This document shows positions 1 to 64,000 of a stretch of 64,000 nucleotides of DNA, one piece after another. The notes beneath the pieces were generated by a model, which was not told where the DNA came from, did not search any database, and worked only from the letters and a program-made list of their open reading frames with translations. Positions within the stretch are counted from its first letter, which is position 1; each line of letters starts with the position of its first letter. Where the stretch lies: NCBI GenBank assembly GCA_030602715.1, contig JAUVZD010000011.1:1-64000 (forward strand), written 5' to 3'. This stretch comes from Candidatus Coatesiibacteriota bacterium. Its GTDB lineage: Bacteria; RBG-13-66-14; B26-G2; JAUVZD01. Both the position numbers and the translations under genes were made by a program.

Positions 1-120
1 CCCCTTCTTGGATAACACATAAGTCATCGCAGATGTCAATGTGGTCTTGCCATGATCAACATGACCTATCGTTCCCACATTCACATGGGGCTTGGTGCGC
101 TCATACTTCTTCTTGGACAT
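1..120 (-). CDS. tuf: Elongation factor Tu, N-terminal fragment (runs off window edge)
   Basis: Reverse complement translates to [40 protein letters not shown], the EF-Tu N-terminus with P-loop GHVDHGKT. Confidence 0.95.
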
Positions 121-209
121 CACTCTCTCCTTTGAGAAACACCTGAAATTTATTCACAAAGAAATATCTTCACTCGTTTATTTCAAATACCGCTTCCCGC
201 TAAAAAGCA

Positions 210-2327
210 TCAACCTGTGGGCATCCCCTTTATGGATATTACCCGACCCGTGGAACGGGATATTATCTTGCTCACAATCTGTTTCGGAACCTCATCGTAA
301 GTAAAAAATTCCATGGTAAAAATAGCCCTACCCTGAGTGCGGCTACGCAGACTGGTGGCGTAGCCGAAAGTCTCCGCCAAAGGGACGATTGCGGTTATCG
401 TCTGGGCGTCGGTGCGCCGCTTCATACCCCGGATATCAGCTCTGCGACTGCCAAAATCTCCCATAACATCACCCACGAAATCTTCCGGGGTGATCACCAC
501 CACCTTCATCACCGGCTCAAGTAGTATCGGTCGGGCTTTCTCCATAGCGTCACGAAAAGCCATTGAGGCGGCGATCTTAAAAGCGATATCAGAGGAATCC
601 ACCTGATGATAGGAACCGCTGACACAGGTTGCCTTGACATCCACCACCGGATAACTAGCCAGTATTCCCGCCCCGGTGGCGTCAATCAAACCCTGTCTTA
701 CAGCAGGGATAAACTCACGGCGAATCTGCTCCGCAGAAGCCTTATTCTCAAACTCAAATCCCAAGCCCCGACTGAGCGGGGAGAGTTCTATCTCCACATG
801 ACCATACTGCCCCCTGCCGCCGGACTGACGGATAAACTTGCCCTCTCCAACACCTACAGCGGATACAGTCTCTTTGTAGGCGACCATCGGGTTGCTCACA
901 TCCGCCTGCACCTTGAACTCCCTGAACATCCGGTCCACCAATATCTCCAGGTGGAGCTCCCCCATCCCGGAGATAATAGTCTGTCCGGTGGACTCATCAA
1001 CCTTGACCAGGAATGTGGGGTCCTCCTCGGCAAGCTGAGAAAGCGCCTGGTTCAACTTGACCTCATCAGCCTGGCTCTTCGGCTCAATCGCCACAGAGAT
1101 AACCGGCTCGGGAAAGACGATGGACTCAAGGAGAATATGCTCCTTCTCATCGCATAGGGTATCTCCCGTAGTGGTCTGCTTCAGCCCCAACACAGCGCCG
1201 ATGTTACCTGCCTTTATGCTGGGCACCTCCTTGCGGTCGTTGGCATGCATCTCCAACAACCTTCCTATCCGCTCCTTGCTCTTCTTGGTGGAATTGTAAA
1301 CCAAACTACCGCCCGACAGCACCCCGGAATACACCCGCACATATACCAGCTTACCTACGAAAGGATCCAAGGCTATCTTGAAAGCCAGGGCGGATAACGG
1401 TTCATCGTTATCCGGGTATCGTTTTATCATCTCACCACTTCGGGGTTCCTCCCCCTCAATGGGAGGCACATCCAGGGGGGAGGGAAGATAATAAACGATG
1501 GCGTCCAGGAGGGGATGGATGCTTATATTCCTCAATGCTGAACCGCAAATGACCGGAACAAGCTTAGCCTTAATAGTAGCCCTGTGCAAAGCGGCGATGA
1601 GTTGTTCAGTAGTAGGTTCCTGACCATTTAGATAAAGCTCCATAGCTTCTTCATCAACCTCCGCCACTTTTTCAAATATCTCCCGCCTGCGCTGCAGAAC
1701 CTGCTCATCATAATAGGTGGGCACTTCCAGGGCTTCATACTTTGCCCCCTCCACATCAACGGCGTATATCAGAACCTGCATATTTATTACATCTATAACC
1801 CCCCGAAAATGCTCCTCCACACCGTAAGGGATGCACACAGCCACTGCGTTGGCTCCCAACATCTCTCGCATCTGTTTGATCACATTATCGTAGTCAGCCC
1901 CTATGCGGTCCATTTTGTTTACAAAGGCTATGCGAGGGATGTTGTAGCTGTCCGCCTGCCTCCATACAGTCTCAGTCTGCGGTTCCACTCCGCCGACACC
2001 GCAGAAGACAGCCACAGCACCATCCAAAACGCGCAGGCTCCGTTCCACCTCCACGGTAAAATCCACATGACCCGGGGTATCTATCAGGTTGACACGGTGC
2101 TTCTTCCACGAGAAGGTAGTCGCCGCAGAGGTTATAGTAATCCCCCGCTCCTTCTCCTGAGCCATCCAATCCATCTCCGCAGTGCCCTCATCCACCTCAC
2201 CGATCCGGTAGCTCTTGCCAGTATAATAGAGTATGCGCTCGGTCAAAGTGGTTTTACCGGCATCAATATGGGCGATGATGCCGATGTTGCGGATATCCCT
2301 TTTTTGAATTTTCTTCTGTTTAGCCAT
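210..2327 (-). CDS. fusA: Elongation factor G
   Basis: [37 protein letters not shown]...; full-length EF-G; start placed at MAKQ rather than the longer ORF start. Confidence 0.97.
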
Positions 2328-2528
2328 CGCTTTGCCCCCATCCGGGGGTCGTCCGTGGAGGGAAAATGCTTCCTCCCCAGATTCTTGCCACCCACCTATT
2401 TCCCTTGTTAACACAAAGGTGATACGAAACCCCGACCTCTTTGATTAAAGAATCAATACCAGTAAATGAACATAATACTCCCCCCGCTCTGCAAGATTGT
2501 TGAGATATAGTTGTAGTGGGGGGAGGAT

Positions 2529-2999
2529 CTACCAACCGTAATGGGCAAAGGCTTTGTTTGCCTCCGCCATTCGGCGGGTGTCCTCCTTCTTCTTTATGGT
2601 GGCTCCTATGTTATTGGAAGCGTCGAGGAGCTCGCCAGCCAGCTTCTCTTGCATGGTTTTCTCACCCCGGAGACGGGCGAAGTTGATCATCCAACGGATG
2701 GCTAGGGCGCTCTGCCGGTCCTTACGGACCTCTATGGGCACTTGATAGGTAGCTCCACCGACACGCCTGGACTTGACCTCCAATATCGGTCTTGCGTTGT
2801 TCAAAGCACTCTGGAAAACCTCCAAGGGGTCCTTTCCAGTCTTCTTGGCTATGATATCCATCGCTTCATAGAAGATTCGCTCAGCCAGTGACCTCTTTCC
2901 CCATCTCATCAAGTTGTGAATGAATCTGGCAACTAAAACACTGTTGTATTTATTGTCAAGCGAAATCTCCCTCTTTACCACCTTACCGGATCTGGGCAA
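2529..2999 (-). CDS. rpsG: 30S ribosomal protein S7
   Basis: MPRSGKVVKREISLDNKYNSVLVARFIHNLMRWGKRSLAERI...; str-operon position. Confidence 0.97.
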   Translation of the reverse strand: MPRSGKVVKREISLDNKYNSVLVARFIHNLMRWGKRSLAERIFYEAMDIIAKKTGKDPLEVFQSALNNARPILEVKSRRVGGATYQVPIEVRKDRQSALAIRWMINFARLRGEKTMQEKLAGELLDASNNIGATIKKKEDTRRMAEANKAFAHYGW

Positions 3000-3150
3000 T
3001 CTATCTCACCTCTTTTGAAATTACCGATTCGCTGGATTCACCAGATTGGGCATAGTAACACAACCATAAATATTACTGCAAGCGTAATTTCTACATTCTC
3101 CCCTCCAACCACCCGTACAACCCCCTTCAGGTAACCCCTGCATAAGCCCA

Positions 3151-3522
3151 TCATTTGGGGCGCTTGGTGCCGTATTTTGAACGACCCTTCTTACGGTCAT
3201 CCACACCCAAGCAATCCAGAGTTCCCCTGATGACACGATAGCGCACCCCGGGAAGGTCCTTCACTCTGCCCCCACGAATCAAGACGATGGAGTGTTCCTG
3301 CAGGTTATGTCCGATGCCGGGGATGTAAGTGGTTACCTCAATGCCGTTGGTCAAGCGAACCCGGGCTACTTTTCGCAGGGCAGAGTTGGGTTTCTTGGGG
3401 GTAATCGTCCACACTCTGGTGCAAACGCCACGCTTTTGGGGGCACCGGGACATAGCCGGAGTTTTTGTCTTCTTTTTCGGCTTCTTGCGCCCCTTGCGGA
3501 CTAGCTGGTTTATAGTGGGCAA
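3151..3522 (-). CDS. rpsL: 30S ribosomal protein S12 (apparent TTG start)
   Basis: (M)[36 protein letters not shown]...; TTG at 3522 preceded by aaggag on the minus strand. Confidence 0.95.
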
Positions 3523-3565
3523 ATATTCTCCTTTGCTTTTGTCGCCCTGAAATCTATAAGAACCC

Positions 3566-6500
3566 TCAATTACTCCCATCCTTCTCTGCTGAGGCTTCCG
3601 CTGGTTCTGGCTCTTCAGCCTCCACCTTCTCAGCTACCCTCTTGCGCTCTACCAGCTCGGCGGCAAGCGCAGTCTGGAACTTCTCCCGGTCCACAATTCC
3701 AGTGCCTGCGGGGATGAGATGACCCATGATTACATTTTCCTTCAAGCCGACCAGCTCATCCTTTCTACCGGCAACGGCAGCCTCAGTGAGCACTCGGGTC
3801 GTCTCCTGAAAAGAGGCGGCGCTGATAAACGAACCCGTGGACAGGCTGGCTTTGGTTATACCCTGTAAAATTGGACGTGCTGTGGCTGGACGCTTCTTCG
3901 CCTTAATCAGGCGCTCGTTCTCCTCACGGAAAGTGAACCTGTCCACATCTTGCTCGGGGAGAAAATCGCTGTCGCCGGGATCATCTATCTTCACCTTGCG
4001 CAACATCTTGCGCACGATGACCTCCATGTGCTTGTCGGATATATGCACCCCCTGCAGGCGATAGACCTCCTGTATCTCGTTTACTAAATACTCCTGAACT
4101 TCTTTGTCCCCCTTTACTCGCAGAATGTCATGGGGGTCTATGGAGCCCTCACAGAGCTGTTGTCCGGCGGAGACATAATCTCCGCTCTGAACCTTGACGT
4201 GCTTGCCCTGGGGGATGAGATACTCCCTATCCTCCACCTCACCGTGGACGATAATCTTCCGCTTACCCTTGGTGAAACCACCAAACTCAACCTCACCATC
4301 AATCTCGGAGATGGTTGCCGGGTCCTTCGGTCGACGAGCCTCAAAAAGCTCCGCCACCCTTGGCAGACCGCCGGTAATATCCCTAGTCTTGCCTATCTCC
4401 CGGGGTATCTTGACCAATGTATCTCCCCCCCGCACCTTGTCTCCATCTCGAACCATCAGATATGCACCGGTGGGCACATCATACTCCACCACTTTCTCCT
4501 TATTCTTCTCTTTAAACACCACAGCTATGGTAGGATGGAGTTTCTTCTCCCGATGTTCTATAATTACCCTCTGCCTCTTACCGGCGGAGTCAACCTCCTC
4601 CCGCATGGTCACGCCCTCATCAATATCCACGAAACGAACAGTCCCGTTGACATCGGTCAAAATCTGTTCGGAGTAGGGGTCCCAGTGATATATGGGCTCC
4701 CCACGATGCAAAAACTGACCGTCCTCCACCAACGGTATGGAGCCATAGGGAATGGTATAACGCACCCGCTCACGCCCCTCGTCATCATACTGCACAATCT
4801 CACCGTTGCGAGAGACCACCACTTTCTCACCACTCTGGCGGGTCATATAGCGCACCCGCTCAAATACCACCTTTCCGTCGGATTTGACCTTGATAACGGA
4901 CTGCTCAACGATACGGCTGGCGGTCCCGCCGATATGGAAAGTGCGCAAGGTCAACTGGGTACCCGGCTCTCCGATAGACTGGGCGGCGATGACCCCTATC
5001 GCCTCTCCTCTATTGATCAATTCGCCGGTGGCAAGGTTACGCCCATAGCAGAGGGCACAAACCCCCCGTTTGGTCTCACAGGTCAGTACCGAGCGAATGC
5101 GCACCCTACGCACCCCTTCATCCTCAATCAACTGTGCGGTGTCTTCATCCAATAGAGTATTGGCTTTTGCCAACACCTCACCGGTTATGGGATGATAGAT
5201 ATCCTCCAGGCATACTCTGCCCAAAATACGGTCGCGCAGAGATTCAATTATCTCCTCCCCCTCCTTCAGAGCCTCCACATCAATACCCATCAAGGTGCCG
5301 CAGTCATCCTCCACCACGATGAGGTCATGAGCCACATCCACCAGCCGGCGGGTGAGATAGCCGGCGTCGGCGGTCTTCAGGGCGGTATCCGCCAATCCCT
5401 TGCGACCACCATGGGTGGAGATGAAATACTCCTGCACGGTCAAACCCTCACGGAAGTTGGCGATAATCGGCGATTCAATGATCTCCCCCACCTGCCCGGT
5501 GATCTTCTTCTGCGGTTTGCTCATCAGCCCACGCATACCAGCCATCTGGCGTATCTGGGTTTTGCTGGCTCTGGCACCGGAATCAGCCATCATAAAGACC
5601 GAGTTGAAGCCCTGAACATCGCTGGAAAGGATATCCATCATACGGTCAGCCACATCATCGGTGGTCTGGGTCCAGATATCTATCACCTTGTTATACCGCT
5701 CACCCTCGGTTATGGACTCCTGCTTATACATCTTCTCCACTGAAGCCACCTCTTTGCGGGCTTCACCGATGAGTTCAAGTTTCTCCTCAGGTACCCTTAT
5801 ATCATCAATACATATGGAGATACCGTAAATGGTGGCATATAAGAAACCGGCGTCCTTTAATTTATCCAGAAAAATAACCGTCTTCTCATTTCCCAACCGC
5901 TTATAAGATTCCGCCACCACTGCGGACAGTGACTTCTTGTCCAGAGTCTTATTAACGAAACGCAGCTCGGAAGGGAGCATCTTGTTGAAGATGATTCGTC
6001 CTATCGTGGTGTCTATCATCTCCCCATTGAAACGCACCTCTATCTTAGCGTTCCGCCCCACCACACCGTGCTGGTAAGCGGTGATGGCATCATCAAGGTC
6101 GGCGAATATCATCCCCTCGCCCAACTCCCCAGTTCTGGGCTTGGTAAGCACATAACATCCCAGAATGATATCTCGGCTGGGGGTTGCCAGGGGATTACCC
6201 TGGGCGGGAGAGAGAATGTTGCGGGTGGACATCATCAGGATGCGGGACTCCAACTGCGCCTCAACCGATATGGGCACATGCACCGCCATCTGGTCCCCAT
6301 CAAAGTCAGCGTTAAAAGCGGCACAGACCAGGGGATGGATGGTGATGGCGTTCCCCTCAATGAGCAACGGCTGAAAGGCTTGGATACCCAGACGATGCAG
6401 GGTGGGAGCACGATTCAACAGCACTGGATGGTCCTTGATAACCTCGTCCAGGGTATCCCACACCTCCGGGCGCACCTGCTCCACCAACCGTTTGGCGCTC

Positions 6501-7747
6501 TTTGTAGTATGGACGAAGCCCTTCTCTTCCAACCTCTGGATGATGAAAGGCTTAAACAGTTCCAGAGCCATCTTCTTGGGCAGGCCACACTGATGAAGTT
6601 TCATATCCGGTCCCACAACGATGACCGCCCGACCGGAGTAGTCCACCCGCTTTCCCAGAAGGTTCTGGCGAAAACGACCCAGCTTACCCTTAAGGGAGTC
6701 GGAAAGGCTCTTCAAAGGGCGATTGCCCACCCCCTTGACGGTATATCCTCGCCGACCGTTGTCCAGAAGGGCATCCACCGCCTCCTGAAGCATCCGCTTC
6801 TCGTTTTTGAGGATGACATTAGGCGCCCTAAGTTCCATTAACTTCTTCAAGCGATTGTTGCGGTTGATAACCGTTCGGTACAGGTCGTTCAGGTCTGAGG
6901 TGGCGAAGCGACCTCCGTCAAGGGGAACCAGGGGACGCAGGTCCGGAGGTAGCACCGGCAGCACATCCAGTATCATCCACTCCGGGTGGTTGCCGCTGCC
7001 CAGGAAGTTCTCCACCTCGGACAGGCGTCTTATTAGAGTCTTTCGTTTCTGGATGCCGGTTTCAGTCTCCAGTTGCGCCTTCATCGCGGTGGAGAGCTCC
7101 TCCAGTTCCAACTCCTCCAAGAGCTCCTTGACCGCCTCTGCGCCCATCCCGGCCTTAAACTCGGCGCCAGCCTTCTCCTGCAGACGCTGATACTGCTCCT
7201 CGGTCAGCAATTGATACTTACTCAGACCGGTTATCTCCTCATCCCCGGGGTCAATGACGACATAGGCGGCATAATAGACGACCTTCTCCAAGTCACGAGA
7301 GGAGATGCCCAAAATCATCGCCACCCGATTGGGAGTTCCTTTGACGAACCAGATATGGGAACAGGGACTCACCAGGTGAATGTGGCCCATTCGCTCCCTA
7401 CGGACCCGGGATTCGGTAACTTCCACTCCACAGCGGTCACAAGTGATACCCCGGTTCTTGATGCGTTTATACTTTCCGCAGTAACACTCCCAATCCTTGG
7501 TAGGACCGAAGATGCGTTCACAGAAGAGACCGTCCCTCTCCGGCTTGAAGGTTCTATAGTTTATAGTCTCCGCTTTCTTTACCTCTCCGTAGGACCAGGA
7601 GAGGATTTTTTCCGGCGAGGCTATCTTTATGGTTATGTCGGAAAAATCGGGGTGCTCGCCGCTATCCAAATGGAATAGGCTTCTAACCAGAGGTAACACC
7701 TCCAAAGGATAAATAGACACAAACTCCCCATTCCACCCCAAAACCAA
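3566..7747 (-). CDS. rpoC: DNA-directed RNA polymerase subunit beta'
   Basis: [46 protein letters not shown] zinc site, [14 protein letters not shown] catalytic motif; exact start uncertain. Confidence 0.97.
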
Positions 7748-7889
7748 GTTAAAATGGGGTGGCTTTAAAAACTTATTATACTAACACTTCAATCTACAAC
7801 TTGTCAAGTGCTTCCAGCTGTTTTTTGCGAATTTTTTTCTACCCCTGCTTTTATGTATGCTATCATACCTACAAACCAAGGAGTTAACT

Positions 7890-8342
7890 ATGAGAACATC
7901 TTGTCTACTCACTGCCTCACTTATCCTCTTCCTTTCCTCATTATCCACCAGTATCTGTCGGGCTACCTGGACTGTGGATAATGTGATTGAGGATATAGTG
8001 GCGCCGGAAGGAATAAAATTAATCTACTGGTGCGATTCCGATCTAGCAGATACCTCGCCCGGGGATGCCATCTGGCAGAAACTTCTTACCGACTTCGGCT
8101 CAAGGGTGGATTCTACCTTTAAAGTTGATCTGGCGGACACCTTTGGTAAGTATTCAAGGGGGGAGATTTTAGAATATACCCACCTTAGGGAGATTCCCAA
8201 CTTCGACCTGCTGTGGGGGGACTTCTCCGACGAGCAAACCTACCTGCGCATCACCAATCCCCCAACTCTGGAGGAGCTGGATTCACTCTATCCCTTGATA
8301 TATGAGGGGATAGACCAGATGTTGAAAGCCCTGGGAAGATAA
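7890..8342 (+). CDS. Hypothetical secreted protein
   Basis: Signal peptide MRTSCLLTASLILFLSSLSTSICRA; RBS aaggag upstream; no family recognised. Confidence 0.7.
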   Translation: MRTSCLLTASLILFLSSLSTSICRATWTVDNVIEDIVAPEGIKLIYWCDSDLADTSPGDAIWQKLLTDFGSRVDSTFKVDLADTFGKYSRGEILEYTHLREIPNFDLLWGDFSDEQTYLRITNPPTLEELDSLYPLIYEGIDQMLKALGR

Positions 8343-8497
8343 TCCCCATAAAATTACTACCACAGATACTATCACCGCTATTTACGAGAACTATACGAAA
8401 AAAGGGTACCGCTTTCGCCCATCCCTTATTCTTTTTCAAGCTCTTCATTCCAGGCATTGTCCATCTCAGAAGAGCTGGAGCAGAAAACCCTATGAGC

Positions 8498-8944
8498 CTA
8501 ATATCCCTCTCTGTTAGCCTTTTCTAGACCGACCACCAATGATTCCAGCGACTCCAATAACTGCCCATGCTTGCTTGCAGGTATGGAGCTCATCACCTTC
8601 TTGTAGTAGTCCTTGGAGCAGAGGCTGAGTTTGTCGGCAATTTCATCTCCCTTGGGGGTCAACTTGACCCACAGCCTGCGTCTATCAGCCGGGTCGCTCT
8701 TTCTTTTTACATATTTCCCTTCCACCAAGGAATCTACCAGGCGGGTGATGCGGCTGGCGGCAACATCCATCTTACGGGCAATACTACCGATGGTCATGTG
8801 ACCGCTAACCAGCAATACTAATAGCAGTCGGCTCTCAGCCGGACTCAAAGTTACCCTCTTGGAGATGGACTCATCCTTCGCTTTAAAGTTCTGAGCCAAG
8901 ACGCAGAGTAACTCCTCCATTCTCTTTCTCTCTTCTTTTTCCAT
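8498..8944 (-). CDS. MarR-family winged-helix transcriptional regulator
   Basis: LVSGHMTIGSIARKMDVAASRITRLVDSLVEGKYVKRKSDPADRRRLWVKLTPKG is a classic MarR wHTH. Confidence 0.9.
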   Translation of the reverse strand: MEKEERKRMEELLCVLAQNFKAKDESISKRVTLSPAESRLLLVLLVSGHMTIGSIARKMDVAASRITRLVDSLVEGKYVKRKSDPADRRRLWVKLTPKGDEIADKLSLCSKDYYKKVMSSIPASKHGQLLESLESLVVGLEKANREGY

Positions 8945-9421
8945 AATCTCCTTCCCTACCCGATAATCTGGAACTACTTGATGTTTTCAATTGTTGCTTA
9001 CCGATAGTTACTCCCAGAAGACTTTATCTTACGCTATTTTTAATGTAAATTAAAACAAAAAAATTCCTCAAAGTCAAATATAAATCACACAAAAAATTAA
9101 ACCATATCTCACTTTCAAGAAGGTAAAAAAATAAGACCTTCCCGCTGAATTGACCGACCAAACTTTTAATCAAGAAGCACCGCAAGCTGGAACACCGGTC
9201 ATCAACTCCTTACCCATCACTAAACCACCAGCAGTCTGGAAACCAGTCCCCAACATTCGGAGTCTTCTTCAACCACGAAAGCCGACGCAGATGTCCTTGA
9301 TATTTCTTCAGTATCCTGATAAAATATTCCACCTGGATACCTAGCCCAGCCATTCAGAAAGGCAATACTTACAATAATTGAAGTAAAACATTCCACACCC
9401 ACAATCATTTAAGGAGCGGTT

Positions 9422-9775
9422 ATGGAGAAGAAACTATCATTTTTTATTATTTTGGGCGTCATCCTTCTGCCGGTATGCACGGCGGTTGCGGAGATAACTT
9501 ACCAGGGCCAGGACGGCATCACCATGGAGAATGCGGTGGTCATCCTGGGTGCGCCCAATGAGTTCGCCGGCGTAGAAGCTGAATACCAATGGCTGGAAAC
9601 GAAATTCGGTCCGGAAAACGAGGTGTGGAAGAGTGGAAATCAGGGGCTTATGAGCGACGAAGAAAAATGGTATGATGTGCTGGACATTGAATTTTTACAG
9701 GATGCCGACAGCTACCAGGCTGGCGATGTGGTGCAGTTCTACTTTGATATCACCGACTTCTTCGGGAAATGGTAG
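9422..9775 (+). CDS. Hypothetical secreted protein
   Basis: Signal peptide MEKKLSFFIILGVILLPVCTAVAE; RBS aaggagc; followed by a terminator hairpin. Confidence 0.6.
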   Translation: MEKKLSFFIILGVILLPVCTAVAEITYQGQDGITMENAVVILGAPNEFAGVEAEYQWLETKFGPENEVWKSGNQGLMSDEEKWYDVLDIEFLQDADSYQAGDVVQFYFDITDFFGKW

Positions 9776-9831
9776 GCACCAGCCGTCTTAGCTTTACAGA
9801 CAACGAGAGTGGGAAGAAGAGGGGGAAAAAC

Positions 9832-9866
9832 ACCGCCGGTCTTTGATCCGGCGGTTTATCTTTTAA
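9832..9866 (+). terminator. Rho-independent terminator
   Basis: accgccgg-tctttgat-ccggcggt followed by ttatctttt. Confidence 0.75.
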
Positions 9867-9924
9867 GCCCAGAACAGCCTTCAATCACTCAGCTTTTTAC
9901 CCTATTACCCCAACACACCCGTCC

Positions 9925-11145
9925 TTACCCACCAAACATTATACCCTCCACCAGCGGATCTATCCTCGGCGCCTCCGAAAGCCGCCAGCGCCCCTCAGCT
10001 ATCCATATCCTGCGCTTTACCTCCACCTCGTCGGGTAGTGGGGGCACCTCTTCACCACGCAGATAGAGCTCATATTCACCGTCAATCAGATGACCCACCA
10101 GTATTACCTCACCCAAACCTTGATTGTCCGCCCAGGTCATCAACCGAGGCGCCGAATCTCCATCCGCCTCAAGATAGAGCAGTTGCCTCATCTCCCCCTT
10201 CTGGGTATGAATGCGGCGGAAATCAGCCAGCTCCTCAAGCCAGCGACCGTCCTCCCCCACCTCCATACTCCCCCCACCGGAAACCGCCCCCACCATCCGT
10301 GAGAGCTCATCATCTACCGCTCCGGGCGGACCTGCAAACCAGGCAAGCATAGCAAAGCGAGGTCCTGAGACCGGCCAGGAGACGAACGGCACCACACTGC
10401 GGTCCACCAACTCCAGCCCCAAGAGGGTGGTCAAGCGGAAGGGCAACTCGCCGAAAACCTCCACCCAACCTGAGGGCTCACCGGGACAGATAAGCGCCAG
10501 CTTCTGGGTCGGCGCCTTGGGTCGCAGGCGCAGAACCAAACTCTCCGCAAGACCCACTCGACCCCACTTCCCCTGCATCAGCCGGGAGAGCTCGTAGCCG
10601 GCAACCCCCTTCATCGTCCTGCGCCCCACAAAGCCTTTCCGCCCACCATAAAGTATATACTCCGCACCGATGATGGGCCACTCTCGCCCGCCCCGATCCG
10701 TCCGCTCCGCACCCCGGGAGAAGCTACCCAGCCAGCCCCCCAGGGTGGTCTTTGGATTGGAGGGGAGATGGCGCAGAGCCATCCCCGCCTTATCCAGAGC
10801 ACCGGTCAGCTCACCGATGGTAGCCGAACAGTCCGCCTCCAGGGTGAGACGCTCCGGTCTAAGGTCCAGGGAGCCCTTCTTTCGTGGGAGGGTCAGGGCT
10901 ACCGTGGGCTTATCCTCTTTGGGGGGGAGGAGCGTGCCTGCGCCCAGTGGAAGGACGGCAAAGCCTAGCTTGGAAGCCAGGCGGAAAAGCCTGAGGGCTT
11001 CATCTATATTTTTCGCCTTCAGGTGCAAGTCGGCGGAGTAGGAGAGCCAATCTTCCGCCTCTCTAATAGCGGGGAATTCCTTCTGCAGTTTAGAGCGTAT
11101 CTTTTCCAAGGAGTCCATAGGCTGTTTTGTGGGGTAAAATTTCAA
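9925..11145 (-). CDS. FAD-binding oxidase, glycolate oxidase GlcE-like
   Basis: LPLGAGTLLPP...LTLEADCSATIGELTGALDKAGMALRHLPSNPKTTLGGWLGS...GAEYILYGG, FAD-binding type 4 fold. Confidence 0.75.
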   Translation of the reverse strand: MKFYPTKQPMDSLEKIRSKLQKEFPAIREAEDWLSYSADLHLKAKNIDEALRLFRLASKLGFAVLPLGAGTLLPPKEDKPTVALTLPRKKGSLDLRPERLTLEADCSATIGELTGALDKAGMALRHLPSNPKTTLGGWLGSFSRGAERTDRGGREWPIIGAEYILYGGRKGFVGRRTMKGVAGYELSRLMQGKWGRVGLAESLVLRLRPKAPTQKLALICPGEPSGWVEVFGELPFRLTTLLGLELVDRSVVPFVSWPVSGPRFAMLAWFAGPPGAVDDELSRMVGAVSGGGSMEVGEDGRWLEELADFRRIHTQKGEMRQLLYLEADGDSAPRLMTWADNQGLGEVILVGHLIDGEYELYLRGEEVPPLPDEVEVKRRIWIAEGRWRLSEAPRIDPLVEGIMFGG

Positions 11146-11226
11146 TCAGAATACATTTTCCAAATGATAACAAAACTTTCCCCTATATCAAGGTAAATTA
11201 TAATTTTTATATGCCCTGCCCAAGAT

Positions 11227-11403
11227 GTAGGGGCGGGAATCCCTTCCCGCCCGCAGCATAATATTCTCTTTTTGGATTAGGGCGGCATAGGAATGCCGCC
11301 CCTACCGGCAACCACCGCCATCCTGTTATTACAAAATGTAGGTGAGAGTTAAACTCTCCGCTACAAATAAAACAAGGGCTCCGGCGTCCGCCGAAGCCCC
11401 TAC
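11227..11403. repeat. Cluster of four palindromic intergenic repeat modules (site A)
   Basis: gtaggggcgggaatcccttcccgcccg; agggcggcataggaatgccgcccctac; tgtaggtgagagttaaactctccgctaca; gggctccggcgtccgccgaagcccctac. Confidence 0.85.
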
Positions 11404-11421
11404 CAAAAGGAGGAAAAACGG

Positions 11422-12927
11422 TTAATTTACCTGTCCCCAGCCGTTATGTGCCGAGTTACCCCCCCACATATACCAGCCGTCAAGGCTCTTATCGCCGGTG
11501 TCAATGCAATAGAGGTTACCGAAATCGGTGGTGAAATAGACCTTACCGGCAACCACCGCCGGCTGGAAGCGGATGGGCTCTTTGACATTGTAGCTCCACA
11601 CTTCATCGCCGTCTCTGGCGTCAATGCAGATTATCTCCCCGTCCGAAGAACCGACGAACAGGTAATCGCCTGCCATTGACGGCGGGGTGAGGGTCCTTCC
11701 TCCCGCCTCGCACTTATACTCATTCTCCCAGAGAATCTCCCCGCTTTCCGCATCCAGACAGCGCAGAAAGTCGCCCTGAGCGTTATAGGAGATACCATCT
11801 CTCACCAGCAGACGAGAGCCCTGAAAGCCCCAGACGCCGGAGACGGTGCTCAAGCCTAAATTCTCCTGGGCATGTTCCAGCTTGGCAGTTGATGGAGCGG
11901 TGCTGAAGCCCACACTTGAATCCAACTGCTTCAGACTACTTTCATATTCCCGATTATAACCCAGGGTTAGATAGTCAGCCCTATACTGCGCCCAAAGCTC
12001 CTCCTGATTCTGCTCCCCGCTGGACTTTGAAAGGGAGCCAAGCCCCTCAGTCTGGTAGGTCGCATCGCCGTCGCTCTTCTCCTCCCGCATGGTGACGAAT
12101 ATCTCCCCCCCGACAATCCAGGGGGCTGAGGTGGCGTTCTTCTTCTCCTTCCAGATGAGCTCGCCGTCCTCGGCGCCGAAGCGATAGACGGTGCCCTCCA
12201 GGGTGGTGGCATAGACCGAATCACCATCAATTATCGGGGCGCTGATAAGCTCGCTCACAATCTGCTGGTTCCAGAATTCCTTCCCGGTCTCCAGGTCTCT
12301 GCAGGTGAGGTGGTGATAGCCGTCAGGACCGGGGTAGGTCATATAGACCTTGTCAAAGGCTGCCGCCGGCTGGCTCATCAGCGGATCCCCCAACCACTCA
12401 CACCATACGGTCTTGCCGGTGTGGGCATCCAGAATATAGATGATGCAGGATTCGGTGTTGAAGATGACCCGGTCCTTGTAAACAATGGCTGAGGTTGGTC
12501 CGTCATCTCCGCTGGCGAAATACCAGGAAAGCTTCCCGCTGTCCCTGTCAAAGGCATAGAAGCTATAGGAGCCGAAGCCCCCACCGAGATAGACATTCTC
12601 ATCGTCAACCGCCGGGGTTGTCAGGGGCAAACCTTCGGGGATATGCACCTTCCATCCCGAAAAGCCTTCATCGGTCTTAAATTTTTCGGGCGTTATCTTT
12701 GTAGGCGGGTCGGTGACCATCCCGGGGTCGGCATCGTAGCCGTAGTAGTAATCATAAGCGGGATACTCCACGCTGGTTACCGGCACCTGCTCGGTATCGC
12801 TCAAAGCCACGATGGGATTTGGGGGGTAATCGCCGGGGTCGGCTAATGTAGGCACAGTTGGAAGAGCGGCGATTATTATCAGGGTAAGTAGGGAAATTAG
12901 AGGAAGATAAAGCTTAGACGACATCAA
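11422..12927 (-). CDS. Secreted PQQ-like (pyrrolo-quinoline quinone) beta-propeller repeat protein
   Basis: Repeated blades such as YAFDRDSGKLSWYFASG, YILDAHTGKTVWCEWLG, ICIDARDGDEVWSYNV; N-terminal signal peptide. Confidence 0.85.
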   Translation of the reverse strand: MMSSKLYLPLISLLTLIIIAALPTVPTLADPGDYPPNPIVALSDTEQVPVTSVEYPAYDYYYGYDADPGMVTDPPTKITPEKFKTDEGFSGWKVHIPEGLPLTTPAVDDENVYLGGGFGSYSFYAFDRDSGKLSWYFASGDDGPTSAIVYKDRVIFNTESCIIYILDAHTGKTVWCEWLGDPLMSQPAAAFDKVYMTYPGPDGYHHLTCRDLETGKEFWNQQIVSELISAPIIDGDSVYATTLEGTVYRFGAEDGELIWKEKKNATSAPWIVGGEIFVTMREEKSDGDATYQTEGLGSLSKSSGEQNQEELWAQYRADYLTLGYNREYESSLKQLDSSVGFSTAPSTAKLEHAQENLGLSTVSGVWGFQGSRLLVRDGISYNAQGDFLRCLDAESGEILWENEYKCEAGGRTLTPPSMAGDYLFVGSSDGEIICIDARDGDEVWSYNVKEPIRFQPAVVAGKVYFTTDFGNLYCIDTGDKSLDGWYMWGGNSAHNGWGQVN

Positions 12928-13074
12928 AGGACCTCCGTTTATCGTTGAAGATTGGGGTTATTGCCTCATTTTCAACCTATTAGACCTTTTTCAAGCGAAT
13001 GGGGTTTAATATCCGGAATGTAACTGGACCTCAAAAACGCCCATTTGGGGGTGAAGTAGCCCTCCAACTTTCCC

Positions 13075-13103
13075 TTGACTGACAAATCTAAATAACCTAT
13101 GAT
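13075..13103 (+). promoter_or_regulatory. Sigma70-type promoter for accC
   Basis: TTGACT-N17-TATGAT about 40 nt upstream of the ATG at 13143. Confidence 0.6.
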
Positions 13104-13142
13104 TTTGTCGGTTGAAGACTATTCTTCAACCGACCCTAAATT

Positions 13143-14507
13143 ATGTTCAATAAAATCCTCATCGCCAATCGGGGGGAGATAGCCCTGCGCATAATCAGGG
13201 CTTGCAAGGAGTTAGGCGTCCGCACGGTGCTGGTCTTCTCCGAGGCTGACCGAGACTCTCTTCCGGTGCGCCAAGCCGACCAGGCTATCTGCATCGGACC
13301 TCCTCCGGGGAGTAAGAGCTATCTAAACATCCCCCGCATAATCGCCGCCGCCGAGGTCTCCGAAGTGGAGGCAATCCATCCCGGCTACGGTTTTCTGGCT
13401 GAAAACGCCTATTTCGCCGACGCGGTGGAGGCTTGCGGACTGACCTTCATCGGACCTACCTACGACGCCATCACCAAGATGGGGGACAAGGCTCTAGCCC
13501 GCCGCACCATGGACTCCGCCGGCGTGCCCATCACCCCGGGCAGTGAGGACGGAATGACCGACCCGGAGAAAGCCCTAGAGGTGGCTTCCGCCATCGGTTA
13601 TCCGGTGATGGTCAAGGCGGTGGCCGGCGGGGGCGGTCGGGGGATGAGGATAGTGCACAGCGAATCCAGCCTGCGCAAGGCGGTAGCCACCGCCTCCGCC
13701 GAGGCTGACGCCGCCTTCGGCAACCCCAAGGTCTACATAGAGAAATACATCATTGACCCCCGCCACATTGAGTTCCAACTGCTCGCCGACAACCACGGCA
13801 ATGTCATCCACCTCGGCGAGCGAGAGTGCTCCATCCAGCGCAGACATCAGAAGCTGGTGGAGGAATCTCCCAGCCCGGTGGTAACCGAGAAGGAGCGGGA
13901 GATGTTGGGCGCCTTCGCTATTGCCGGCGCCAAAGCCGCCGACTACCGCAGTGCCGGGACTATGGAGTTTCTGCGCGACCAGGACGGCAAATTCTACTTT
14001 ATGGAGATGAACACCCGCATCCAGGTGGAGCATCCGGTAACCGAGATGGTGAGCGGTATAGACCTGGTCCAGGAGCAGATAAAGCTCGCCGCGGGTGATA
14101 AACTGTCCATCAGCCAGAAGGAAATCAAGCTTTCCGGTCACGCCATAGAGTGCCGCATAAACGCCGAGGACCCCCAAAACGACTTCGTCCCCTGCCCGGG
14201 CAAGATAGAGGAACTGCACCTGCCCGAGGGCGAGGGGGTGCGGGTGGACACCCATATCTATGCCGGCTACACCATACCCCCCTTCTACGATTCGCTGATC
14301 GCCAAGCTGATAGTGTGGGGCGAGGACCGGGAGACTGCCACCGAGCGGATGGCAAAAGCCCTGGACGATTTGGTGATTGAGGGGATAAAGACCACCATAC
14401 CGTTTCACCGAAAGGTGATAGGCTCGGAGATTTTCAAGAAAGGTGACCTGTCAACTTCGTTTGTGGAGCGGTTAGAGGAGGAGGAGGAAAAGGGGGGCGA
14501 GGGTTGA
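13143..14507 (+). CDS. accC: Acetyl-CoA/pyruvate carboxylase biotin carboxylase subunit
   Basis: [29 protein letters not shown]..., [26 protein letters not shown]. Confidence 0.95.
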
Positions 14508-14512
14508 AATCT

Positions 14513-14539
14513 GTAGCGGGGATTTTAAATCTCCGCTAC
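14513..14539. repeat. Palindromic intergenic repeat module (site C)
   Basis: gtagcggggattttaaatctccgctac; shares gtag..ctac arms with sites A and B. Confidence 0.75.
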
Positions 14540-14561
14540 CAGGTAATAGTAAGAATAGAAT

Positions 14562-15989
14562 ATGGAGATGAATATGAGCAAGATTAGACCCACAGTATTC
14601 GGTTTGTTAATGACCGTTATGGTGGGGGCTTTTATTTTGGGGGGGGTTGTGTGGGCGGTGGAGGAGGCAGCAATCTTGGATTTCCCGGCGGCGGAAGAAA
14701 AGCCAGAGGGGGAGGACGCGCCTGCAGGAGACGAGCCCCCTACCCAGCCCGGCGGCGCCGCACGCAAGGGCGAGGAGGGAAGCGAAGTAGGTAAGGAGAC
14801 GGAGTGGAAAGAAGACCTAAATTGGACAATTAAAACCTTGGATATAGTTATTGCTTGTATGGGTTTATTATTGGTATTGATTGCATTAATTGCAACAGGC
14901 GTTGGCATTTACCTAAATATTAGATATAAGGATTTGAAAAAAGATGTAGAAGAAATGAAAGAAGCTAAAAAAGAACAAGAGGAGCAGTGGACTGACATTA
15001 TTGAAAAAATCGAACAAGATATTAAAGACTTTGAAGAGACAAAGAAAAATGTTGAAAAATGGTTTGATACAAGAAGATCCTATATTGAGAATATATTATT
15101 AAAAACTACTGTTGAAAAAATTTCAGAACAAGATAAAGAAAAAATAGATGAATTCAGCCGAAGATTAGATTTTTTGGATTTATTTGGGCTTCCGCTAAAA
15201 GCAGAAGATTATATCACACGAGGAATCGATATGTTCAATAAGCGAAGGTATGAAGACGCTTTGCTTGCATTTAATAAAGCCATTGAGTTGAAACCCGATG
15301 ATTCGCTAGCTTGGTATAACAAAGGGATTGCTCTTGGAAAACTTGAAAGACATGATGAAGCCTTATCAGCCTTTAACGAAGCCATAGAGTCAAAACACGA
15401 TTATGCTTATGCATGGTATAACAAAGGGGTTTCACTTGGAAAACTGGGAAGAGATAATGAAGAACTAACCGCTTATGCTAAAGCCATTGAGTTAAAACCC
15501 AATTTTGCTGAAGCATGGAATAACAAAGGTGTCTTACTCTTAGAATTAAAAAAGAATGATGAGGCTCTTCTAGCCTTTGACGAGGCAACAAAGATAAAAT
15601 CAAATTATGCAGAAGCATGGAACAACAAAGGTATTTTGCTAAATAAAATAGGTAGATATGAAGAAGCACTAGAAAATCATAACAAAGCATTAGAATTACA
15701 ACCTAATTTTGTAAATGCATTAGTCTCAAAGGGAAATATATTAGATAAATTGGGTAGATATAATGAAGCACTTGAAGAACATACTAAAGCGATTGTGTTA
15801 AGCCCTCACGATAATTTTGCATTGTATAACAGAGCCTGTACTTATGTTTTATTAGAAGATAAAGATAACGCCCTCAAAGATCTAGCCCAAGCCATAAAAA
15901 TAGACGAAACAAACAAAGAAAAAGCCAAAAAAGACGATGATTTCAAATCACTCTGGAAAGACCCGGACTTCAAAAAACTGGTAGAATAA
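14562..15989 (+). CDS. Membrane-anchored tetratricopeptide repeat protein
   Basis: N-terminal hydrophobic segments, then TPRs (AWYNKGIALGKLERHDEALSAFNEAIESKHDYA)n. Confidence 0.85.
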   Translation: MEMNMSKIRPTVFGLLMTVMVGAFILGGVVWAVEEAAILDFPAAEEKPEGEDAPAGDEPPTQPGGAARKGEEGSEVGKETEWKEDLNWTIKTLDIVIACMGLLLVLIALIATGVGIYLNIRYKDLKKDVEEMKEAKKEQEEQWTDIIEKIEQDIKDFEETKKNVEKWFDTRRSYIENILLKTTVEKISEQDKEKIDEFSRRLDFLDLFGLPLKAEDYITRGIDMFNKRRYEDALLAFNKAIELKPDDSLAWYNKGIALGKLERHDEALSAFNEAIESKHDYAYAWYNKGVSLGKLGRDNEELTAYAKAIELKPNFAEAWNNKGVLLLELKKNDEALLAFDEATKIKSNYAEAWNNKGILLNKIGRYEEALENHNKALELQPNFVNALVSKGNILDKLGRYNEALEEHTKAIVLSPHDNFALYNRACTYVLLEDKDNALKDLAQAIKIDETNKEKAKKDDDFKSLWKDPDFKKLVE

Positions 15990-15997
15990 TCCCACCC

Positions 15998-16960
15998 ATG
16001 ACCACCAAAACCCCCATATTCCTATCCGTCAAATCAGCCGATGATTTTCGGGAACTGCTCGCCCCATTAAAGATCACCGGTGAGACCATCGTCATCAAGC
16101 CCAACTGGTTCTCCACCCACAGGGGCAACTTCACCGAGGCGGAGGTGCTCTCCGCCGTCCTTTCCGCCCTGCCCGCCGACACCTACAAGCTGGTGGTGGA
16201 GGGCTACAGCGGATTCCGCAACGACGGCAGCCGCCGGATCAACCTGAAGGACCAGAGGTCGGACTGGGAGTGGATCAGGGAGCAGGACGAGTGGTTCAGA
16301 GAAACCTTCGGCATCACCGAGGTGCTTGCCGAACACGGCGCCAAGTATCTCTCCGTAACCGAGGAGGTGTGGAGCGGGCGGACGGCACCCGCCGACGAGG
16401 TCTCCGCCCTGGTGGAGAAGAAAACCTCCTCCAAGAAAAAGGCAGAACCAATCGCTCACACAGAGCTTTACGAACAGGTGCCGATGAGGCTGTGGGAGCT
16501 TGCCGGGGCGACGCTTATCAGCCTGACCAAAATAAAGGGGGGCTTAAGCCTCTCCCTCAAGAACCTCTTCGGTATGGTGCCGGAGCCCTTACGCTTAAGC
16601 TACCATGGAGAGGACAGCGCCGACCTTCCCCAGAGCATAGCGGACATTGCCCGCATCTACCTTAGCATCTTCAATGTGGTGGGGGTCTGCGAAGCGGTCT
16701 TCTCCACCGCCGTATATAACGAGAAGGGAGCACTCACCACCGACTGGGGTAACTACGACCTCGTTGAGTCTGCGGGCATAGCCTGCGCCGGACGAGACCC
16801 CCTCACCCTGGATGCTGCTGTCTCCGCCATCATGGGCGAGAAACCCAAGAAACTCCACTACCTGCAGAAATTGGGCAAGAGCTACGGTTCCTACGACAAA
16901 AAAGCGGTTACGGCGGCTGTAAAGCAGTATTCCGACCTCTTCGCTCCCTTGAAGCGCTAG
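15998..16960 (+). CDS. DUF362-family protein
   Basis: IVIKPNWFSTHRGNFTEAEVLSAVL...LVVEGYSGFRND...LISLTKIKGGLSLSLKNLFGMVP...GRDPLTLDAAVS; DUF362 pattern. Confidence 0.7.
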   Translation: MTTKTPIFLSVKSADDFRELLAPLKITGETIVIKPNWFSTHRGNFTEAEVLSAVLSALPADTYKLVVEGYSGFRNDGSRRINLKDQRSDWEWIREQDEWFRETFGITEVLAEHGAKYLSVTEEVWSGRTAPADEVSALVEKKTSSKKKAEPIAHTELYEQVPMRLWELAGATLISLTKIKGGLSLSLKNLFGMVPEPLRLSYHGEDSADLPQSIADIARIYLSIFNVVGVCEAVFSTAVYNEKGALTTDWGNYDLVESAGIACAGRDPLTLDAAVSAIMGEKPKKLHYLQKLGKSYGSYDKKAVTAAVKQYSDLFAPLKR

Positions 16961-16980
16961 CTTTTATCCTTTCAAAGGAC

Positions 16981-17009
16981 TTGCCTTTGCCCATCTCCTC
17001 TGTTATCCT
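16981..17009 (+). promoter_or_regulatory. Sigma70-type promoter
   Basis: TTGCCT-N17-TATCCT upstream of the ATG at 17052. Confidence 0.5.
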
Positions 17010-17051
17010 GGTGTTTGATTTCATCATCTCTAACCATTGAGGAGAACACAC

Positions 17052-17648
17052 ATGAACTGCCCTAACTGCGGAAAACAGGTATCCGGAATGCCTGAGAGTT
17101 GCCCCCACTGTGGTTATCCTCTGAAGCTCTCCTCCCAGTTGAAGACCTCCATCCCCCAGCATGTGAAGCCGGAACCCTCGCCGACTCCCCCCGAAAAGGT
17201 TCCTCCCACAAGGACCAAGACAAAGAGCGGTCCGAAGGTGCTGATCAGCCTTGTGTTAGTTTTTGTCGTTTTCGGAATTGTTTCATATCTGCTCACCTCG
17301 GAGTCCACCGAAGGGACAGATGAAGAGCTTTCGGAGACTGAAGGGACCGAGTCGGTAGGGATAGAGACAGAGAAAACAAGGGGTGGCGGAGGAGTCAATT
17401 ATGGGTCCCAATCGCTGACCGAGACCCCTTCCGGTGTATCAAGTATGATGGTGGTCCAGGTTGACTCCCTAATCCTCTATGAAGTGCCGTCGGAAGATTC
17501 TGCTACGGTGCCGATCCAGCCTGAGTTGTATCAAGGCCAGGAGGTAGTCATCCTTGAGCAGATGGGCAACTGGGCTAAGGTGAAAACCGCCGAGGGAAAT
17601 ATCGGCTGGTGTCTCTCGGAGAAGGACGGGGTGGTAATGCTGGAGTAA
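17052..17648 (+). CDS. Zinc-ribbon, transmembrane and SH3-like domain protein
   Basis: CPNCGKQVSGMPESCPHCGYPL zinc ribbon; TM VLISLVLVFVVFGIVSYLL; C-terminal ...QGQEVVILEQMGNWAKVKTAEGNIGWC SH3-like. Confidence 0.8.
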   Translation: MNCPNCGKQVSGMPESCPHCGYPLKLSSQLKTSIPQHVKPEPSPTPPEKVPPTRTKTKSGPKVLISLVLVFVVFGIVSYLLTSESTEGTDEELSETEGTESVGIETEKTRGGGGVNYGSQSLTETPSGVSSMMVVQVDSLILYEVPSEDSATVPIQPELYQGQEVVILEQMGNWAKVKTAEGNIGWCLSEKDGVVMLE

Positions 17649-17706
17649 GACAGGCTCTTATCATCCAAAAATCTCATTTAGAGTAAAAGAGTACCTCAGT
17701 AAAAAA

Positions 17707-17735
17707 CCGGGGAGGCAATCCCCGGGTTATTTTCG
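17707..17735. terminator. Rho-independent terminator
   Basis: ccggggaggcaatccccgggttatttt hairpin. Confidence 0.6.
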
Positions 17736-17755
17736 TTACCGCTTTGCTCTCCCCC

Positions 17756-18457
17756 TCAATACGACACCCTAAAGCAGAGTATCTCTACGTCGCTTTGTAG
17801 ATAATCCTTCGCCGACTCCACTTTGATAATAAAGTTGCCGCTGAACATCGTTTCGTCCATATAGAGAATGGTATCGTAACCGGGTGGTATCTGGTCCCTG
17901 ATGGCGTTGGAAAGAAGCGGCGGAACCTGCGAGGAGAACATCTCATCACCATAGGGCGAGTATATCCCCGCCTCAATATCCCCCTTCAGAGCGACTATAT
18001 AAGAGTTGCCCCTGATTACATCCAGGTCAAATGAGGAGGGGCTCTCACCGCTTATCCTGGCGCTGTAGCTTCCGGCATATTCCAGGATGGGGATGTCGGG
18101 AAAGACCTTAACCGGCTCAGGTCCACCCTCGGAGAAGAGGGCTTGCTCCAGGGCGCCGATGGTTTGAAAGCTTACGATGCCGTTCGCATCCAGGTGGTGC
18201 TGCTTCTGGAAACTGAGCACAGCCATATAGGTGCCAAAGCCGAAGCTGCCGGTAACGCCCCCTTCGCTTTCCAGAAACTCGCCGTAGCCCAAAGCGTAGA
18301 GGTCCTGCTGGAGAAGGGTGACGAAATCCCCGGGCAGAAGGTCATCTGAGTAGCCGATGGTCAGCAAGTATCCCCCGTAGCGCTCCTGGGAGAGGGAAAC
18401 CCCAGCCAGCGCCAGAAGGAGAACAGTGGCGACTATGGCAATCATCGCTCTTTTCAT
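17756..18457 (-). CDS. Secreted protein with peptidoglycan-binding-like domain
   Basis: Signal peptide; LLQQDLYALGYGEFLESEGGVTGSFGFGTYMAVLSFQKQHHLDANGIVSFQTIGALEQAL resembles PG_binding_1. Confidence 0.7.
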   Translation of the reverse strand: MKRAMIAIVATVLLLALAGVSLSQERYGGYLLTIGYSDDLLPGDFVTLLQQDLYALGYGEFLESEGGVTGSFGFGTYMAVLSFQKQHHLDANGIVSFQTIGALEQALFSEGGPEPVKVFPDIPILEYAGSYSARISGESPSSFDLDVIRGNSYIVALKGDIEAGIYSPYGDEMFSSQVPPLLSNAIRDQIPPGYDTILYMDETMFSGNFIIKVESAKDYLQSDVEILCFRVSY

Positions 18458-18564
18458 AACATGGAGATTATATCATAGGTTAGGGCTGACTGGAGAAAAA
18501 TGTTTAAGGTATTATGGGAAGGATGGTAATCCTCGCCTTTTTGTATACAAGAACCCCGTCTGCC

Positions 18565-18593
18565 TTGCCATCCCCCCTCCCCTATGTTATCCT
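18565..18593 (+). promoter_or_regulatory. Sigma70-type promoter close to MFS start codon
   Basis: TTGCCA-N17-TATCCT; -10 ends 8 nt before the ATG at 18602. Confidence 0.5.
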
Positions 18594-18601
18594 TCCCGAT
18601 T

Positions 18602-19831
18602 ATGTCCCCAAAAACCAGACTCACCTCCCATGAACGAGCCCTGGTCCTCACCGTCTCCTCGGTCCACGCTTTGGTGCACATGGCTATGCTTGCTCTGCCC
18701 TGCCTGCTCCTTCCCATAAAGGAGGAATTCGGCACCAGCTTGGTGGGTGTGGCTTGGGCGGCAAACGCCGCCGGTCTGGCTTTCGGGCTCTTCGCCCTGC
18801 CGGCGGGCTTCCTCGCCGATCGCCTATCCCCCCGTTGGGCGCTCTCCCTCTGCCTGGTGGGCATGGGAATGTCGTCCCTCTTCACCGGGCTGTCAACCAA
18901 TATCTACACCTTCATCGTCGCCGTCTTCCTGCTGGGCGCCTTCGGGGGGTTATATCACCCCGCCGGGCTCTCCCTAATCTCGCAGGGGGTGAGCTCACGC
19001 CGGGCAAAAGCCATCTCCTATCACGGCATCGCCGGCTCCATAGGCTTAGCATGCGGACCCCTGCTAGCCGGAGTCATCTACTCCCTCTACAACTGGCGCC
19101 TCACCTATCACATCTATCTCTTCGCCTTCCTAGCCGCTCTGGCGTTTCTATTCCTGGTAGCACGCAAAACTTCTTCAGGTGAACCAACCAAGACCCCGAA
19201 TCCAAATAGCGCCGAAAACCCGGAACCAAAAACCTCCATCCGGCGCTTCTTCCTCACCCGGCGCATGCTCATCTTCTACGCCGCTTCCGCCACTACCAGC
19301 TTCGTCTTTCACGGCTCGCTCAACTTCCTTCCCACCTTCCTTGCCGAGCAGTTGGGTCCCCGCATTGAGGGTATAAACATTGTGCTGACCGGCAACATCT
19401 TCACCGCACTAATGCTCCTTTTAGGAGTGGTCGGTCAGTATGTGGGAGGGCTATTCCACGAAACGGTCAAGCAGACCAAAGTCCTGGCGATAGTGAACGG
19501 CGCAGTTACCGTCATGCTTCTAGGGATGGGGCTTTTCCTGGGCTGGTGGGTGCTTCCCTTCACCCTCCTGTTCGGGCTGATATATTTCGCCAACCAGCCC
19601 CTGACCAACACCCTGGCGGCAGATTTCTCCCCCAACGATATTCGGGGCAGAACCTACGGCATCCTCTTCATCACCAACTTCGGCTTGGGCTCCTTCGGAA
19701 GCTCGGTCGGCGGTTACATCGGAAGCGCAACGAGCCTCTCGTTCATCTACCTGGGAATGGCGGGTGCCAGTGTGGTGGGTTTTCTGCTGTGCGTCCTGTT
19801 GTATTTCCATATCAAGAAGTGCGGCAATTGA
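18602..19831 (+). CDS. Major facilitator superfamily transporter
   Basis: Twelve-helix hydrophobic profile; ...AGFLADRLSPRWALSLCLVGMG...GGLYHPAGLSLIS... Confidence 0.85.
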   Translation: MSPKTRLTSHERALVLTVSSVHALVHMAMLALPCLLLPIKEEFGTSLVGVAWAANAAGLAFGLFALPAGFLADRLSPRWALSLCLVGMGMSSLFTGLSTNIYTFIVAVFLLGAFGGLYHPAGLSLISQGVSSRRAKAISYHGIAGSIGLACGPLLAGVIYSLYNWRLTYHIYLFAFLAALAFLFLVARKTSSGEPTKTPNPNSAENPEPKTSIRRFFLTRRMLIFYAASATTSFVFHGSLNFLPTFLAEQLGPRIEGINIVLTGNIFTALMLLLGVVGQYVGGLFHETVKQTKVLAIVNGAVTVMLLGMGLFLGWWVLPFTLLFGLIYFANQPLTNTLAADFSPNDIRGRTYGILFITNFGLGSFGSSVGGYIGSATSLSFIYLGMAGASVVGFLLCVLLYFHIKKCGN

Positions 19832-19894
19832 CGGATTGAGAAGACCAAAATTGACCGAGAAACGAGCGTATGAAATCCTTTCCTCTTTATCCAC

Positions 19895-19923
19895 TTGACC
19901 AAATCCCCGCACCAAGCTATAAT
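19895..19923 (+). promoter_or_regulatory. Near-consensus sigma70 promoter for the repeat-protein cluster
   Basis: TTGACC-N17-TATAAT; about 36-nt predicted 5'UTR to the ATG at 19966. Confidence 0.75.
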
Positions 19924-19965
19924 TCAGTTTTAATCTCCACACACAAAAGAAACCAGGGGGTTTTG

Positions 19966-20400
19966 ATGTTAAAAAGCACCTCCTTCATCATCCTTCTCCT
20001 GCTGGTAGCGGGCGGCACTTGGGCGGACATCACCATCACCGACAGCTCCTATCGCACCGTCGCTCACATTGAGGACGACGGCGATGTGCTTGATTCCTCA
20101 TATCACACCATCGGTCACATAGAGAGCGACGGCGACATCACCGACTCCAGCTACCGCACCATCGGACACATAGAGGAAGACGGCGACATAACCGACAGCT
20201 CCTATCGCATCATCGGGCACATTGAGGACGATGGGGACATAACCGACAGCTCCTACCGCACCATCGGGCACATTGAGGACGACGGGGACATCACCGACGA
20301 TTCCTACCGCACATTAGCCCACGCCGAGGACATGATGCTCGGTCAAAAACCGGTGGTCGCTGCTTATATCTTCTTCTTCACCAATATGTTGACCCCCTAA
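19966..20400 (+). CDS. Secreted five-repeat 'DSSYRTIGHIEDDGDIT' protein (paralogue 1), possibly 5-fold beta-flower-like
   Basis: Signal peptide MLKSTSFIILLLLVAGGTWA; five 17-aa (51-nt) repeats; C-terminal PVVAAYIFFFTNML. Confidence 0.75.
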   Translation: MLKSTSFIILLLLVAGGTWADITITDSSYRTVAHIEDDGDVLDSSYHTIGHIESDGDITDSSYRTIGHIEEDGDITDSSYRIIGHIEDDGDITDSSYRTIGHIEDDGDITDDSYRTLAHAEDMMLGQKPVVAAYIFFFTNMLTP

Positions 20401-20428
20401 ATTTGCCACCTTCATCACGAGGAAGACA

Positions 20429-20848
20429 ATGAACTTAAAGACACTCCTTTGTTTTATTCTCCTCATATCGTTGTCAATGCCCGCCTCCGCTGAGGTTATA
20501 AAGATATATCTGAACGATGAGTTCAAGGCGCTCATTGACGAGGATGGAGAGGTCTACGAGGGGAAAAAGCTAGCCGGGGAAATACAGGAGAACGGCGATG
20601 TCTTTTCAAAGAACACCTTCACCGCCTTCGTCAACAAATACGGCGATATGTATATCGGCAACACCCTCTACAGCAGTATTGAAGAAGACGGCGAGATCTA
20701 TATGAGCGGGCTTTACAAGGGTAAAATTGAGGAGAACGGCGACATCTACATAGGCGACGAGCTATCCGGCTACGCCGAGAACATGGACCCGGAGGAGCGC
20801 TGGAAGGTGATGGCTTATCTGATCCTCTTCGCCCGGGCGGTCAGATAG
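20429..20848 (+). CDS. Secreted five-repeat 'GEIQENGDVYxxN' protein (paralogue 2)
   Basis: Signal peptide MNLKTLLCFILLISLSMPASA; five divergent 16-aa repeats; C-terminal KVMAYLILFA. Confidence 0.75.
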   Translation: MNLKTLLCFILLISLSMPASAEVIKIYLNDEFKALIDEDGEVYEGKKLAGEIQENGDVFSKNTFTAFVNKYGDMYIGNTLYSSIEEDGEIYMSGLYKGKIEENGDIYIGDELSGYAENMDPEERWKVMAYLILFARAVR

Positions 20849-20885
20849 AAATGCAATTTCCCACCGCACCATTGGAGGTAGTGCG

Positions 20886-21295
20886 ATGTATCTCAAAGTA
20901 GGTCTGACAATTACCATACTCCTCCTCGCCGGGGGGCTTTTGCGGACTTTGACATCTACATAGACGGCTCGTATGAGGGGCGGATTGAGAGCGACGGGGA
21001 CATCTACATAGACGGCTCTTACTGTGGTCGCATAGAGATGGACGGGGACGTCTATGTGGACGGCTCTTACGCCGGAAGAATTGAGGATGACGGCGATATC
21101 TACCTGGACGGCTCCTACTACGGGCGCATAGAGGACGACGGCGACATCTACATTGACGGCTCCTACACCGGCAGGATTGAGGACGACGGCGACATATACT
21201 TAGACGGCTCCTACTTCGGCAGGGCTAGCGACATGCCCTACGGCACAGCCCCACTGGTGGTGGGCTATCTGATATTCTTTGCCGGGTATTTGTAG
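20886..21295 (+). pseudogene. Secreted five-repeat 'GRIEDDGDIYLDGSYY' protein (paralogue 3), one-base frameshift after signal peptide
   Basis: MYLKVGLTITILLLAGG in frame 1; adding one G to the G6 run at 20931-20936 restores ...AFADFDIYIDGSYEGRIESDGDIYIDGSYCGRIEMDGD... to the stop at 21295. Confidence 0.75.
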
Positions 21296-21545
21296 GGGAG
21301 CGTCTTCAAAAGGAACCGACAGTCCCCGAACTGGGGCTAGTCTATAACCGTCTAAAATAACGCCACACCTTCATTTTTTTATGTGAACATCCGGACGACA
21401 ACGGCACAATGCAAATTAGAGAATCCTTTAAAAATCAGTTCTTTAGACTTGAAAATCTAAGCGTCCTGCTTCGTTCCCCAACTTCGCATAAACTACAACC
21501 CATAATCACCTTAAACCCTAACGACCCAACAATCGGCAGACCAAG

Positions 21546-22964
21546 ATGAATATGAAGCTCAGCAGAGAGACTCTCCTACCTCCCCCTCTGCCTAAAGCCT
21601 TCGTCAAGGCTCTCAAGAGGATTGTCGGAAAGGAGCAGGTTTTCACCTCCGGACCGGAGATGGTGGCTTACTCCTTTGACGCCACCAAACTCGCCTCCTG
21701 GCCGCAGGCGGTGGTCATACCCACCGAGCAAAGCCAGGTAGCCCCGGTGGTTCGGCTCTGTAATCAACATATGGTTCATCTCATCCCCCGAGGCGAAGGG
21801 ACCGGCTTCACCGGGGGAACCGTGCCCGTCACCGGAGGAGTAGTCCTGGTGTTGAACGAGCTGAACGCCATCTCCTTCAAACCTGGTCCGCCTCCCTATA
21901 TAGAGGCTGAGGTGGGGGCTGTCACCACCAGAATTCAAGACCTAGCAGGTGAAAACGGTTATTTCTACCCTCCGGACCCGGCAAGCCAGAAGTATTCAAC
22001 CATCGGAGGGAATGTCGCCGTCGGCGCCGGGGGACCCCATTGTCTGAAATACGGCACCACCAGGGACTATGTGTTGGGCTTGGACTTGGTTCTACCCGAT
22101 GGAGAAGAGGTGAGCGTTAACCGAAACGATGAAAGAAGAGACCTACTGGAGTTGCTCATCGGCTCCGAAGGTACCCTGGGGGTGATAGTGAGAGTGCGTC
22201 TCAGACTGGTCCCCGAACCCCCCCACACCGCCTCAATGATGGTCGCCTTCAAGGACAATATCTCCGCCATACGCGGCGTCTCCCGCGTGGTGGCGGACGG
22301 ACTGATCCCCTCAAAGCTGGAGTTCATTGATAATCAATGCCTCAAAGCCATCGGCGGTTACATGGAGAGCCCACTACCCACCGAGGGGGCGGTGATACTT
22401 ATGGAGGAGGACGGCTCGCCCGAGGATGTGGACTTTACCCTGAAGAGAGCCGCCGAGCTAGCCCGCAAAGAGGGAGCGGTGGACATCCTCATTTCCGAGG
22501 ATGAGGAGACCAAGGACTTGCTCTGGGAGGCACGTAACGCCATCTCCCCCTCTCTTTCCCGCTACGGACCGACCAAGATAAACGAAGATGTCTGCGTGCC
22601 CATTGACCATATGGCGGAAGTAATGGATAAGATAGAGGGTATAGCCCACAAGCGTGGGGTCTTCGTTGCCAATTTCGGTCATGCCGGCGACGGCAACATT
22701 CATGTGAATTTCATAGGCGATGCTCGTCGTCCCAAGGAGATAGCCGAGATAGAAAAAGCGGTGGAGGAGGTCTTCGCCCTGGTCCTATCCGTCAACGGAA
22801 CCATCACCGGCGAACATGGGGAGGCAATCACCAAGCAGAGCTTCCTCCCCGACGAGGTCTCGCCCCTGGCCTACTCCCTCTTCAAGAGGATTAAGAATAG
22901 TCTTGATGGCGAGGGCATGTTCAACCCGGGCAAGATATTTCCCCTTGAAAACCCGCCGGCATAA
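21546..22964 (+). CDS. glcD: FAD-linked oxidase, glycolate oxidase GlcD / D-lactate dehydrogenase-like
   Basis: IPRGEGTGFTGGTVPVTGGVVLVLNELN...GSEGTLGVIVRVRLRLVP...NFGHAGDGNIHVNF...GTITGEHG. Confidence 0.9.
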   Translation: MNMKLSRETLLPPPLPKAFVKALKRIVGKEQVFTSGPEMVAYSFDATKLASWPQAVVIPTEQSQVAPVVRLCNQHMVHLIPRGEGTGFTGGTVPVTGGVVLVLNELNAISFKPGPPPYIEAEVGAVTTRIQDLAGENGYFYPPDPASQKYSTIGGNVAVGAGGPHCLKYGTTRDYVLGLDLVLPDGEEVSVNRNDERRDLLELLIGSEGTLGVIVRVRLRLVPEPPHTASMMVAFKDNISAIRGVSRVVADGLIPSKLEFIDNQCLKAIGGYMESPLPTEGAVILMEEDGSPEDVDFTLKRAAELARKEGAVDILISEDEETKDLLWEARNAISPSLSRYGPTKINEDVCVPIDHMAEVMDKIEGIAHKRGVFVANFGHAGDGNIHVNFIGDARRPKEIAEIEKAVEEVFALVLSVNGTITGEHGEAITKQSFLPDEVSPLAYSLFKRIKNSLDGEGMFNPGKIFPLENPPA

Positions 22965-23004
22965 TGGTAACATCACATAAAAAGGTGGAACACAGGAGGA
23001 TGGT

Positions 23005-23334
23005 ATGGCTTCGGAGAATGTCCAAGAACTGACCGAGAGCGATTTTGATAACATTGTTGCGGAATCAGAACTGCCAGTGCTGGTTGACTTCTGGGCGGAA
23101 TGGTGTCCCCCCTGCAAGATTCTCTCTCCACGTTTGGAGAACATCACCAAAAAACTGAAGGGACAACTGCTGGTCGGAGCTGTTGATGTGGGGGAAAACC
23201 CGAATTTGGCGGCAAAGTTTAATGTCACCGGCATCCCCACCCTGATCTTCTTCAAGGACGGTAAGGCGCATACCACCATCGTCGGAGCGGTCAGCGAGGA
23301 GGAGATATTAGCCGCCTTCAATAAACTCAAGTAG
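23005..23334 (+). CDS. trxA: Thioredoxin
   Basis: LVDFWAEWCPPCKILSPRLENITKKL...VTGIPTLIFFKDG; active site CPPC rather than CGPC. Confidence 0.92.
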   Translation: MASENVQELTESDFDNIVAESELPVLVDFWAEWCPPCKILSPRLENITKKLKGQLLVGAVDVGENPNLAAKFNVTGIPTLIFFKDGKAHTTIVGAVSEEEILAAFNKLK

Positions 23335-23350
23335 GTCTTTTATATAATAA

Positions 23351-23388
23351 ATGGGGAGCTGTATATTCCAGCTCCCCATTCTTTCTTG
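23351..23388 (+). terminator. Rho-independent terminator after trxA
   Basis: atggggagct-gtatattcc-agctccccat followed by tctttctt. Confidence 0.75.
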
Positions 23389-23448
23389 CCGATTTAAAGC
23401 CATGATTCTTCCTAACCCACCCCTCCTAACCAACCGCCGTTAAACTCT

Positions 23449-24294
23449 CTACAACCACTCCTTCAGATTGGGGGGGACTTCCCCGAACCGCCAGCCGGAT
23501 AGATGGGCGATGGGGACGGGCATACGCTTGAACTGATTGGCGAGGAAGGTCCGCACCACCAGCCTGCACTTATCCTCAGGGAAACCCAAGGCTGATACCT
23601 CATCCCTGCCCATCGCCAGATCAAAAACCCGATAAGCAAAGGCATCCAGCAGGGGATAGGTTATGCCCATCTCCTCCTCATCGGTCTGCCCCTCCCAGAG
23701 CCCCGCCGAGGGCGTCTTTTTGATGAGCCAGCCGGGCAAACCCAGGTGTTCGGCAAGCCATCTGATCTGGGTCTTATACAAGCCCCCCAAGGGGTTGAAG
23801 GCGCAAGCCAAATCGCCAAAGAGTGTGCCGTAGCCCATTATCAACTCGCTCTTGTTGCTGGTGCCCACAACCACCGCCTGGTGCGCCTTGGAACGGTCGT
23901 AGAGGACCATCATGCGCAGGCGAGCCATCAGGTTACCCCGCCGCAGCTGGTCCATGGAGGGTTCGGGGTTCGGATAAGCTTTGACCATCGGGCTTATGTC
24001 AACCGCCGTGGCAAGCACCCCCAAATGCTTTGCAACCTTAATTGCTTCAGGAGAGGAATCGGCGCAGAAGGCAGCCGCCGGGAGCGAATAGGCGAATATA
24101 TGTTCGGCGCCCACCGCCCGAATTGCCAGGGCACAGGAGACCGCCGAGTCCAGCCCCCCGGAGAGACCCAGAACCAGGTTGGGCAGACCGGTAGCCTCCA
24201 GTTGAGTGCGGATGAACTCGGACAGGGTGGATTCCACCTCCGCCCAATCCCGCTTCAGGGGTTGTAGGAGTTCCGCAAGCCTACCCTCATCCAT
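23449..24294 (-). CDS. nadE: NAD(+) synthase
   Basis: LVLGLSGGLDSAVSCALAIRAVG...VVGTSNKSELIMGYGTLFGDLACAFNPLGGLYKTQ...KTPSAGLWEGQTDEEEMG. Confidence 0.92.
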   Translation of the reverse strand: MDEGRLAELLQPLKRDWAEVESTLSEFIRTQLEATGLPNLVLGLSGGLDSAVSCALAIRAVGAEHIFAYSLPAAAFCADSSPEAIKVAKHLGVLATAVDISPMVKAYPNPEPSMDQLRRGNLMARLRMMVLYDRSKAHQAVVVGTSNKSELIMGYGTLFGDLACAFNPLGGLYKTQIRWLAEHLGLPGWLIKKTPSAGLWEGQTDEEEMGITYPLLDAFAYRVFDLAMGRDEVSALGFPEDKCRLVVRTFLANQFKRMPVPIAHLSGWRFGEVPPNLKEWL

Positions 24295-24463
24295 ATGTAT
24301 CTCCCGGCTTCTTGCATTAATTACTTTGACGCAGTATAGCATAATGGTGAGGAAGCGAGAAGGGAAATGAGGACACACGTCCTGACCATCTCAGAGTAAA
24401 GATTTTTCAGAATCTTTTGACTTTTAATTATGTTTGCTATATACTACTAAACCGTCTTGAACG

Positions 24464-24583
24464 ATGTTGGATTTTAACAGGGGAAGGAGTTCAAGTTACT
24501 TTGGGGCTACACCAGGTGATGAATCCAGTCCTGAGAAAAGGATGGAGCCGAATTTCGTAAAACAGGTGGTGATTTTGAAATGA
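24464..24583 (+). CDS. Possible 39-aa small ORF overlapping the trxB start (ATGA)
   Basis: MLDFNRGRSSSYFGATPGDESSPEKRMEPNFVKQVVILK*; its TGA overlaps the trxB ATG at 24580. Confidence 0.3.
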   Translation: MLDFNRGRSSSYFGATPGDESSPEKRMEPNFVKQVVILK

Positions 24584-25509
24584 ACAATGTCACCCACGAT
24601 GTCATCATTGTAGGAGGTGGTCCTGCAGGACTGACTGCAGCAATATACACCTCAAGAGAAAGGCTTGATACCCTTTTGCTTGAAAAAGGTCTATGCGGAG
24701 GATTACCCGCAACTACGGATTTGATAGAGAACTACCCCGGTTTTCCGCAAGGAATAAAGGGAATGGACTTGATGAATAAGATCAAGGAGCAGGCTCTGAG
24801 ATTCGGCACAAATGTGATTGAATTTAAGGAGGTAAAGAGAATTGCACCAGCGGGAGAAAAGATAAAGGTGCAAACAGACGAAGAGCAGTATACCGCTCAT
24901 GCAGTGATAGTAGCTTCAGGTAGCACCCCCAAGAAATTAAATATTCCCGGCGAGGAAGAATATCAGGGTAAAGGCGTCTCTTACTGTGTCACCTGTGACG
25001 GACCATTATACGCAGATAAAGATGTCGCTGTCATTGGATGTGGAAACTCTGGATTACAAGAAGGAGAAGCCCTTCTCAAGCATGTAAAGAGTATAACCTT
25101 TATTGAGTTCCTGCCTCACATGACCGCCGAAAAAATATTGCAGGAGAGATTGCAGGAGAGCGAAAAAACAAGGTTCCTCTTAAACCATATGCTCACCTCA
25201 ATAAACGGCGATACTCAGGTCAATTCCGTTACAGTAAAGAACCGTCAGACCGGCGAGGAAGAGCAGATTAAAGTCTCAGGCGTCTTTATATATGCGGGAT
25301 TTTCACCCAAATCCAAACTTTTAGAGGGCATCGTTGAATTGGATAGTTCAGGGTATATCAAGGCGAATGAAAATATGGAAACTTCCCTGCCCGGCATATA
25401 TGTAGCCGGTGATGTGCGCTCAAAGAAGGTCCGCCAGATAGATTCCGCCTGCGCGGATGCCACCATAGCCGCCATATCGGCCAGGGACTACATAAGAGAA
25501 CTAGCATAA
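24580..25509 (+). CDS. trxB: Thioredoxin reductase family protein
   Basis: DVIIVGGGPAGLTAAIYTSRERLDTLLLEK, CVTCDGPLYADKDVAVIGCGNSG, YVAGDVRSKKVRQIDSACADATIAA. Confidence 0.9.
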   Translation: MNNVTHDVIIVGGGPAGLTAAIYTSRERLDTLLLEKGLCGGLPATTDLIENYPGFPQGIKGMDLMNKIKEQALRFGTNVIEFKEVKRIAPAGEKIKVQTDEEQYTAHAVIVASGSTPKKLNIPGEEEYQGKGVSYCVTCDGPLYADKDVAVIGCGNSGLQEGEALLKHVKSITFIEFLPHMTAEKILQERLQESEKTRFLLNHMLTSINGDTQVNSVTVKNRQTGEEEQIKVSGVFIYAGFSPKSKLLEGIVELDSSGYIKANENMETSLPGIYVAGDVRSKKVRQIDSACADATIAAISARDYIRELA

Positions 25510-25562
25510 AGTGAAAGAATATGAATTTTTGCAATAAAGAAATATCGTAGATTACAAGATGC

Positions 25563-25590
25563 CCCCCCATTCTTCCCGAACGGGGGGCTT
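25563..25590. terminator. Rho-independent terminator
   Basis: gccccccattcttcccgaacggggggc hairpin between convergent genes. Confidence 0.65.
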
Positions 25591-25621
25591 TCTCTGCTTA
25601 TTTTTCGCCGACTATCAGAGT

Positions 25622-26575
25622 CTAATACACATTGAGGTGCACTTTCTTGTTCTCAAATTCCAGCTCGTAGGCGCTCATGGCTCCCTTGGTCAGGCTTGCC
25701 CGATTCTGGGTGCCGTCATCAAAGAGCTCCTCGCGGTCTGCGTCCCCCAGTTGAGCCAGATACTCCTCCATCTCAGAGGCGCTGGGCACCTCCCCCAAGC
25801 CGGAGGAGAGCACCCCATCCATGGAGTAACTGGTCAGAAGACGGGTCCAGACCTTCTTGAACAGGTCGTGGTTGGCAAAAATATCCCCGGCTTGAATGCT
25901 CCCCTCGGAGACCACGATCACCCCCACCACTTCCTTGTCATCTACCAGGTCCTCAAAAGCCTTCTTATACTCCTCTACCTGCTCCAGAAATTCTTCGTCA
26001 CTGTAGCTTGCGGTCAGGGTGTCGCTTGCGGAATAGACCCCCACCCCCTCATTGACCAAGGAGACATCGCTCCAGACGGCGGATTGGTCCATCTTCTTCT
26101 GAGCGCTGTAGCGGATTATTGAGGGGGCTATCTCCTCCTTGTAGCTAAACTCGGCGCTCACCTCGGTCCATCGCCCGGCTTCCACACAGAAGACATCCAC
26201 ATAATACTTGCCCCCCGGTGGAACCACCATATCGTAGGAGATGATGCGGTCCTGCTTGGCGCCCCGGATTATCTCCCCGGCCAGTAGGATAACGTTTTTA
26301 CCAGTGTAATTGTTCACCTCAAGTAGATTGACCGAAGCCCCCTCGGAGAGCTCGGTAATCTTGAACTGTCCGCTCTCAATAGCCTCACCCATGGTGAGGA
26401 TATCGCCAATCTTCTCTCCGCCCTTGGGGAGATAGATGGGATAGACCGCCAGATTGCCGTGTATCTCGGGTTTGCCCACGGAAAGTTGGGAGTAGAAATC
26501 CTCGGCAGACAGCGGGGCAGATAGGAAGGCGAGAGAGACTACCAGAGAGAGAAGGGGAATTAAAATTTTTTTCAC
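25622..26575 (-). CDS. Secreted ARPP-1-like domain protein
   Basis: Signal peptide; LEVNNYTGKNVILLAGEIIRGAKQDRIISYDMVVPPGGKYYVDVFCVEAGRW resembles the ARPP-1 domain. Confidence 0.6.
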   Translation of the reverse strand: MKKILIPLLSLVVSLAFLSAPLSAEDFYSQLSVGKPEIHGNLAVYPIYLPKGGEKIGDILTMGEAIESGQFKITELSEGASVNLLEVNNYTGKNVILLAGEIIRGAKQDRIISYDMVVPPGGKYYVDVFCVEAGRWTEVSAEFSYKEEIAPSIIRYSAQKKMDQSAVWSDVSLVNEGVGVYSASDTLTASYSDEEFLEQVEEYKKAFEDLVDDKEVVGVIVVSEGSIQAGDIFANHDLFKKVWTRLLTSYSMDGVLSSGLGEVPSASEMEEYLAQLGDADREELFDDGTQNRASLTKGAMSAYELEFENKKVHLNVY

Positions 26576-26800
26576 AAAGACCTCCTGAATTGATGTTAAT
26601 TCGGGTTTCTATGATATTTGACATAGCAATTCAGGTAGGAGTTTAAACGGGTAAGTCAAATTTAGGTACTATACACACGAAAATTTTTCCTGAAAAACAC
26701 GAAGTTTTTCTTGAAAAACTTAGTTTTATATGCTATTTTCAATTATAAGTTTTAACTAATTATTTTCTATTTTCCAACCCTTAGATTAAGGAGGAAATTT

Positions 26801-27508
26801 ATGAAGAAGGTGATTTACATAACGCTCTTTTGTGCGCTTGTTTTTAGCGCGCAGGTCTATGCCTTTTCTGTCGGTTTCGGTGGCGGGTATTTCTTGGGTT
26901 TACCTGTGACCGAAATGAAGATAACCGGAGAAACATATTACGGGTTTAATTTTAAGGTCAATATGACCGACGGTTATCCCTTCAAGCTCGGTCCCACAAA
27001 TGTTAGCTTCATCGGCATATTAAACTTCACCTCAATTGTCGGCGTAGAGGCAGGAATGGACAATCACTTTGGCTACAAGAACAAGGCTGCTACCATAAAA
27101 GGTTCTAGAGAATCCACAGGTGAGCCGTTTGAATACGACATCAACGAAGACACATTTATGAAGTTTAAGATGTATGCCTTGAAAGTTGGTAGTAGATTTA
27201 CATTCCCCGTCGGCGGTTTCTTCAAGCCCTATGCCAATGGGGGTCTCTTGGTCGCTTTCGCCAAGATTGAAAATCCTCAAGTTGAAGGTGAATATTACAA
27301 AGGAAATCATCTAGGAGTATATGCCGGTGGCGGAATTAACCTATTCGTAACCAAAAACATCGCCATTAACGTTCCTGTATCATTCAACACGTTCTTCGCG
27401 GGCAAACACAGCTACTATTATGAAGGAACTAAAGTTGGGGGTTATGGCATTAAATTCAAACCTCCTTCATTCATCACCTTCGGCGCCGGAACGGAGATTT
27501 ACCTGTAA
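26801..27508 (+). CDS. Outer-membrane beta-barrel-type secreted protein
   Basis: Signal peptide MKKVIYITLFCALVFSAQVYA; alternating aromatic/Gly strand pattern. Confidence 0.65.
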   Translation: MKKVIYITLFCALVFSAQVYAFSVGFGGGYFLGLPVTEMKITGETYYGFNFKVNMTDGYPFKLGPTNVSFIGILNFTSIVGVEAGMDNHFGYKNKAATIKGSRESTGEPFEYDINEDTFMKFKMYALKVGSRFTFPVGGFFKPYANGGLLVAFAKIENPQVEGEYYKGNHLGVYAGGGINLFVTKNIAINVPVSFNTFFAGKHSYYYEGTKVGGYGIKFKPPSFITFGAGTEIYL

Positions 27509-27535
27509 GCAACACTCACTCCAAATTTGTGTAAA

Positions 27536-27565
27536 AACCCGCACCCCTCAAGGTGCGGGTTCATT
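27536..27565. terminator. Rho-independent terminator
   Basis: aacccgcacccctcaaggtgcgggttcatttt. Confidence 0.7.
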
Positions 27566-27586
27566 TTATACCTAAAATCTTTTCCC

Positions 27587-28864
27587 CTACCCTATCCTCT
27601 CCCTCCCCCCGAAGTAGGGTTGAAGCGCCTGGGGTATCTTTATGCTCCCGTCCTCCCCCTGATGCACCTCCAACAGGGCGAGAAAGGCTCGGGAGAGGGC
27701 AATCCCGCTGCCGTTCATGGTGTGGGCGAAGACCGCCTTGCCCCCGCCCTCGGGACGCATGCGGATGCGTGCCCGCCTAGCCTGATACTCCTCATAAATG
27801 GAGCAGGAGCTTATCTCCCGATAGCGCTCCTCGGAGGGAATCCACACCTCAATGTCGTAGCACTTGGAGGCGCCGAAGCCGATATCCCCACTACACAGGA
27901 CTATCACCCGATAAGGCAACTCCAGAGCTTGCATCACCACCTCGGCGTCAGCTAACAGCTTGTCCAGCTCTTCGTAGCTGTCCTCCGGGCGGGTTATCTT
28001 GACCAGCTCCACCTTGTTGAACTGGTGCATGCGCATAAGCCCCCGGGTGTCCCGACCGGCGGCTCCCGCCTCCCGCCGAAAGCAAGCCGAGTAGGAGCAG
28101 TAGCACTTGGGAAGCTCCCCCTCGGGGATAATCTCGTCCTTGTGCAGGTTGGTCACCGAGACCTCGGCGGTGGGTATGAGAAAGTAATCGCTGTCCTCTA
28201 TCTTATACATGTCATCCCTCAGATGGGGGAGCTGACCGGTGCCCTGCATGGAGTCGGTGTTGACCAGAAACGGGGCGAAGACCTCGGTATAGCCGTGCCG
28301 GGTGATGTGTATATCCAGCATCATATTGATCATCGCCCGCTCCAACTGCGCACCCAAACCAAAGTAGCAGGCAAACATGGAGCCGGAGACCTTCGCCGCC
28401 CGCTCAAAATCCAGCAGACCGTGCATCTCCCCCAGCTCCCAATGGGGCTTAAGTTTAAAGTCAAACTCCGGGGGTTTGCCCCACTTTTTTATCTCCACAT
28501 TGTCGTTCTCGTCCTTACCGATGGGGGTGGAGGAGTGCAACATGTTGGGCATCCACAGAAGAACCTCGTTCATCCGCTCCTCGGCACTGCGCACCGTCTC
28601 CTCCAGCTCCTTGATGCGCCCGGAGATGGAGCGCACCTCCTCTATGAACTTGGTGGCGTCGCCCCCGCTCCTCTTCAGCTTTGCCACCTCCTCGGAGGCT
28701 CGGTTGCGCCGGGCACGCAACTCATCCAGCTCGGTTACCGCCTTGCGCCGCTCGCTTATTGCGGACAGCAGACCGTCCAGGTCCACCTTGTCCTCGTAAT
28801 GACGGTCGGCAAGCATCTTGCGCACCGCTGAGGTGTTCTCCTCAATAAAACGAATATCCAACAT
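27587..28864 (-). CDS. serS: Serine--tRNA ligase
   Basis: MLDIRFIEENTSAVRKMLADRHY...FRREAGAAGRDTRGLMRMHQFNKVELVKI...MNGSGIALSRAFLALLE. Confidence 0.96.
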   Translation of the reverse strand: MLDIRFIEENTSAVRKMLADRHYEDKVDLDGLLSAISERRKAVTELDELRARRNRASEEVAKLKRSGGDATKFIEEVRSISGRIKELEETVRSAEERMNEVLLWMPNMLHSSTPIGKDENDNVEIKKWGKPPEFDFKLKPHWELGEMHGLLDFERAAKVSGSMFACYFGLGAQLERAMINMMLDIHITRHGYTEVFAPFLVNTDSMQGTGQLPHLRDDMYKIEDSDYFLIPTAEVSVTNLHKDEIIPEGELPKCYCSYSACFRREAGAAGRDTRGLMRMHQFNKVELVKITRPEDSYEELDKLLADAEVVMQALELPYRVIVLCSGDIGFGASKCYDIEVWIPSEERYREISSCSIYEEYQARRARIRMRPEGGGKAVFAHTMNGSGIALSRAFLALLEVHQGEDGSIKIPQALQPYFGGRERIG

Positions 28865-28967
28865 AGCTAAGCCCCTCTCGTCAGTTTAACCTAGAGGATA
28901 AAATAAGTAATATGTCAAGTCAATGGGATAATGTGAAAAGTGTGTGCCCTGTCCAAGGGATGTTGAA

Positions 28968-29176
28968 GTAGGGGCGGGAATCCCTTCCCGCCCGTAAAAC
29001 GGTAATCCCTTCCCGCCCGTAAAGCAATACAATCATACGATAGGGCGGCATAGGAATGCCGCCCCTACCAGCAACCACCGTTATCCTGTTATTACAAAAT
29101 GTAGGGGAGAGTTAAACTCTCCGCTACATACATTGGATTAACCTGATAGTGGGCAAACCCAAAGGTTCGCCCCTAC
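28968..29176. repeat. Cluster of palindromic intergenic repeat modules (site B)
   Basis: gtaggggcgggaatcccttcccgcccg plus partial copy; tagggcggcataggaatgccgcccctac; gtaggggagagttaaactctccgctac; tagtgggcaaacccaaaggttcgcccctac. Confidence 0.85.
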
Positions 29177-30144
29177 ACCTGACCCAACAGCTTGAAGACA
29201 AAATCCATAGAGATGAGCGCAGACTCCAGGGGGATGAAGGGCTCGCTTCCCTCCTCCAGCACGCTTACGATATTCTGGTAGATTTCAGGGTGGAGTGCCA
29301 AGGAACCGGTATATCCCGGATAGCGGTTGAAGTCCGGGCGTATCCCGGGGTCCGGCGGTGGCAGGGGCGCATCCCACTTGCGAATCTCGTTCAAGGTCTT
29401 GCCCCCAATCTCCACAAAACCCTTCTCCGCCAGAATGGTAAGGCAGGTCTCCTCACGGATGGTGGGCAGAACCGAACAACTGATAGTTCCGAAGGTCTCA
29501 CCGATATTGAAGGTGCCCACCAACGAGTCGGCGAACTCTATCTTTCTTTTCTTGGTGGCGGAGAGGGCTTGAGCGGAGTCCACCTTTCCAAAGAGGTAAC
29601 ATATCAAATCCAGGTGATGCAGGAACTGGAGATGGAGGATGGAGCCAGCCATCTTTATATCGGCGTGCCAGCCGGTGAAATATTGCGGGTCACGGCGCCA
29701 GTAGCCGGCAAAATGCACCTGAAAGACCTCCCCCATCCGGGGAAGCACCTTCTTCTTAAGATAGTCAACATAGGGATTGTAGCGATTCTGCAGAACCGGA
29801 AAGCATATACCTTTGGACCTCTCCGCACAGGCGATTATGTCCATCTCCTCGGGCCACATGACGATTGGCTTCTCCACGATGACATTCTTGTTTTGCCGGA
29901 GCAGTTCAGTGGTCATCTCGTAGTGCAAGCCGGAGGGGGTGCAGATGACATAAAAATCAACATTCTCCTCCTCAATCGCCTTCCGCCAGTCGGTGTAGGG
30001 CTTAGCGCCCTCATATGCGCTTGCCCGCTCGGGGATGATGTCACAGCAGGCGACCAGCTCCCCACCGACGGCATCTATCGCCTTCTTATTGAACTGACCG
30101 GCGTAGCCGTTTCCGATGAGCACAAAGCGTCTCTTAGCCATCAA
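29173..30144 (-). CDS. Gfo/Idh/MocA-family sugar oxidoreductase (WbpB-like)
   Basis: FVLIGNGYAGQFNKKAIDAVGGELVACCDI...VDFYVICTPSGLHYEMTTELLRQNKNVIVEKP; adjacent to aminotransferase and acetyltransferase. Confidence 0.85.
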   Translation of the reverse strand: MMAKRRFVLIGNGYAGQFNKKAIDAVGGELVACCDIIPERASAYEGAKPYTDWRKAIEEENVDFYVICTPSGLHYEMTTELLRQNKNVIVEKPIVMWPEEMDIIACAERSKGICFPVLQNRYNPYVDYLKKKVLPRMGEVFQVHFAGYWRRDPQYFTGWHADIKMAGSILHLQFLHHLDLICYLFGKVDSAQALSATKKRKIEFADSLVGTFNIGETFGTISCSVLPTIREETCLTILAEKGFVEIGGKTLNEIRKWDAPLPPPDPGIRPDFNRYPGYTGSLALHPEIYQNIVSVLEEGSEPFIPLESALISMDFVFKLLGQV

Positions 30145-30150
30145 TAATCC

Positions 30151-31269
30151 TTATTTGAAGAAGTCCCTGATTGCTGAAATCACCCGCTCCACATCCTCCT
30201 CGGGGATGAGAGGGTAGAGCGGAAGGGAGAGCACCTCCCGGCAGAAACGCTCCGCAGTGGGGAACTGCCCCTCCCCATAGCCCAGATGGCTGTAGGCGGG
30301 CATGGTATGCAAGGGGAAGGGATAGTGTATCTGGCTCTCAACGCCCTTTTCGGCAAGATAATCCTTGAGCTCATCCCGCCTGGTGGTGGTGATGGCGTAT
30401 TGATAATAGACATGTTCCTTATGTGAGGGCACCTGGGGCAGGGTCAGCTTATCCGCCAGATCAGCCAGCCCCTCATCGTAGAGGTGAGCGACCGCCCTGC
30501 GCTTCGCATTCCAATCGTTTAAGTGGGGTAACTTAACCCGCAAAACAGCCGCCTGCATTGCGTCCAGCCGGGAGTTGTAGCCCAGACCGTGGGCTTGATA
30601 CCTGCTCCGCTGATAGTGGGAGCGTATGAGCCGAATCTCCTCCGTCAAGTCCGCATCGTCGGTGGTCACCGCCCCGGCGTCTCCGTATGCGCCAAGATTC
30701 TTCGCCGGAAAGAAGGAGAAGCAACCCACAGCACCGAAGGCACCCACCTTCTTGCCGTCTAAAGTTGCACCCAGAGCCTGAGCGCAGTCCTCCAGGAGAT
30801 GAACACCCCTCGGGGATAATATCTCCTGCAGGCGGTTCACATCGGCGGGCAAGCCGTTGAAGTGCACCGCCACCACCGCCCTGGTCCTCTCCGTGAGCGC
30901 CGATTCCACCGCCGCGATATCTATATTCATATCCTCGCCCACATCCACAAAGACCGGCTTGGCGGAAAGCCATGCCACCACCTCGGCGTTGGAGATATAG
31001 GTCAGGGCAGGCACCATCACCTCGTCGCCCTCCCCCACCCCCAGAGCCTGCAGGGCAAGCATCAGGGCGTCGGTGCCGGAGGCGACCCCCACCCCCTCGC
31101 TGGCACCAATGTAGTCGGCGAGCTCCCGTTCAAAGTCAGCCACCTCCGAGCCTAAAATATAGCGCCCGGAGGCGATGACCCGCTCTATGGCGGAGTCAAT
31201 CTCCTCCTTGATGGAGCCATATTCGGCTACCAGGTCCAGCATGCGTATGGTGTATTTTTGCTTGTGCAT
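30151..31269 (-). CDS. DegT/DnrJ/EryC1/StrS sugar aminotransferase (WbpE-like)
   Basis: MLDLVAEYGSIKEEIDSAIERVIASGRYILGSEVADFERELADYIGASEGVGVASGTDALMLAL...FFPAKNLGAYGDAGAV. Confidence 0.93.
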   Translation of the reverse strand: MHKQKYTIRMLDLVAEYGSIKEEIDSAIERVIASGRYILGSEVADFERELADYIGASEGVGVASGTDALMLALQALGVGEGDEVMVPALTYISNAEVVAWLSAKPVFVDVGEDMNIDIAAVESALTERTRAVVAVHFNGLPADVNRLQEILSPRGVHLLEDCAQALGATLDGKKVGAFGAVGCFSFFPAKNLGAYGDAGAVTTDDADLTEEIRLIRSHYQRSRYQAHGLGYNSRLDAMQAAVLRVKLPHLNDWNAKRRAVAHLYDEGLADLADKLTLPQVPSHKEHVYYQYAITTTRRDELKDYLAEKGVESQIHYPFPLHTMPAYSHLGYGEGQFPTAERFCREVLSLPLYPLIPEEDVERVISAIRDFFK

Positions 31270-31301
31270 GGGGGATAATTTATATTTTTAAATTACCTAA
31301 T

Positions 31302-32468
31302 TTAGTCGAATCTCTTCGCCATAATAATTGCCTTATACCATTCTCTTACTTCATCGTAAGTCATAAAATCACACACTTCTGATAGCTCCTTGAATGTAGG
31401 ACGATCCATTTCCCTTTCAACTTTCTTTAGCCGCTCTTCAGGAATTACTATTGATGCTTTAGGAATTGGATAATCAATTAGGATATCACTTAATCTTAAA
31501 AGACCTGAGTATATTGATGTGGAGTGTTCAATCTCAAAAAATCTAACAGGTTTATTTGTATCCTTCATGAAAAAGATAACATCTACCCACTTAGCAATAT
31601 TTATTGTGCGTGGCGAAGCGAAACTGGGAATAGATTCTAATGATAGTTCAGAGAATTTATGCCCGTCATAAATTTCCTTTCTGTCATTGGACGCAACCCA
31701 TACATCGTATCCTTTATCGCGTCCTATTCTAATTAGCAAATATTGTATTTCTAGATACTTCTTTCTTTCCTGTTTAGGAATTTTTTTTTCTTCTATATCG
31801 TCTTCCAGTTCTTTTACCTCTTTTTCTACAATTTCTTGTATGCCAGCATCTTTGCCAATGTATCCACGAACTAAAGAAAAAAGATAATTGTCAACTACCG
31901 GCAAAAAACTCTCCCCAATTATTTTAGAGACTTCAATTACAGAATTGTTAATCAACAGATATTTTTGCGGGTTTTTAGTTCCACGAGGTATTTCCGGATA
32001 AGCCCCGATAATTTTTAAAGCTTCATCAACCACTTTATTCCACTGACTACATTTATGGGGGAAAATTACCGTGAGAAAAAGAGTGACAAAGTTAATTCCC
32101 ACTCCTTTCAAGTTGTAAGGACTTTCAGGGTCATCAACTATTTCAAGTATCTTGTTCTCAATATCTACTGTTTCATCCAAAATAAATAAGAAAGTTTCAC
32201 CAATTTTTTCTATCCCGTTCTCAACAAAAGTATTGGGGTATAACTTTGGAGCAAAACCGAATGACTTATAAAAATTTAATACCTCACTTTCCTTTAATGT
32301 GTCCTGTTTATATTTTGTTACAATATCATTAATTGAAGAACTATAGTACTCCCACCAAGGTACCCCAGAAATAACGAAACCGTCTTTCTCACCATAATTT
32401 CTAAATATCTCATCACGCTGGGTAATGTATTCTTCGTAAGTCTCTTTAACAAGTTGTATATCCATCAT
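31302..32468 (-). CDS. Hypothetical protein with possible PD-(D/E)XK nuclease core
   Basis: AT-rich ORF; C-terminal ...YLLIRIGRDKGYDVWVASNDR...WVDVIFFMKDTNKPVRFFEIEHSTSIYSGLLRLSDILIDYP resembles D-x(n)-ExE nuclease cores. Confidence 0.45.
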   Translation of the reverse strand: MMDIQLVKETYEEYITQRDEIFRNYGEKDGFVISGVPWWEYYSSSINDIVTKYKQDTLKESEVLNFYKSFGFAPKLYPNTFVENGIEKIGETFLFILDETVDIENKILEIVDDPESPYNLKGVGINFVTLFLTVIFPHKCSQWNKVVDEALKIIGAYPEIPRGTKNPQKYLLINNSVIEVSKIIGESFLPVVDNYLFSLVRGYIGKDAGIQEIVEKEVKELEDDIEEKKIPKQERKKYLEIQYLLIRIGRDKGYDVWVASNDRKEIYDGHKFSELSLESIPSFASPRTINIAKWVDVIFFMKDTNKPVRFFEIEHSTSIYSGLLRLSDILIDYPIPKASIVIPEERLKKVEREMDRPTFKELSEVCDFMTYDEVREWYKAIIMAKRFD

Positions 32469-32521
32469 AGGCTCCTTTCTATTTTTTTTCCAATTTTATG
32501 TCATTTTTTTCAATCACAACC

Positions 32522-33118
32522 TTAACACATCCCCACCAACCCCCACTCCCCCTGCTTATACCTCCGCCTGCACTTTCCGCAGGAATAAGCCTCTATATCC
32601 CCCTCCAGGAGGGCATCCAGATTTGCCCCGCACTCGCATATCCATCTGCGATGGCTGGCGGGGTTGCCCATGACCACCGAGTGGGGAGCGACATCTTTGG
32701 TGACCACCGCACCTGCGCCGACGAAAGCCCAAGCGCCGATACGCACCCCGCAGACTATGGTGGCGTTAGCGCCTATAGTGGCACCCCGCTCCACATAGGT
32801 GGTCAGATATTCGTCCACCGACTGCTTGTGGTAGGCGGAACGAGGGATGAGGTCGTTGGTGAAGACCATACTGGGACCAAGGAAGACATCGTCCTCGCAG
32901 ATGACCTTGTCGTAGATGGAGACATTGTTGTGCACATGGACATTGTTGCCCAGCTCGGCAAGGGAACCGATGAATACATTCTGCCCGATGACGCAGTCCT
33001 GGCCGACCTTGGCGCCGGGCATGATGTGGCAAAAGAGCCATATCTTGGTTCCTTTGCCTATCTCAGCTCCCTCTTCCACCACCGAGGTGGGATGGACGAA
33101 ATAATCAGCCACACTCAA
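32522..33118 (-). CDS. Left-handed beta-helix N-acetyltransferase (WbpD-like)
   Basis: VHPTSVVEEGAEIGKGTKIWLFCHIMPGAKVGQDCVIGQNVFIGSLAELGNNVHVHNNVSIYDKV hexapeptide repeats; C-terminal CECGANL...CGKCRRRYK. Confidence 0.9.
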   Translation of the reverse strand: MSVADYFVHPTSVVEEGAEIGKGTKIWLFCHIMPGAKVGQDCVIGQNVFIGSLAELGNNVHVHNNVSIYDKVICEDDVFLGPSMVFTNDLIPRSAYHKQSVDEYLTTYVERGATIGANATIVCGVRIGAWAFVGAGAVVTKDVAPHSVVMGNPASHRRWICECGANLDALLEGDIEAYSCGKCRRRYKQGEWGLVGMC

Positions 33119-33219
33119 CCGTCCTGTTGCGCAGTCTCTTCATGGAAAAAATTCTCCGCCAGTGTAATACAGCGACGGAGATATTTCAAGCGATTTAGGC
33201 TCAACTATTCAAACGAACC

Positions 33220-33891
33220 CTAATCTCCCTCCCCTTCTCCTTTCTCATCCTCAAAGCCCCTGCGCACCTCATCAACTATAGTCTGCGCCCGCTCCCTATC
33301 CTTCTCCAGCACATACAGGTCACCATAATAGCCCTCGGCGAACGCCAGGACGCCGTCATACCAGGGTATCTCCTGGGCTTTGATTAGGGGGCGGATGCCC
33401 TCCTCTTCCAGGGCATAACGGAGCAGGTTCGCTTCCTGCTCGCTTTCCAGCCTGGCTATCAAGACCAGCGGTTGCTTGGCGGCGAGGTGGGCATAGAGTT
33501 TGCGACCATCCCCCAATATAATCCCCTCTATCTCTTGTAGATTTTGAAGCTCTCTCACCGAGCTGACGATCCAGTGGGCGTGATGTTTCCTTGCCAGGGT
33601 TATCAGCATATCGGCTGGCGGGATGCCCAACACCCTATCTGCATCCTTAGGCGATGAAACCACCGTAAGTATCTCCAAAAAAAGGTCATAAGCTTCCTCA
33701 GCGATGTCACCCACATCCCCCTCAAGCTTTCCCACCTCAACCCCCAAACTCTCCGCCTCCTCGGCGGTCATCATGAACCGCAATCCCCTCTGGCTCATAA
33801 ACTGCAGATCGGAGATGAACCGTTCACCATCCAACATGAGGTTAAGCGCCTCGGAGAGGTCTATGACCACCACAAGCGAGCCTTCGGACAT
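33220..33891 (-). CDS. Hypothetical protein with DUF2007-like C-terminal domain
   Basis: LVLIARLESEQEANLLRYALEEEGIRPLIKAQEIPWYDGVLAFAEGYYGDLYVLEKDRERAQTIVDEV. Confidence 0.55.
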   Translation of the reverse strand: MSEGSLVVVIDLSEALNLMLDGERFISDLQFMSQRGLRFMMTAEEAESLGVEVGKLEGDVGDIAEEAYDLFLEILTVVSSPKDADRVLGIPPADMLITLARKHHAHWIVSSVRELQNLQEIEGIILGDGRKLYAHLAAKQPLVLIARLESEQEANLLRYALEEEGIRPLIKAQEIPWYDGVLAFAEGYYGDLYVLEKDRERAQTIVDEVRRGFEDEKGEGEGD

Positions 33892-34506
33892 CTAGCCCTC
33901 CTCCTCATCTTCCTTGGAAAGCATCTGTGCGGGCACAGAATCTGGATACCGCTCCAATAAAAACTTCCTCAACTTATCTACCCTGGTTTCATCCCCCTGG
34001 GCTGAAAGGAGCTCCACCTGATGATAGAGCGCCCAGGGAGCACTCTCACTCTGGGGATAGCTCTCATAGATCCCCTGGTATAACTCTACCGCTTGTTCAT
34101 AGTCCCCCTGAAGCAGGGCGATGTGGGCCAGCTTTTCGGCTATGGCGATATCCAAATGCTGGGAAGCAGGGGAGATTCCCTCCAGAGTAATACGCGCCTC
34201 ATCAAGGAAACCGAACTCCATCAAGTCCCACCCCCGGGCAAAGTCCGCATATTGCTGCTGAAAGGGAACTTCATAGGCATCTAACAGACGAACCAGCTCC
34301 CATGCCCCCACCCTCTGCTCACTCTCTTGAGCAGAGAGTAAAATCTTCATGCACAGCTCCCCGGCACCGTCAATCTCCCCCCTCATCACCAACTGGCGAG
34401 CCTTATGCAAGAGCTCTTCCACCTCCCCCTGCTCCAATGCCGGGGATGTCCCCATCAAGCCCCCCAGCGCTACCGCCAAAATACCCGCCGCACAGACCGT
34501 CCTCAT
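33892..34506 (-). CDS. Secreted TPR-type repeat protein
   Basis: Signal peptide; AEKLAHIALLQGDYEQAVELYQGIYESYPQSESAPWALYHQVELL; start overlaps upstream stop. Confidence 0.7.
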   Translation of the reverse strand: MRTVCAAGILAVALGGLMGTSPALEQGEVEELLHKARQLVMRGEIDGAGELCMKILLSAQESEQRVGAWELVRLLDAYEVPFQQQYADFARGWDLMEFGFLDEARITLEGISPASQHLDIAIAEKLAHIALLQGDYEQAVELYQGIYESYPQSESAPWALYHQVELLSAQGDETRVDKLRKFLLERYPDSVPAQMLSKEDEEEG

Positions 34507-37500
34507 CTTTCCCCACCTCCCAGATACCTCTCAATCAGCTCGCCGTAGCCGTAAGGAATCTTCTGCCCATAGATGTCCTCTACGCCAAAAGACTCAAATC
34601 TGGGGGGGATATCCACCCCCGGGGGTAGATGTTGGGGCACAAAGGGGTCGTAGTAATACTTTGCCGGCTCGCTCTTGCGCTCGGTGCTCACTCCCTTGGA
34701 GCGGATGGAGCGTTTGACGGACAACAACCGCTCCATTATGTGCTCCTGCTCCTCGGTGATCCGCCCCTCGGAGAAGCCCTCGGTGAGCATCCGCTCTATC
34801 CCCTCCATTCCCTGCACCGCCCCCTGAAGTTCGTCCATCAACTCCTCCATAGCCGAGTATTTCTCCATCAACTTCTGCAGAGCCTGGCGGAGTGCCGCCT
34901 GACCAGCGGCTAGAGCAAGAAGCTGTTCCCGGCTGGGGGTGGGCATCCCCCCGCCGAAGAGGCTCCGCAAGCTCTCCCCGAGCTTTTGTTGACCGGAGAC
35001 TATCTGCTCCAGAGCGGAGAGCATGTCCGCCAACCCAGAGGGTGTGGAGGCGCTCTCCACCCCCATCTTTGCCGCCCACAAATCCAACATAGCCTCATTC
35101 ATCGCTCCTGCCGCCTCCGAAAGCATGGATAGAGCTCTCTCCTCGTCAACCGAATCTTTGGAAAGCGAGGACATCTGCTCCACAGCGCTGTCCAGTTGGC
35201 GCAGTCCTTGGGGGCTCAGGAAAAGGGTCTTTCCCATTAGCTGGCTATATTTGCGCTTCACCGCCCCCAGTCCGCTCTCCATCTGTCCCGCAGACTCCAT
35301 TTGTGAGGGGGTGATTTTACCATCCTGAGCATCAATTTCGGAGGAGAGTTGATTCGCCTGCCTTTGAAGTTCGGAGAGTGCGCACATCAGTTCATCTATT
35401 CCCTCAAGAATCTCCCGGCGCTGGTCATCGTAATAGCCCGCCTGCATCGCCTCAAGGGCGGAGAGCATCTCCTCCAGGCTCATCTGCGCCTCATCCCCCA
35501 TCTGAGTAGCTCCACTCAGGTCTCCTGCCTCCATCGCCGAAACCGCCTCACTTAATGCTTCCTTTAACTCCTCCATCTCCTCTGCGGATAGCTCGGAAAG
35601 TGCCTCACCTGCCTCCGGCGAAAATTTGCTGACGGAATCCTGAAGCTGGTCCAGCAAGTGGTCCACTCTATCCGCTTCCCCTTCAAGCCTCTGCTCCTCC
35701 TTGGAGAGCTCGCCCAGGTCCTCCCCCTCATCCAGTTGTTGGTTTATCTGCTTCTGCTTCTCAAGCATCCGTTCCAGTTGAGCCTTGACGGCATCCAACA
35801 GCATCTCCGCCTCCACCCGCTCCAGGACCTCCAGCATCTGCTCCAGCTCCTCCGCCAACCGCTCCTGCTCCATCAAAATCTGCTCCAGATAGGGCTCCAT
35901 CTCCTCAGCGGTGATGGAGTCTATAGCCTCCTGCAACTCCTCAAGCATCAGTCGGGTCTGCTCGTCCAGCAGGTTGTTCAGGCGGCGGTTGACCTCCTCT
36001 ATCTTTGCCAGGGTCTCCAGGGAGATGAACTGCTCGTTCTCCTCCATCATCTGCTCCAACTGAGCGAGCAGTTCCTCGGTTGTCGCCCTCAGTTCCTGCT
36101 CCTTTTCAATTACCTGCTCCATGGACTGCATCTGTTCGTAGGTGAGAGAATGGCGGTCGCCGAGTTCCTCCCCGAGCTCCCTCAGCGCCTCCAGCAACTC
36201 CTCCCCCTGCCGATGAACATCTTGGGCAGTGCTCGCACTCTGAAACTCCAGGCTCCTCTCCCGCTCCATGAAGAAGTCGGCGAGCTCCGGTACCTTGACC
36301 TTAAATGAGCGTGAGTAACCGGCTTTGGGCCCATTTACGGTGTCGTTATCAAAGGCTACCAGCTTACAGATGATGATATCGCCGGGCAGGGGATTGGCGA
36401 CGCTGAAATCAAAGACCGCCTCAACACTTGCCCCCAGGGGCTGGTCGGGGAAGTTGAGGAGCGGGGCGATTCCGCCCTCGCCGGTTGCGGCAAGCTCGTA
36501 GGCAAGAGCCAGACCCCGCAAGCCGTAGTCATCGCCGGCGTAGGCTCTCAGTGAAAGCCTGAGGTCCGTGCCCAGATGGACATCCCCCTCCGGCTGAAGC
36601 AGTTGAACTGTGGGTGGCAGGTCGGCGAGCATCTCCACCCTTCCCCCCTCAACAAGGGAGACCTCTCCGCCCAGGGGGTCCTTTGCCAACAGGAAAAACT
36701 CCTGGCTAGAATAGACGATCAGCTCACCGCCCCAGGCGCCGTCCTCCTGAGGGGTGAGCGAGTGCTCCGTATCACCCAGGCGCAGGTAAACCTGCTCAGC
36801 CTCACCCTCCAAAATAACGTTTAATTCCAACTCGGTGCCCGGCAGGACGGAGATAACCCCCCCGAGGACGCTCTGCAATATCTCCGGCTTTCGGCTGTAA
36901 GCGGGGGGAGTAATAGCTAATGTGAGGGAGGAGAGATGGGGAGGGATGAGGACATGCAGTCTCCCTATCTCGCTTTTATTTGCGGAAAGCTGTGCCCAAT
37001 AGCTGACATCCTCCTGCACTTTCTTCAAAACCGCCGAATACTTCCCCCCGCCCTCGTGTTTAAGTGGAAGGGAGAGGACTTCGTCCCTGTCGTCCTTCTG
37101 GACATACAGGTTCGGTGGCAGAGGGGAGTTGCCCTCAACAGCCACCTGGATGGCAAAGTCCTGACCACGATAGACCATAGCCTCCCTCGGCTCTACGGTC
37201 ACCTCCACCTGCACCGCACCCAGTATATTCTTTAACGGAAAGAGGGCTTTCTGGGAGAGGGCGTACCAGTCGTAGCCCGAAAGGGCGATGCCGGCGATCA
37301 GCAAGACCGCAAGCACCAGCCACAGAAAACCCAGGCGACCGAAGCCCCTGACAAAGGGGAAGAGCGGTCTAACCCTTTGAGCCACTCGCTCTGTAAGCAG
37401 GTAAATCAGGGAGGGGGAGTATCCCCAAAAGATACCTTTTTGCGCAGAAAGTTGATAGGCGCTCTCTAGGTCGTCGGGGGGAATGCGGGAATTTCTTGCC

Positions 37501-37772
37501 AGCAGGTCAAGGTGCAGTCGCCTCTCCCTCTTTCGGGCAAGAACAGGGAGAAGTATAGCCGATACGACAACCAGCAAAACAAGGACAAGCTCCAGGAGAT
37601 AGAAGCCGGTCCTTGCCAAGATGAAGTCAGCCAGTGCAAGAGCTTGCAGAGCCAGGCAAAGAACGCAGAAAAACCCCAGCATAGCCTGTATAAGGCGACC
37701 CAGAGACAAGCCCATCTGTGCCCATCTTAAAGCCGAAAGGATACGGCGGTGATATGTGGTCAGCGCTTCCAT
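34503..37772 (-). CDS. Large membrane/coiled-coil protein, DUF4175-like
   Basis: 1089 aa; three N-terminal TM segments, then long Glu/Gln-rich coiled coil and EEEQ...MDELQGAVQGMEGIERMLTEG. Confidence 0.7.
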   Translation of the reverse strand: MEALTTYHRRILSALRWAQMGLSLGRLIQAMLGFFCVLCLALQALALADFILARTGFYLLELVLVLLVVVSAILLPVLARKRERRLHLDLLARNSRIPPDDLESAYQLSAQKGIFWGYSPSLIYLLTERVAQRVRPLFPFVRGFGRLGFLWLVLAVLLIAGIALSGYDWYALSQKALFPLKNILGAVQVEVTVEPREAMVYRGQDFAIQVAVEGNSPLPPNLYVQKDDRDEVLSLPLKHEGGGKYSAVLKKVQEDVSYWAQLSANKSEIGRLHVLIPPHLSSLTLAITPPAYSRKPEILQSVLGGVISVLPGTELELNVILEGEAEQVYLRLGDTEHSLTPQEDGAWGGELIVYSSQEFFLLAKDPLGGEVSLVEGGRVEMLADLPPTVQLLQPEGDVHLGTDLRLSLRAYAGDDYGLRGLALAYELAATGEGGIAPLLNFPDQPLGASVEAVFDFSVANPLPGDIIICKLVAFDNDTVNGPKAGYSRSFKVKVPELADFFMERERSLEFQSASTAQDVHRQGEELLEALRELGEELGDRHSLTYEQMQSMEQVIEKEQELRATTEELLAQLEQMMEENEQFISLETLAKIEEVNRRLNNLLDEQTRLMLEELQEAIDSITAEEMEPYLEQILMEQERLAEELEQMLEVLERVEAEMLLDAVKAQLERMLEKQKQINQQLDEGEDLGELSKEEQRLEGEADRVDHLLDQLQDSVSKFSPEAGEALSELSAEEMEELKEALSEAVSAMEAGDLSGATQMGDEAQMSLEEMLSALEAMQAGYYDDQRREILEGIDELMCALSELQRQANQLSSEIDAQDGKITPSQMESAGQMESGLGAVKRKYSQLMGKTLFLSPQGLRQLDSAVEQMSSLSKDSVDEERALSMLSEAAGAMNEAMLDLWAAKMGVESASTPSGLADMLSALEQIVSGQQKLGESLRSLFGGGMPTPSREQLLALAAGQAALRQALQKLMEKYSAMEELMDELQGAVQGMEGIERMLTEGFSEGRITEEQEHIMERLLSVKRSIRSKGVSTERKSEPAKYYYDPFVPQHLPPGVDIPPRFESFGVEDIYGQKIPYGYGELIERYLGGGER

Positions 37773-37970
37773 CTGAAAAGGATGATTAAGTATAAAGATA
37801 TATTATCACAGTTTTTGGACTGAGGGAGCATCATTTACATCTCGTTCTTCAAAGCATAAGATTAGACAGAAGGCGTGCTGGCTCCGTTTAGGCAACTTGC
37901 CCAATCCAGCTTGATTTTGGTGTAAGCTTATCCTATTATCAGACGGTAACAGCCCTAATTTAGGCGAAGA

Positions 37971-38654
37971 ATGGCACAGATACTGAAGATTCCCATAAAA
38001 ACCCACCTTATAATCCCCGACGACGACATCGTTGAGGTGGTAGAACGCTATGTTCATCCTCACATTCAAGAGGGCGACATCGTTCTGGTCACCTCCAAGA
38101 TAGTCTCCATCTGCCAGCGGCGCGTCCGTCACTTTGACCGGCTCCAAGTCGGTTTCTGGGCGAACAGACTTTGGAAATATGTCACCGTGCCCAAGTTCGG
38201 CATAGGTGCGGTGGGTTTACCGGAGAAGATGCAGGCGGCGATAGACATCGCCGAGCTACCCCGCATACTACTCGCCGCTCTGGTGGCTGGTATAACCCGC
38301 ACATTTCTTCGCCGCAGAGGGGATTTTTTCCGCATCGCCGGCCATCAGGTCGCCGAGATAGATGGCAGCCGTATCCTCACCTTTGAGCAGTACTGCCGGG
38401 TGATAATATACGGTCCCGTAAACGGCGATGCAGTAGCCGAAGCCATCAAGGAGCGGGTGGACGCCGAGGTGGCTATCATAGACGCCGGCGACTGGGGGAA
38501 TGTGGATGTGCTGGGAGCCTCCAGCGGTCTGGACTGGAGCAGGCGGCAGTGGATAATCGCCAACTGCGCCGATAACCCCCTGGGGCAGACCATGGAGATG
38601 ACCCCGGTGGGGATTTTGCGGGTGGTGGGCGCCGGCAGGAAGGGAAGGGGATAA
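37971..38654 (+). CDS. Coenzyme F420:L-glutamate ligase-like domain protein
   Basis: IPIKTHLIIPDDDIVEVVERYVHPHIQEGDIVLVTSKIVSICQRR...; CofE/FbiB-like fold pattern. Confidence 0.65.
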   Translation: MAQILKIPIKTHLIIPDDDIVEVVERYVHPHIQEGDIVLVTSKIVSICQRRVRHFDRLQVGFWANRLWKYVTVPKFGIGAVGLPEKMQAAIDIAELPRILLAALVAGITRTFLRRRGDFFRIAGHQVAEIDGSRILTFEQYCRVIIYGPVNGDAVAEAIKERVDAEVAIIDAGDWGNVDVLGASSGLDWSRRQWIIANCADNPLGQTMEMTPVGILRVVGAGRKGRG

Positions 38655-41059
38655 TGGAATTTGTGGAATATATCTCCCTACGTAGTTTAGGTATCCTCCT
38701 TTCCATCGTCCTTCCCTTTCTCATCCTAATAGCATCCCTGTGGCTTTCCTGCAAGGAGAAGCTCTACGACTGGCTTTCGCGCTTTGCAGAGCGTTATGGT
38801 AGGCAAGTGGTATATATCGTAGGCGGTCTTTTCCTCATCTGCCTGGTCTATGAGAAGATAATAGACTATCTCTCCTTGCGCTACCTGTTCACCGAGACCG
38901 GCGTCTTCCACCAGGGGCTGTGGAACACCATAAACGGCAACTTCTGCGATGTATCCGGATATTCGCCCCACCACCTCCTGCTCAACCATTTTGAGCCCAT
39001 CCTCTTCCTTCTCCTCCCCCTCTACTATATCCAGCCCACACAACTGTGGCTGGTCTTCCTCCCGGTAATAGTCGCCTTCATCGGGGGAATTATCCTATAT
39101 CGCCTCCTTGAAGCCTACAATACAGATAAAGTATTAGCCCTCTTGCTCACCATCGCCTACTTCTTCTACCCCACGGTATATAACTCCGCCTCCTGGGACT
39201 ACAACTCCGCCGCCCTCATAATGCTCTTCACCCTCTGCGCACTACTTATGGAGGTGCGCAAGAAGAACCTCTGGTTTTTCGTCTTCATCCTCCTCACCAT
39301 GATGTGCAAGGAAGATGTAGCCCCGCTCATATTCTGCCTGGGCATATACATCTTCTTCTCCCGCAAACGTCGCCTTCTGGGGGCGGTCACTTCCGCAGTA
39401 TCCGTCGTCTTCTTGGGTGCATACCTGCTCATCACCGGGATGATAACCGACGCTCCCAGCTTTCACATCGTGGATAGATTCTATCCCCTGGCAAGCGACA
39501 GCTTGGAACTGCTCCTGAGCCCCATTCTCCATCCCCGCCTGTTCTTCAGCACCCTTTTTTCCGGGGCAAACATCTCCCTGCTGGTAAAAACCCTCATTCC
39601 GCTGGCGCTACTTCCCGTCTTTTCCGGAGCGCTTTCCGTGGGAATATATGTCCTGCTCATTCCCACCTTCCTCAGCCAGATCGCCATCCAACATAACGCC
39701 TTCGCTCAAACCCACGCCTATATAGTCCCCTTCCTCTTTCTAGGCACAGCCTTGGGGGTATCCTTCTGGGCCAGGAGACAGCGAAGTTGGACCCGGTTCC
39801 TGAAAAAATTCAACATTAACTTACTGGTCGGATTATACATAGTCGGGGCTTGCGTCTCCTACCATCTTTACTATTCCTGGTCCCCGATTTCGCTGAACGC
39901 CTCTACCAGCATAGTATATGCGGAGTCCATCCAGGAGCAGTTTCACCAGATTACAGAGAAGTTTTCAAAAGACGACGCCATCGGCACTAACCATCGGACA
40001 TCCAGCTACCTGAGCAATCGCCGTTACATCTCCCCAGGGCACGATGTGGATTTTGACTATGTGCTCTACTTCCTGGACAATATTGACCCCACCATGAACA
40101 TTCTGCTTCTAGAATCGCTTTCCCTGGACCACTTTGCGGTGGAGGAGCAGTACCCTAACTTCATTATCTTGAAAAACGCCCCCAAAAGCACGCTGAATAA
40201 GGACATCTATCAATCGGTCTATTCCCGCTTTGATGACGCCTGGGGAATGGCGGAACCGGGAAAGATGTTTAAAGACCCCCAGGCGAAGAACGGCTTAGCC
40301 ACCATAATCGGGGGTTATCTCTCAAAACAGTACTTTCAATATCTACTCTGGTATCCGCCGGGAGAATACAAGCTGGAAATAATGCTGTGCGGTGAGCCCC
40401 AGCCGGGGAAGAGTCTGCTAATTGAGATAATCACCTTCGGTGGGATGGACGTTGACCCCCTCAAGCAGAGCGCCAACATCCCCCTGGACGACCTCTCAGC
40501 GGACGAGTATCGCCCCTTCCCCATCACCATAGTCATCCCCCGGGGAAAGAGGATGCTTTTGCACTTCACCACGCCAAAGGGAGGGGAGGTCCATTACGAT
40601 GGCTTTCTGGTCTCTGAAGGTCTACCCGCCTTTGAGGAGCTTGCGGATATGTTCATAGACCGCTGTTTCTCAGTGGACGGCGAAGGTGAACTTCAGACCA
40701 TCCCCCTGAACCATGAACTCTACTCCCGACCCGGATTCCTCCTGAGTGAAGAGGGCAAAACCTACTCCTTCACCATGAACGATGTCGCAAGCGATGCCAT
40801 CGCCCTCAATCTCTCCCTCATGGTGAGTGAATATCCCTATCCCCGTCCCCTGGCGGAGATTGTGATAAGAAGCGGAGGGCAGATAATCGGCGAACTGAAA
40901 CTGGACCGCCGAAGGATTGCCTTTGACAATTATTATGAGCTGATAACCGTGTTTCTGGATGGTGAACCCAGCTCCACCATCACCCTGGAGATCACTCCCC
41001 TGCTTGCAGACCAACTGTATCTAAATATAGTGCAGACTAGAAAATTGGTGGAGAAGTAA
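38654..41059 (+). CDS. DUF2079-like multi-pass membrane protein
   Basis: FTETGVFHQGLWNTINGNFCDVSGYSPHHLLLNHFEPILFLLLPLYYI...NSASWDYNSAALIMLFTLCAL; start overlaps previous stop by 1 nt. Confidence 0.7.
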   Translation: MEFVEYISLRSLGILLSIVLPFLILIASLWLSCKEKLYDWLSRFAERYGRQVVYIVGGLFLICLVYEKIIDYLSLRYLFTETGVFHQGLWNTINGNFCDVSGYSPHHLLLNHFEPILFLLLPLYYIQPTQLWLVFLPVIVAFIGGIILYRLLEAYNTDKVLALLLTIAYFFYPTVYNSASWDYNSAALIMLFTLCALLMEVRKKNLWFFVFILLTMMCKEDVAPLIFCLGIYIFFSRKRRLLGAVTSAVSVVFLGAYLLITGMITDAPSFHIVDRFYPLASDSLELLLSPILHPRLFFSTLFSGANISLLVKTLIPLALLPVFSGALSVGIYVLLIPTFLSQIAIQHNAFAQTHAYIVPFLFLGTALGVSFWARRQRSWTRFLKKFNINLLVGLYIVGACVSYHLYYSWSPISLNASTSIVYAESIQEQFHQITEKFSKDDAIGTNHRTSSYLSNRRYISPGHDVDFDYVLYFLDNIDPTMNILLLESLSLDHFAVEEQYPNFIILKNAPKSTLNKDIYQSVYSRFDDAWGMAEPGKMFKDPQAKNGLATIIGGYLSKQYFQYLLWYPPGEYKLEIMLCGEPQPGKSLLIEIITFGGMDVDPLKQSANIPLDDLSADEYRPFPITIVIPRGKRMLLHFTTPKGGEVHYDGFLVSEGLPAFEELADMFIDRCFSVDGEGELQTIPLNHELYSRPGFLLSEEGKTYSFTMNDVASDAIALNLSLMVSEYPYPRPLAEIVIRSGGQIIGELKLDRRRIAFDNYYELITVFLDGEPSSTITLEITPLLADQLYLNIVQTRKLVEK

Positions 41060-41191
41060 CCATTGATTTTATCGGCAGTATTTACATATCTTCTGCAGAT
41101 AGAAGCGCAGAGAATCTGAAAGACTTTAAGCCCAAATGGGCAGAAAAAATGTTAAAATCTTCGTGATGGCATAAAATTGCAAGGAGGTTTT

Positions 41192-41944
41192 ATGTCCGGT
41201 CACTCCAGATGGTCCACCATAAAGCGCAAGAAGGGGGCAAAGGACGCCAAGCGGGGACAGTTGTTCTCCAGGCTGATCAAGGAGATCACCATCGCCGCCA
41301 AACTGGGAGGCGGAGATGCGGACACCAATACCCGTCTGAGGATAGCTATCGCCACCGCCAAGGAGAACAACATGCCCAAGGGCAACATTGAGCGGGCTAT
41401 CAGACGGGGCACAGGCGCTGAGGAGGGGGTCAACTATGAAGAGGTACTCTACGAGGCGTACGGTCCCGGGGGGGTAGCTTTCCTGTTAGAGACCTTGACC
41501 GACAACCGCAATCGCACCGTCGGCGAGGTGCGCTACATACTGGATAAAAACGGGGGGAGTCTGGCTGAGTCCGGCTCCGTCGCCTGGCAGTTTGAAAAAA
41601 TCGGCTTGATAGTCATTGACGACCCCAAAGCCGACCCGGACAGGATATTGGACATAGCCCTGGAAACAGGCGCCGAGGATATCAACCAGGAGGAAGGTAT
41701 AATTGAGATATTCACCCCGGTGAGCAAGTTTCACGATGTCTGCACCGCCCTGGACCACGCCGGTATCGCCCGCAGTCTCTCTGAGATCTCCATGCGCCCC
41801 AAATCCACCGTCAGGGTGGAGGGTAAGGAGGCTGAAAAATTGCTCCACCTATATGAGTTGTTGGAGGAGCACGACGACATCCAGAAGGTCTGGGCTAACT
41901 TTGACATCCCCGACGAGATTCTATCCGCTGTGGCTGAAGGATGA
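41192..41944 (+). CDS. yebC: YebC/PmpR-family transcription/translation regulator
   Basis: MSGHSRWSTIKRKKGAKDAKRGQLFSRLIKEITIAAKLGG...; RBS aaggaggt. Confidence 0.96.
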   Translation: MSGHSRWSTIKRKKGAKDAKRGQLFSRLIKEITIAAKLGGGDADTNTRLRIAIATAKENNMPKGNIERAIRRGTGAEEGVNYEEVLYEAYGPGGVAFLLETLTDNRNRTVGEVRYILDKNGGSLAESGSVAWQFEKIGLIVIDDPKADPDRILDIALETGAEDINQEEGIIEIFTPVSKFHDVCTALDHAGIARSLSEISMRPKSTVRVEGKEAEKLLHLYELLEEHDDIQKVWANFDIPDEILSAVAEG

Positions 41945-42453
41945 TGAACCCCCAAAAAAGGGACCAACCCCTAATAATTCTGGGCATAGACCCCGGTCTG
42001 GCGGCTACCGGCTACGGAATAATCTCCCTCATTGACCGCAAGGTGGAGGTACAGAGCGGGGGAATAATCACCACCCAAGAGGGCCACCCCCTGCAGGAGC
42101 GGTTGGCTCACCTCCACCGGGAGGTCTCTTACATATTGGAAAAACACCAGCCCCAGATTATGGCAATAGAGGGACTATATAGTCATTACCGCCATCCCAG
42201 CACCGCCATCCTGATGGGGCATGCCCGGGGGGTAATCATACTCTCCGCCCAAAGGAATACCTTAGAGGTCGCCGAATATCCCCCAGCGACGATAAAACAG
42301 GCGGTCAGCGGGAGCGGGCGTGCGAGCAAGGAGCAGGTGCGGGGGATGGTGTCCGCCATGCTCTCTATAGAGGGTGAGAAGTTATCCGACCACATTAGCG
42401 ACGCCCTGGCTTGCGCCTTAACCCACCTCATCAAGGAGGATAAGTGGCCATGA
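41944..42453 (+). CDS. ruvC: Crossover junction endodeoxyribonuclease RuvC
   Basis: IILGIDPGLAATGYGII...MAIEGLYSHYRHPSTAILMGHARGVI...HISDALACALTH. Confidence 0.95.
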   Translation: MNPQKRDQPLIILGIDPGLAATGYGIISLIDRKVEVQSGGIITTQEGHPLQERLAHLHREVSYILEKHQPQIMAIEGLYSHYRHPSTAILMGHARGVIILSAQRNTLEVAEYPPATIKQAVSGSGRASKEQVRGMVSAMLSIEGEKLSDHISDALACALTHLIKEDKWP

Positions 42454-43055
42454 TCGCTTATCTACGGGGGACCCTGATCAGCCTGGGGGAGGAGGGCATC
42501 ACCCTGGAGGTCGGTGGGGTGGGAGTTCGCTTGAACCTCTCCTCCTACGAGCGGGCGCAGTTGACCGAGGAGGAGCTTTCCGAAGAGATCATCTTAAACA
42601 CCCACCTGGCACTGACCACCTCCGGAAACCAGATCAGCGTTATGTTGGCTGGCTTCCTGAACCAGGAGACCTACCACCTCTTCACCAAGTTGGTCACCGT
42701 CCCCGGTTTAGGGCCGAGGGCGGCGCTTCAGGCCATATCCCAGCCTCCGACGGAGCTGATAAAGGCCATAAACGACGGCGATGTGGAAACGCTCAAACGT
42801 CTGCCGGGCATCGGCGCCGCAAAAGCCCGGCAGATAATCTCCAGCCTGGCCGGGAAGGTGGTCCTTCCTGAGGAGGCGGAAGCTCGTGCCTCCGCCGCAA
42901 CTCTTGAGCCCCCCTGGGACGATGTATGGAGCGCCCTGGAGAAATTCGGTCACAAGCGCACGGAGATTGAGGGGATGATAACCAAAGCCCGAAAGGAGCT
43001 TCCCGAGGCTGAATCGGTGGAGGAGATTCTGGCGCATATCTATAGGCGGGAGTAG
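42450..43055 (+). CDS. ruvA: Holliday junction branch migration protein RuvA
   Basis: MIAYLRGTLISLGEEGITLEVGGVGVRLNLS...VPGLGPRAALQAIS...LPGIGAAKARQIISSLAGK; ATGA overlap with ruvC. Confidence 0.95.
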   Translation: MIAYLRGTLISLGEEGITLEVGGVGVRLNLSSYERAQLTEEELSEEIILNTHLALTTSGNQISVMLAGFLNQETYHLFTKLVTVPGLGPRAALQAISQPPTELIKAINDGDVETLKRLPGIGAAKARQIISSLAGKVVLPEEAEARASAATLEPPWDDVWSALEKFGHKRTEIEGMITKARKELPEAESVEEILAHIYRRE

Positions 43056-43086
43056 AGGGTTTGCCGCAACCGGGAGGTTGAAGCGC

Positions 43087-44517
43087 TCACTCCCCTCCCC
43101 CGACCGTGGGTTGCTTCCAACGCGGCTTACGGAACTGATATATGATCAAAGGTATGGCGCATACTAAGATTATGCCCAAGATCAGGAATGCCTCGTAGAA
43201 GACAACGCTACCTATCTCTAGTTGGGAAGGAGGAACGTAGCCGAGCGCCACGGCTAAAACGGCGACGACCGTCGCGACGCCCGCAACCAACCACATCCCC
43301 CATTTACCGCCCGGGACCTTGTAAGGTCGCGGGACGTCCGGTTTGGAATAACGTAAGCGAATAGCCGATATAAACAACAAAATATACATCACCAGATAGA
43401 GTTGCGCCGTTAGCACGGTTAGGATCCAATAAGAGCTGCTCACGGTCGGCATAAGGAGGAATACGAACGACAGGGCCGTCACGACCAACGCCTGGATTAA
43501 TAAGATATTGGTCTGCACGCCATGGCGGTTGACGCGTTGAAAGAAAGGCGGCAGATACCCGTTGCGGGCAACTGCCAGGATGCCCTTGCTTGGGCCGGCG
43601 ATCCACGAGCAGATCTGACCGAAAACGCCGAACGTGAGGAGCAGGGCGACGACCGGCAGGAACCATGTCATATGATAATTATCCAAAAAAACCGTGAATG
43701 CCTCCATCAAACCCGCGACGAGACTGATCTTCTCTCGCGGCACCACGGTGGCAACGGATAACGTGCCTAGAACGAACACAACGAGTACAATAACCGTCGC
43801 GAGGAATATCGCCTTCGGGAAATTCTTCCGCGGGTCTTTTACCTCTTGGGCATGGGCGGCGGACACCTCCATCCCGGAGAAGAAAAGGAGAGCACTCGCC
43901 GCCAGCACAATGGTGCCGAGTTTACTGAATTCCGGGATCAACGTACTCGCGGCGAAAGAAATCTGCGACGGCTCGCCAAGCGCAATCCAAACGATCCCGA
44001 AGATAATGATCAACGCGCCCGGCAGCAGCGTCCCCCCGATGACGCAGAGGGTACTGATCAAACCGGAGACTCTCATCCCCAAGAAATTAGCTAATGTCGC
44101 TCCCCAGTATACGACCAGGATTACGGCGATGCCGTAAACCTTGTTCCCAGCGAGGGAGGGGCTCAAGACGAAGGCGAACATCGCAGCCGCAAAAGCCAAC
44201 ACCGTCGGATACCAGATGACGTTCTGAAACCACTGCAACCAGACCGCTAGAAAACCCCACCTCGCACCGAGCGCCTCTTTTACCCAGACGAAGATGCCAC
44301 CTCGTTTCGGCCACCCGGTGGCGAGCTCAGCGGAGACCAACGCCGTGGGAATTAGAAATATGGCCGCGGCCACCACGAAATAAAAGACCGCGCTGAGGCC
44401 GTATTCGGCCATAGTTGGCAAACCGCGTAAGCTCATAATTATCGCGACGTTGATCATCGCGAGCGTAAAGACGTTCAATACGCGACGAGTACCCGACTTT
44501 ACTTGATTCGCGATCAT
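43087..44517 (-). CDS. gadC: APC-family glutamate:GABA antiporter-like permease
   Basis: Multi-pass permease; TLAMINVAIIMSLRGLPTMAEYG...PKRGGIFVWVKEALGARWGFLAVWLQWFQNV; adjacent to gadB. Confidence 0.85.
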   Translation of the reverse strand: MIANQVKSGTRRVLNVFTLAMINVAIIMSLRGLPTMAEYGLSAVFYFVVAAAIFLIPTALVSAELATGWPKRGGIFVWVKEALGARWGFLAVWLQWFQNVIWYPTVLAFAAAMFAFVLSPSLAGNKVYGIAVILVVYWGATLANFLGMRVSGLISTLCVIGGTLLPGALIIIFGIVWIALGEPSQISFAASTLIPEFSKLGTIVLAASALLFFSGMEVSAAHAQEVKDPRKNFPKAIFLATVIVLVVFVLGTLSVATVVPREKISLVAGLMEAFTVFLDNYHMTWFLPVVALLLTFGVFGQICSWIAGPSKGILAVARNGYLPPFFQRVNRHGVQTNILLIQALVVTALSFVFLLMPTVSSSYWILTVLTAQLYLVMYILLFISAIRLRYSKPDVPRPYKVPGGKWGMWLVAGVATVVAVLAVALGYVPPSQLEIGSVVFYEAFLILGIILVCAIPLIIYQFRKPRWKQPTVGGGE

Positions 44518-44557
44518 TTTTACCTATCCTTAGTTTTAAACCTCGCGCTCTGGTTAC

Positions 44558-45961
44558 TTAATTGACGTGGTGTCCTCTCCGCGCCGACCTCCGCGGCACG
44601 ACTACCTCACCCTTAGCGCCCTCTAGGACCTCGCAGACGTTCGCCACGTCGGCGACGAATATGTCTGCCAGATCTCGTCCGAAGTTTTCCTTTACTACTA
44701 CGCGCATTATGGCGATATCCTCGGCATTGGGCGGCAACGTATAGGCCGGCACGATCCATCCACGCTCACGGAGTTTGTGCGAGAGGTCGAAAACGGTATA
44801 TTTAGCATCCTCCTTCAATTTGACCGTTACGATCGGGAGAAGGTCCGCCGTGTTCAGCACCTCAAACCTTCCGGAATCGGCCAGTTGCTCCGCCACGTAT
44901 CGTGCGTTCTCCAGAACGTTGGTCGCGATCCTCGCGTACCCCTTTCGGCCAAGCCGCAGTAAATTGTAATACTGCGCTAGGATCATGGCGCTACCCCGCG
45001 AGAAGTTCAGCGTATACGTGGGCATCTCGTCGCCGAGGTAGTTCACGTAAAACACCAAATCCTCTGGCAGGTCGCTGGCGTCACGAAAAATAAGCCATCC
45101 TAAGCCTGGATAAACTAGTCCGTATTTATGGCCCGAGACGTTGATTGATTTGACGCGGGGCAGCCGGAAATCCCACTGGAGCTCAGGATTTGCAAAGGGC
45201 GTGACAAAACCACCGCTGGCTGCGTCGACGTGCACCGGGATATCCCAATCTTTCTTCTTGTAAACGCCGTCTAGCAGGGCGCTTATTTCAGCGATTGGGT
45301 CCGCCTCCCCGGTGAACGTCGTGCCCAGGATCGCGCCGACGCAAATGGTATTCTCGTCGATACGCTCCTCCACACCCACCGCGGTAATCGCAAAACGGTC
45401 CGGTTCCATAGGGATTATACGCGGTTCAATGTCGAAATACTTCGCGAACTTGTCCCAGCACACATGGGCGTCGGCGCCATAGACGATGTTCGGTTTTCCG
45501 CAAGGCTTCCCCTTGGCTTCCCTTCGCTTCTTCCAGGCCCATTTGTGCGCCAACAACCCAAGCGTTACAGCTTCCGACGACCCGACCGTCGCCGTGCCAG
45601 CGAAAGTGGTATCCTCGGGCGCATTGAATAAACGCGCCAACATGTTTACTACTCGCTCGTGGATAACTTCAGTCTGGGGATACTCGAAATGGTCGATAAA
45701 ATTCCTGCCGATGTTTTCTATGATCAGCCGTTCCGCCTCGGGCTCCATCCACGTTGTGACGAAACTCGCGAGGTTGAGGGCGGGATTGCCGTCGAGGTTC
45801 AGCTCGTCGTGGACCAGTTGATACGCGGCATTTGCCGGCATACCCTCCTCCAGTATTTCGTACTTCGGCACGGTTTCATCAAAAAATCTCGTGCTGTACG
45901 TGCTGGCGTGTCCCCTGCGCGATTCCTCCAGCCGTTCGATATCAACTTTCTTAGATATCAT
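44558..45961 (-). CDS. gadB: Glutamate decarboxylase
   Basis: [18 protein letters not shown]...[27 protein letters not shown]...[13 protein letters not shown]...[22 protein letters not shown]. Confidence 0.95.
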
Positions 45962-45976
45962 AACCTGCCGTCCTTT

Positions 45977-46066
45977 CTACCCGCTTGTCCAGCGGGATTT
46001 CGCGGCGTCAATTCCCGGGTGACGCTGAAGTCCTTCATCTTGCTCAGTTAGCACCCGATATTTCAT
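45977..46066 (-). pseudogene. Truncated hicB 5' end fused to gadB upstream sequence
   Basis: MKYRVLTEQDEGLQRHPGID...; first ~11 codons and upstream ~34 nt nearly identical to hicB at 48681. Confidence 0.65.
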
Positions 46067-46109
46067 ACTAATTATTATATCAAAAATGCGTATAAAAAAT
46101 AAAATAATA

Positions 46110-46137
46110 CCTCAGCCTTCTTAATTAGGCTGGGGTT
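46110..46137. terminator. CCAGCC/GGCTGG-type terminator-like hairpin
   Basis: cctcagccttcttaattaggctgggg; related hairpins at 48309 and 48727. Confidence 0.5.
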
Positions 46138-46261
46138 TCAATCATCACCCTGAGCCTCTTATTATTCATGGATTTACCCATTTCCTCCATCCTAATATCT
46201 TACCCCACCAGTCTTTTCCACGATTCAACACCACCACAAAATTATGATATAATTCCTCCAC

Positions 46262-46975
46262 ATGCCAAAAAAAATCCACATCCTCCTAGCCTTACTTCTC
46301 CTCCCCCTCGCTTGCTCCCCAAAAAGCGACACTGAAGCAGGGAAGGAGCAAGCCCCCACCACGGTAACCGTCTGCGCCATGGGCGAGGTTGATTCCCGCT
46401 GGCTCACCCTGATGGGCGAGACCCTGCAGGCTTCCTTCAAGGTGGAGTGGAAACCCGGCTCGGCTATGGACTACCCCGAGGGCGCCTACAACGCCTCCCG
46501 CAACCAATATGACGCCCCCACCATCCTCAAATACATCCACAAAAACCAGCCTCCCACCGAAGGAGTGATGGTGCTGGTGGAGGGCGACCTCTATCGTGAG
46601 GGGCGTAACTACCTCTTCGGCTATGCGCTCATGCCCGGGAATATATCCATTATGTCCCTCGCCCGCCTGGACGGCTCCGCCTTCGGCTATCAGCCCACCG
46701 ACACAAAGACCGTCCCCCGCATAATCAAGACCACCGTCCACGAGTTCGCCCACAACCTGGGCTTGAGCCACTGTCAGCACGACGACACCTGCGTCGTCTC
46801 CGACACCCTGGGCTTAAAGGATTTGGACAACAAGCAGATGAACTTCTGCCCCACCTGCGAGAGGTGGATATGCATGGTCTGTGGTATGGAGGTGGAGGAG
46901 GGCCGGGAAAGGATGAGGAAGCTCTTTGAGAAATATGGTCTGGTGGTGGAGTTTTCCCCCCTGGAAGAGAATTAG
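46262..46975 (+). CDS. Archaemetzincin-like zinc metalloprotease with lipoprotein signal
   Basis: Lipobox-like LLPLACS; HEFAHNLGLSHCQHDDTC...DNKQMNFCPTC. Confidence 0.8.
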   Translation: MPKKIHILLALLLLPLACSPKSDTEAGKEQAPTTVTVCAMGEVDSRWLTLMGETLQASFKVEWKPGSAMDYPEGAYNASRNQYDAPTILKYIHKNQPPTEGVMVLVEGDLYREGRNYLFGYALMPGNISIMSLARLDGSAFGYQPTDTKTVPRIIKTTVHEFAHNLGLSHCQHDDTCVVSDTLGLKDLDNKQMNFCPTCERWICMVCGMEVEEGRERMRKLFEKYGLVVEFSPLEEN

Positions 46976-46978
46976 CGG

Positions 46979-47884
46979 ATGATAGTAAGCGCCAGCAGAA
47001 GGACGGACATCCCCGCCTTCTACGCCCCCTGGTTTATGGAGCGAGTAAGACGGGGCTTCTGCCTGACCGCAAACCCCTTCAACCCCCATCAGATTCGCCG
47101 GGTGGAGCTTGACCCCCAGGTGGTGGATGCGGTGGTCTTCTGGACCAGAAACCCCAAGCCCCTACTACGCCATCTGGACGAGCTGGACGAGCGAGGCTTC
47201 AATTACTACTTCCTTTTCACTATAAACGATTACCCTAAAATACTTGAGCCCCATCTTCCCCCACCGGCTGAGCTTGTGGAGAGCTTTTGCGAGCTGGGTC
47301 GGCGCCTGGGGCGGGAGAGGATGGTGTGGCGCTACGACCCGATAATACTGTCAAACATCACCGACGGAGCCTACCATGCTGAAAAGGTGCACAGGATTGC
47401 CGATTCGGTCGGGGAGTGGTGCGGACGGATGGTGATAAGTATAGTCCATCCCTACCGCAAGGTGGAGCGCAGGCTTTCCAGGCTTGCGGAGACGGGTTTT
47501 TCCTACCTAGACGCTGAAAATCACCAGGAGGAGTTGGACAAGGTTTTCTCTGCGGTTCAAGAGGTCTCCACTGACTACCGCTTTCCGGCTTTCTCCTGCG
47601 CCCAGAGGGTGGACCTGTCAAAATACGACACCGCACCCGGCGCTTGCATTGATAATGAGTTAATCAATCATGCCTTCGGGCTGAACCTTCCCTACAAGAA
47701 GGACAGGTCCCAACGGGCGGAGTGCCGGTGCATGCCAAGCATAGACATCGGCGCCTACGACACCTGCCCCTACGGCTGTATCTACTGTTATGCGATAAAC
47801 AGCGTGGAGGTAGCAAGGGAGAACTACAGGTTGCATAATCCTAGAGCGGAGGGGCTCCTGCCTCAAAGGACACCAGGCAGTTAG
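46979..47884 (+). CDS. DUF1848-like protein with C-terminal CxxxCxxC site
   Basis: MIVSASRRTDIPAFYAPWFMERVRRGFCLTANPFNPHQIRRV...CPYGCIYCYAINS. Confidence 0.85.
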   Translation: MIVSASRRTDIPAFYAPWFMERVRRGFCLTANPFNPHQIRRVELDPQVVDAVVFWTRNPKPLLRHLDELDERGFNYYFLFTINDYPKILEPHLPPPAELVESFCELGRRLGRERMVWRYDPIILSNITDGAYHAEKVHRIADSVGEWCGRMVISIVHPYRKVERRLSRLAETGFSYLDAENHQEELDKVFSAVQEVSTDYRFPAFSCAQRVDLSKYDTAPGACIDNELINHAFGLNLPYKKDRSQRAECRCMPSIDIGAYDTCPYGCIYCYAINSVEVARENYRLHNPRAEGLLPQRTPGS

Positions 47885-48007
47885 TTATCTTTATATTAGC
47901 GAGGTGCTTAATAAGCGGGTTATTTTTCCCCTTTACATGTCGTAAAATTATGTCATAATGTCTAATGCATGCATATCTTATCTCCAAGAAAAAAGGAGGT
48001 AAAAAAC

Positions 48008-48289
48008 ATGAGAATCAACAAACTCGCTTTTTGGGTAGTTTTCACAGCGTTATTCTTGCTGATGGGAATGACCACCAATCAAGCAATCGCCGAGGATGAC
48101 GATCTAGTGTGGGTGGACGAGGATGGAACCATCTGGATTAATGACAACTTTGATGGAGTTGACCCCGACGATGATATCAACGACTATCACAACTGGATAG
48201 CCTTTCCAGATGACTACGATGATATTGAAATTCCGCCAGTTCCGGAGGTTACCGTCATAGATGATACAGAAGCGGAGGACTCAGAATAG
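48008..48289 (+). CDS. Small acidic secreted hypothetical protein
   Basis: Signal peptide MRINKLAFWVVFTALFLLMGMTTNQAIA; RBS aaggaggt; Asp-rich C-terminus; promoter-like TTTACA-N16-CATAAT upstream. Confidence 0.6.
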   Translation: MRINKLAFWVVFTALFLLMGMTTNQAIAEDDDLVWVDEDGTIWINDNFDGVDPDDDINDYHNWIAFPDDYDDIEIPPVPEVTVIDDTEAEDSE

Positions 48290-48308
48290 ATTTTATCAGT
48301 AAAAACAA

Positions 48309-48337
48309 ACCCCCAGCCCTGCACTCAGGCTGGGGTG
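48309..48337 (+). terminator. Rho-independent terminator-like hairpin
   Basis: cccccagccctgcactcaggctggggtg. Confidence 0.6.
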
Positions 48338-48356
48338 AACTATCTTAGAAATCAGG

Positions 48357-48467
48357 TCAGCTCTTCTCTCTTAAGCGTTCTCCATCTGTCTGATGGTCAA
48401 CCTAATAACCAAACTTCTTCAATGCTCTCACCAATCTATTGCCGGATATTATTGGAAGCTTTGTCAA
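48357..48467 (-). pseudogene. Degenerate HicA toxin remnant with in-frame stop
   Basis: (TTG)TKLPIISGNRLVRALKKFGY*VDHQTDGERLREKS*, matching the HicA N-terminal pattern MTKLPxISGKExIRALKKLGF. Confidence 0.65.
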
Positions 48468-48474
48468 GAGCTAC

Positions 48475-48681
48475 TTATACCTCAACAATGGCTTCATTTA
48501 TCGGTGGAGGAATTGGCTCACCGTGTTTTTCCAGGCTCTCTATATAACCCTTTATTGCATCCTGGATATTTTCCAGAGCTTTCTGGTATGTATCACCCTG
48601 GGATACACAACCCGGCAGAACTGGACACTCTGCGATGAAGACCCCGTCTTCACCTTGCTCAATTATCACCCGATATTTCAT
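48475..48681 (-). CDS. hicB: HicB-family antitoxin
   Basis: MKYRVIIEQGEDGVFIAECPVLPGCVSQGDTYQKALENIQDAIKGYIESLEKHGEPIPPP. Confidence 0.9.
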   Translation of the reverse strand: MKYRVIIEQGEDGVFIAECPVLPGCVSQGDTYQKALENIQDAIKGYIESLEKHGEPIPPPINEAIVEV

Positions 48682-48726
48682 ACTAATTATTATATCAAAA
48701 ATGCGCATAAAAAACCAAACAAAAAA

Positions 48727-48752
48727 GCCCCAGCCCTATCAAAAGGCTGGGG
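48727..48752. terminator. Terminator-like hairpin
   Basis: gccccagccctatcaaaaggctgggg. Confidence 0.6.
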
Positions 48753-48781
48753 TTGACAATTCACTTGTTGATACAGACGTT

Positions 48782-50545
48782 TTACCCGCAGACCGCCTCC
48801 ATTATCTCCGGCTCCAGATTGAATTTCTCCAGGAAAGCCCTGCGCTCCTCCTTCATCTTCGCCACCCAGGCGTTATATTCGTCCAGCCTGCCCTCCTTCT
48901 CAAAGAACCGTCGGGGCTCAAGTATCTCAGCGGGGACTTTTTTTAGCAGTTCGGCATTTTCCGGCGCATCCGGATCGGCAATCTCATAGCCGAAGTCGGG
49001 GTCCTTCTTCCAGACGATCTTGCCGGCGAGCATCGCCTCCAGCATTGCCGAGGAGTGGCGAATCTTCACCTTGAGCGCACGCCCCTCCTGCTCGGCTCGG
49101 GCGTCGCCGCCGATATATCCGGTGTTCATAATCCACAAGTCCACATCCTTCAACGTCTCCGCCAGCTTGCTGAAGCGCTCCGCCTGAAGTCCCATAGTTT
49201 GGGGGAAGAAGGGTTGAGTGAAAGGCGAGCGTGTCTTACCCCGCTCTTTGCCGGCTGCGGAGGTCTTGGAGGTCTCCCCCAGCATGAAATAGCCCGCCGC
49301 CTGCTCAGGACATACGAAGCGGGCTATGCCCGGCGTTGCCGCATCATCCCCCTCATCACGATTGAGGATGCCCATAGACCCCACCGGTGGAAGGTGCTGG
49401 GGGTCGGCGGCGTCCTTGATGGCGGACATGGGGATGATGGAGCGACCGTTCTCGGTCCACATCACGAAATCCCAGCCGTCGGCGGGGATACCCAGCTCGT
49501 CCACCACCTCCTCAAACTTCACCTCACCCTTGATATATTTATCCACATTCTCAGCTTGTGCTCCGGTCTCTATCAATATATCCCGCCACCGCTCCACATC
49601 TTGAGGTGAAAGTTCCTTTTTGGAGAAATCGTAGATGCCGTCGGGATTGATGAAGTTGTTCTCCAGCCAGGCGCTGGGATCTATAGTGCCACGGTAGATG
49701 GTCGGCTCCGCCTTCTCGGTCAGCCCGAAGGTCTTGGCGAAACACCCGTTCTCGGTAACGGTTACCTGTCCCCCTTCCCAGAGGCAGACCATATCATCCT
49801 GAGACGGCTTGGTCAGCTTACCCTGTTTGCTGAAGGTGGTGGTGGTCTTGCCGGTGCCGGAGAGTCCCATAATGGTCATGGTGACCGGCGGCTCATCCCC
49901 AATCTTCACAATCTTCGCCCCGGCGTGCATCACCAGTCCCCCTTGGCGATAGACATATTCATTCAGCATACGCAGGGCGCCCTTCTTGGACTCGCCGAAA
50001 TAGTCGGAGCCGATGACATAGGTAACGAAATTCTCCAAATCCACCAGCATAGCCACCTTGCCGGGCATATCCACAGGGATACATCCAGCGGTAAATACCA
50101 GCTGAAAGAGAGGTTCAAACGGTTTTGCTAACTGCTCCGGACTCTCCACCCGTTCCCGGGGGAAGGTGAGGGTCTTCTGCATACCGGCCAGGTTCGCCGA
50201 TTCAAGGGAATAATACCATCTGACCGGGTAGGCAAAATCACCCAGACCCAAATAAGTTTCAATAGCTATCAGCTTTCCACTATCCTCAATATACTTCTTC
50301 TGGAACTGGATGAGCTCCTCCGCCTTTGCCGGGTCTATGGTCTCGCTGGAATACCTGCCCGCTTGGGATTCATCCGCTATGATATAAGTATACTGCGCCT
50401 TACGGGCTTTGAAGCGGGTTATCTTATCCAGGTTGTTATAGGCTGAGGTCAACACCGAGGGGACATGCTTGAGGGTCAACTCACGGAGCTCCTCTTGACT
50501 GGGGTTGGTGATCACCTCAACATTGAAGGAAAGTTCTTTAGCCAT
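48782..50545 (-). CDS. pckA: ATP-type phosphoenolpyruvate carboxykinase family protein
   Basis: MTIMGLSGTGKTTTTFSKQGKL P-loop; YVIGSDYFGESKKGALRMLNEYVYRQGGLVMHAG; RSIIPMSAIKDAADP. Confidence 0.9.
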   Translation of the reverse strand: MAKELSFNVEVITNPSQEELRELTLKHVPSVLTSAYNNLDKITRFKARKAQYTYIIADESQAGRYSSETIDPAKAEELIQFQKKYIEDSGKLIAIETYLGLGDFAYPVRWYYSLESANLAGMQKTLTFPRERVESPEQLAKPFEPLFQLVFTAGCIPVDMPGKVAMLVDLENFVTYVIGSDYFGESKKGALRMLNEYVYRQGGLVMHAGAKIVKIGDEPPVTMTIMGLSGTGKTTTTFSKQGKLTKPSQDDMVCLWEGGQVTVTENGCFAKTFGLTEKAEPTIYRGTIDPSAWLENNFINPDGIYDFSKKELSPQDVERWRDILIETGAQAENVDKYIKGEVKFEEVVDELGIPADGWDFVMWTENGRSIIPMSAIKDAADPQHLPPVGSMGILNRDEGDDAATPGIARFVCPEQAAGYFMLGETSKTSAAGKERGKTRSPFTQPFFPQTMGLQAERFSKLAETLKDVDLWIMNTGYIGGDARAEQEGRALKVKIRHSSAMLEAMLAGKIVWKKDPDFGYEIADPDAPENAELLKKVPAEILEPRRFFEKEGRLDEYNAWVAKMKEERRAFLEKFNLEPEIMEAVCG

Positions 50546-50698
50546 CTCCACTCCTTAGGGACGGGATAAAGCTTGTGAAAAAATGTTCAAGAATATATTG
50601 TATCAACAAAAAACCCCCATGTCAAAGGAAATCGTTAGGGTTTTCCTCAAAATTTACCGGAAATTCAGGTTAATCAATTTTGATTGGCCCAATCCCCC

Positions 50699-51451
50699 TT
50701 ACTCACCCTCCCAGCCCCGTGCCTTAACCACACCCCGCCAGAAGCCCTTGCGCAAAAAGTGGTTATCGTCCACATCTATCATCTGATAGAACATAGGCAT
50801 ATTCATGGTAAACGCCATCTCACAGGGGGGTAGATAACTGCGCATAGCCATATCGGAGGAGCCCAAGACCGCCCGGGGTTTATCCGGGTCGGCGTAGTTC
50901 ACGAACGGATCAAGCAGAGAACAGCCGGAGCCCATAGTGGCTATGACCACATCGTCGGCGGGGTCAACGGTATAATAGTGCGCCCCGGTTATTAACGGCG
51001 CCAGCCGATCCGGGTCGGCAAAGAGGGTTACAGAAGTCATCCTGTCGGTATGCTCCACCCGAAAGGGACCCAAAAGGGTGTATTTTTCCCGGGGTCGGCG
51101 TCGTTTGGCGTCGTCCATCATCTCCTCTACAAGCTCCCTGCTCGCTTTGAGCCCCTCATCACCATAGAGAAAATCAACGAAATCCTCCCGGTTGAGATGA
51201 GGCTCTGCCCCGCAGAGGTAGCGCCCTCCACCCCCACAGCCGGACCGCTCCTTGGTAAGAACCAGGGTCCTATCTTTCTCCCAGGCGGGGTAGAAGGAGA
51301 AGACACAGGCATGACCCTCCTCTGGAGGATATACCACAGGTTCAAAGGGCTCCACCTCATCTGCATCATACAAGGCAACAATCGGTCGGTCATAGTGGAG
51401 AAGCCCGAGGAATTCTTTCAGCCTGTCCTGCACCTCTTTTGCATCCATCAT
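50699..51451 (-). CDS. DUF169-like protein
   Basis: RPIVALYDADEVEPFEPVVYPPEEGHACVFSFYPAWEKDRTLVLTKERSGCGGGGRYLCG...VIATMGSGCSLLDPFV. Confidence 0.75.
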   Translation of the reverse strand: MMDAKEVQDRLKEFLGLLHYDRPIVALYDADEVEPFEPVVYPPEEGHACVFSFYPAWEKDRTLVLTKERSGCGGGGRYLCGAEPHLNREDFVDFLYGDEGLKASRELVEEMMDDAKRRRPREKYTLLGPFRVEHTDRMTSVTLFADPDRLAPLITGAHYYTVDPADDVVIATMGSGCSLLDPFVNYADPDKPRAVLGSSDMAMRSYLPPCEMAFTMNMPMFYQMIDVDDNHFLRKGFWRGVVKARGWEGE

Positions 51452-51510
51452 CCTCTCCCCTTATTTTCAGTTGGGTTAACTTTTAGCCTATATTACTCAA
51501 ACCAATCACT

Positions 51511-52386
51511 CTAACCCCGTAAGCCGATTACCAACACTCCTGAAGCGATGATACACGCTCCCAAGATGCGCCACAATATCGGTCGTTCTCTATAGAAGAT
51601 AACCCCCATGGTGGCGCCGAAGGCTATGCTTACCTCCCGCACCCCGCTCACATAAGCCAGGGGGGCTAAGGTCATCGCCCACAACGAGAAGATATAACTG
51701 AAGGGGAAAACAACCCCCCCGGCGATCACCTGCTTCCAGGACACTCTAATTTCATTTAGAATAAATTTCCTGCGAAAGATCAAGATAAAAGGCGTAAGGA
51801 TGAGGAAAGTCGCCATTATCAGAAAATACATGTAGTGATAAGGTGGAAGGTAGGCTATTCCGATCTTATCAACAGAGTAAAAACCCCAAAGGGTTAAACC
51901 CACTCCAACGGACAGAAGAACTGTGCGCAGATTCACCGGGCGGGGATTGTTCCTTCCCCGGCGCATCAACATGAACACCCCCAGCACCACCACAGCAATG
52001 CCTAAAGTTCCCCACAAGGAGGGGAACTCCTTGAACAGGACTGTGGAAAATAAAGCGGTAAATACTATCCCTGAGCCCCGAGCGATGGGATAAGCCAAGG
52101 AGATATCACCGTAGGTATAAGCGGAGGTGAGCAGGAAAAAATATACAGCGTGGATGCAACCGGTGGCTAGAAGGAAACCCCAGGCGGGCCAAGCCAGGTC
52201 GGAAATGTCAAAGGTTATGACGACCGGAATGGTATAGACCACCACCATAAAGCCGACCACCAGCCACAGCGTTACCAGCTTATCCTCGCCGCCCTTGACG
52301 AAGAAGTTCCACAGAGCGTGGGTCAAAGCGGCGCAGATTATGAGGATGAAGGGCAGGAAGGGCATAAGTTGCCAAGATAGTAGCAT
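51511..52386 (-). CDS. EamA/DMT-family transporter
   Basis: Ten hydrophobic segments with EamA spacing; SLAYPIARGSGIVFTALFSTVLFKEFPSLWGTLGIAVVVLGV. Confidence 0.85.
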   Translation of the reverse strand: MLLSWQLMPFLPFILIICAALTHALWNFFVKGGEDKLVTLWLVVGFMVVVYTIPVVITFDISDLAWPAWGFLLATGCIHAVYFFLLTSAYTYGDISLAYPIARGSGIVFTALFSTVLFKEFPSLWGTLGIAVVVLGVFMLMRRGRNNPRPVNLRTVLLSVGVGLTLWGFYSVDKIGIAYLPPYHYMYFLIMATFLILTPFILIFRRKFILNEIRVSWKQVIAGGVVFPFSYIFSLWAMTLAPLAYVSGVREVSIAFGATMGVIFYRERPILWRILGACIIASGVLVIGLRG

Positions 52387-52462
52387 AAATCTTAAGAGAC
52401 GAGAGCCTTTTTGTTTCCTCTACAAAAAGGATTATCCGCTGATATTAAACTAAAAAATTTGA

Positions 52463-52487
52463 AACCAGGGGCATTGAACCCCTGGTT
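52463..52487. terminator. Rho-independent terminator-like hairpin
   Basis: aaccaggggcattgaacccctggtt between ppdK stop and EamA start. Confidence 0.6.
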
Positions 52488-52522
52488 AATATCGGAGCGG
52501 TTCAAGAGACTTGCTCAATCTA

Positions 52523-55270
52523 TTACTTCTTTTCCTTCTTCCTCTCCTCCTCCTTCTTCTGCTCCCTCTCCTCAAGCACCGCCTGGGCGGCGGCAAGACG
52601 GGCGATGGGTACCCGATAGGGGGAACAGGAGACATAATCCAAGCCCAAGCGGTGGCAGAACTTCACCGAATCCGGGTCTCCGCCGTGCTCACCGCAGATG
52701 CCCAACTTGATATCCTTTCGTTTTCCGCGCCCTTTCTGCACACAGATTTCCATCAACTGACCTACCCCGTCAAAGTCTATGGTCTGGAAGGGGTCCCGTC
52801 TGAGGATGCCTTTGGAAGTATAATAAGCCAGGAACTTTCCGGCGTCGTCACGGGAGAAGCCGAAAGCGGTCTGGGTCAAGTCGTTGGTGCCGAAGGAGAA
52901 GAACTCCGCCACCTCGGCGATCTGGTCGGCGACCAAAGCGGCTCGGGGAAGCTCTATCATAGTCCCTATCTTATACTCCAGCCGCACGCCCTGCTCCTCA
53001 AAGACCTTCTCCGCCACATCGCGCACCACCTCAGCTTGAAGCTCAAGCTCTTTGGCGATGCCCACCAAAGGAATCATTATCTCCGGCTTGACCTCTTTCC
53101 CCTCTTTGGACACCGCACAGGCTGCCTCCAGGATGGCTCGGGCTTGCATGGCGGTTATCTGGGGATAGACCACCCCTAAACGACAACCACGATGACCGAG
53201 CATGGGATTGGTTTCCGCCAAGCTCTCAACCTTGAATTTCAACTCCTCGTTGCTTACCCCCATCTTCTTCGCCAAATCCACTATCTCGTGCTCATCATCC
53301 GGCAAAAACTCGTGCAGGGGCGGGTCAAGGGTTCTGATGGTAACCGGAAGCCCCTCCATAACCCGAAAGATACCCACAAAGTCCTCCCTCTGCATGGGCA
53401 GAATCTTAGCCAGAGCTTGCTCCCGTCCGGATGGGCTGTCGGCAAGAATCATCTCCCGCACCGCATCAATGCGGTCCCCCTCAAAGAACATATGCTCGGT
53501 GCGACACAGCCCTATTCCCTCGGCGCCCAGCATGCGGGCAACATACGATTGATCGGGCTGGTCGGCGTTGGTAAAGACCCCCAACCGACGATACTCGTCC
53601 GACCAACTCATTATCTTATCAAAGAGCTGATAGGTGGGAGAATCCTCCGGCTTCATGTCCTTCTCTATCAACACACGAATGACATCCGAGGGCTGGGTGG
53701 GTAGCTCCCCTAGGATGACCTCGCCGGTTGAACCATCAAGGGAGATGAAGTCCCGGTCCTTGATGACGGTATCGTTGACGGTGATGGTGCGCTCCTGATA
53801 ATCAATGTTCAGTTCATCACAACCAGCCACGCAGACGATACCCATCTGGCGGGCGACCAGCGCTGCGTGACTGGTCATCCCCCCTCGGCTGGTCAAGATG
53901 CCCTCAGCGACGGACATCCCCCGGATATCCTCCGGGCTGGTCTCCATGCGCACCAGAATTACCGGCTCACCCTCACCGGCACGCTCCTCAGCCTCCTCCG
54001 GGAAGAAGCAGACCCGCCCGGAAGCGGCTCCCGGTCCGGCGTTCAATCCATGAGCAACCACCCTACCCTCTTTTACCGCCTTCCTTTTCGCCTCCTGGTC
54101 AAAGATGGGACGGAGCAGTTGATTGAGTTGGTCCGGCTCCAGGCGCATCAAGGCTTGCTCTTTGGAGATCAACCCCTCCTCAACCATATCCACCGCTATC
54201 TTGATTGCCGCCAGACCGGTCCGTTTTCCCGCTCGGGTCTGTAACATCCACAGCTTGCCGTGCTCAAAGGTAAACTCCACATCCTGGACATCTTTGTAGT
54301 GCTCCTCTAATTTGTGGCGTATCCCATCCAGCTCTTTATATATCTTGGGCATCTCCTTTTCCAGGTCGGAGATGGGATGGGGATTGCGGATGCCGGCGAC
54401 TACATCCTCGCCCTGGGCATCTATCAGATACTCGCCGAAGAAACTGTTCTCTCCAGTTGCCGGGTCACGGGTAAAAGCCACCCCGGTTCCGCTCTCCTCG
54501 CCGGTGTTGCCGAAAACCATAGCCTGCACATTAACCGCCGTGCCCCAGTCGTCGGGGATGTAATTCAACTGGCGGTAAGCGATAGCCCGGGGGTTATCCC
54601 AGGAGCTGAATACCGCATCTATAGCCCCCCAGAGCTGGTCGGAGGGGTTGTCGGGAAAGTCCAGACCCAACCGTTCTTTAATCATCCCCTTAAATCGGCG
54701 CACCAGCTCCTTGAGGTCCTCGGTGGTCAGGTCTATATCCTGCTCCACACCCTTTTCAGCCTTCATCTCCTCAATTATAGCCTCAAAGGGGTCGGTCTCT
54801 TCTTTGCTCTCCGGCCTTAAGTCCATGACTACATCGCCATACATCTGCACAAAACGGCGATAACTGTCCCAGGCGGCACGGGGATTGTCCATGGAATCAG
54901 CCAAACCCCCTACCGTCTCGTCGTTTAAGCCGATGTTCAACACCGTATCCATCATACCGGGCATGGAGACCCGAGCCCCGGAACGAACCGAGACCAGCAG
55001 TGGGTTAGCCTTATCCCCGAAGCCCCGCCCCATGACCTTCTCCAATTTAGCCAGAGCCTCCTCCACCTGCTTCTTCATCCCCTGCGGGTATTTCTTGTTT
55101 CTATAGAAATACACGCAGGCTTCCGTGGTTATGGTGAAGCCGGGAGGGACGGGGATACCGATGACAGCCATCTCCGCCAGGTTACTTCCCTTTCCTCCCA
55201 GTAAGTTGCGCAACTCTTTAGACCCTTCGGCCAAATCTCCGCTGAAGAAATAGACATGTTTGTCTGCCAT
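52523..55270 (-). CDS. ppdK: Pyruvate, phosphate dikinase
   Basis: [52 protein letters not shown]...[19 protein letters not shown]...[11 protein letters not shown]. Confidence 0.96.
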
Positions 55271-55389
55271 CAAAATCCTCCCAAAAGCACTGAAAATGAC
55301 CTGAAATTTTTTCGGTTCTAGAATGTGAAGAATTATACCACATCTAAACAAGATTTTGTTCGCTTTTTCACAAAATTGCTCAGATTAAC

Positions 55390-56322
55390 TCACTCCTCCG
55401 CCAAAATCTCATAAAGACGAAGGAGTAAACCATAGCTCAAGCCCCACCAGCAGACCTGAACCGCATCCTTCTCCAAGAAGCGCATAAACTCCTGCAAGAC
55501 CAGCGTCCCGGCAAGTATGATCGCCGCCCGCTCCGGCTCAAATGGCATCCGCTCTCCACGCTCCTCTTGACCTAAAGGGGCTAATGCGGCGACGGTCCCG
55601 GCGACATCATCGGCGGTGAGCGACTCGCCGTGGATAGCGTCTCGTTCGTATTGCGCAAGTCCCAGCTTGAGGGCGATGAGCGCCACCGCCGTCCCCCCAA
55701 CCACCACCAGCGGAACCGCCCCAACTTTCCTAAGCCATCCCCCTTCCTCCTCCTGTAACTGCTTGCGGATGTAATCCTGCAATCCGGACAGGTCATCGTT
55801 TGACGTCGGTGCCTCGGGGATGAACCTCTCGGTCAAGCGCAGTGAACCCAAAGGCAGTGAAACGGATTCTCGGATGACAGCCCCACTGCCCAGGCTCAAT
55901 TGGGCGCTTCCGGCACCGATATCCAGGACAACCACATCGCCGGGAAGCTCCAAGCTGGTTGTAGCTGAGAGGAAGGAGAGCTCCGCCTCCTTTTGGGGGG
56001 TAATCAGGGCTATCCTCAGCCCAATCTGCTCATAGACCCTATCGCTGAAGTTCTGCCAGTTATCCGCCCGGCGGAGGAGCCCGGTGGCTACAGCCAAATA
56101 AGCCTCCACCTCAGCCTCATCCATCCTCCTGGAAAAATCCACCAAAGCGTCCAAGCCGTCTTTCAAAGCCTCGGGGGATAACTCCCCGCTCTCCTCCACT
56201 CCCTTGCCCAATCTGGTGGTGACCAGCGCCTCATCAATGATGACCGGCGGCTTCCCCTCCAGAACATCGGCGATAAGCAGAAGGGCGGAGTTTGAACCCA
56301 CATCAACAGCAGACAGGCGCAC
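55390..56322 (-). CDS. Ppx/GppA-family phosphatase
   Basis: MRLSAVDVGSNSALLLIADV...VVLDIGAGSAQLSLG...LPLGSLRLTERF. Confidence 0.88.
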   Translation of the reverse strand: MRLSAVDVGSNSALLLIADVLEGKPPVIIDEALVTTRLGKGVEESGELSPEALKDGLDALVDFSRRMDEAEVEAYLAVATGLLRRADNWQNFSDRVYEQIGLRIALITPQKEAELSFLSATTSLELPGDVVVLDIGAGSAQLSLGSGAVIRESVSLPLGSLRLTERFIPEAPTSNDDLSGLQDYIRKQLQEEEGGWLRKVGAVPLVVVGGTAVALIALKLGLAQYERDAIHGESLTADDVAGTVAALAPLGQEERGERMPFEPERAAIILAGTLVLQEFMRFLEKDAVQVCWWGLSYGLLLRLYEILAEE

Positions 56323-56325
56323 CGC

Positions 56326-57216
56326 TCAACCCCCACGACCGATAGCCTGAAGCAATTCCTCAACTATCTTATATTTGCCCACTACATTCACCCCGATACG
56401 AATATTCGGCTTTATCCCGGGACCATGGAAGTCCGAGCCGGCTGAAGCGACCAGGTCCAGTCTCCGGGCAAGGTTGAAGAAGGCGTTTTGCATAGCTCCA
56501 TCGTGATAGGTGGACCAGACCTCCAATCCCACCATACCGTGCTCCTTCAGTTCGGCGATCAACCCGGCGTCCTTGCTGGGGTCAAACTTCTCGCCGGGGT
56601 GAGCCAGAACCGGAGCCCCTCCAATCTCCCTCAGCAGTTCTATCGCCCCGGTGGTGGAAATTCGTTCTACATGACAGTATGCCGGCTTCCCCTCCTGCAG
56701 GAAATCCTTGTCAAAGTAGTAATAGGGCTGTTCAGCGCGCTCTCCACCCTCACGATAGGGAAGTAGCCTGGCGTCGCGGTCGTTGGCGGGGTTGTTGATG
56801 ATAGCCATTCCAAATATGGGACCGACCGGCACCTTACCCCTGGCGTATCTCGCCACATCCGAATCGGTGAAGACGAAGCCCAACTGGCGCAGTCTTTCCG
56901 CCCGTAGCTTTGCCTGCTTCCTCTTTGCCGAATCCAGCCTGGAGAGCTCCTCCACCAATCTCTCCTCAAAGGGATCCATAAAATATCCCAGAAGGTGAAC
57001 CGTCCTCTCGCCGAGTCTGGTGGTCATCTCCACTCCGCATATCAGCTCCGGATTTGAGCCACCGGGGGGCGTCTGGAGATATGCCTCGGTGGTGTCGTGG
57101 TCGGTGATGGAGACGGCGCACAGCCCGGCGGCGGAAGCCAATTGCAGAAGCTCGGCGGGAGGGACCTCGCCGTCGCTGGAGACCGAACTATGTAAATGTA
57201 GGTCTACGAGCTCCAT
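56326..57216 (-). CDS. PHP-domain metal-dependent phosphoesterase
   Basis: MELVDLHLHSSVSSDGEVPPAELLQLASAAGLCAVSITDHDTTEAY...GAPVLAHPGEKF...VASAGSDFHGPG. Confidence 0.93.
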   Translation of the reverse strand: MELVDLHLHSSVSSDGEVPPAELLQLASAAGLCAVSITDHDTTEAYLQTPPGGSNPELICGVEMTTRLGERTVHLLGYFMDPFEERLVEELSRLDSAKRKQAKLRAERLRQLGFVFTDSDVARYARGKVPVGPIFGMAIINNPANDRDARLLPYREGGERAEQPYYYFDKDFLQEGKPAYCHVERISTTGAIELLREIGGAPVLAHPGEKFDPSKDAGLIAELKEHGMVGLEVWSTYHDGAMQNAFFNLARRLDLVASAGSDFHGPGIKPNIRIGVNVVGKYKIVEELLQAIGRGG

Positions 57217-57491
57217 TAGAATATCTGAAACTTGTAAATGTTTGTCATCATCAAGGGATAATGTAATTATTATTCTTGCCATTTTACCACCAACTTGCCA
57301 CCGTGTCAAGATTTTAGATTGTGGCAAGCAACAGTATTCGGTAGCCGACCTCCGGCTTCAGCTCATCGTTAGCGGTCTATGGCTGAGACCGGGATTCTGC
57401 TCAGGGAGATTTCCATCTATAGAATAAGCTAAAAGTAGCAGTTCCAATCTTCATCATCTACCACACCCTCCAGCTTTCCCCGCCTACCAAT

Positions 57492-57520
57492 TTGCCTTTT
57501 CCCCCATTTCGGGTTATACT
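57492..57520 (+). promoter_or_regulatory. Sigma70-type promoter
   Basis: TTGCCT-N17-TATACT upstream of the DUF6599-like/DUF362/4Fe-4S operon. Confidence 0.55.
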
Positions 57521-57618
57521 AATGAGGGAAATTTTAACCGCATCCTTATGCCCCCAACACCTTAAATAGTAACCGGCAGCCCGATTATGAACACTACTAC
57601 CTTCGCCACCCCGCAGGG

Positions 57619-58122
57619 GTGAGCATGCTTACATCCGCCAGAACCTGCAAAGCAAAAAGACTCCCGGTCGCAGGTGTATTTGCAGGTCTACTCATCATCT
57701 GTCTCGCTGTAGTGCCGGCACAGGGAGGTTTTTTGTCCTTCCCTGATGAACTGGTCGGCTACGAAAAAGAGGAGACAGAGAGGTTCTATCCGGGGGAGGA
57801 AGGTCTCTGGGAATATCTAAACGGCGGAGCCAACCGGTTCATTGATGCGGGGGCTACAGCTCTAGCCGTCGCCTACTATCAGAAGGGGGAGGACGAGTTC
57901 TCTCTGGTAATACTCTCCTGCGCTGATGGGGGGCGCCAGGTTCTGGAAAGCGTCTATGAGGACTACAGCACCGACGGGCTCGGAGAGGGAAGTCTTATCG
58001 GTGAGGGCTCCATCGTCTTCTGCCGGGGGACATATCTGGTCATGCTGACCGCCTACAGCGACGGTTCCCGAAGGGAGCTGACCGTTGTGGCTGAAAGAGT
58101 TGATGAACTGCTCTTCAGATAA
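57619..58122 (+). CDS. Secreted DUF6599-like protein
   Basis: Signal peptide; LWEYLNGGANRFIDAGATALAVAYYQKGEDEFSLVILSCAD; GTG or ATG (57625) start. Confidence 0.6.
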   Translation: MSMLTSARTCKAKRLPVAGVFAGLLIICLAVVPAQGGFLSFPDELVGYEKEETERFYPGEEGLWEYLNGGANRFIDAGATALAVAYYQKGEDEFSLVILSCADGGRQVLESVYEDYSTDGLGEGSLIGEGSIVFCRGTYLVMLTAYSDGSRRELTVVAERVDELLFR

Positions 58123-58168
58123 TAGAATTCAACCTCCAATATTCATTTGAGGGATAAAGGAGGGAAAG

Positions 58169-59152
58169 ATGGGAAATTTCGTAAACGGCTACCTCTACGA
58201 TTTCAACTGGAAGCAGTCTCGCAGGGATTTTCTGAAGACCCTGGGCACCGCCGGCATAGGAGCACTCTGCGGCGGTCTTTTAGGCTGTAAGAGGGGGGAT
58301 TCTTCCGGTGAGGTGATAACCGTTGAGGAACCCAAGACGGGGGAGCTGACCGAGGGGCTGGTGGTGGTTACCGGGCGGGATTACCGGGCCATGGTTCGTC
58401 GGGGCTTGGAGGCAATGGGGGGACTCTCCAATCTGGTGCATGAGGGCGATGTGGTGGTAGTCAAACCCAACATCGCCTGGGACCGCACTGAAGAGCAGGC
58501 GGCAAACACCCACCCCGAGGTGGTCGCCGAGCTGGTCAAGCAGTGTGTCGCCTGTCGGGCGGAGAAGGTGCGGGTCTTTGACTACCCCTGCAACGACGCC
58601 CGCAGAACCTATGTGCGAAGCGGTATCGCCTCCGCCGCCGAAGCCGAGGGAGCTTCCGTCTCCTTCATAGACGAGGAGCGTTTTGTGGAGGTGGCAATTC
58701 CTGGAGGCGTCGCCCTGGATAGCTTCCTCTACTACCAGGACTGCATGGACGCCAATGTGATTATAAATGTCCCCATTGCCAAGGACCACAGCCTTACCAA
58801 ACTGACCCTGGGCTTCAAGAACCTGATGGGGGTGATCGGCGGAAACCGGGGAAAGTGGCACAGCGGTATAGGGGAGAAGCTGGTGGACTTGTGGACCGTG
58901 GTGCGCCCCCAACTGACGGTGATAGACGCCACCCGCATCCTTGTAGCCAACGGACCTACCGGCGGAGACCTGGCAGATGTTAAAATAATGAATACCATTA
59001 TCCTCTCCACCGACCCGGTAGCTGTTGATGCCCACGCCGCCACCCTCTTCAACATAGACCCGGAGGACATCTACTGCATCAAAGAGGGCTACCAGCGGGG
59101 GCTGGGGGAGATTGACCTCACCAAAGTCAACATTGAGCGGATAGCGGTCTAA
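58169..59152 (+). CDS. Tat-signal DUF362-family protein
   Basis: SRRDFLKTLGTAGIGALCGGLLGCKRG twin-arginine motif; VVVKPNIAWDRTEEQAANTHPEVVAELV...ITKLTLGFKNLMGVIGGNRGKWH-type DUF362 core. Confidence 0.88.
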   Translation: MGNFVNGYLYDFNWKQSRRDFLKTLGTAGIGALCGGLLGCKRGDSSGEVITVEEPKTGELTEGLVVVTGRDYRAMVRRGLEAMGGLSNLVHEGDVVVVKPNIAWDRTEEQAANTHPEVVAELVKQCVACRAEKVRVFDYPCNDARRTYVRSGIASAAEAEGASVSFIDEERFVEVAIPGGVALDSFLYYQDCMDANVIINVPIAKDHSLTKLTLGFKNLMGVIGGNRGKWHSGIGEKLVDLWTVVRPQLTVIDATRILVANGPTGGDLADVKIMNTIILSTDPVAVDAHAATLFNIDPEDIYCIKEGYQRGLGEIDLTKVNIERIAV

Positions 59153-59164
59153 CGGGGTCTCACC

Positions 59165-60748
59165 TTGACCGGAAAAACCAAGCCCAAAGGCAACAAGATG
59201 TGCCTCATCTGGCTGCGCCGCTTAACCCAGCTTTTCAGCCTGGCTTTCTTTCTCTATCTCATCGGTCGCAACAGCTACCCCCTGGACTTTCCCATCCCCC
59301 CAGAGCTCTTCTCCCGCCTCTCGCCGCTTACCGCACTCACCGCCTCCATCTCCGCCCGCAGTCTGCTCACCCCCTTCTGGCCGGCGCTGTTCATCCTGGT
59401 CTCCGCCCTCATCCTGGGTAGAGCCTTCTGCGGCTGGGTCTGCCCCCTGGGCAGCACCATTGACATAACCGACAAACTCCTCCCCGGATGCAAGGAGAAG
59501 CCCGGCGATAAGCCCTCCCCCGCCTCTCGGGTAAAATATCTCATCCTCATCGGGGGAATCTCCGCCTCCCTCCTGGGGGTGCAACTGGTGGGCTACCTGG
59601 ACCCGCTGAGCATAGCCCCCCGCTCCTACATCATGGGCATACTCGCCCCCCTGGAGCTCCTCACCCGATGGCTGCTTTCGGTAGCAAAGGGCGTTGGGTG
59701 GCTCTCCCCCATCGCAAGTCCGCTATCCTCCTTCGCCAACAAACATATCTTCTCCTTCCTTGCGCCCAACTTCCCCCACTGGTATGTCCACACCCTGGTG
59801 ATATTGGGAATAGCCCTCCTGGCTCTGTGGCGCAGGCGGGGATTCTGCCGTATGCTCTGTCCCCTGGGGGCGCTTCTGGGAACGGTCTCCCGACTCGCCC
59901 CAATGGGTCGGACGGTGGATGCGGAGAGGTGCAAGGATTGCGGCACCTGCCCGGCTGAGTGCAAGATGGGGGCTATTGCCGGGGACGGGGTGGGGACCTT
60001 CGGCGGGGAGTGCATCCTCTGCCTGAACTGCCGTAGTAGCTGTCGCTTGGATGCGGTCCATTTCAATTTTGCCAGCCCCTTCATCCGCAGGAAGGAGGAG
60101 CAGGAACTTGCCTCCGCAGGACCCAGTAGAAGAGCCTTCATCGCCAGTATCGGCACCGGGCTGGTCCTTGCCGCCCCCAGAGCTCTTGGAGCGGACCTGT
60201 TCCTCCCCAAAAAGAAGAACAACGCGCCCCTCCGTCCCCCGGGAGCACTCCCCGAGGAGCGATTTCTGGGCGCCTGCATCCGCTGCGGTCAATGTATGCG
60301 AGTCTGTCCCACCTGGGGACTTCAGCCCACCCTTCTGGAGGCTGGCTTGGCGGGGATGTTCTCCCCCCGGTTGGTGCCCCGCATCGGCTACTGTGAGTAT
60401 AATTGCAACCTGTGCGGGCGGGTCTGCTCCAGCGGGGCTATTCGGGAACTGCCCCTGGAGGAGAAGCAGATATTCGTAATCGGTTTGGCGGTGATAGACC
60501 GCAACCGCTGCCTTCCCTGGGCGAAGAACGAGGAGTGTCTGGTCTGCGAGGAGGTCTGCCCGGTTCCGCAAAAGGCTATCGTCCTCAAGGGCGGGGGTAA
60601 GAGAAAGGGAAAGGGCGGTAAGAGAGTGGCAAGACCGGTGGTTGTTGGGGACCTGTGCATCGGCTGTGGGATTTGCGAGAACCGCTGTCCGCTGGAGGGA
60701 AAGTCGGCTATCGTTGTGGAGGTGGGAATGGTGGGGGGTGATTCGTAA
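59165..60748 (+). CDS. Membrane polyferredoxin, NapH-like plus NapG-like fusion
   Basis: TTG start; CGWVCPLGS, CRMLCPLGALLG, CKDCGTCPAECKMGAI, internal SRRAFIASIGTGLVLAAPRALGA, CIRCGQCMRVCP, CIGCGICENRCP. Confidence 0.85.
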   Translation: MTGKTKPKGNKMCLIWLRRLTQLFSLAFFLYLIGRNSYPLDFPIPPELFSRLSPLTALTASISARSLLTPFWPALFILVSALILGRAFCGWVCPLGSTIDITDKLLPGCKEKPGDKPSPASRVKYLILIGGISASLLGVQLVGYLDPLSIAPRSYIMGILAPLELLTRWLLSVAKGVGWLSPIASPLSSFANKHIFSFLAPNFPHWYVHTLVILGIALLALWRRRGFCRMLCPLGALLGTVSRLAPMGRTVDAERCKDCGTCPAECKMGAIAGDGVGTFGGECILCLNCRSSCRLDAVHFNFASPFIRRKEEQELASAGPSRRAFIASIGTGLVLAAPRALGADLFLPKKKNNAPLRPPGALPEERFLGACIRCGQCMRVCPTWGLQPTLLEAGLAGMFSPRLVPRIGYCEYNCNLCGRVCSSGAIRELPLEEKQIFVIGLAVIDRNRCLPWAKNEECLVCEEVCPVPQKAIVLKGGGKRKGKGGKRVARPVVVGDLCIGCGICENRCPLEGKSAIVVEVGMVGGDS

Positions 60749-60754
60749 CTACCT

Positions 60755-61807
60755 CTACTTCACATCATCCGTTGACCCAAAAGCCTCCACGGAGGGCGCA
60801 AACAGAGCCTTCACCTTACCCACGCTGATGGGCTGGATGCTGCCGATTGGATCACGACTGAGTATAGTCCCATTATCTCCAACTGCCCAAACATATTCAC
60901 CCCATCTTGCAACACCATGTAAATCAAAATATACGGGACAATCTTCTATCTCCCAGCTTTGACCACCATCATAGCTAAACAGGATTGTCCCATTAGCTCC
61001 GACGCAAAATAAAGCCCAAGCGGGGCCTTGTATAGAGAATAAGTCCTCAGTTGTAGGAGTATCCACCACATTCCAGCTAGCTCCGTCCCAAAGAATTATA
61101 GTCCCTGCCGCACCGCAAGCAACTGTTAAGTCGAAGTAGTCGTTAACATAGACACCATATAAATCTTCAGTAGTAGGGGAAGATGGATATAGGCTCCATA
61201 CCCCGTCCTCATAGTCTATAATTGTTCCTCCTGCACCTACAGCCCAGGTGCTGTTGGGATTGTCATGGTCTCCGCATACAGAATAGAGGTCCTGACTAGT
61301 TGGAGATGATTCATAAAGTTCCCACTCTGGGGGGTCTTCGTCAGCGAAGATGATAGTTCCATCCTCGCCTACAACGAAACCCACCTCGTTGTCATTTCTG
61401 GATATAGAAATTGAGTAAAGGTCTTTTGTTGTAGGTGAGTTATCGAATGTCCAAGAATGTTCTGAATAACAGATGATTATCCCTGATGTTCCAACTACAT
61501 ATTCATTAAACCAACCATAGCACTCTCCATACAAGTCTTCCGATGTTGGCGGGGAAATATCTTGCCATTCAGGATCGTAATCAGAACATAGTGGATACAA
61601 ACATTCCAGAACTACCCCATTATCTCCGACGGCAAAAACCCCTCCAATGTCAATAAAATTCAAATCCTCTTCGGTTAGGTCGTGTTCATAGACCCACCAG
61701 TAATCTGAAAAAGCTGGCGATGATAGGAGAACCCCGGACACAAAAAAGAGCACCATTAATGTAGGTGCGAAGATAGAAAGCGCCTTCACCTTGTCCTCCT
61801 TTATCAA
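60755..61807 (-). CDS. Secreted beta-propeller-like repeat protein (about seven repeats)
   Basis: Repeats FAVGDNGVVL, YVVGTSGIII, FVVGEDGTII, WAVGAGGTII, VACGAAGTII, FCVGANGTIL, WAVGDNGTIL separated by PTTEDLYS. Confidence 0.75.
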   Translation of the reverse strand: MIKEDKVKALSIFAPTLMVLFFVSGVLLSSPAFSDYWWVYEHDLTEEDLNFIDIGGVFAVGDNGVVLECLYPLCSDYDPEWQDISPPTSEDLYGECYGWFNEYVVGTSGIIICYSEHSWTFDNSPTTKDLYSISISRNDNEVGFVVGEDGTIIFADEDPPEWELYESSPTSQDLYSVCGDHDNPNSTWAVGAGGTIIDYEDGVWSLYPSSPTTEDLYGVYVNDYFDLTVACGAAGTIILWDGASWNVVDTPTTEDLFSIQGPAWALFCVGANGTILFSYDGGQSWEIEDCPVYFDLHGVARWGEYVWAVGDNGTILSRDPIGSIQPISVGKVKALFAPSVEAFGSTDDVK

Positions 61808-61930
61808 TAATTGATTGGATATTAACTTTTATAATGACATTGAAATCGCATGAATCATAACACAATTCCAGCCTGCGTCAAGAAAAAAAATGCATATATT
61901 TTGGGGTTTTTTCCTTCTTTCGCAAATCCC

Positions 61931-62473
61931 CTACCCTCCCCCACTCAACCGCGCATACAACTCCCCCTCCAGCTCCTTGATTATCTCCTCGTCGCTCTCT
62001 ATGTCCTCCAAAAGGCGCACCGCCCGCTCCCCCTGGGCGTAGTCGCCCATCCCCACATAGTCGGCTATGGCTCGGATGAAGGCCTGGTAGCGCTCAAAGT
62101 TGCGCCCCTGCCGTTTCAATATCTCCGCAAAGAGCCGGTCATCACAATCCGGGATGATGGAAAGCCTTCCGTAAAGCTCCTCCACCAGCAGGGCAATTTC
62201 CTCCATCTCCTCCATGAACTCGGCGGGCTCCATCTCCCCCCCCTCAGCCGCCGTCTGAAGCCCCTCAGCCTCCACCATATAGCCCTGCAATATGGTCTCC
62301 AGGGTCTTGGCCTCTATCCAGCTCTCCAGAATATCCGCCTCCACTCCACCGACAGCCCGACCGGCGCTAAGCGAGAGAAGGGCGAGGAGAGCGAGGGAGA
62401 CTATTATTGTCCATCTGGTAAGGTTCTTTTCCCTATGCATTGTCACCTTCCCGGAGAAATCATCCGGCGTCAT
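61931..62473 (-). CDS. Hypothetical secreted helical protein
   Basis: N-terminal signal-like segment WTIIVSLALLALLSLSAGRAVGG; likely start MHREKNL. Confidence 0.55.
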   Translation of the reverse strand: MTPDDFSGKVTMHREKNLTRWTIIVSLALLALLSLSAGRAVGGVEADILESWIEAKTLETILQGYMVEAEGLQTAAEGGEMEPAEFMEEMEEIALLVEELYGRLSIIPDCDDRLFAEILKRQGRNFERYQAFIRAIADYVGMGDYAQGERAVRLLEDIESDEEIIKELEGELYARLSGGG

Positions 62474-62540
62474 TATATCATAAAAGTTCCCCCTTCATTT
62501 CCCCAAGCAGTCCCATCCGCCGACCAAAACTCAATTTTCC

Positions 62541-62570
62541 TTGCCTGCTTGCGAACTCTTATGTTATAAT
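62541..62570 (+). promoter_or_regulatory. Sigma70-type promoter
   Basis: TTGCCT-N18-TATAAT upstream of the ATG at 62626. Confidence 0.6.
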
Positions 62571-62625
62571 TTTCACCAATTTCCCCCTCCAACATACTTC
62601 CCATCAGCAACAGGAGGATTCATAT

Positions 62626-63288
62626 ATGAAAATCAAATGGTATGGACATTCCGCCTGGGGCATCACCTCCGCCGACGGAACCACCATCATCACCGACCCC
62701 TACGAAGCCGGCTCCTACGACGGTGCGGTGGGCTACGCCCCCATAAGCGACTCCGCCGATGTCATCCTCGCCACTCACGAGCATCCGGACCACTACGGCG
62801 TGGGTGCAATCCCCGGCAACCCGGAGGTATTCCTGGGCGCAGGCAAATACAGATTCAACCAGTATGAATTTGAGGCGCTGGCCAGCTTCCACGACGAAAG
62901 CGGGGGCAGCGAGCGGGGTCCCAACGCCATCTTCCTCTTTGAGGTGGATGGGGTCAAGATGGCTCACCTGGGCGACCAGGGCATCTATCCCCCCGAGGAG
63001 ATTATGGAGAAGTTAAAGGGCGTGGAGGTGGTCTTCATCCCCACAGGCGGTCATTTCACCATTGACGCCCAGACTGCGGTGAAGATAATTGACGCCTTAG
63101 CCCCCAGGGTGGTCTTCCCCATGCACTACAAGACCGATGTGCTGGGCTTTCCCATCGCCCCGATGGACGATTTCGTCAAGCTCTTCGGTGAGGATAGGGT
63201 CAAGCGCTTTGACGATTGCCAACTGGAGCTTACCAAGGAGACCCTGCCGGAAAAGACCGAGGCTTGGGTCTGCAGTTACGCAAAATAA
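62626..63288 (+). CDS. MBL-fold metallohydrolase (UlaG-like)
   Basis: MKIKWYGHSAWGITSADGTTIITDPYEAGSYDGAVGYAPISDSADVILATHEHPDHYG...PTGGHFTIDAQTAVKIIDALAPRVVFPMHYKTD. Confidence 0.93.
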   Translation: MKIKWYGHSAWGITSADGTTIITDPYEAGSYDGAVGYAPISDSADVILATHEHPDHYGVGAIPGNPEVFLGAGKYRFNQYEFEALASFHDESGGSERGPNAIFLFEVDGVKMAHLGDQGIYPPEEIMEKLKGVEVVFIPTGGHFTIDAQTAVKIIDALAPRVVFPMHYKTDVLGFPIAPMDDFVKLFGEDRVKRFDDCQLELTKETLPEKTEAWVCSYAK

Positions 63289-63328
63289 CCCCAATTTCAA
63301 ATAGGCACTTTAAGAAAGGAGATTTCAA

Positions 63329-64000
63329 GTGCGCGTTATCAAGGCTGAGGAGTTAACTCCGATAATCAAGAAACTGTGTATGGACTCCAACTACTTCCTG
63401 GACGACGACCTCATCAATGTCCTCAAGAAGGCGGTGGATGAAGAGGATTCCCCGGCGGGCAAGGAGGTTCTGGAGAAGATTCTGGAGAACGCCGAGATTG
63501 CCGCCCGTGATGAGGTAGCCGCCTGCCAGGACACCGGCTTTACCGTTGTATTCATGGACATCGGCGAGGATGTCTTCTTTGAGGGAAGCATCAACGAAGC
63601 CATAAACGAGGGCGTCCGCCAGGGCTACACCGATGGCTATCTGCGCAAGTCCATTCTGGACGATGCCCTGCGGCGCAAAAACACCGGCGACAACACCCCG
63701 GCGATAATCCACATCCGGGAGGTGCCCGGCGACAAGGTGCACATCACCATAGCGCCCAAGGGCGGCGGCGCCGAGAACATGTCCACGGTCAAGATGCTCT
63801 CTCCGGCGGCTGGCGAGGACGGCGTGGTGCAGGCGGTGGTGGACCAGGTCTCCCAGGCGGGAGCCAACCCCTGCCCGCCGGTCATAGTCGGCGTGGGGCT
63901 GGGAGGAACATTTGAGATGGCGGCTCTCAACGCCAAGCGAGCCCTGCTTCGTCCCCTGGGCACCTTCAGCGACGATGAGGAGACCGCCCGCATAGAGAAG
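63329..64000 (+). CDS. Class I fumarate hydratase alpha subunit/N-terminal domain (runs off window edge)
   Basis: GTG start after aaggagat; VRVIKAEELTPIIKKLCMDSNYFLDDDLI...VAACQDTGFTVVFMDIG...APKGGGAENMSTVKML; absent from ORF track because no stop in window. Confidence 0.93.
   Translation, partial: MRVIKAEELTPIIKKLCMDSNYFLDDDLINVLKKAVDEEDSPAGKEVLEKILENAEIAARDEVAACQDTGFTVVFMDIGEDVFFEGSINEAINEGVRQGYTDGYLRKSILDDALRRKNTGDNTPAIIHIREVPGDKVHITIAPKGGGAENMSTVKMLSPAAGEDGVVQAVVDQVSQAGANPCPPVIVGVGLGGTFEMAALNAKRALLRPLGTFSDDEETARIEK

Follow-up and report, generated by a model that had tools for sequence, protein, structure and literature searches.

Three consecutive genes in a 64,000-nucleotide stretch of DNA from a Candidatus Coatesiibacteriota bacterium (hereafter the window) encode small repetitive proteins that appear to be exported. 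Their organization raises the questions of which fold the repeats form, how many units build it, and whether the array is a conserved functional unit. The original prediction described three co-directional genes, each with a signal peptide and five I-E-x-D/N-G-D/E repeats, and this description is confirmed, with the signal peptides recognised by eye. The C-terminal motifs AAYIFFF, MAYLILF, and VGYLIFF are likewise present as claimed. We assign a probability of about 0.85 to the reading that the locus is a tandem array of exported beta-flower proteins, each composed of six hairpins and a helix.

Organization of the array

The array comprises the following features:

19895..19923, + strand: sigma-70-like promoter site TTGACC-N17-TATAAT upstream of gene 1, with 11/12 consensus matches (a consensus match only; 2.0 sites are expected by chance at a looser 9/12 threshold)
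19966..20400, + strand: gene 1, with a signal peptide, six hairpins, a 17-residue period, five ExDG tips, and a C-terminal helix; PF21785
20429..20848, + strand: gene 2, with six hairpins, five tips, and a C-terminal helix; apparently a diverged paralogue within the gene 3 line
20886..21295, + strand: gene 3, whole
20886..20936, + strand: start codon and signal peptide of gene 3, read in a frame that differs from that of the mature domain, with the switch at a G6 run
20942..21295, + strand: gene 3 mature domain, with six hairpins, a 16-residue period, five ExDG tips, and a C-terminal helix

The sigma-70-like site begins at the same position as the interval of the original prediction (19895). 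The genes are separated by 28 bases (genes 1 and 2) and 37 bases (genes 2 and 3), and these short gaps suggest that the three genes are co-transcribed. The signal-peptide-like starts of genes 1, 2, and 3, identified by eye, end in GGTWA|D, MPASA|E, and GGAFA|D, respectively, and the mature proteins contain about 117–123 residues each. An exported-looking protein with a PF01471 peptidoglycan-binding domain is encoded near the array on the opposite strand (window 17756–18457, − strand).

Genes 1–3 encode beta-flower proteins with six hairpins

The product of gene 1 matches the Pfam family PF21785 (Bflower_2, "5-fold beta-flower protein", clan CL0395) with 85.3 bits (cut-off 38, E 3.4e-24) over positions 3–112 of the 112-position profile, including the tail. 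This full-length match bears out the expectation that the array encodes beta-flower-like proteins, with the export signals judged by eye. The proteins share with the family the [DNEQ]xxG tips, hairpin units, hydrophobic helix, and export signals, whereas genes 2 and 3 escape the PF21785 model in a Pfam search. Gene 2 has no Pfam match at all, and NCBIfam provided nothing useful for genes 1–3. Among the rows of the gene 3-line alignment, 32 of 39 match PF21785 at E values of up to 10, the best being 1.3e-13. A sequence search of solved structures returned weak matches only, the best of them to a pneumococcal surface protein (E 0.007).

The mature proteins of genes 2 and 3 were predicted by AlphaFold2 from alignments of relatives with pLDDT values of 95.9 and 96.3, respectively, and a pTM of 0.89 for both. 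Each model contains 12 strands and a helix, and the six units of gene 1 were read from its sequence. The two models agree in that a two-residue turn connects the strands within a pair, an E-x-D-G tip connects consecutive pairs, and the last pair is followed by the helix, which spans residues 103–113 in the gene 3 model and 101–114 in the gene 2 model. Since the models have 12 strands, the five tips are the linkers between six hairpins. Thus the folding unit is the hairpin (DIYxDGSYxGRIE), present six times per protein, with the five DGD motifs located between the hairpins.

Beta-flowers have been described with 8, 10, or 12 strands, and many of them enclose a C-terminal hydrophobic helix in the barrel (Durairaj et al. 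2023, PMC10584680). The 12 strands in antiparallel hairpins of the gene 2 and gene 3 models fall within this range, and differ from the ten strands in five hairpins of a five-fold beta-flower. By strand count, the products of genes 2 and 3 would form six-fold, Tubby-sized barrels, not five-fold ones. The family label "5-fold" differs from the six hairpins found here, and the PF21785 model itself appears to contain six hairpins and a helix, because the six hairpins of the relative L105 align almost without gaps to its positions 8–112. This suggests that the Pfam label counts tips and not strand pairs.

The original prediction proposed structure prediction and a Foldseek search as checks. The former yielded confident hairpin models for genes 2 and 3, whereas the latter returned no significant match in the PDB or BFVD. 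The original description of beta-flowers also reported no similarity to PDB entries (PMC10584680). The Tubby C-terminal and phospholipid scramblase-like domains, which belong to the same Pfam clan, also have 12 strands and one hydrophobic helix, and a circular permutation has been described between them and the beta-flowers (PMC10584680). However, the strands and loops of the proteins studied here are much shorter than those of the Tubby and scramblase-like domains, to which Foldseek found no significant match.

Repeats and tips

The repeat periods obtained by autocorrelation are 17 residues for gene 1 (identity 0.71), 16 for gene 2 (0.21), and 16 for gene 3 (0.64), the same values as proposed originally. 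The observed identity was matched in 0, 1, and 0 of 5000 shuffles for genes 1, 2, and 3, respectively. Repeats are about 80% identical to each other at the protein level within genes 1 and 3, and 31% within gene 2. Where repeats share a residue, about 39–50% of the positions are encoded by different codons, and therefore the repeats are old and have been maintained by protein-level selection. The same codon differences rule out a recent expansion of the repeats at the DNA level.

The [DNEQ]xxG motif, which has been described at beta-flower tips (PMC10584680), is present at all 15 tips of genes 1–3. Across relatives, the tip glycine is invariant (195/195 units), and the tip Glu and Asp positions are 80–91% acidic. 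The turn opposite the tip is GSY in Coatesbacteria and carries a basic GS[RK] sequence in most phyla. The mature products of genes 1, 2, and 3 are strongly acidic, with net charges of −23, −13, and −22, respectively.

Alternatives to the proposed closed barrel with an internal helix

The short DGD-type repeats lift gene 3 above the Pfam cut-off for bactofilins (PF04519, 35.9 bits against a cut-off of 27.9), and some level of match to this family is seen in 38 of 39 relatives, as would be expected if the proteins were bactofilins or other open beta-solenoids that polymerise into a scaffold. This is extremely unlikely. The gene 3 match covers only positions 10–63 of the 98-position profile, in three stretches, whereas separate bactofilin matches in the same genome cover nearly the whole profile with 89.9 and 71.7 bits. 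Bactofilins are cytoplasmic, whereas gene 3 has a signal peptide, as judged by eye. Gene 3 therefore does not encode the full-length beta-helix domain free of an export signal that is characteristic of a bactofilin, and its model consists of antiparallel two-strand hairpins in series followed by a C-terminal helix. A fixed number of repeats is also ill-suited to an open solenoid. The bactofilin label on gene 3 is probably a false annotation. The locus L069 lies above the Pfam bactofilin cut-off, as does window 20942–21292, and a systematic false annotation is likely.

The C-terminal segment is strongly hydrophobic and highly conserved, with up to six consecutive phenylalanines in Bacteroidota, and could be imagined to anchor a soluble repeat domain as a transmembrane or sorting tail. 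We consider this very unlikely, as the helix has 11–14 residues in very confident models, which is short for spanning a bilayer, and one C-terminal-type segment sits in the middle of the chain in fused double proteins. Furthermore, the literature places the beta-flower helix inside the barrel (PMC10584680). The original prediction of a conserved hydrophobic tail was correct as to its existence, but this tail, whose function was described as unknown, is the known beta-flower helix, which is part of the PF21785 model.

Five tips are conserved across phyla

The closest named relatives, L069–L071, indicate that the genome belongs to Candidatus Coatesbacteria. Among 13 other genomes of the phylum, 11 encode PF21785-like proteins, and none was found in a sample of 46 more distant genomes. 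Other Coatesbacteria have orthologues whose mature domains are 67–84% identical to that of gene 3, a value that partly reflects the repeated pattern; for the FAD-oxidase and MFS proteins on the flanks, identity to the best matches in those same genomes is about 35–46%. A shift of one to three units lowers the likeness between repeats from 0.865 in register to 0.71–0.79.

Scanning 85,462 species genomes with a five-tip sequence as the query, which introduces a mild bias, identified 44 loci in Bacteroidota, Myxococcota, Acidobacteriota, Aminicenantes, Alteromonadaceae, and Coatesbacteria. Each of the 39 domains in the alignment, which come from Coatesbacteria, Bacteroidota, Myxococcota, Acidobacteriota, and Alteromonadaceae, has five tips, and a one-residue gap within a repeat occurs in one row only. 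The sole relative found with three tips (L111:3959–4276), which may have resulted from assembly collapse, was omitted from the alignment. The five-repeat count thus proved to be conserved in relatives, as anticipated, within the aligned domains. Of the closed five-fold structure proposed originally, the fixed repeat number stands, whereas the five-fold count is wrong, as 12 strands are modelled. The fixed number of units indirectly supports closure of the barrel, which is likely.

Double flowers fused in one chain occur in L073, L076, and L107, where each of the two domains has five tips and a helix, and tandem flower genes are present in L083, L087, and L107. Because the fused doubles and tandem genes arise in separate loci, the duplication of flowers recurs independently. 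One protein from Aureispira (L107:4540–5634) combines two beta-flowers with a type IX sorting domain (PF18962) and adjoins a single-flower gene. In Alteromonadaceae (L109:5029–6345, L110, and L112), a long unannotated N-terminal part is fused to a divergent flower, and the full-length L109 protein has no Pfam match.

The tandem array appears to be private to this genome

The phylogenetic tree separates the gene 1 line from the 16-residue line with a support of 100/100. Gene 2 is placed with the gene 3 line of Coatesbacteria (support 93/93) on a branch of 2.0, compared with 0.07, and because of this long branch its exact position is unsure. No orthologue of gene 2 was found elsewhere in the phylum, and the gene appears to be a private, fast-evolving copy from the gene 3 line. 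In the related genome G001, 9 kb separate the orthologues of genes 1 and 3, which lie on opposite strands, and in other relatives they are still farther apart or on separate contigs. The tandem arrangement thus appears to be private to this genome among the genomes compared. A conserved three-gene operon is ruled out by the separation of the gene 1 and gene 3 orthologues and by the lack of an orthologue of gene 2, and the expectation that the small operon would recur as a unit in relatives was not borne out.

The start codon (20886) and signal peptide of gene 3 are in one frame and its mature domain is in another, with an open frame of 137 codons. The frame switches at a run of six G residues (20931–20936). 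The odds are about even that gene 3 is a freshly broken, non-functional copy in this genome, the alternative being that the switch is a sequencing error. Unbroken copies of gene 3 were found in relatives, and many other G6 or C6 runs in the window are located inside intact genes, so such runs are not generally a source of errors; these observations, together with the difference in frame itself, favour a broken gene. On the other hand, the frame of the mature domain is fully open and conserved to the same degree as in intact orthologues (84% identity to the G001 copy), and therefore any decay of gene 3 must be very recent.

Possible function of the beta-flower proteins

By homology with described beta-flowers, the proteins would form a shallow closed barrel with a channel plugged by the C-terminal helix. 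The two ends of the chain would fill the sixth "petal" position of the barrel, which would be the reason why only five tips are present. The ring of acidic tips might then be displayed to a ligand, which could be a cation-bridged glycan, a lipid head group, or a partner protein. The acidic tips, the basic turn on the opposite side, and the surface or membrane targeting in relatives, two of which (G004a and G005b) have lipobox-like signals recognised by eye, favour a role in binding, as a rigid module of the envelope or cell surface, which we propose tentatively. Outside one related group of Bacteroidota, no gene neighbours are conserved across phyla.

It is unlikely that the proteins act in the handling of lipopolysaccharides or outer-membrane lipids, as a bacterial counterpart of the Tubby-type lipid-binding barrels. 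In ten of the 44 loci, all from Bacteroidota (L080, L081, L082, L083, L084, L086, L088, L090, L092, and L093), the flower gene is preceded at a short distance by kdsA, which encodes Kdo-8-phosphate synthase and points in the same direction, and a wider block is common to only six of them. In L096 and L100, the flower gene and a gene for an LptG-like permease are divergently oriented. A kdsA-like gene is present in the host genome, as are two LptF/LptG genes; therefore, the host is likely diderm and a periplasm is likely. However, the kdsA loci belong to a single related group of Bacteroidota, with kdsA genes that are 80–99% identical, and so the linkage may reflect one event. No lipopolysaccharide genes adjoin the flowers in the window. 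Similarly doubtful is the broader proposition that the "5-fold" beta-flowers are 12-stranded, six-unit barrels around a helix that serve as minimal exported relatives of Tubby and scramblase domains in outer-membrane lipid or lipopolysaccharide handling. A binding module of the envelope or cell surface is the role that we prefer.

Implications for the beta-flower family

The locus provides a genuine and well-conserved example of a fold that is known but has yet to be characterised. The original reading is corrected in that the units number six, the tail is a helix, the array is apparently private, and the bactofilin label is likely false, and the analysis thereby exposes a likely false bactofilin annotation in a conserved subfamily of Coatesbacteria. 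Beta-flowers are a recently named fold without a demonstrated function, for which we found no solved structure, and this locus supplies small, strongly conserved, and confidently predicted representatives. The tip count stays constant from phylum to phylum, and our results suggest that the five-fold label of the family hides a 12-strand barrel.
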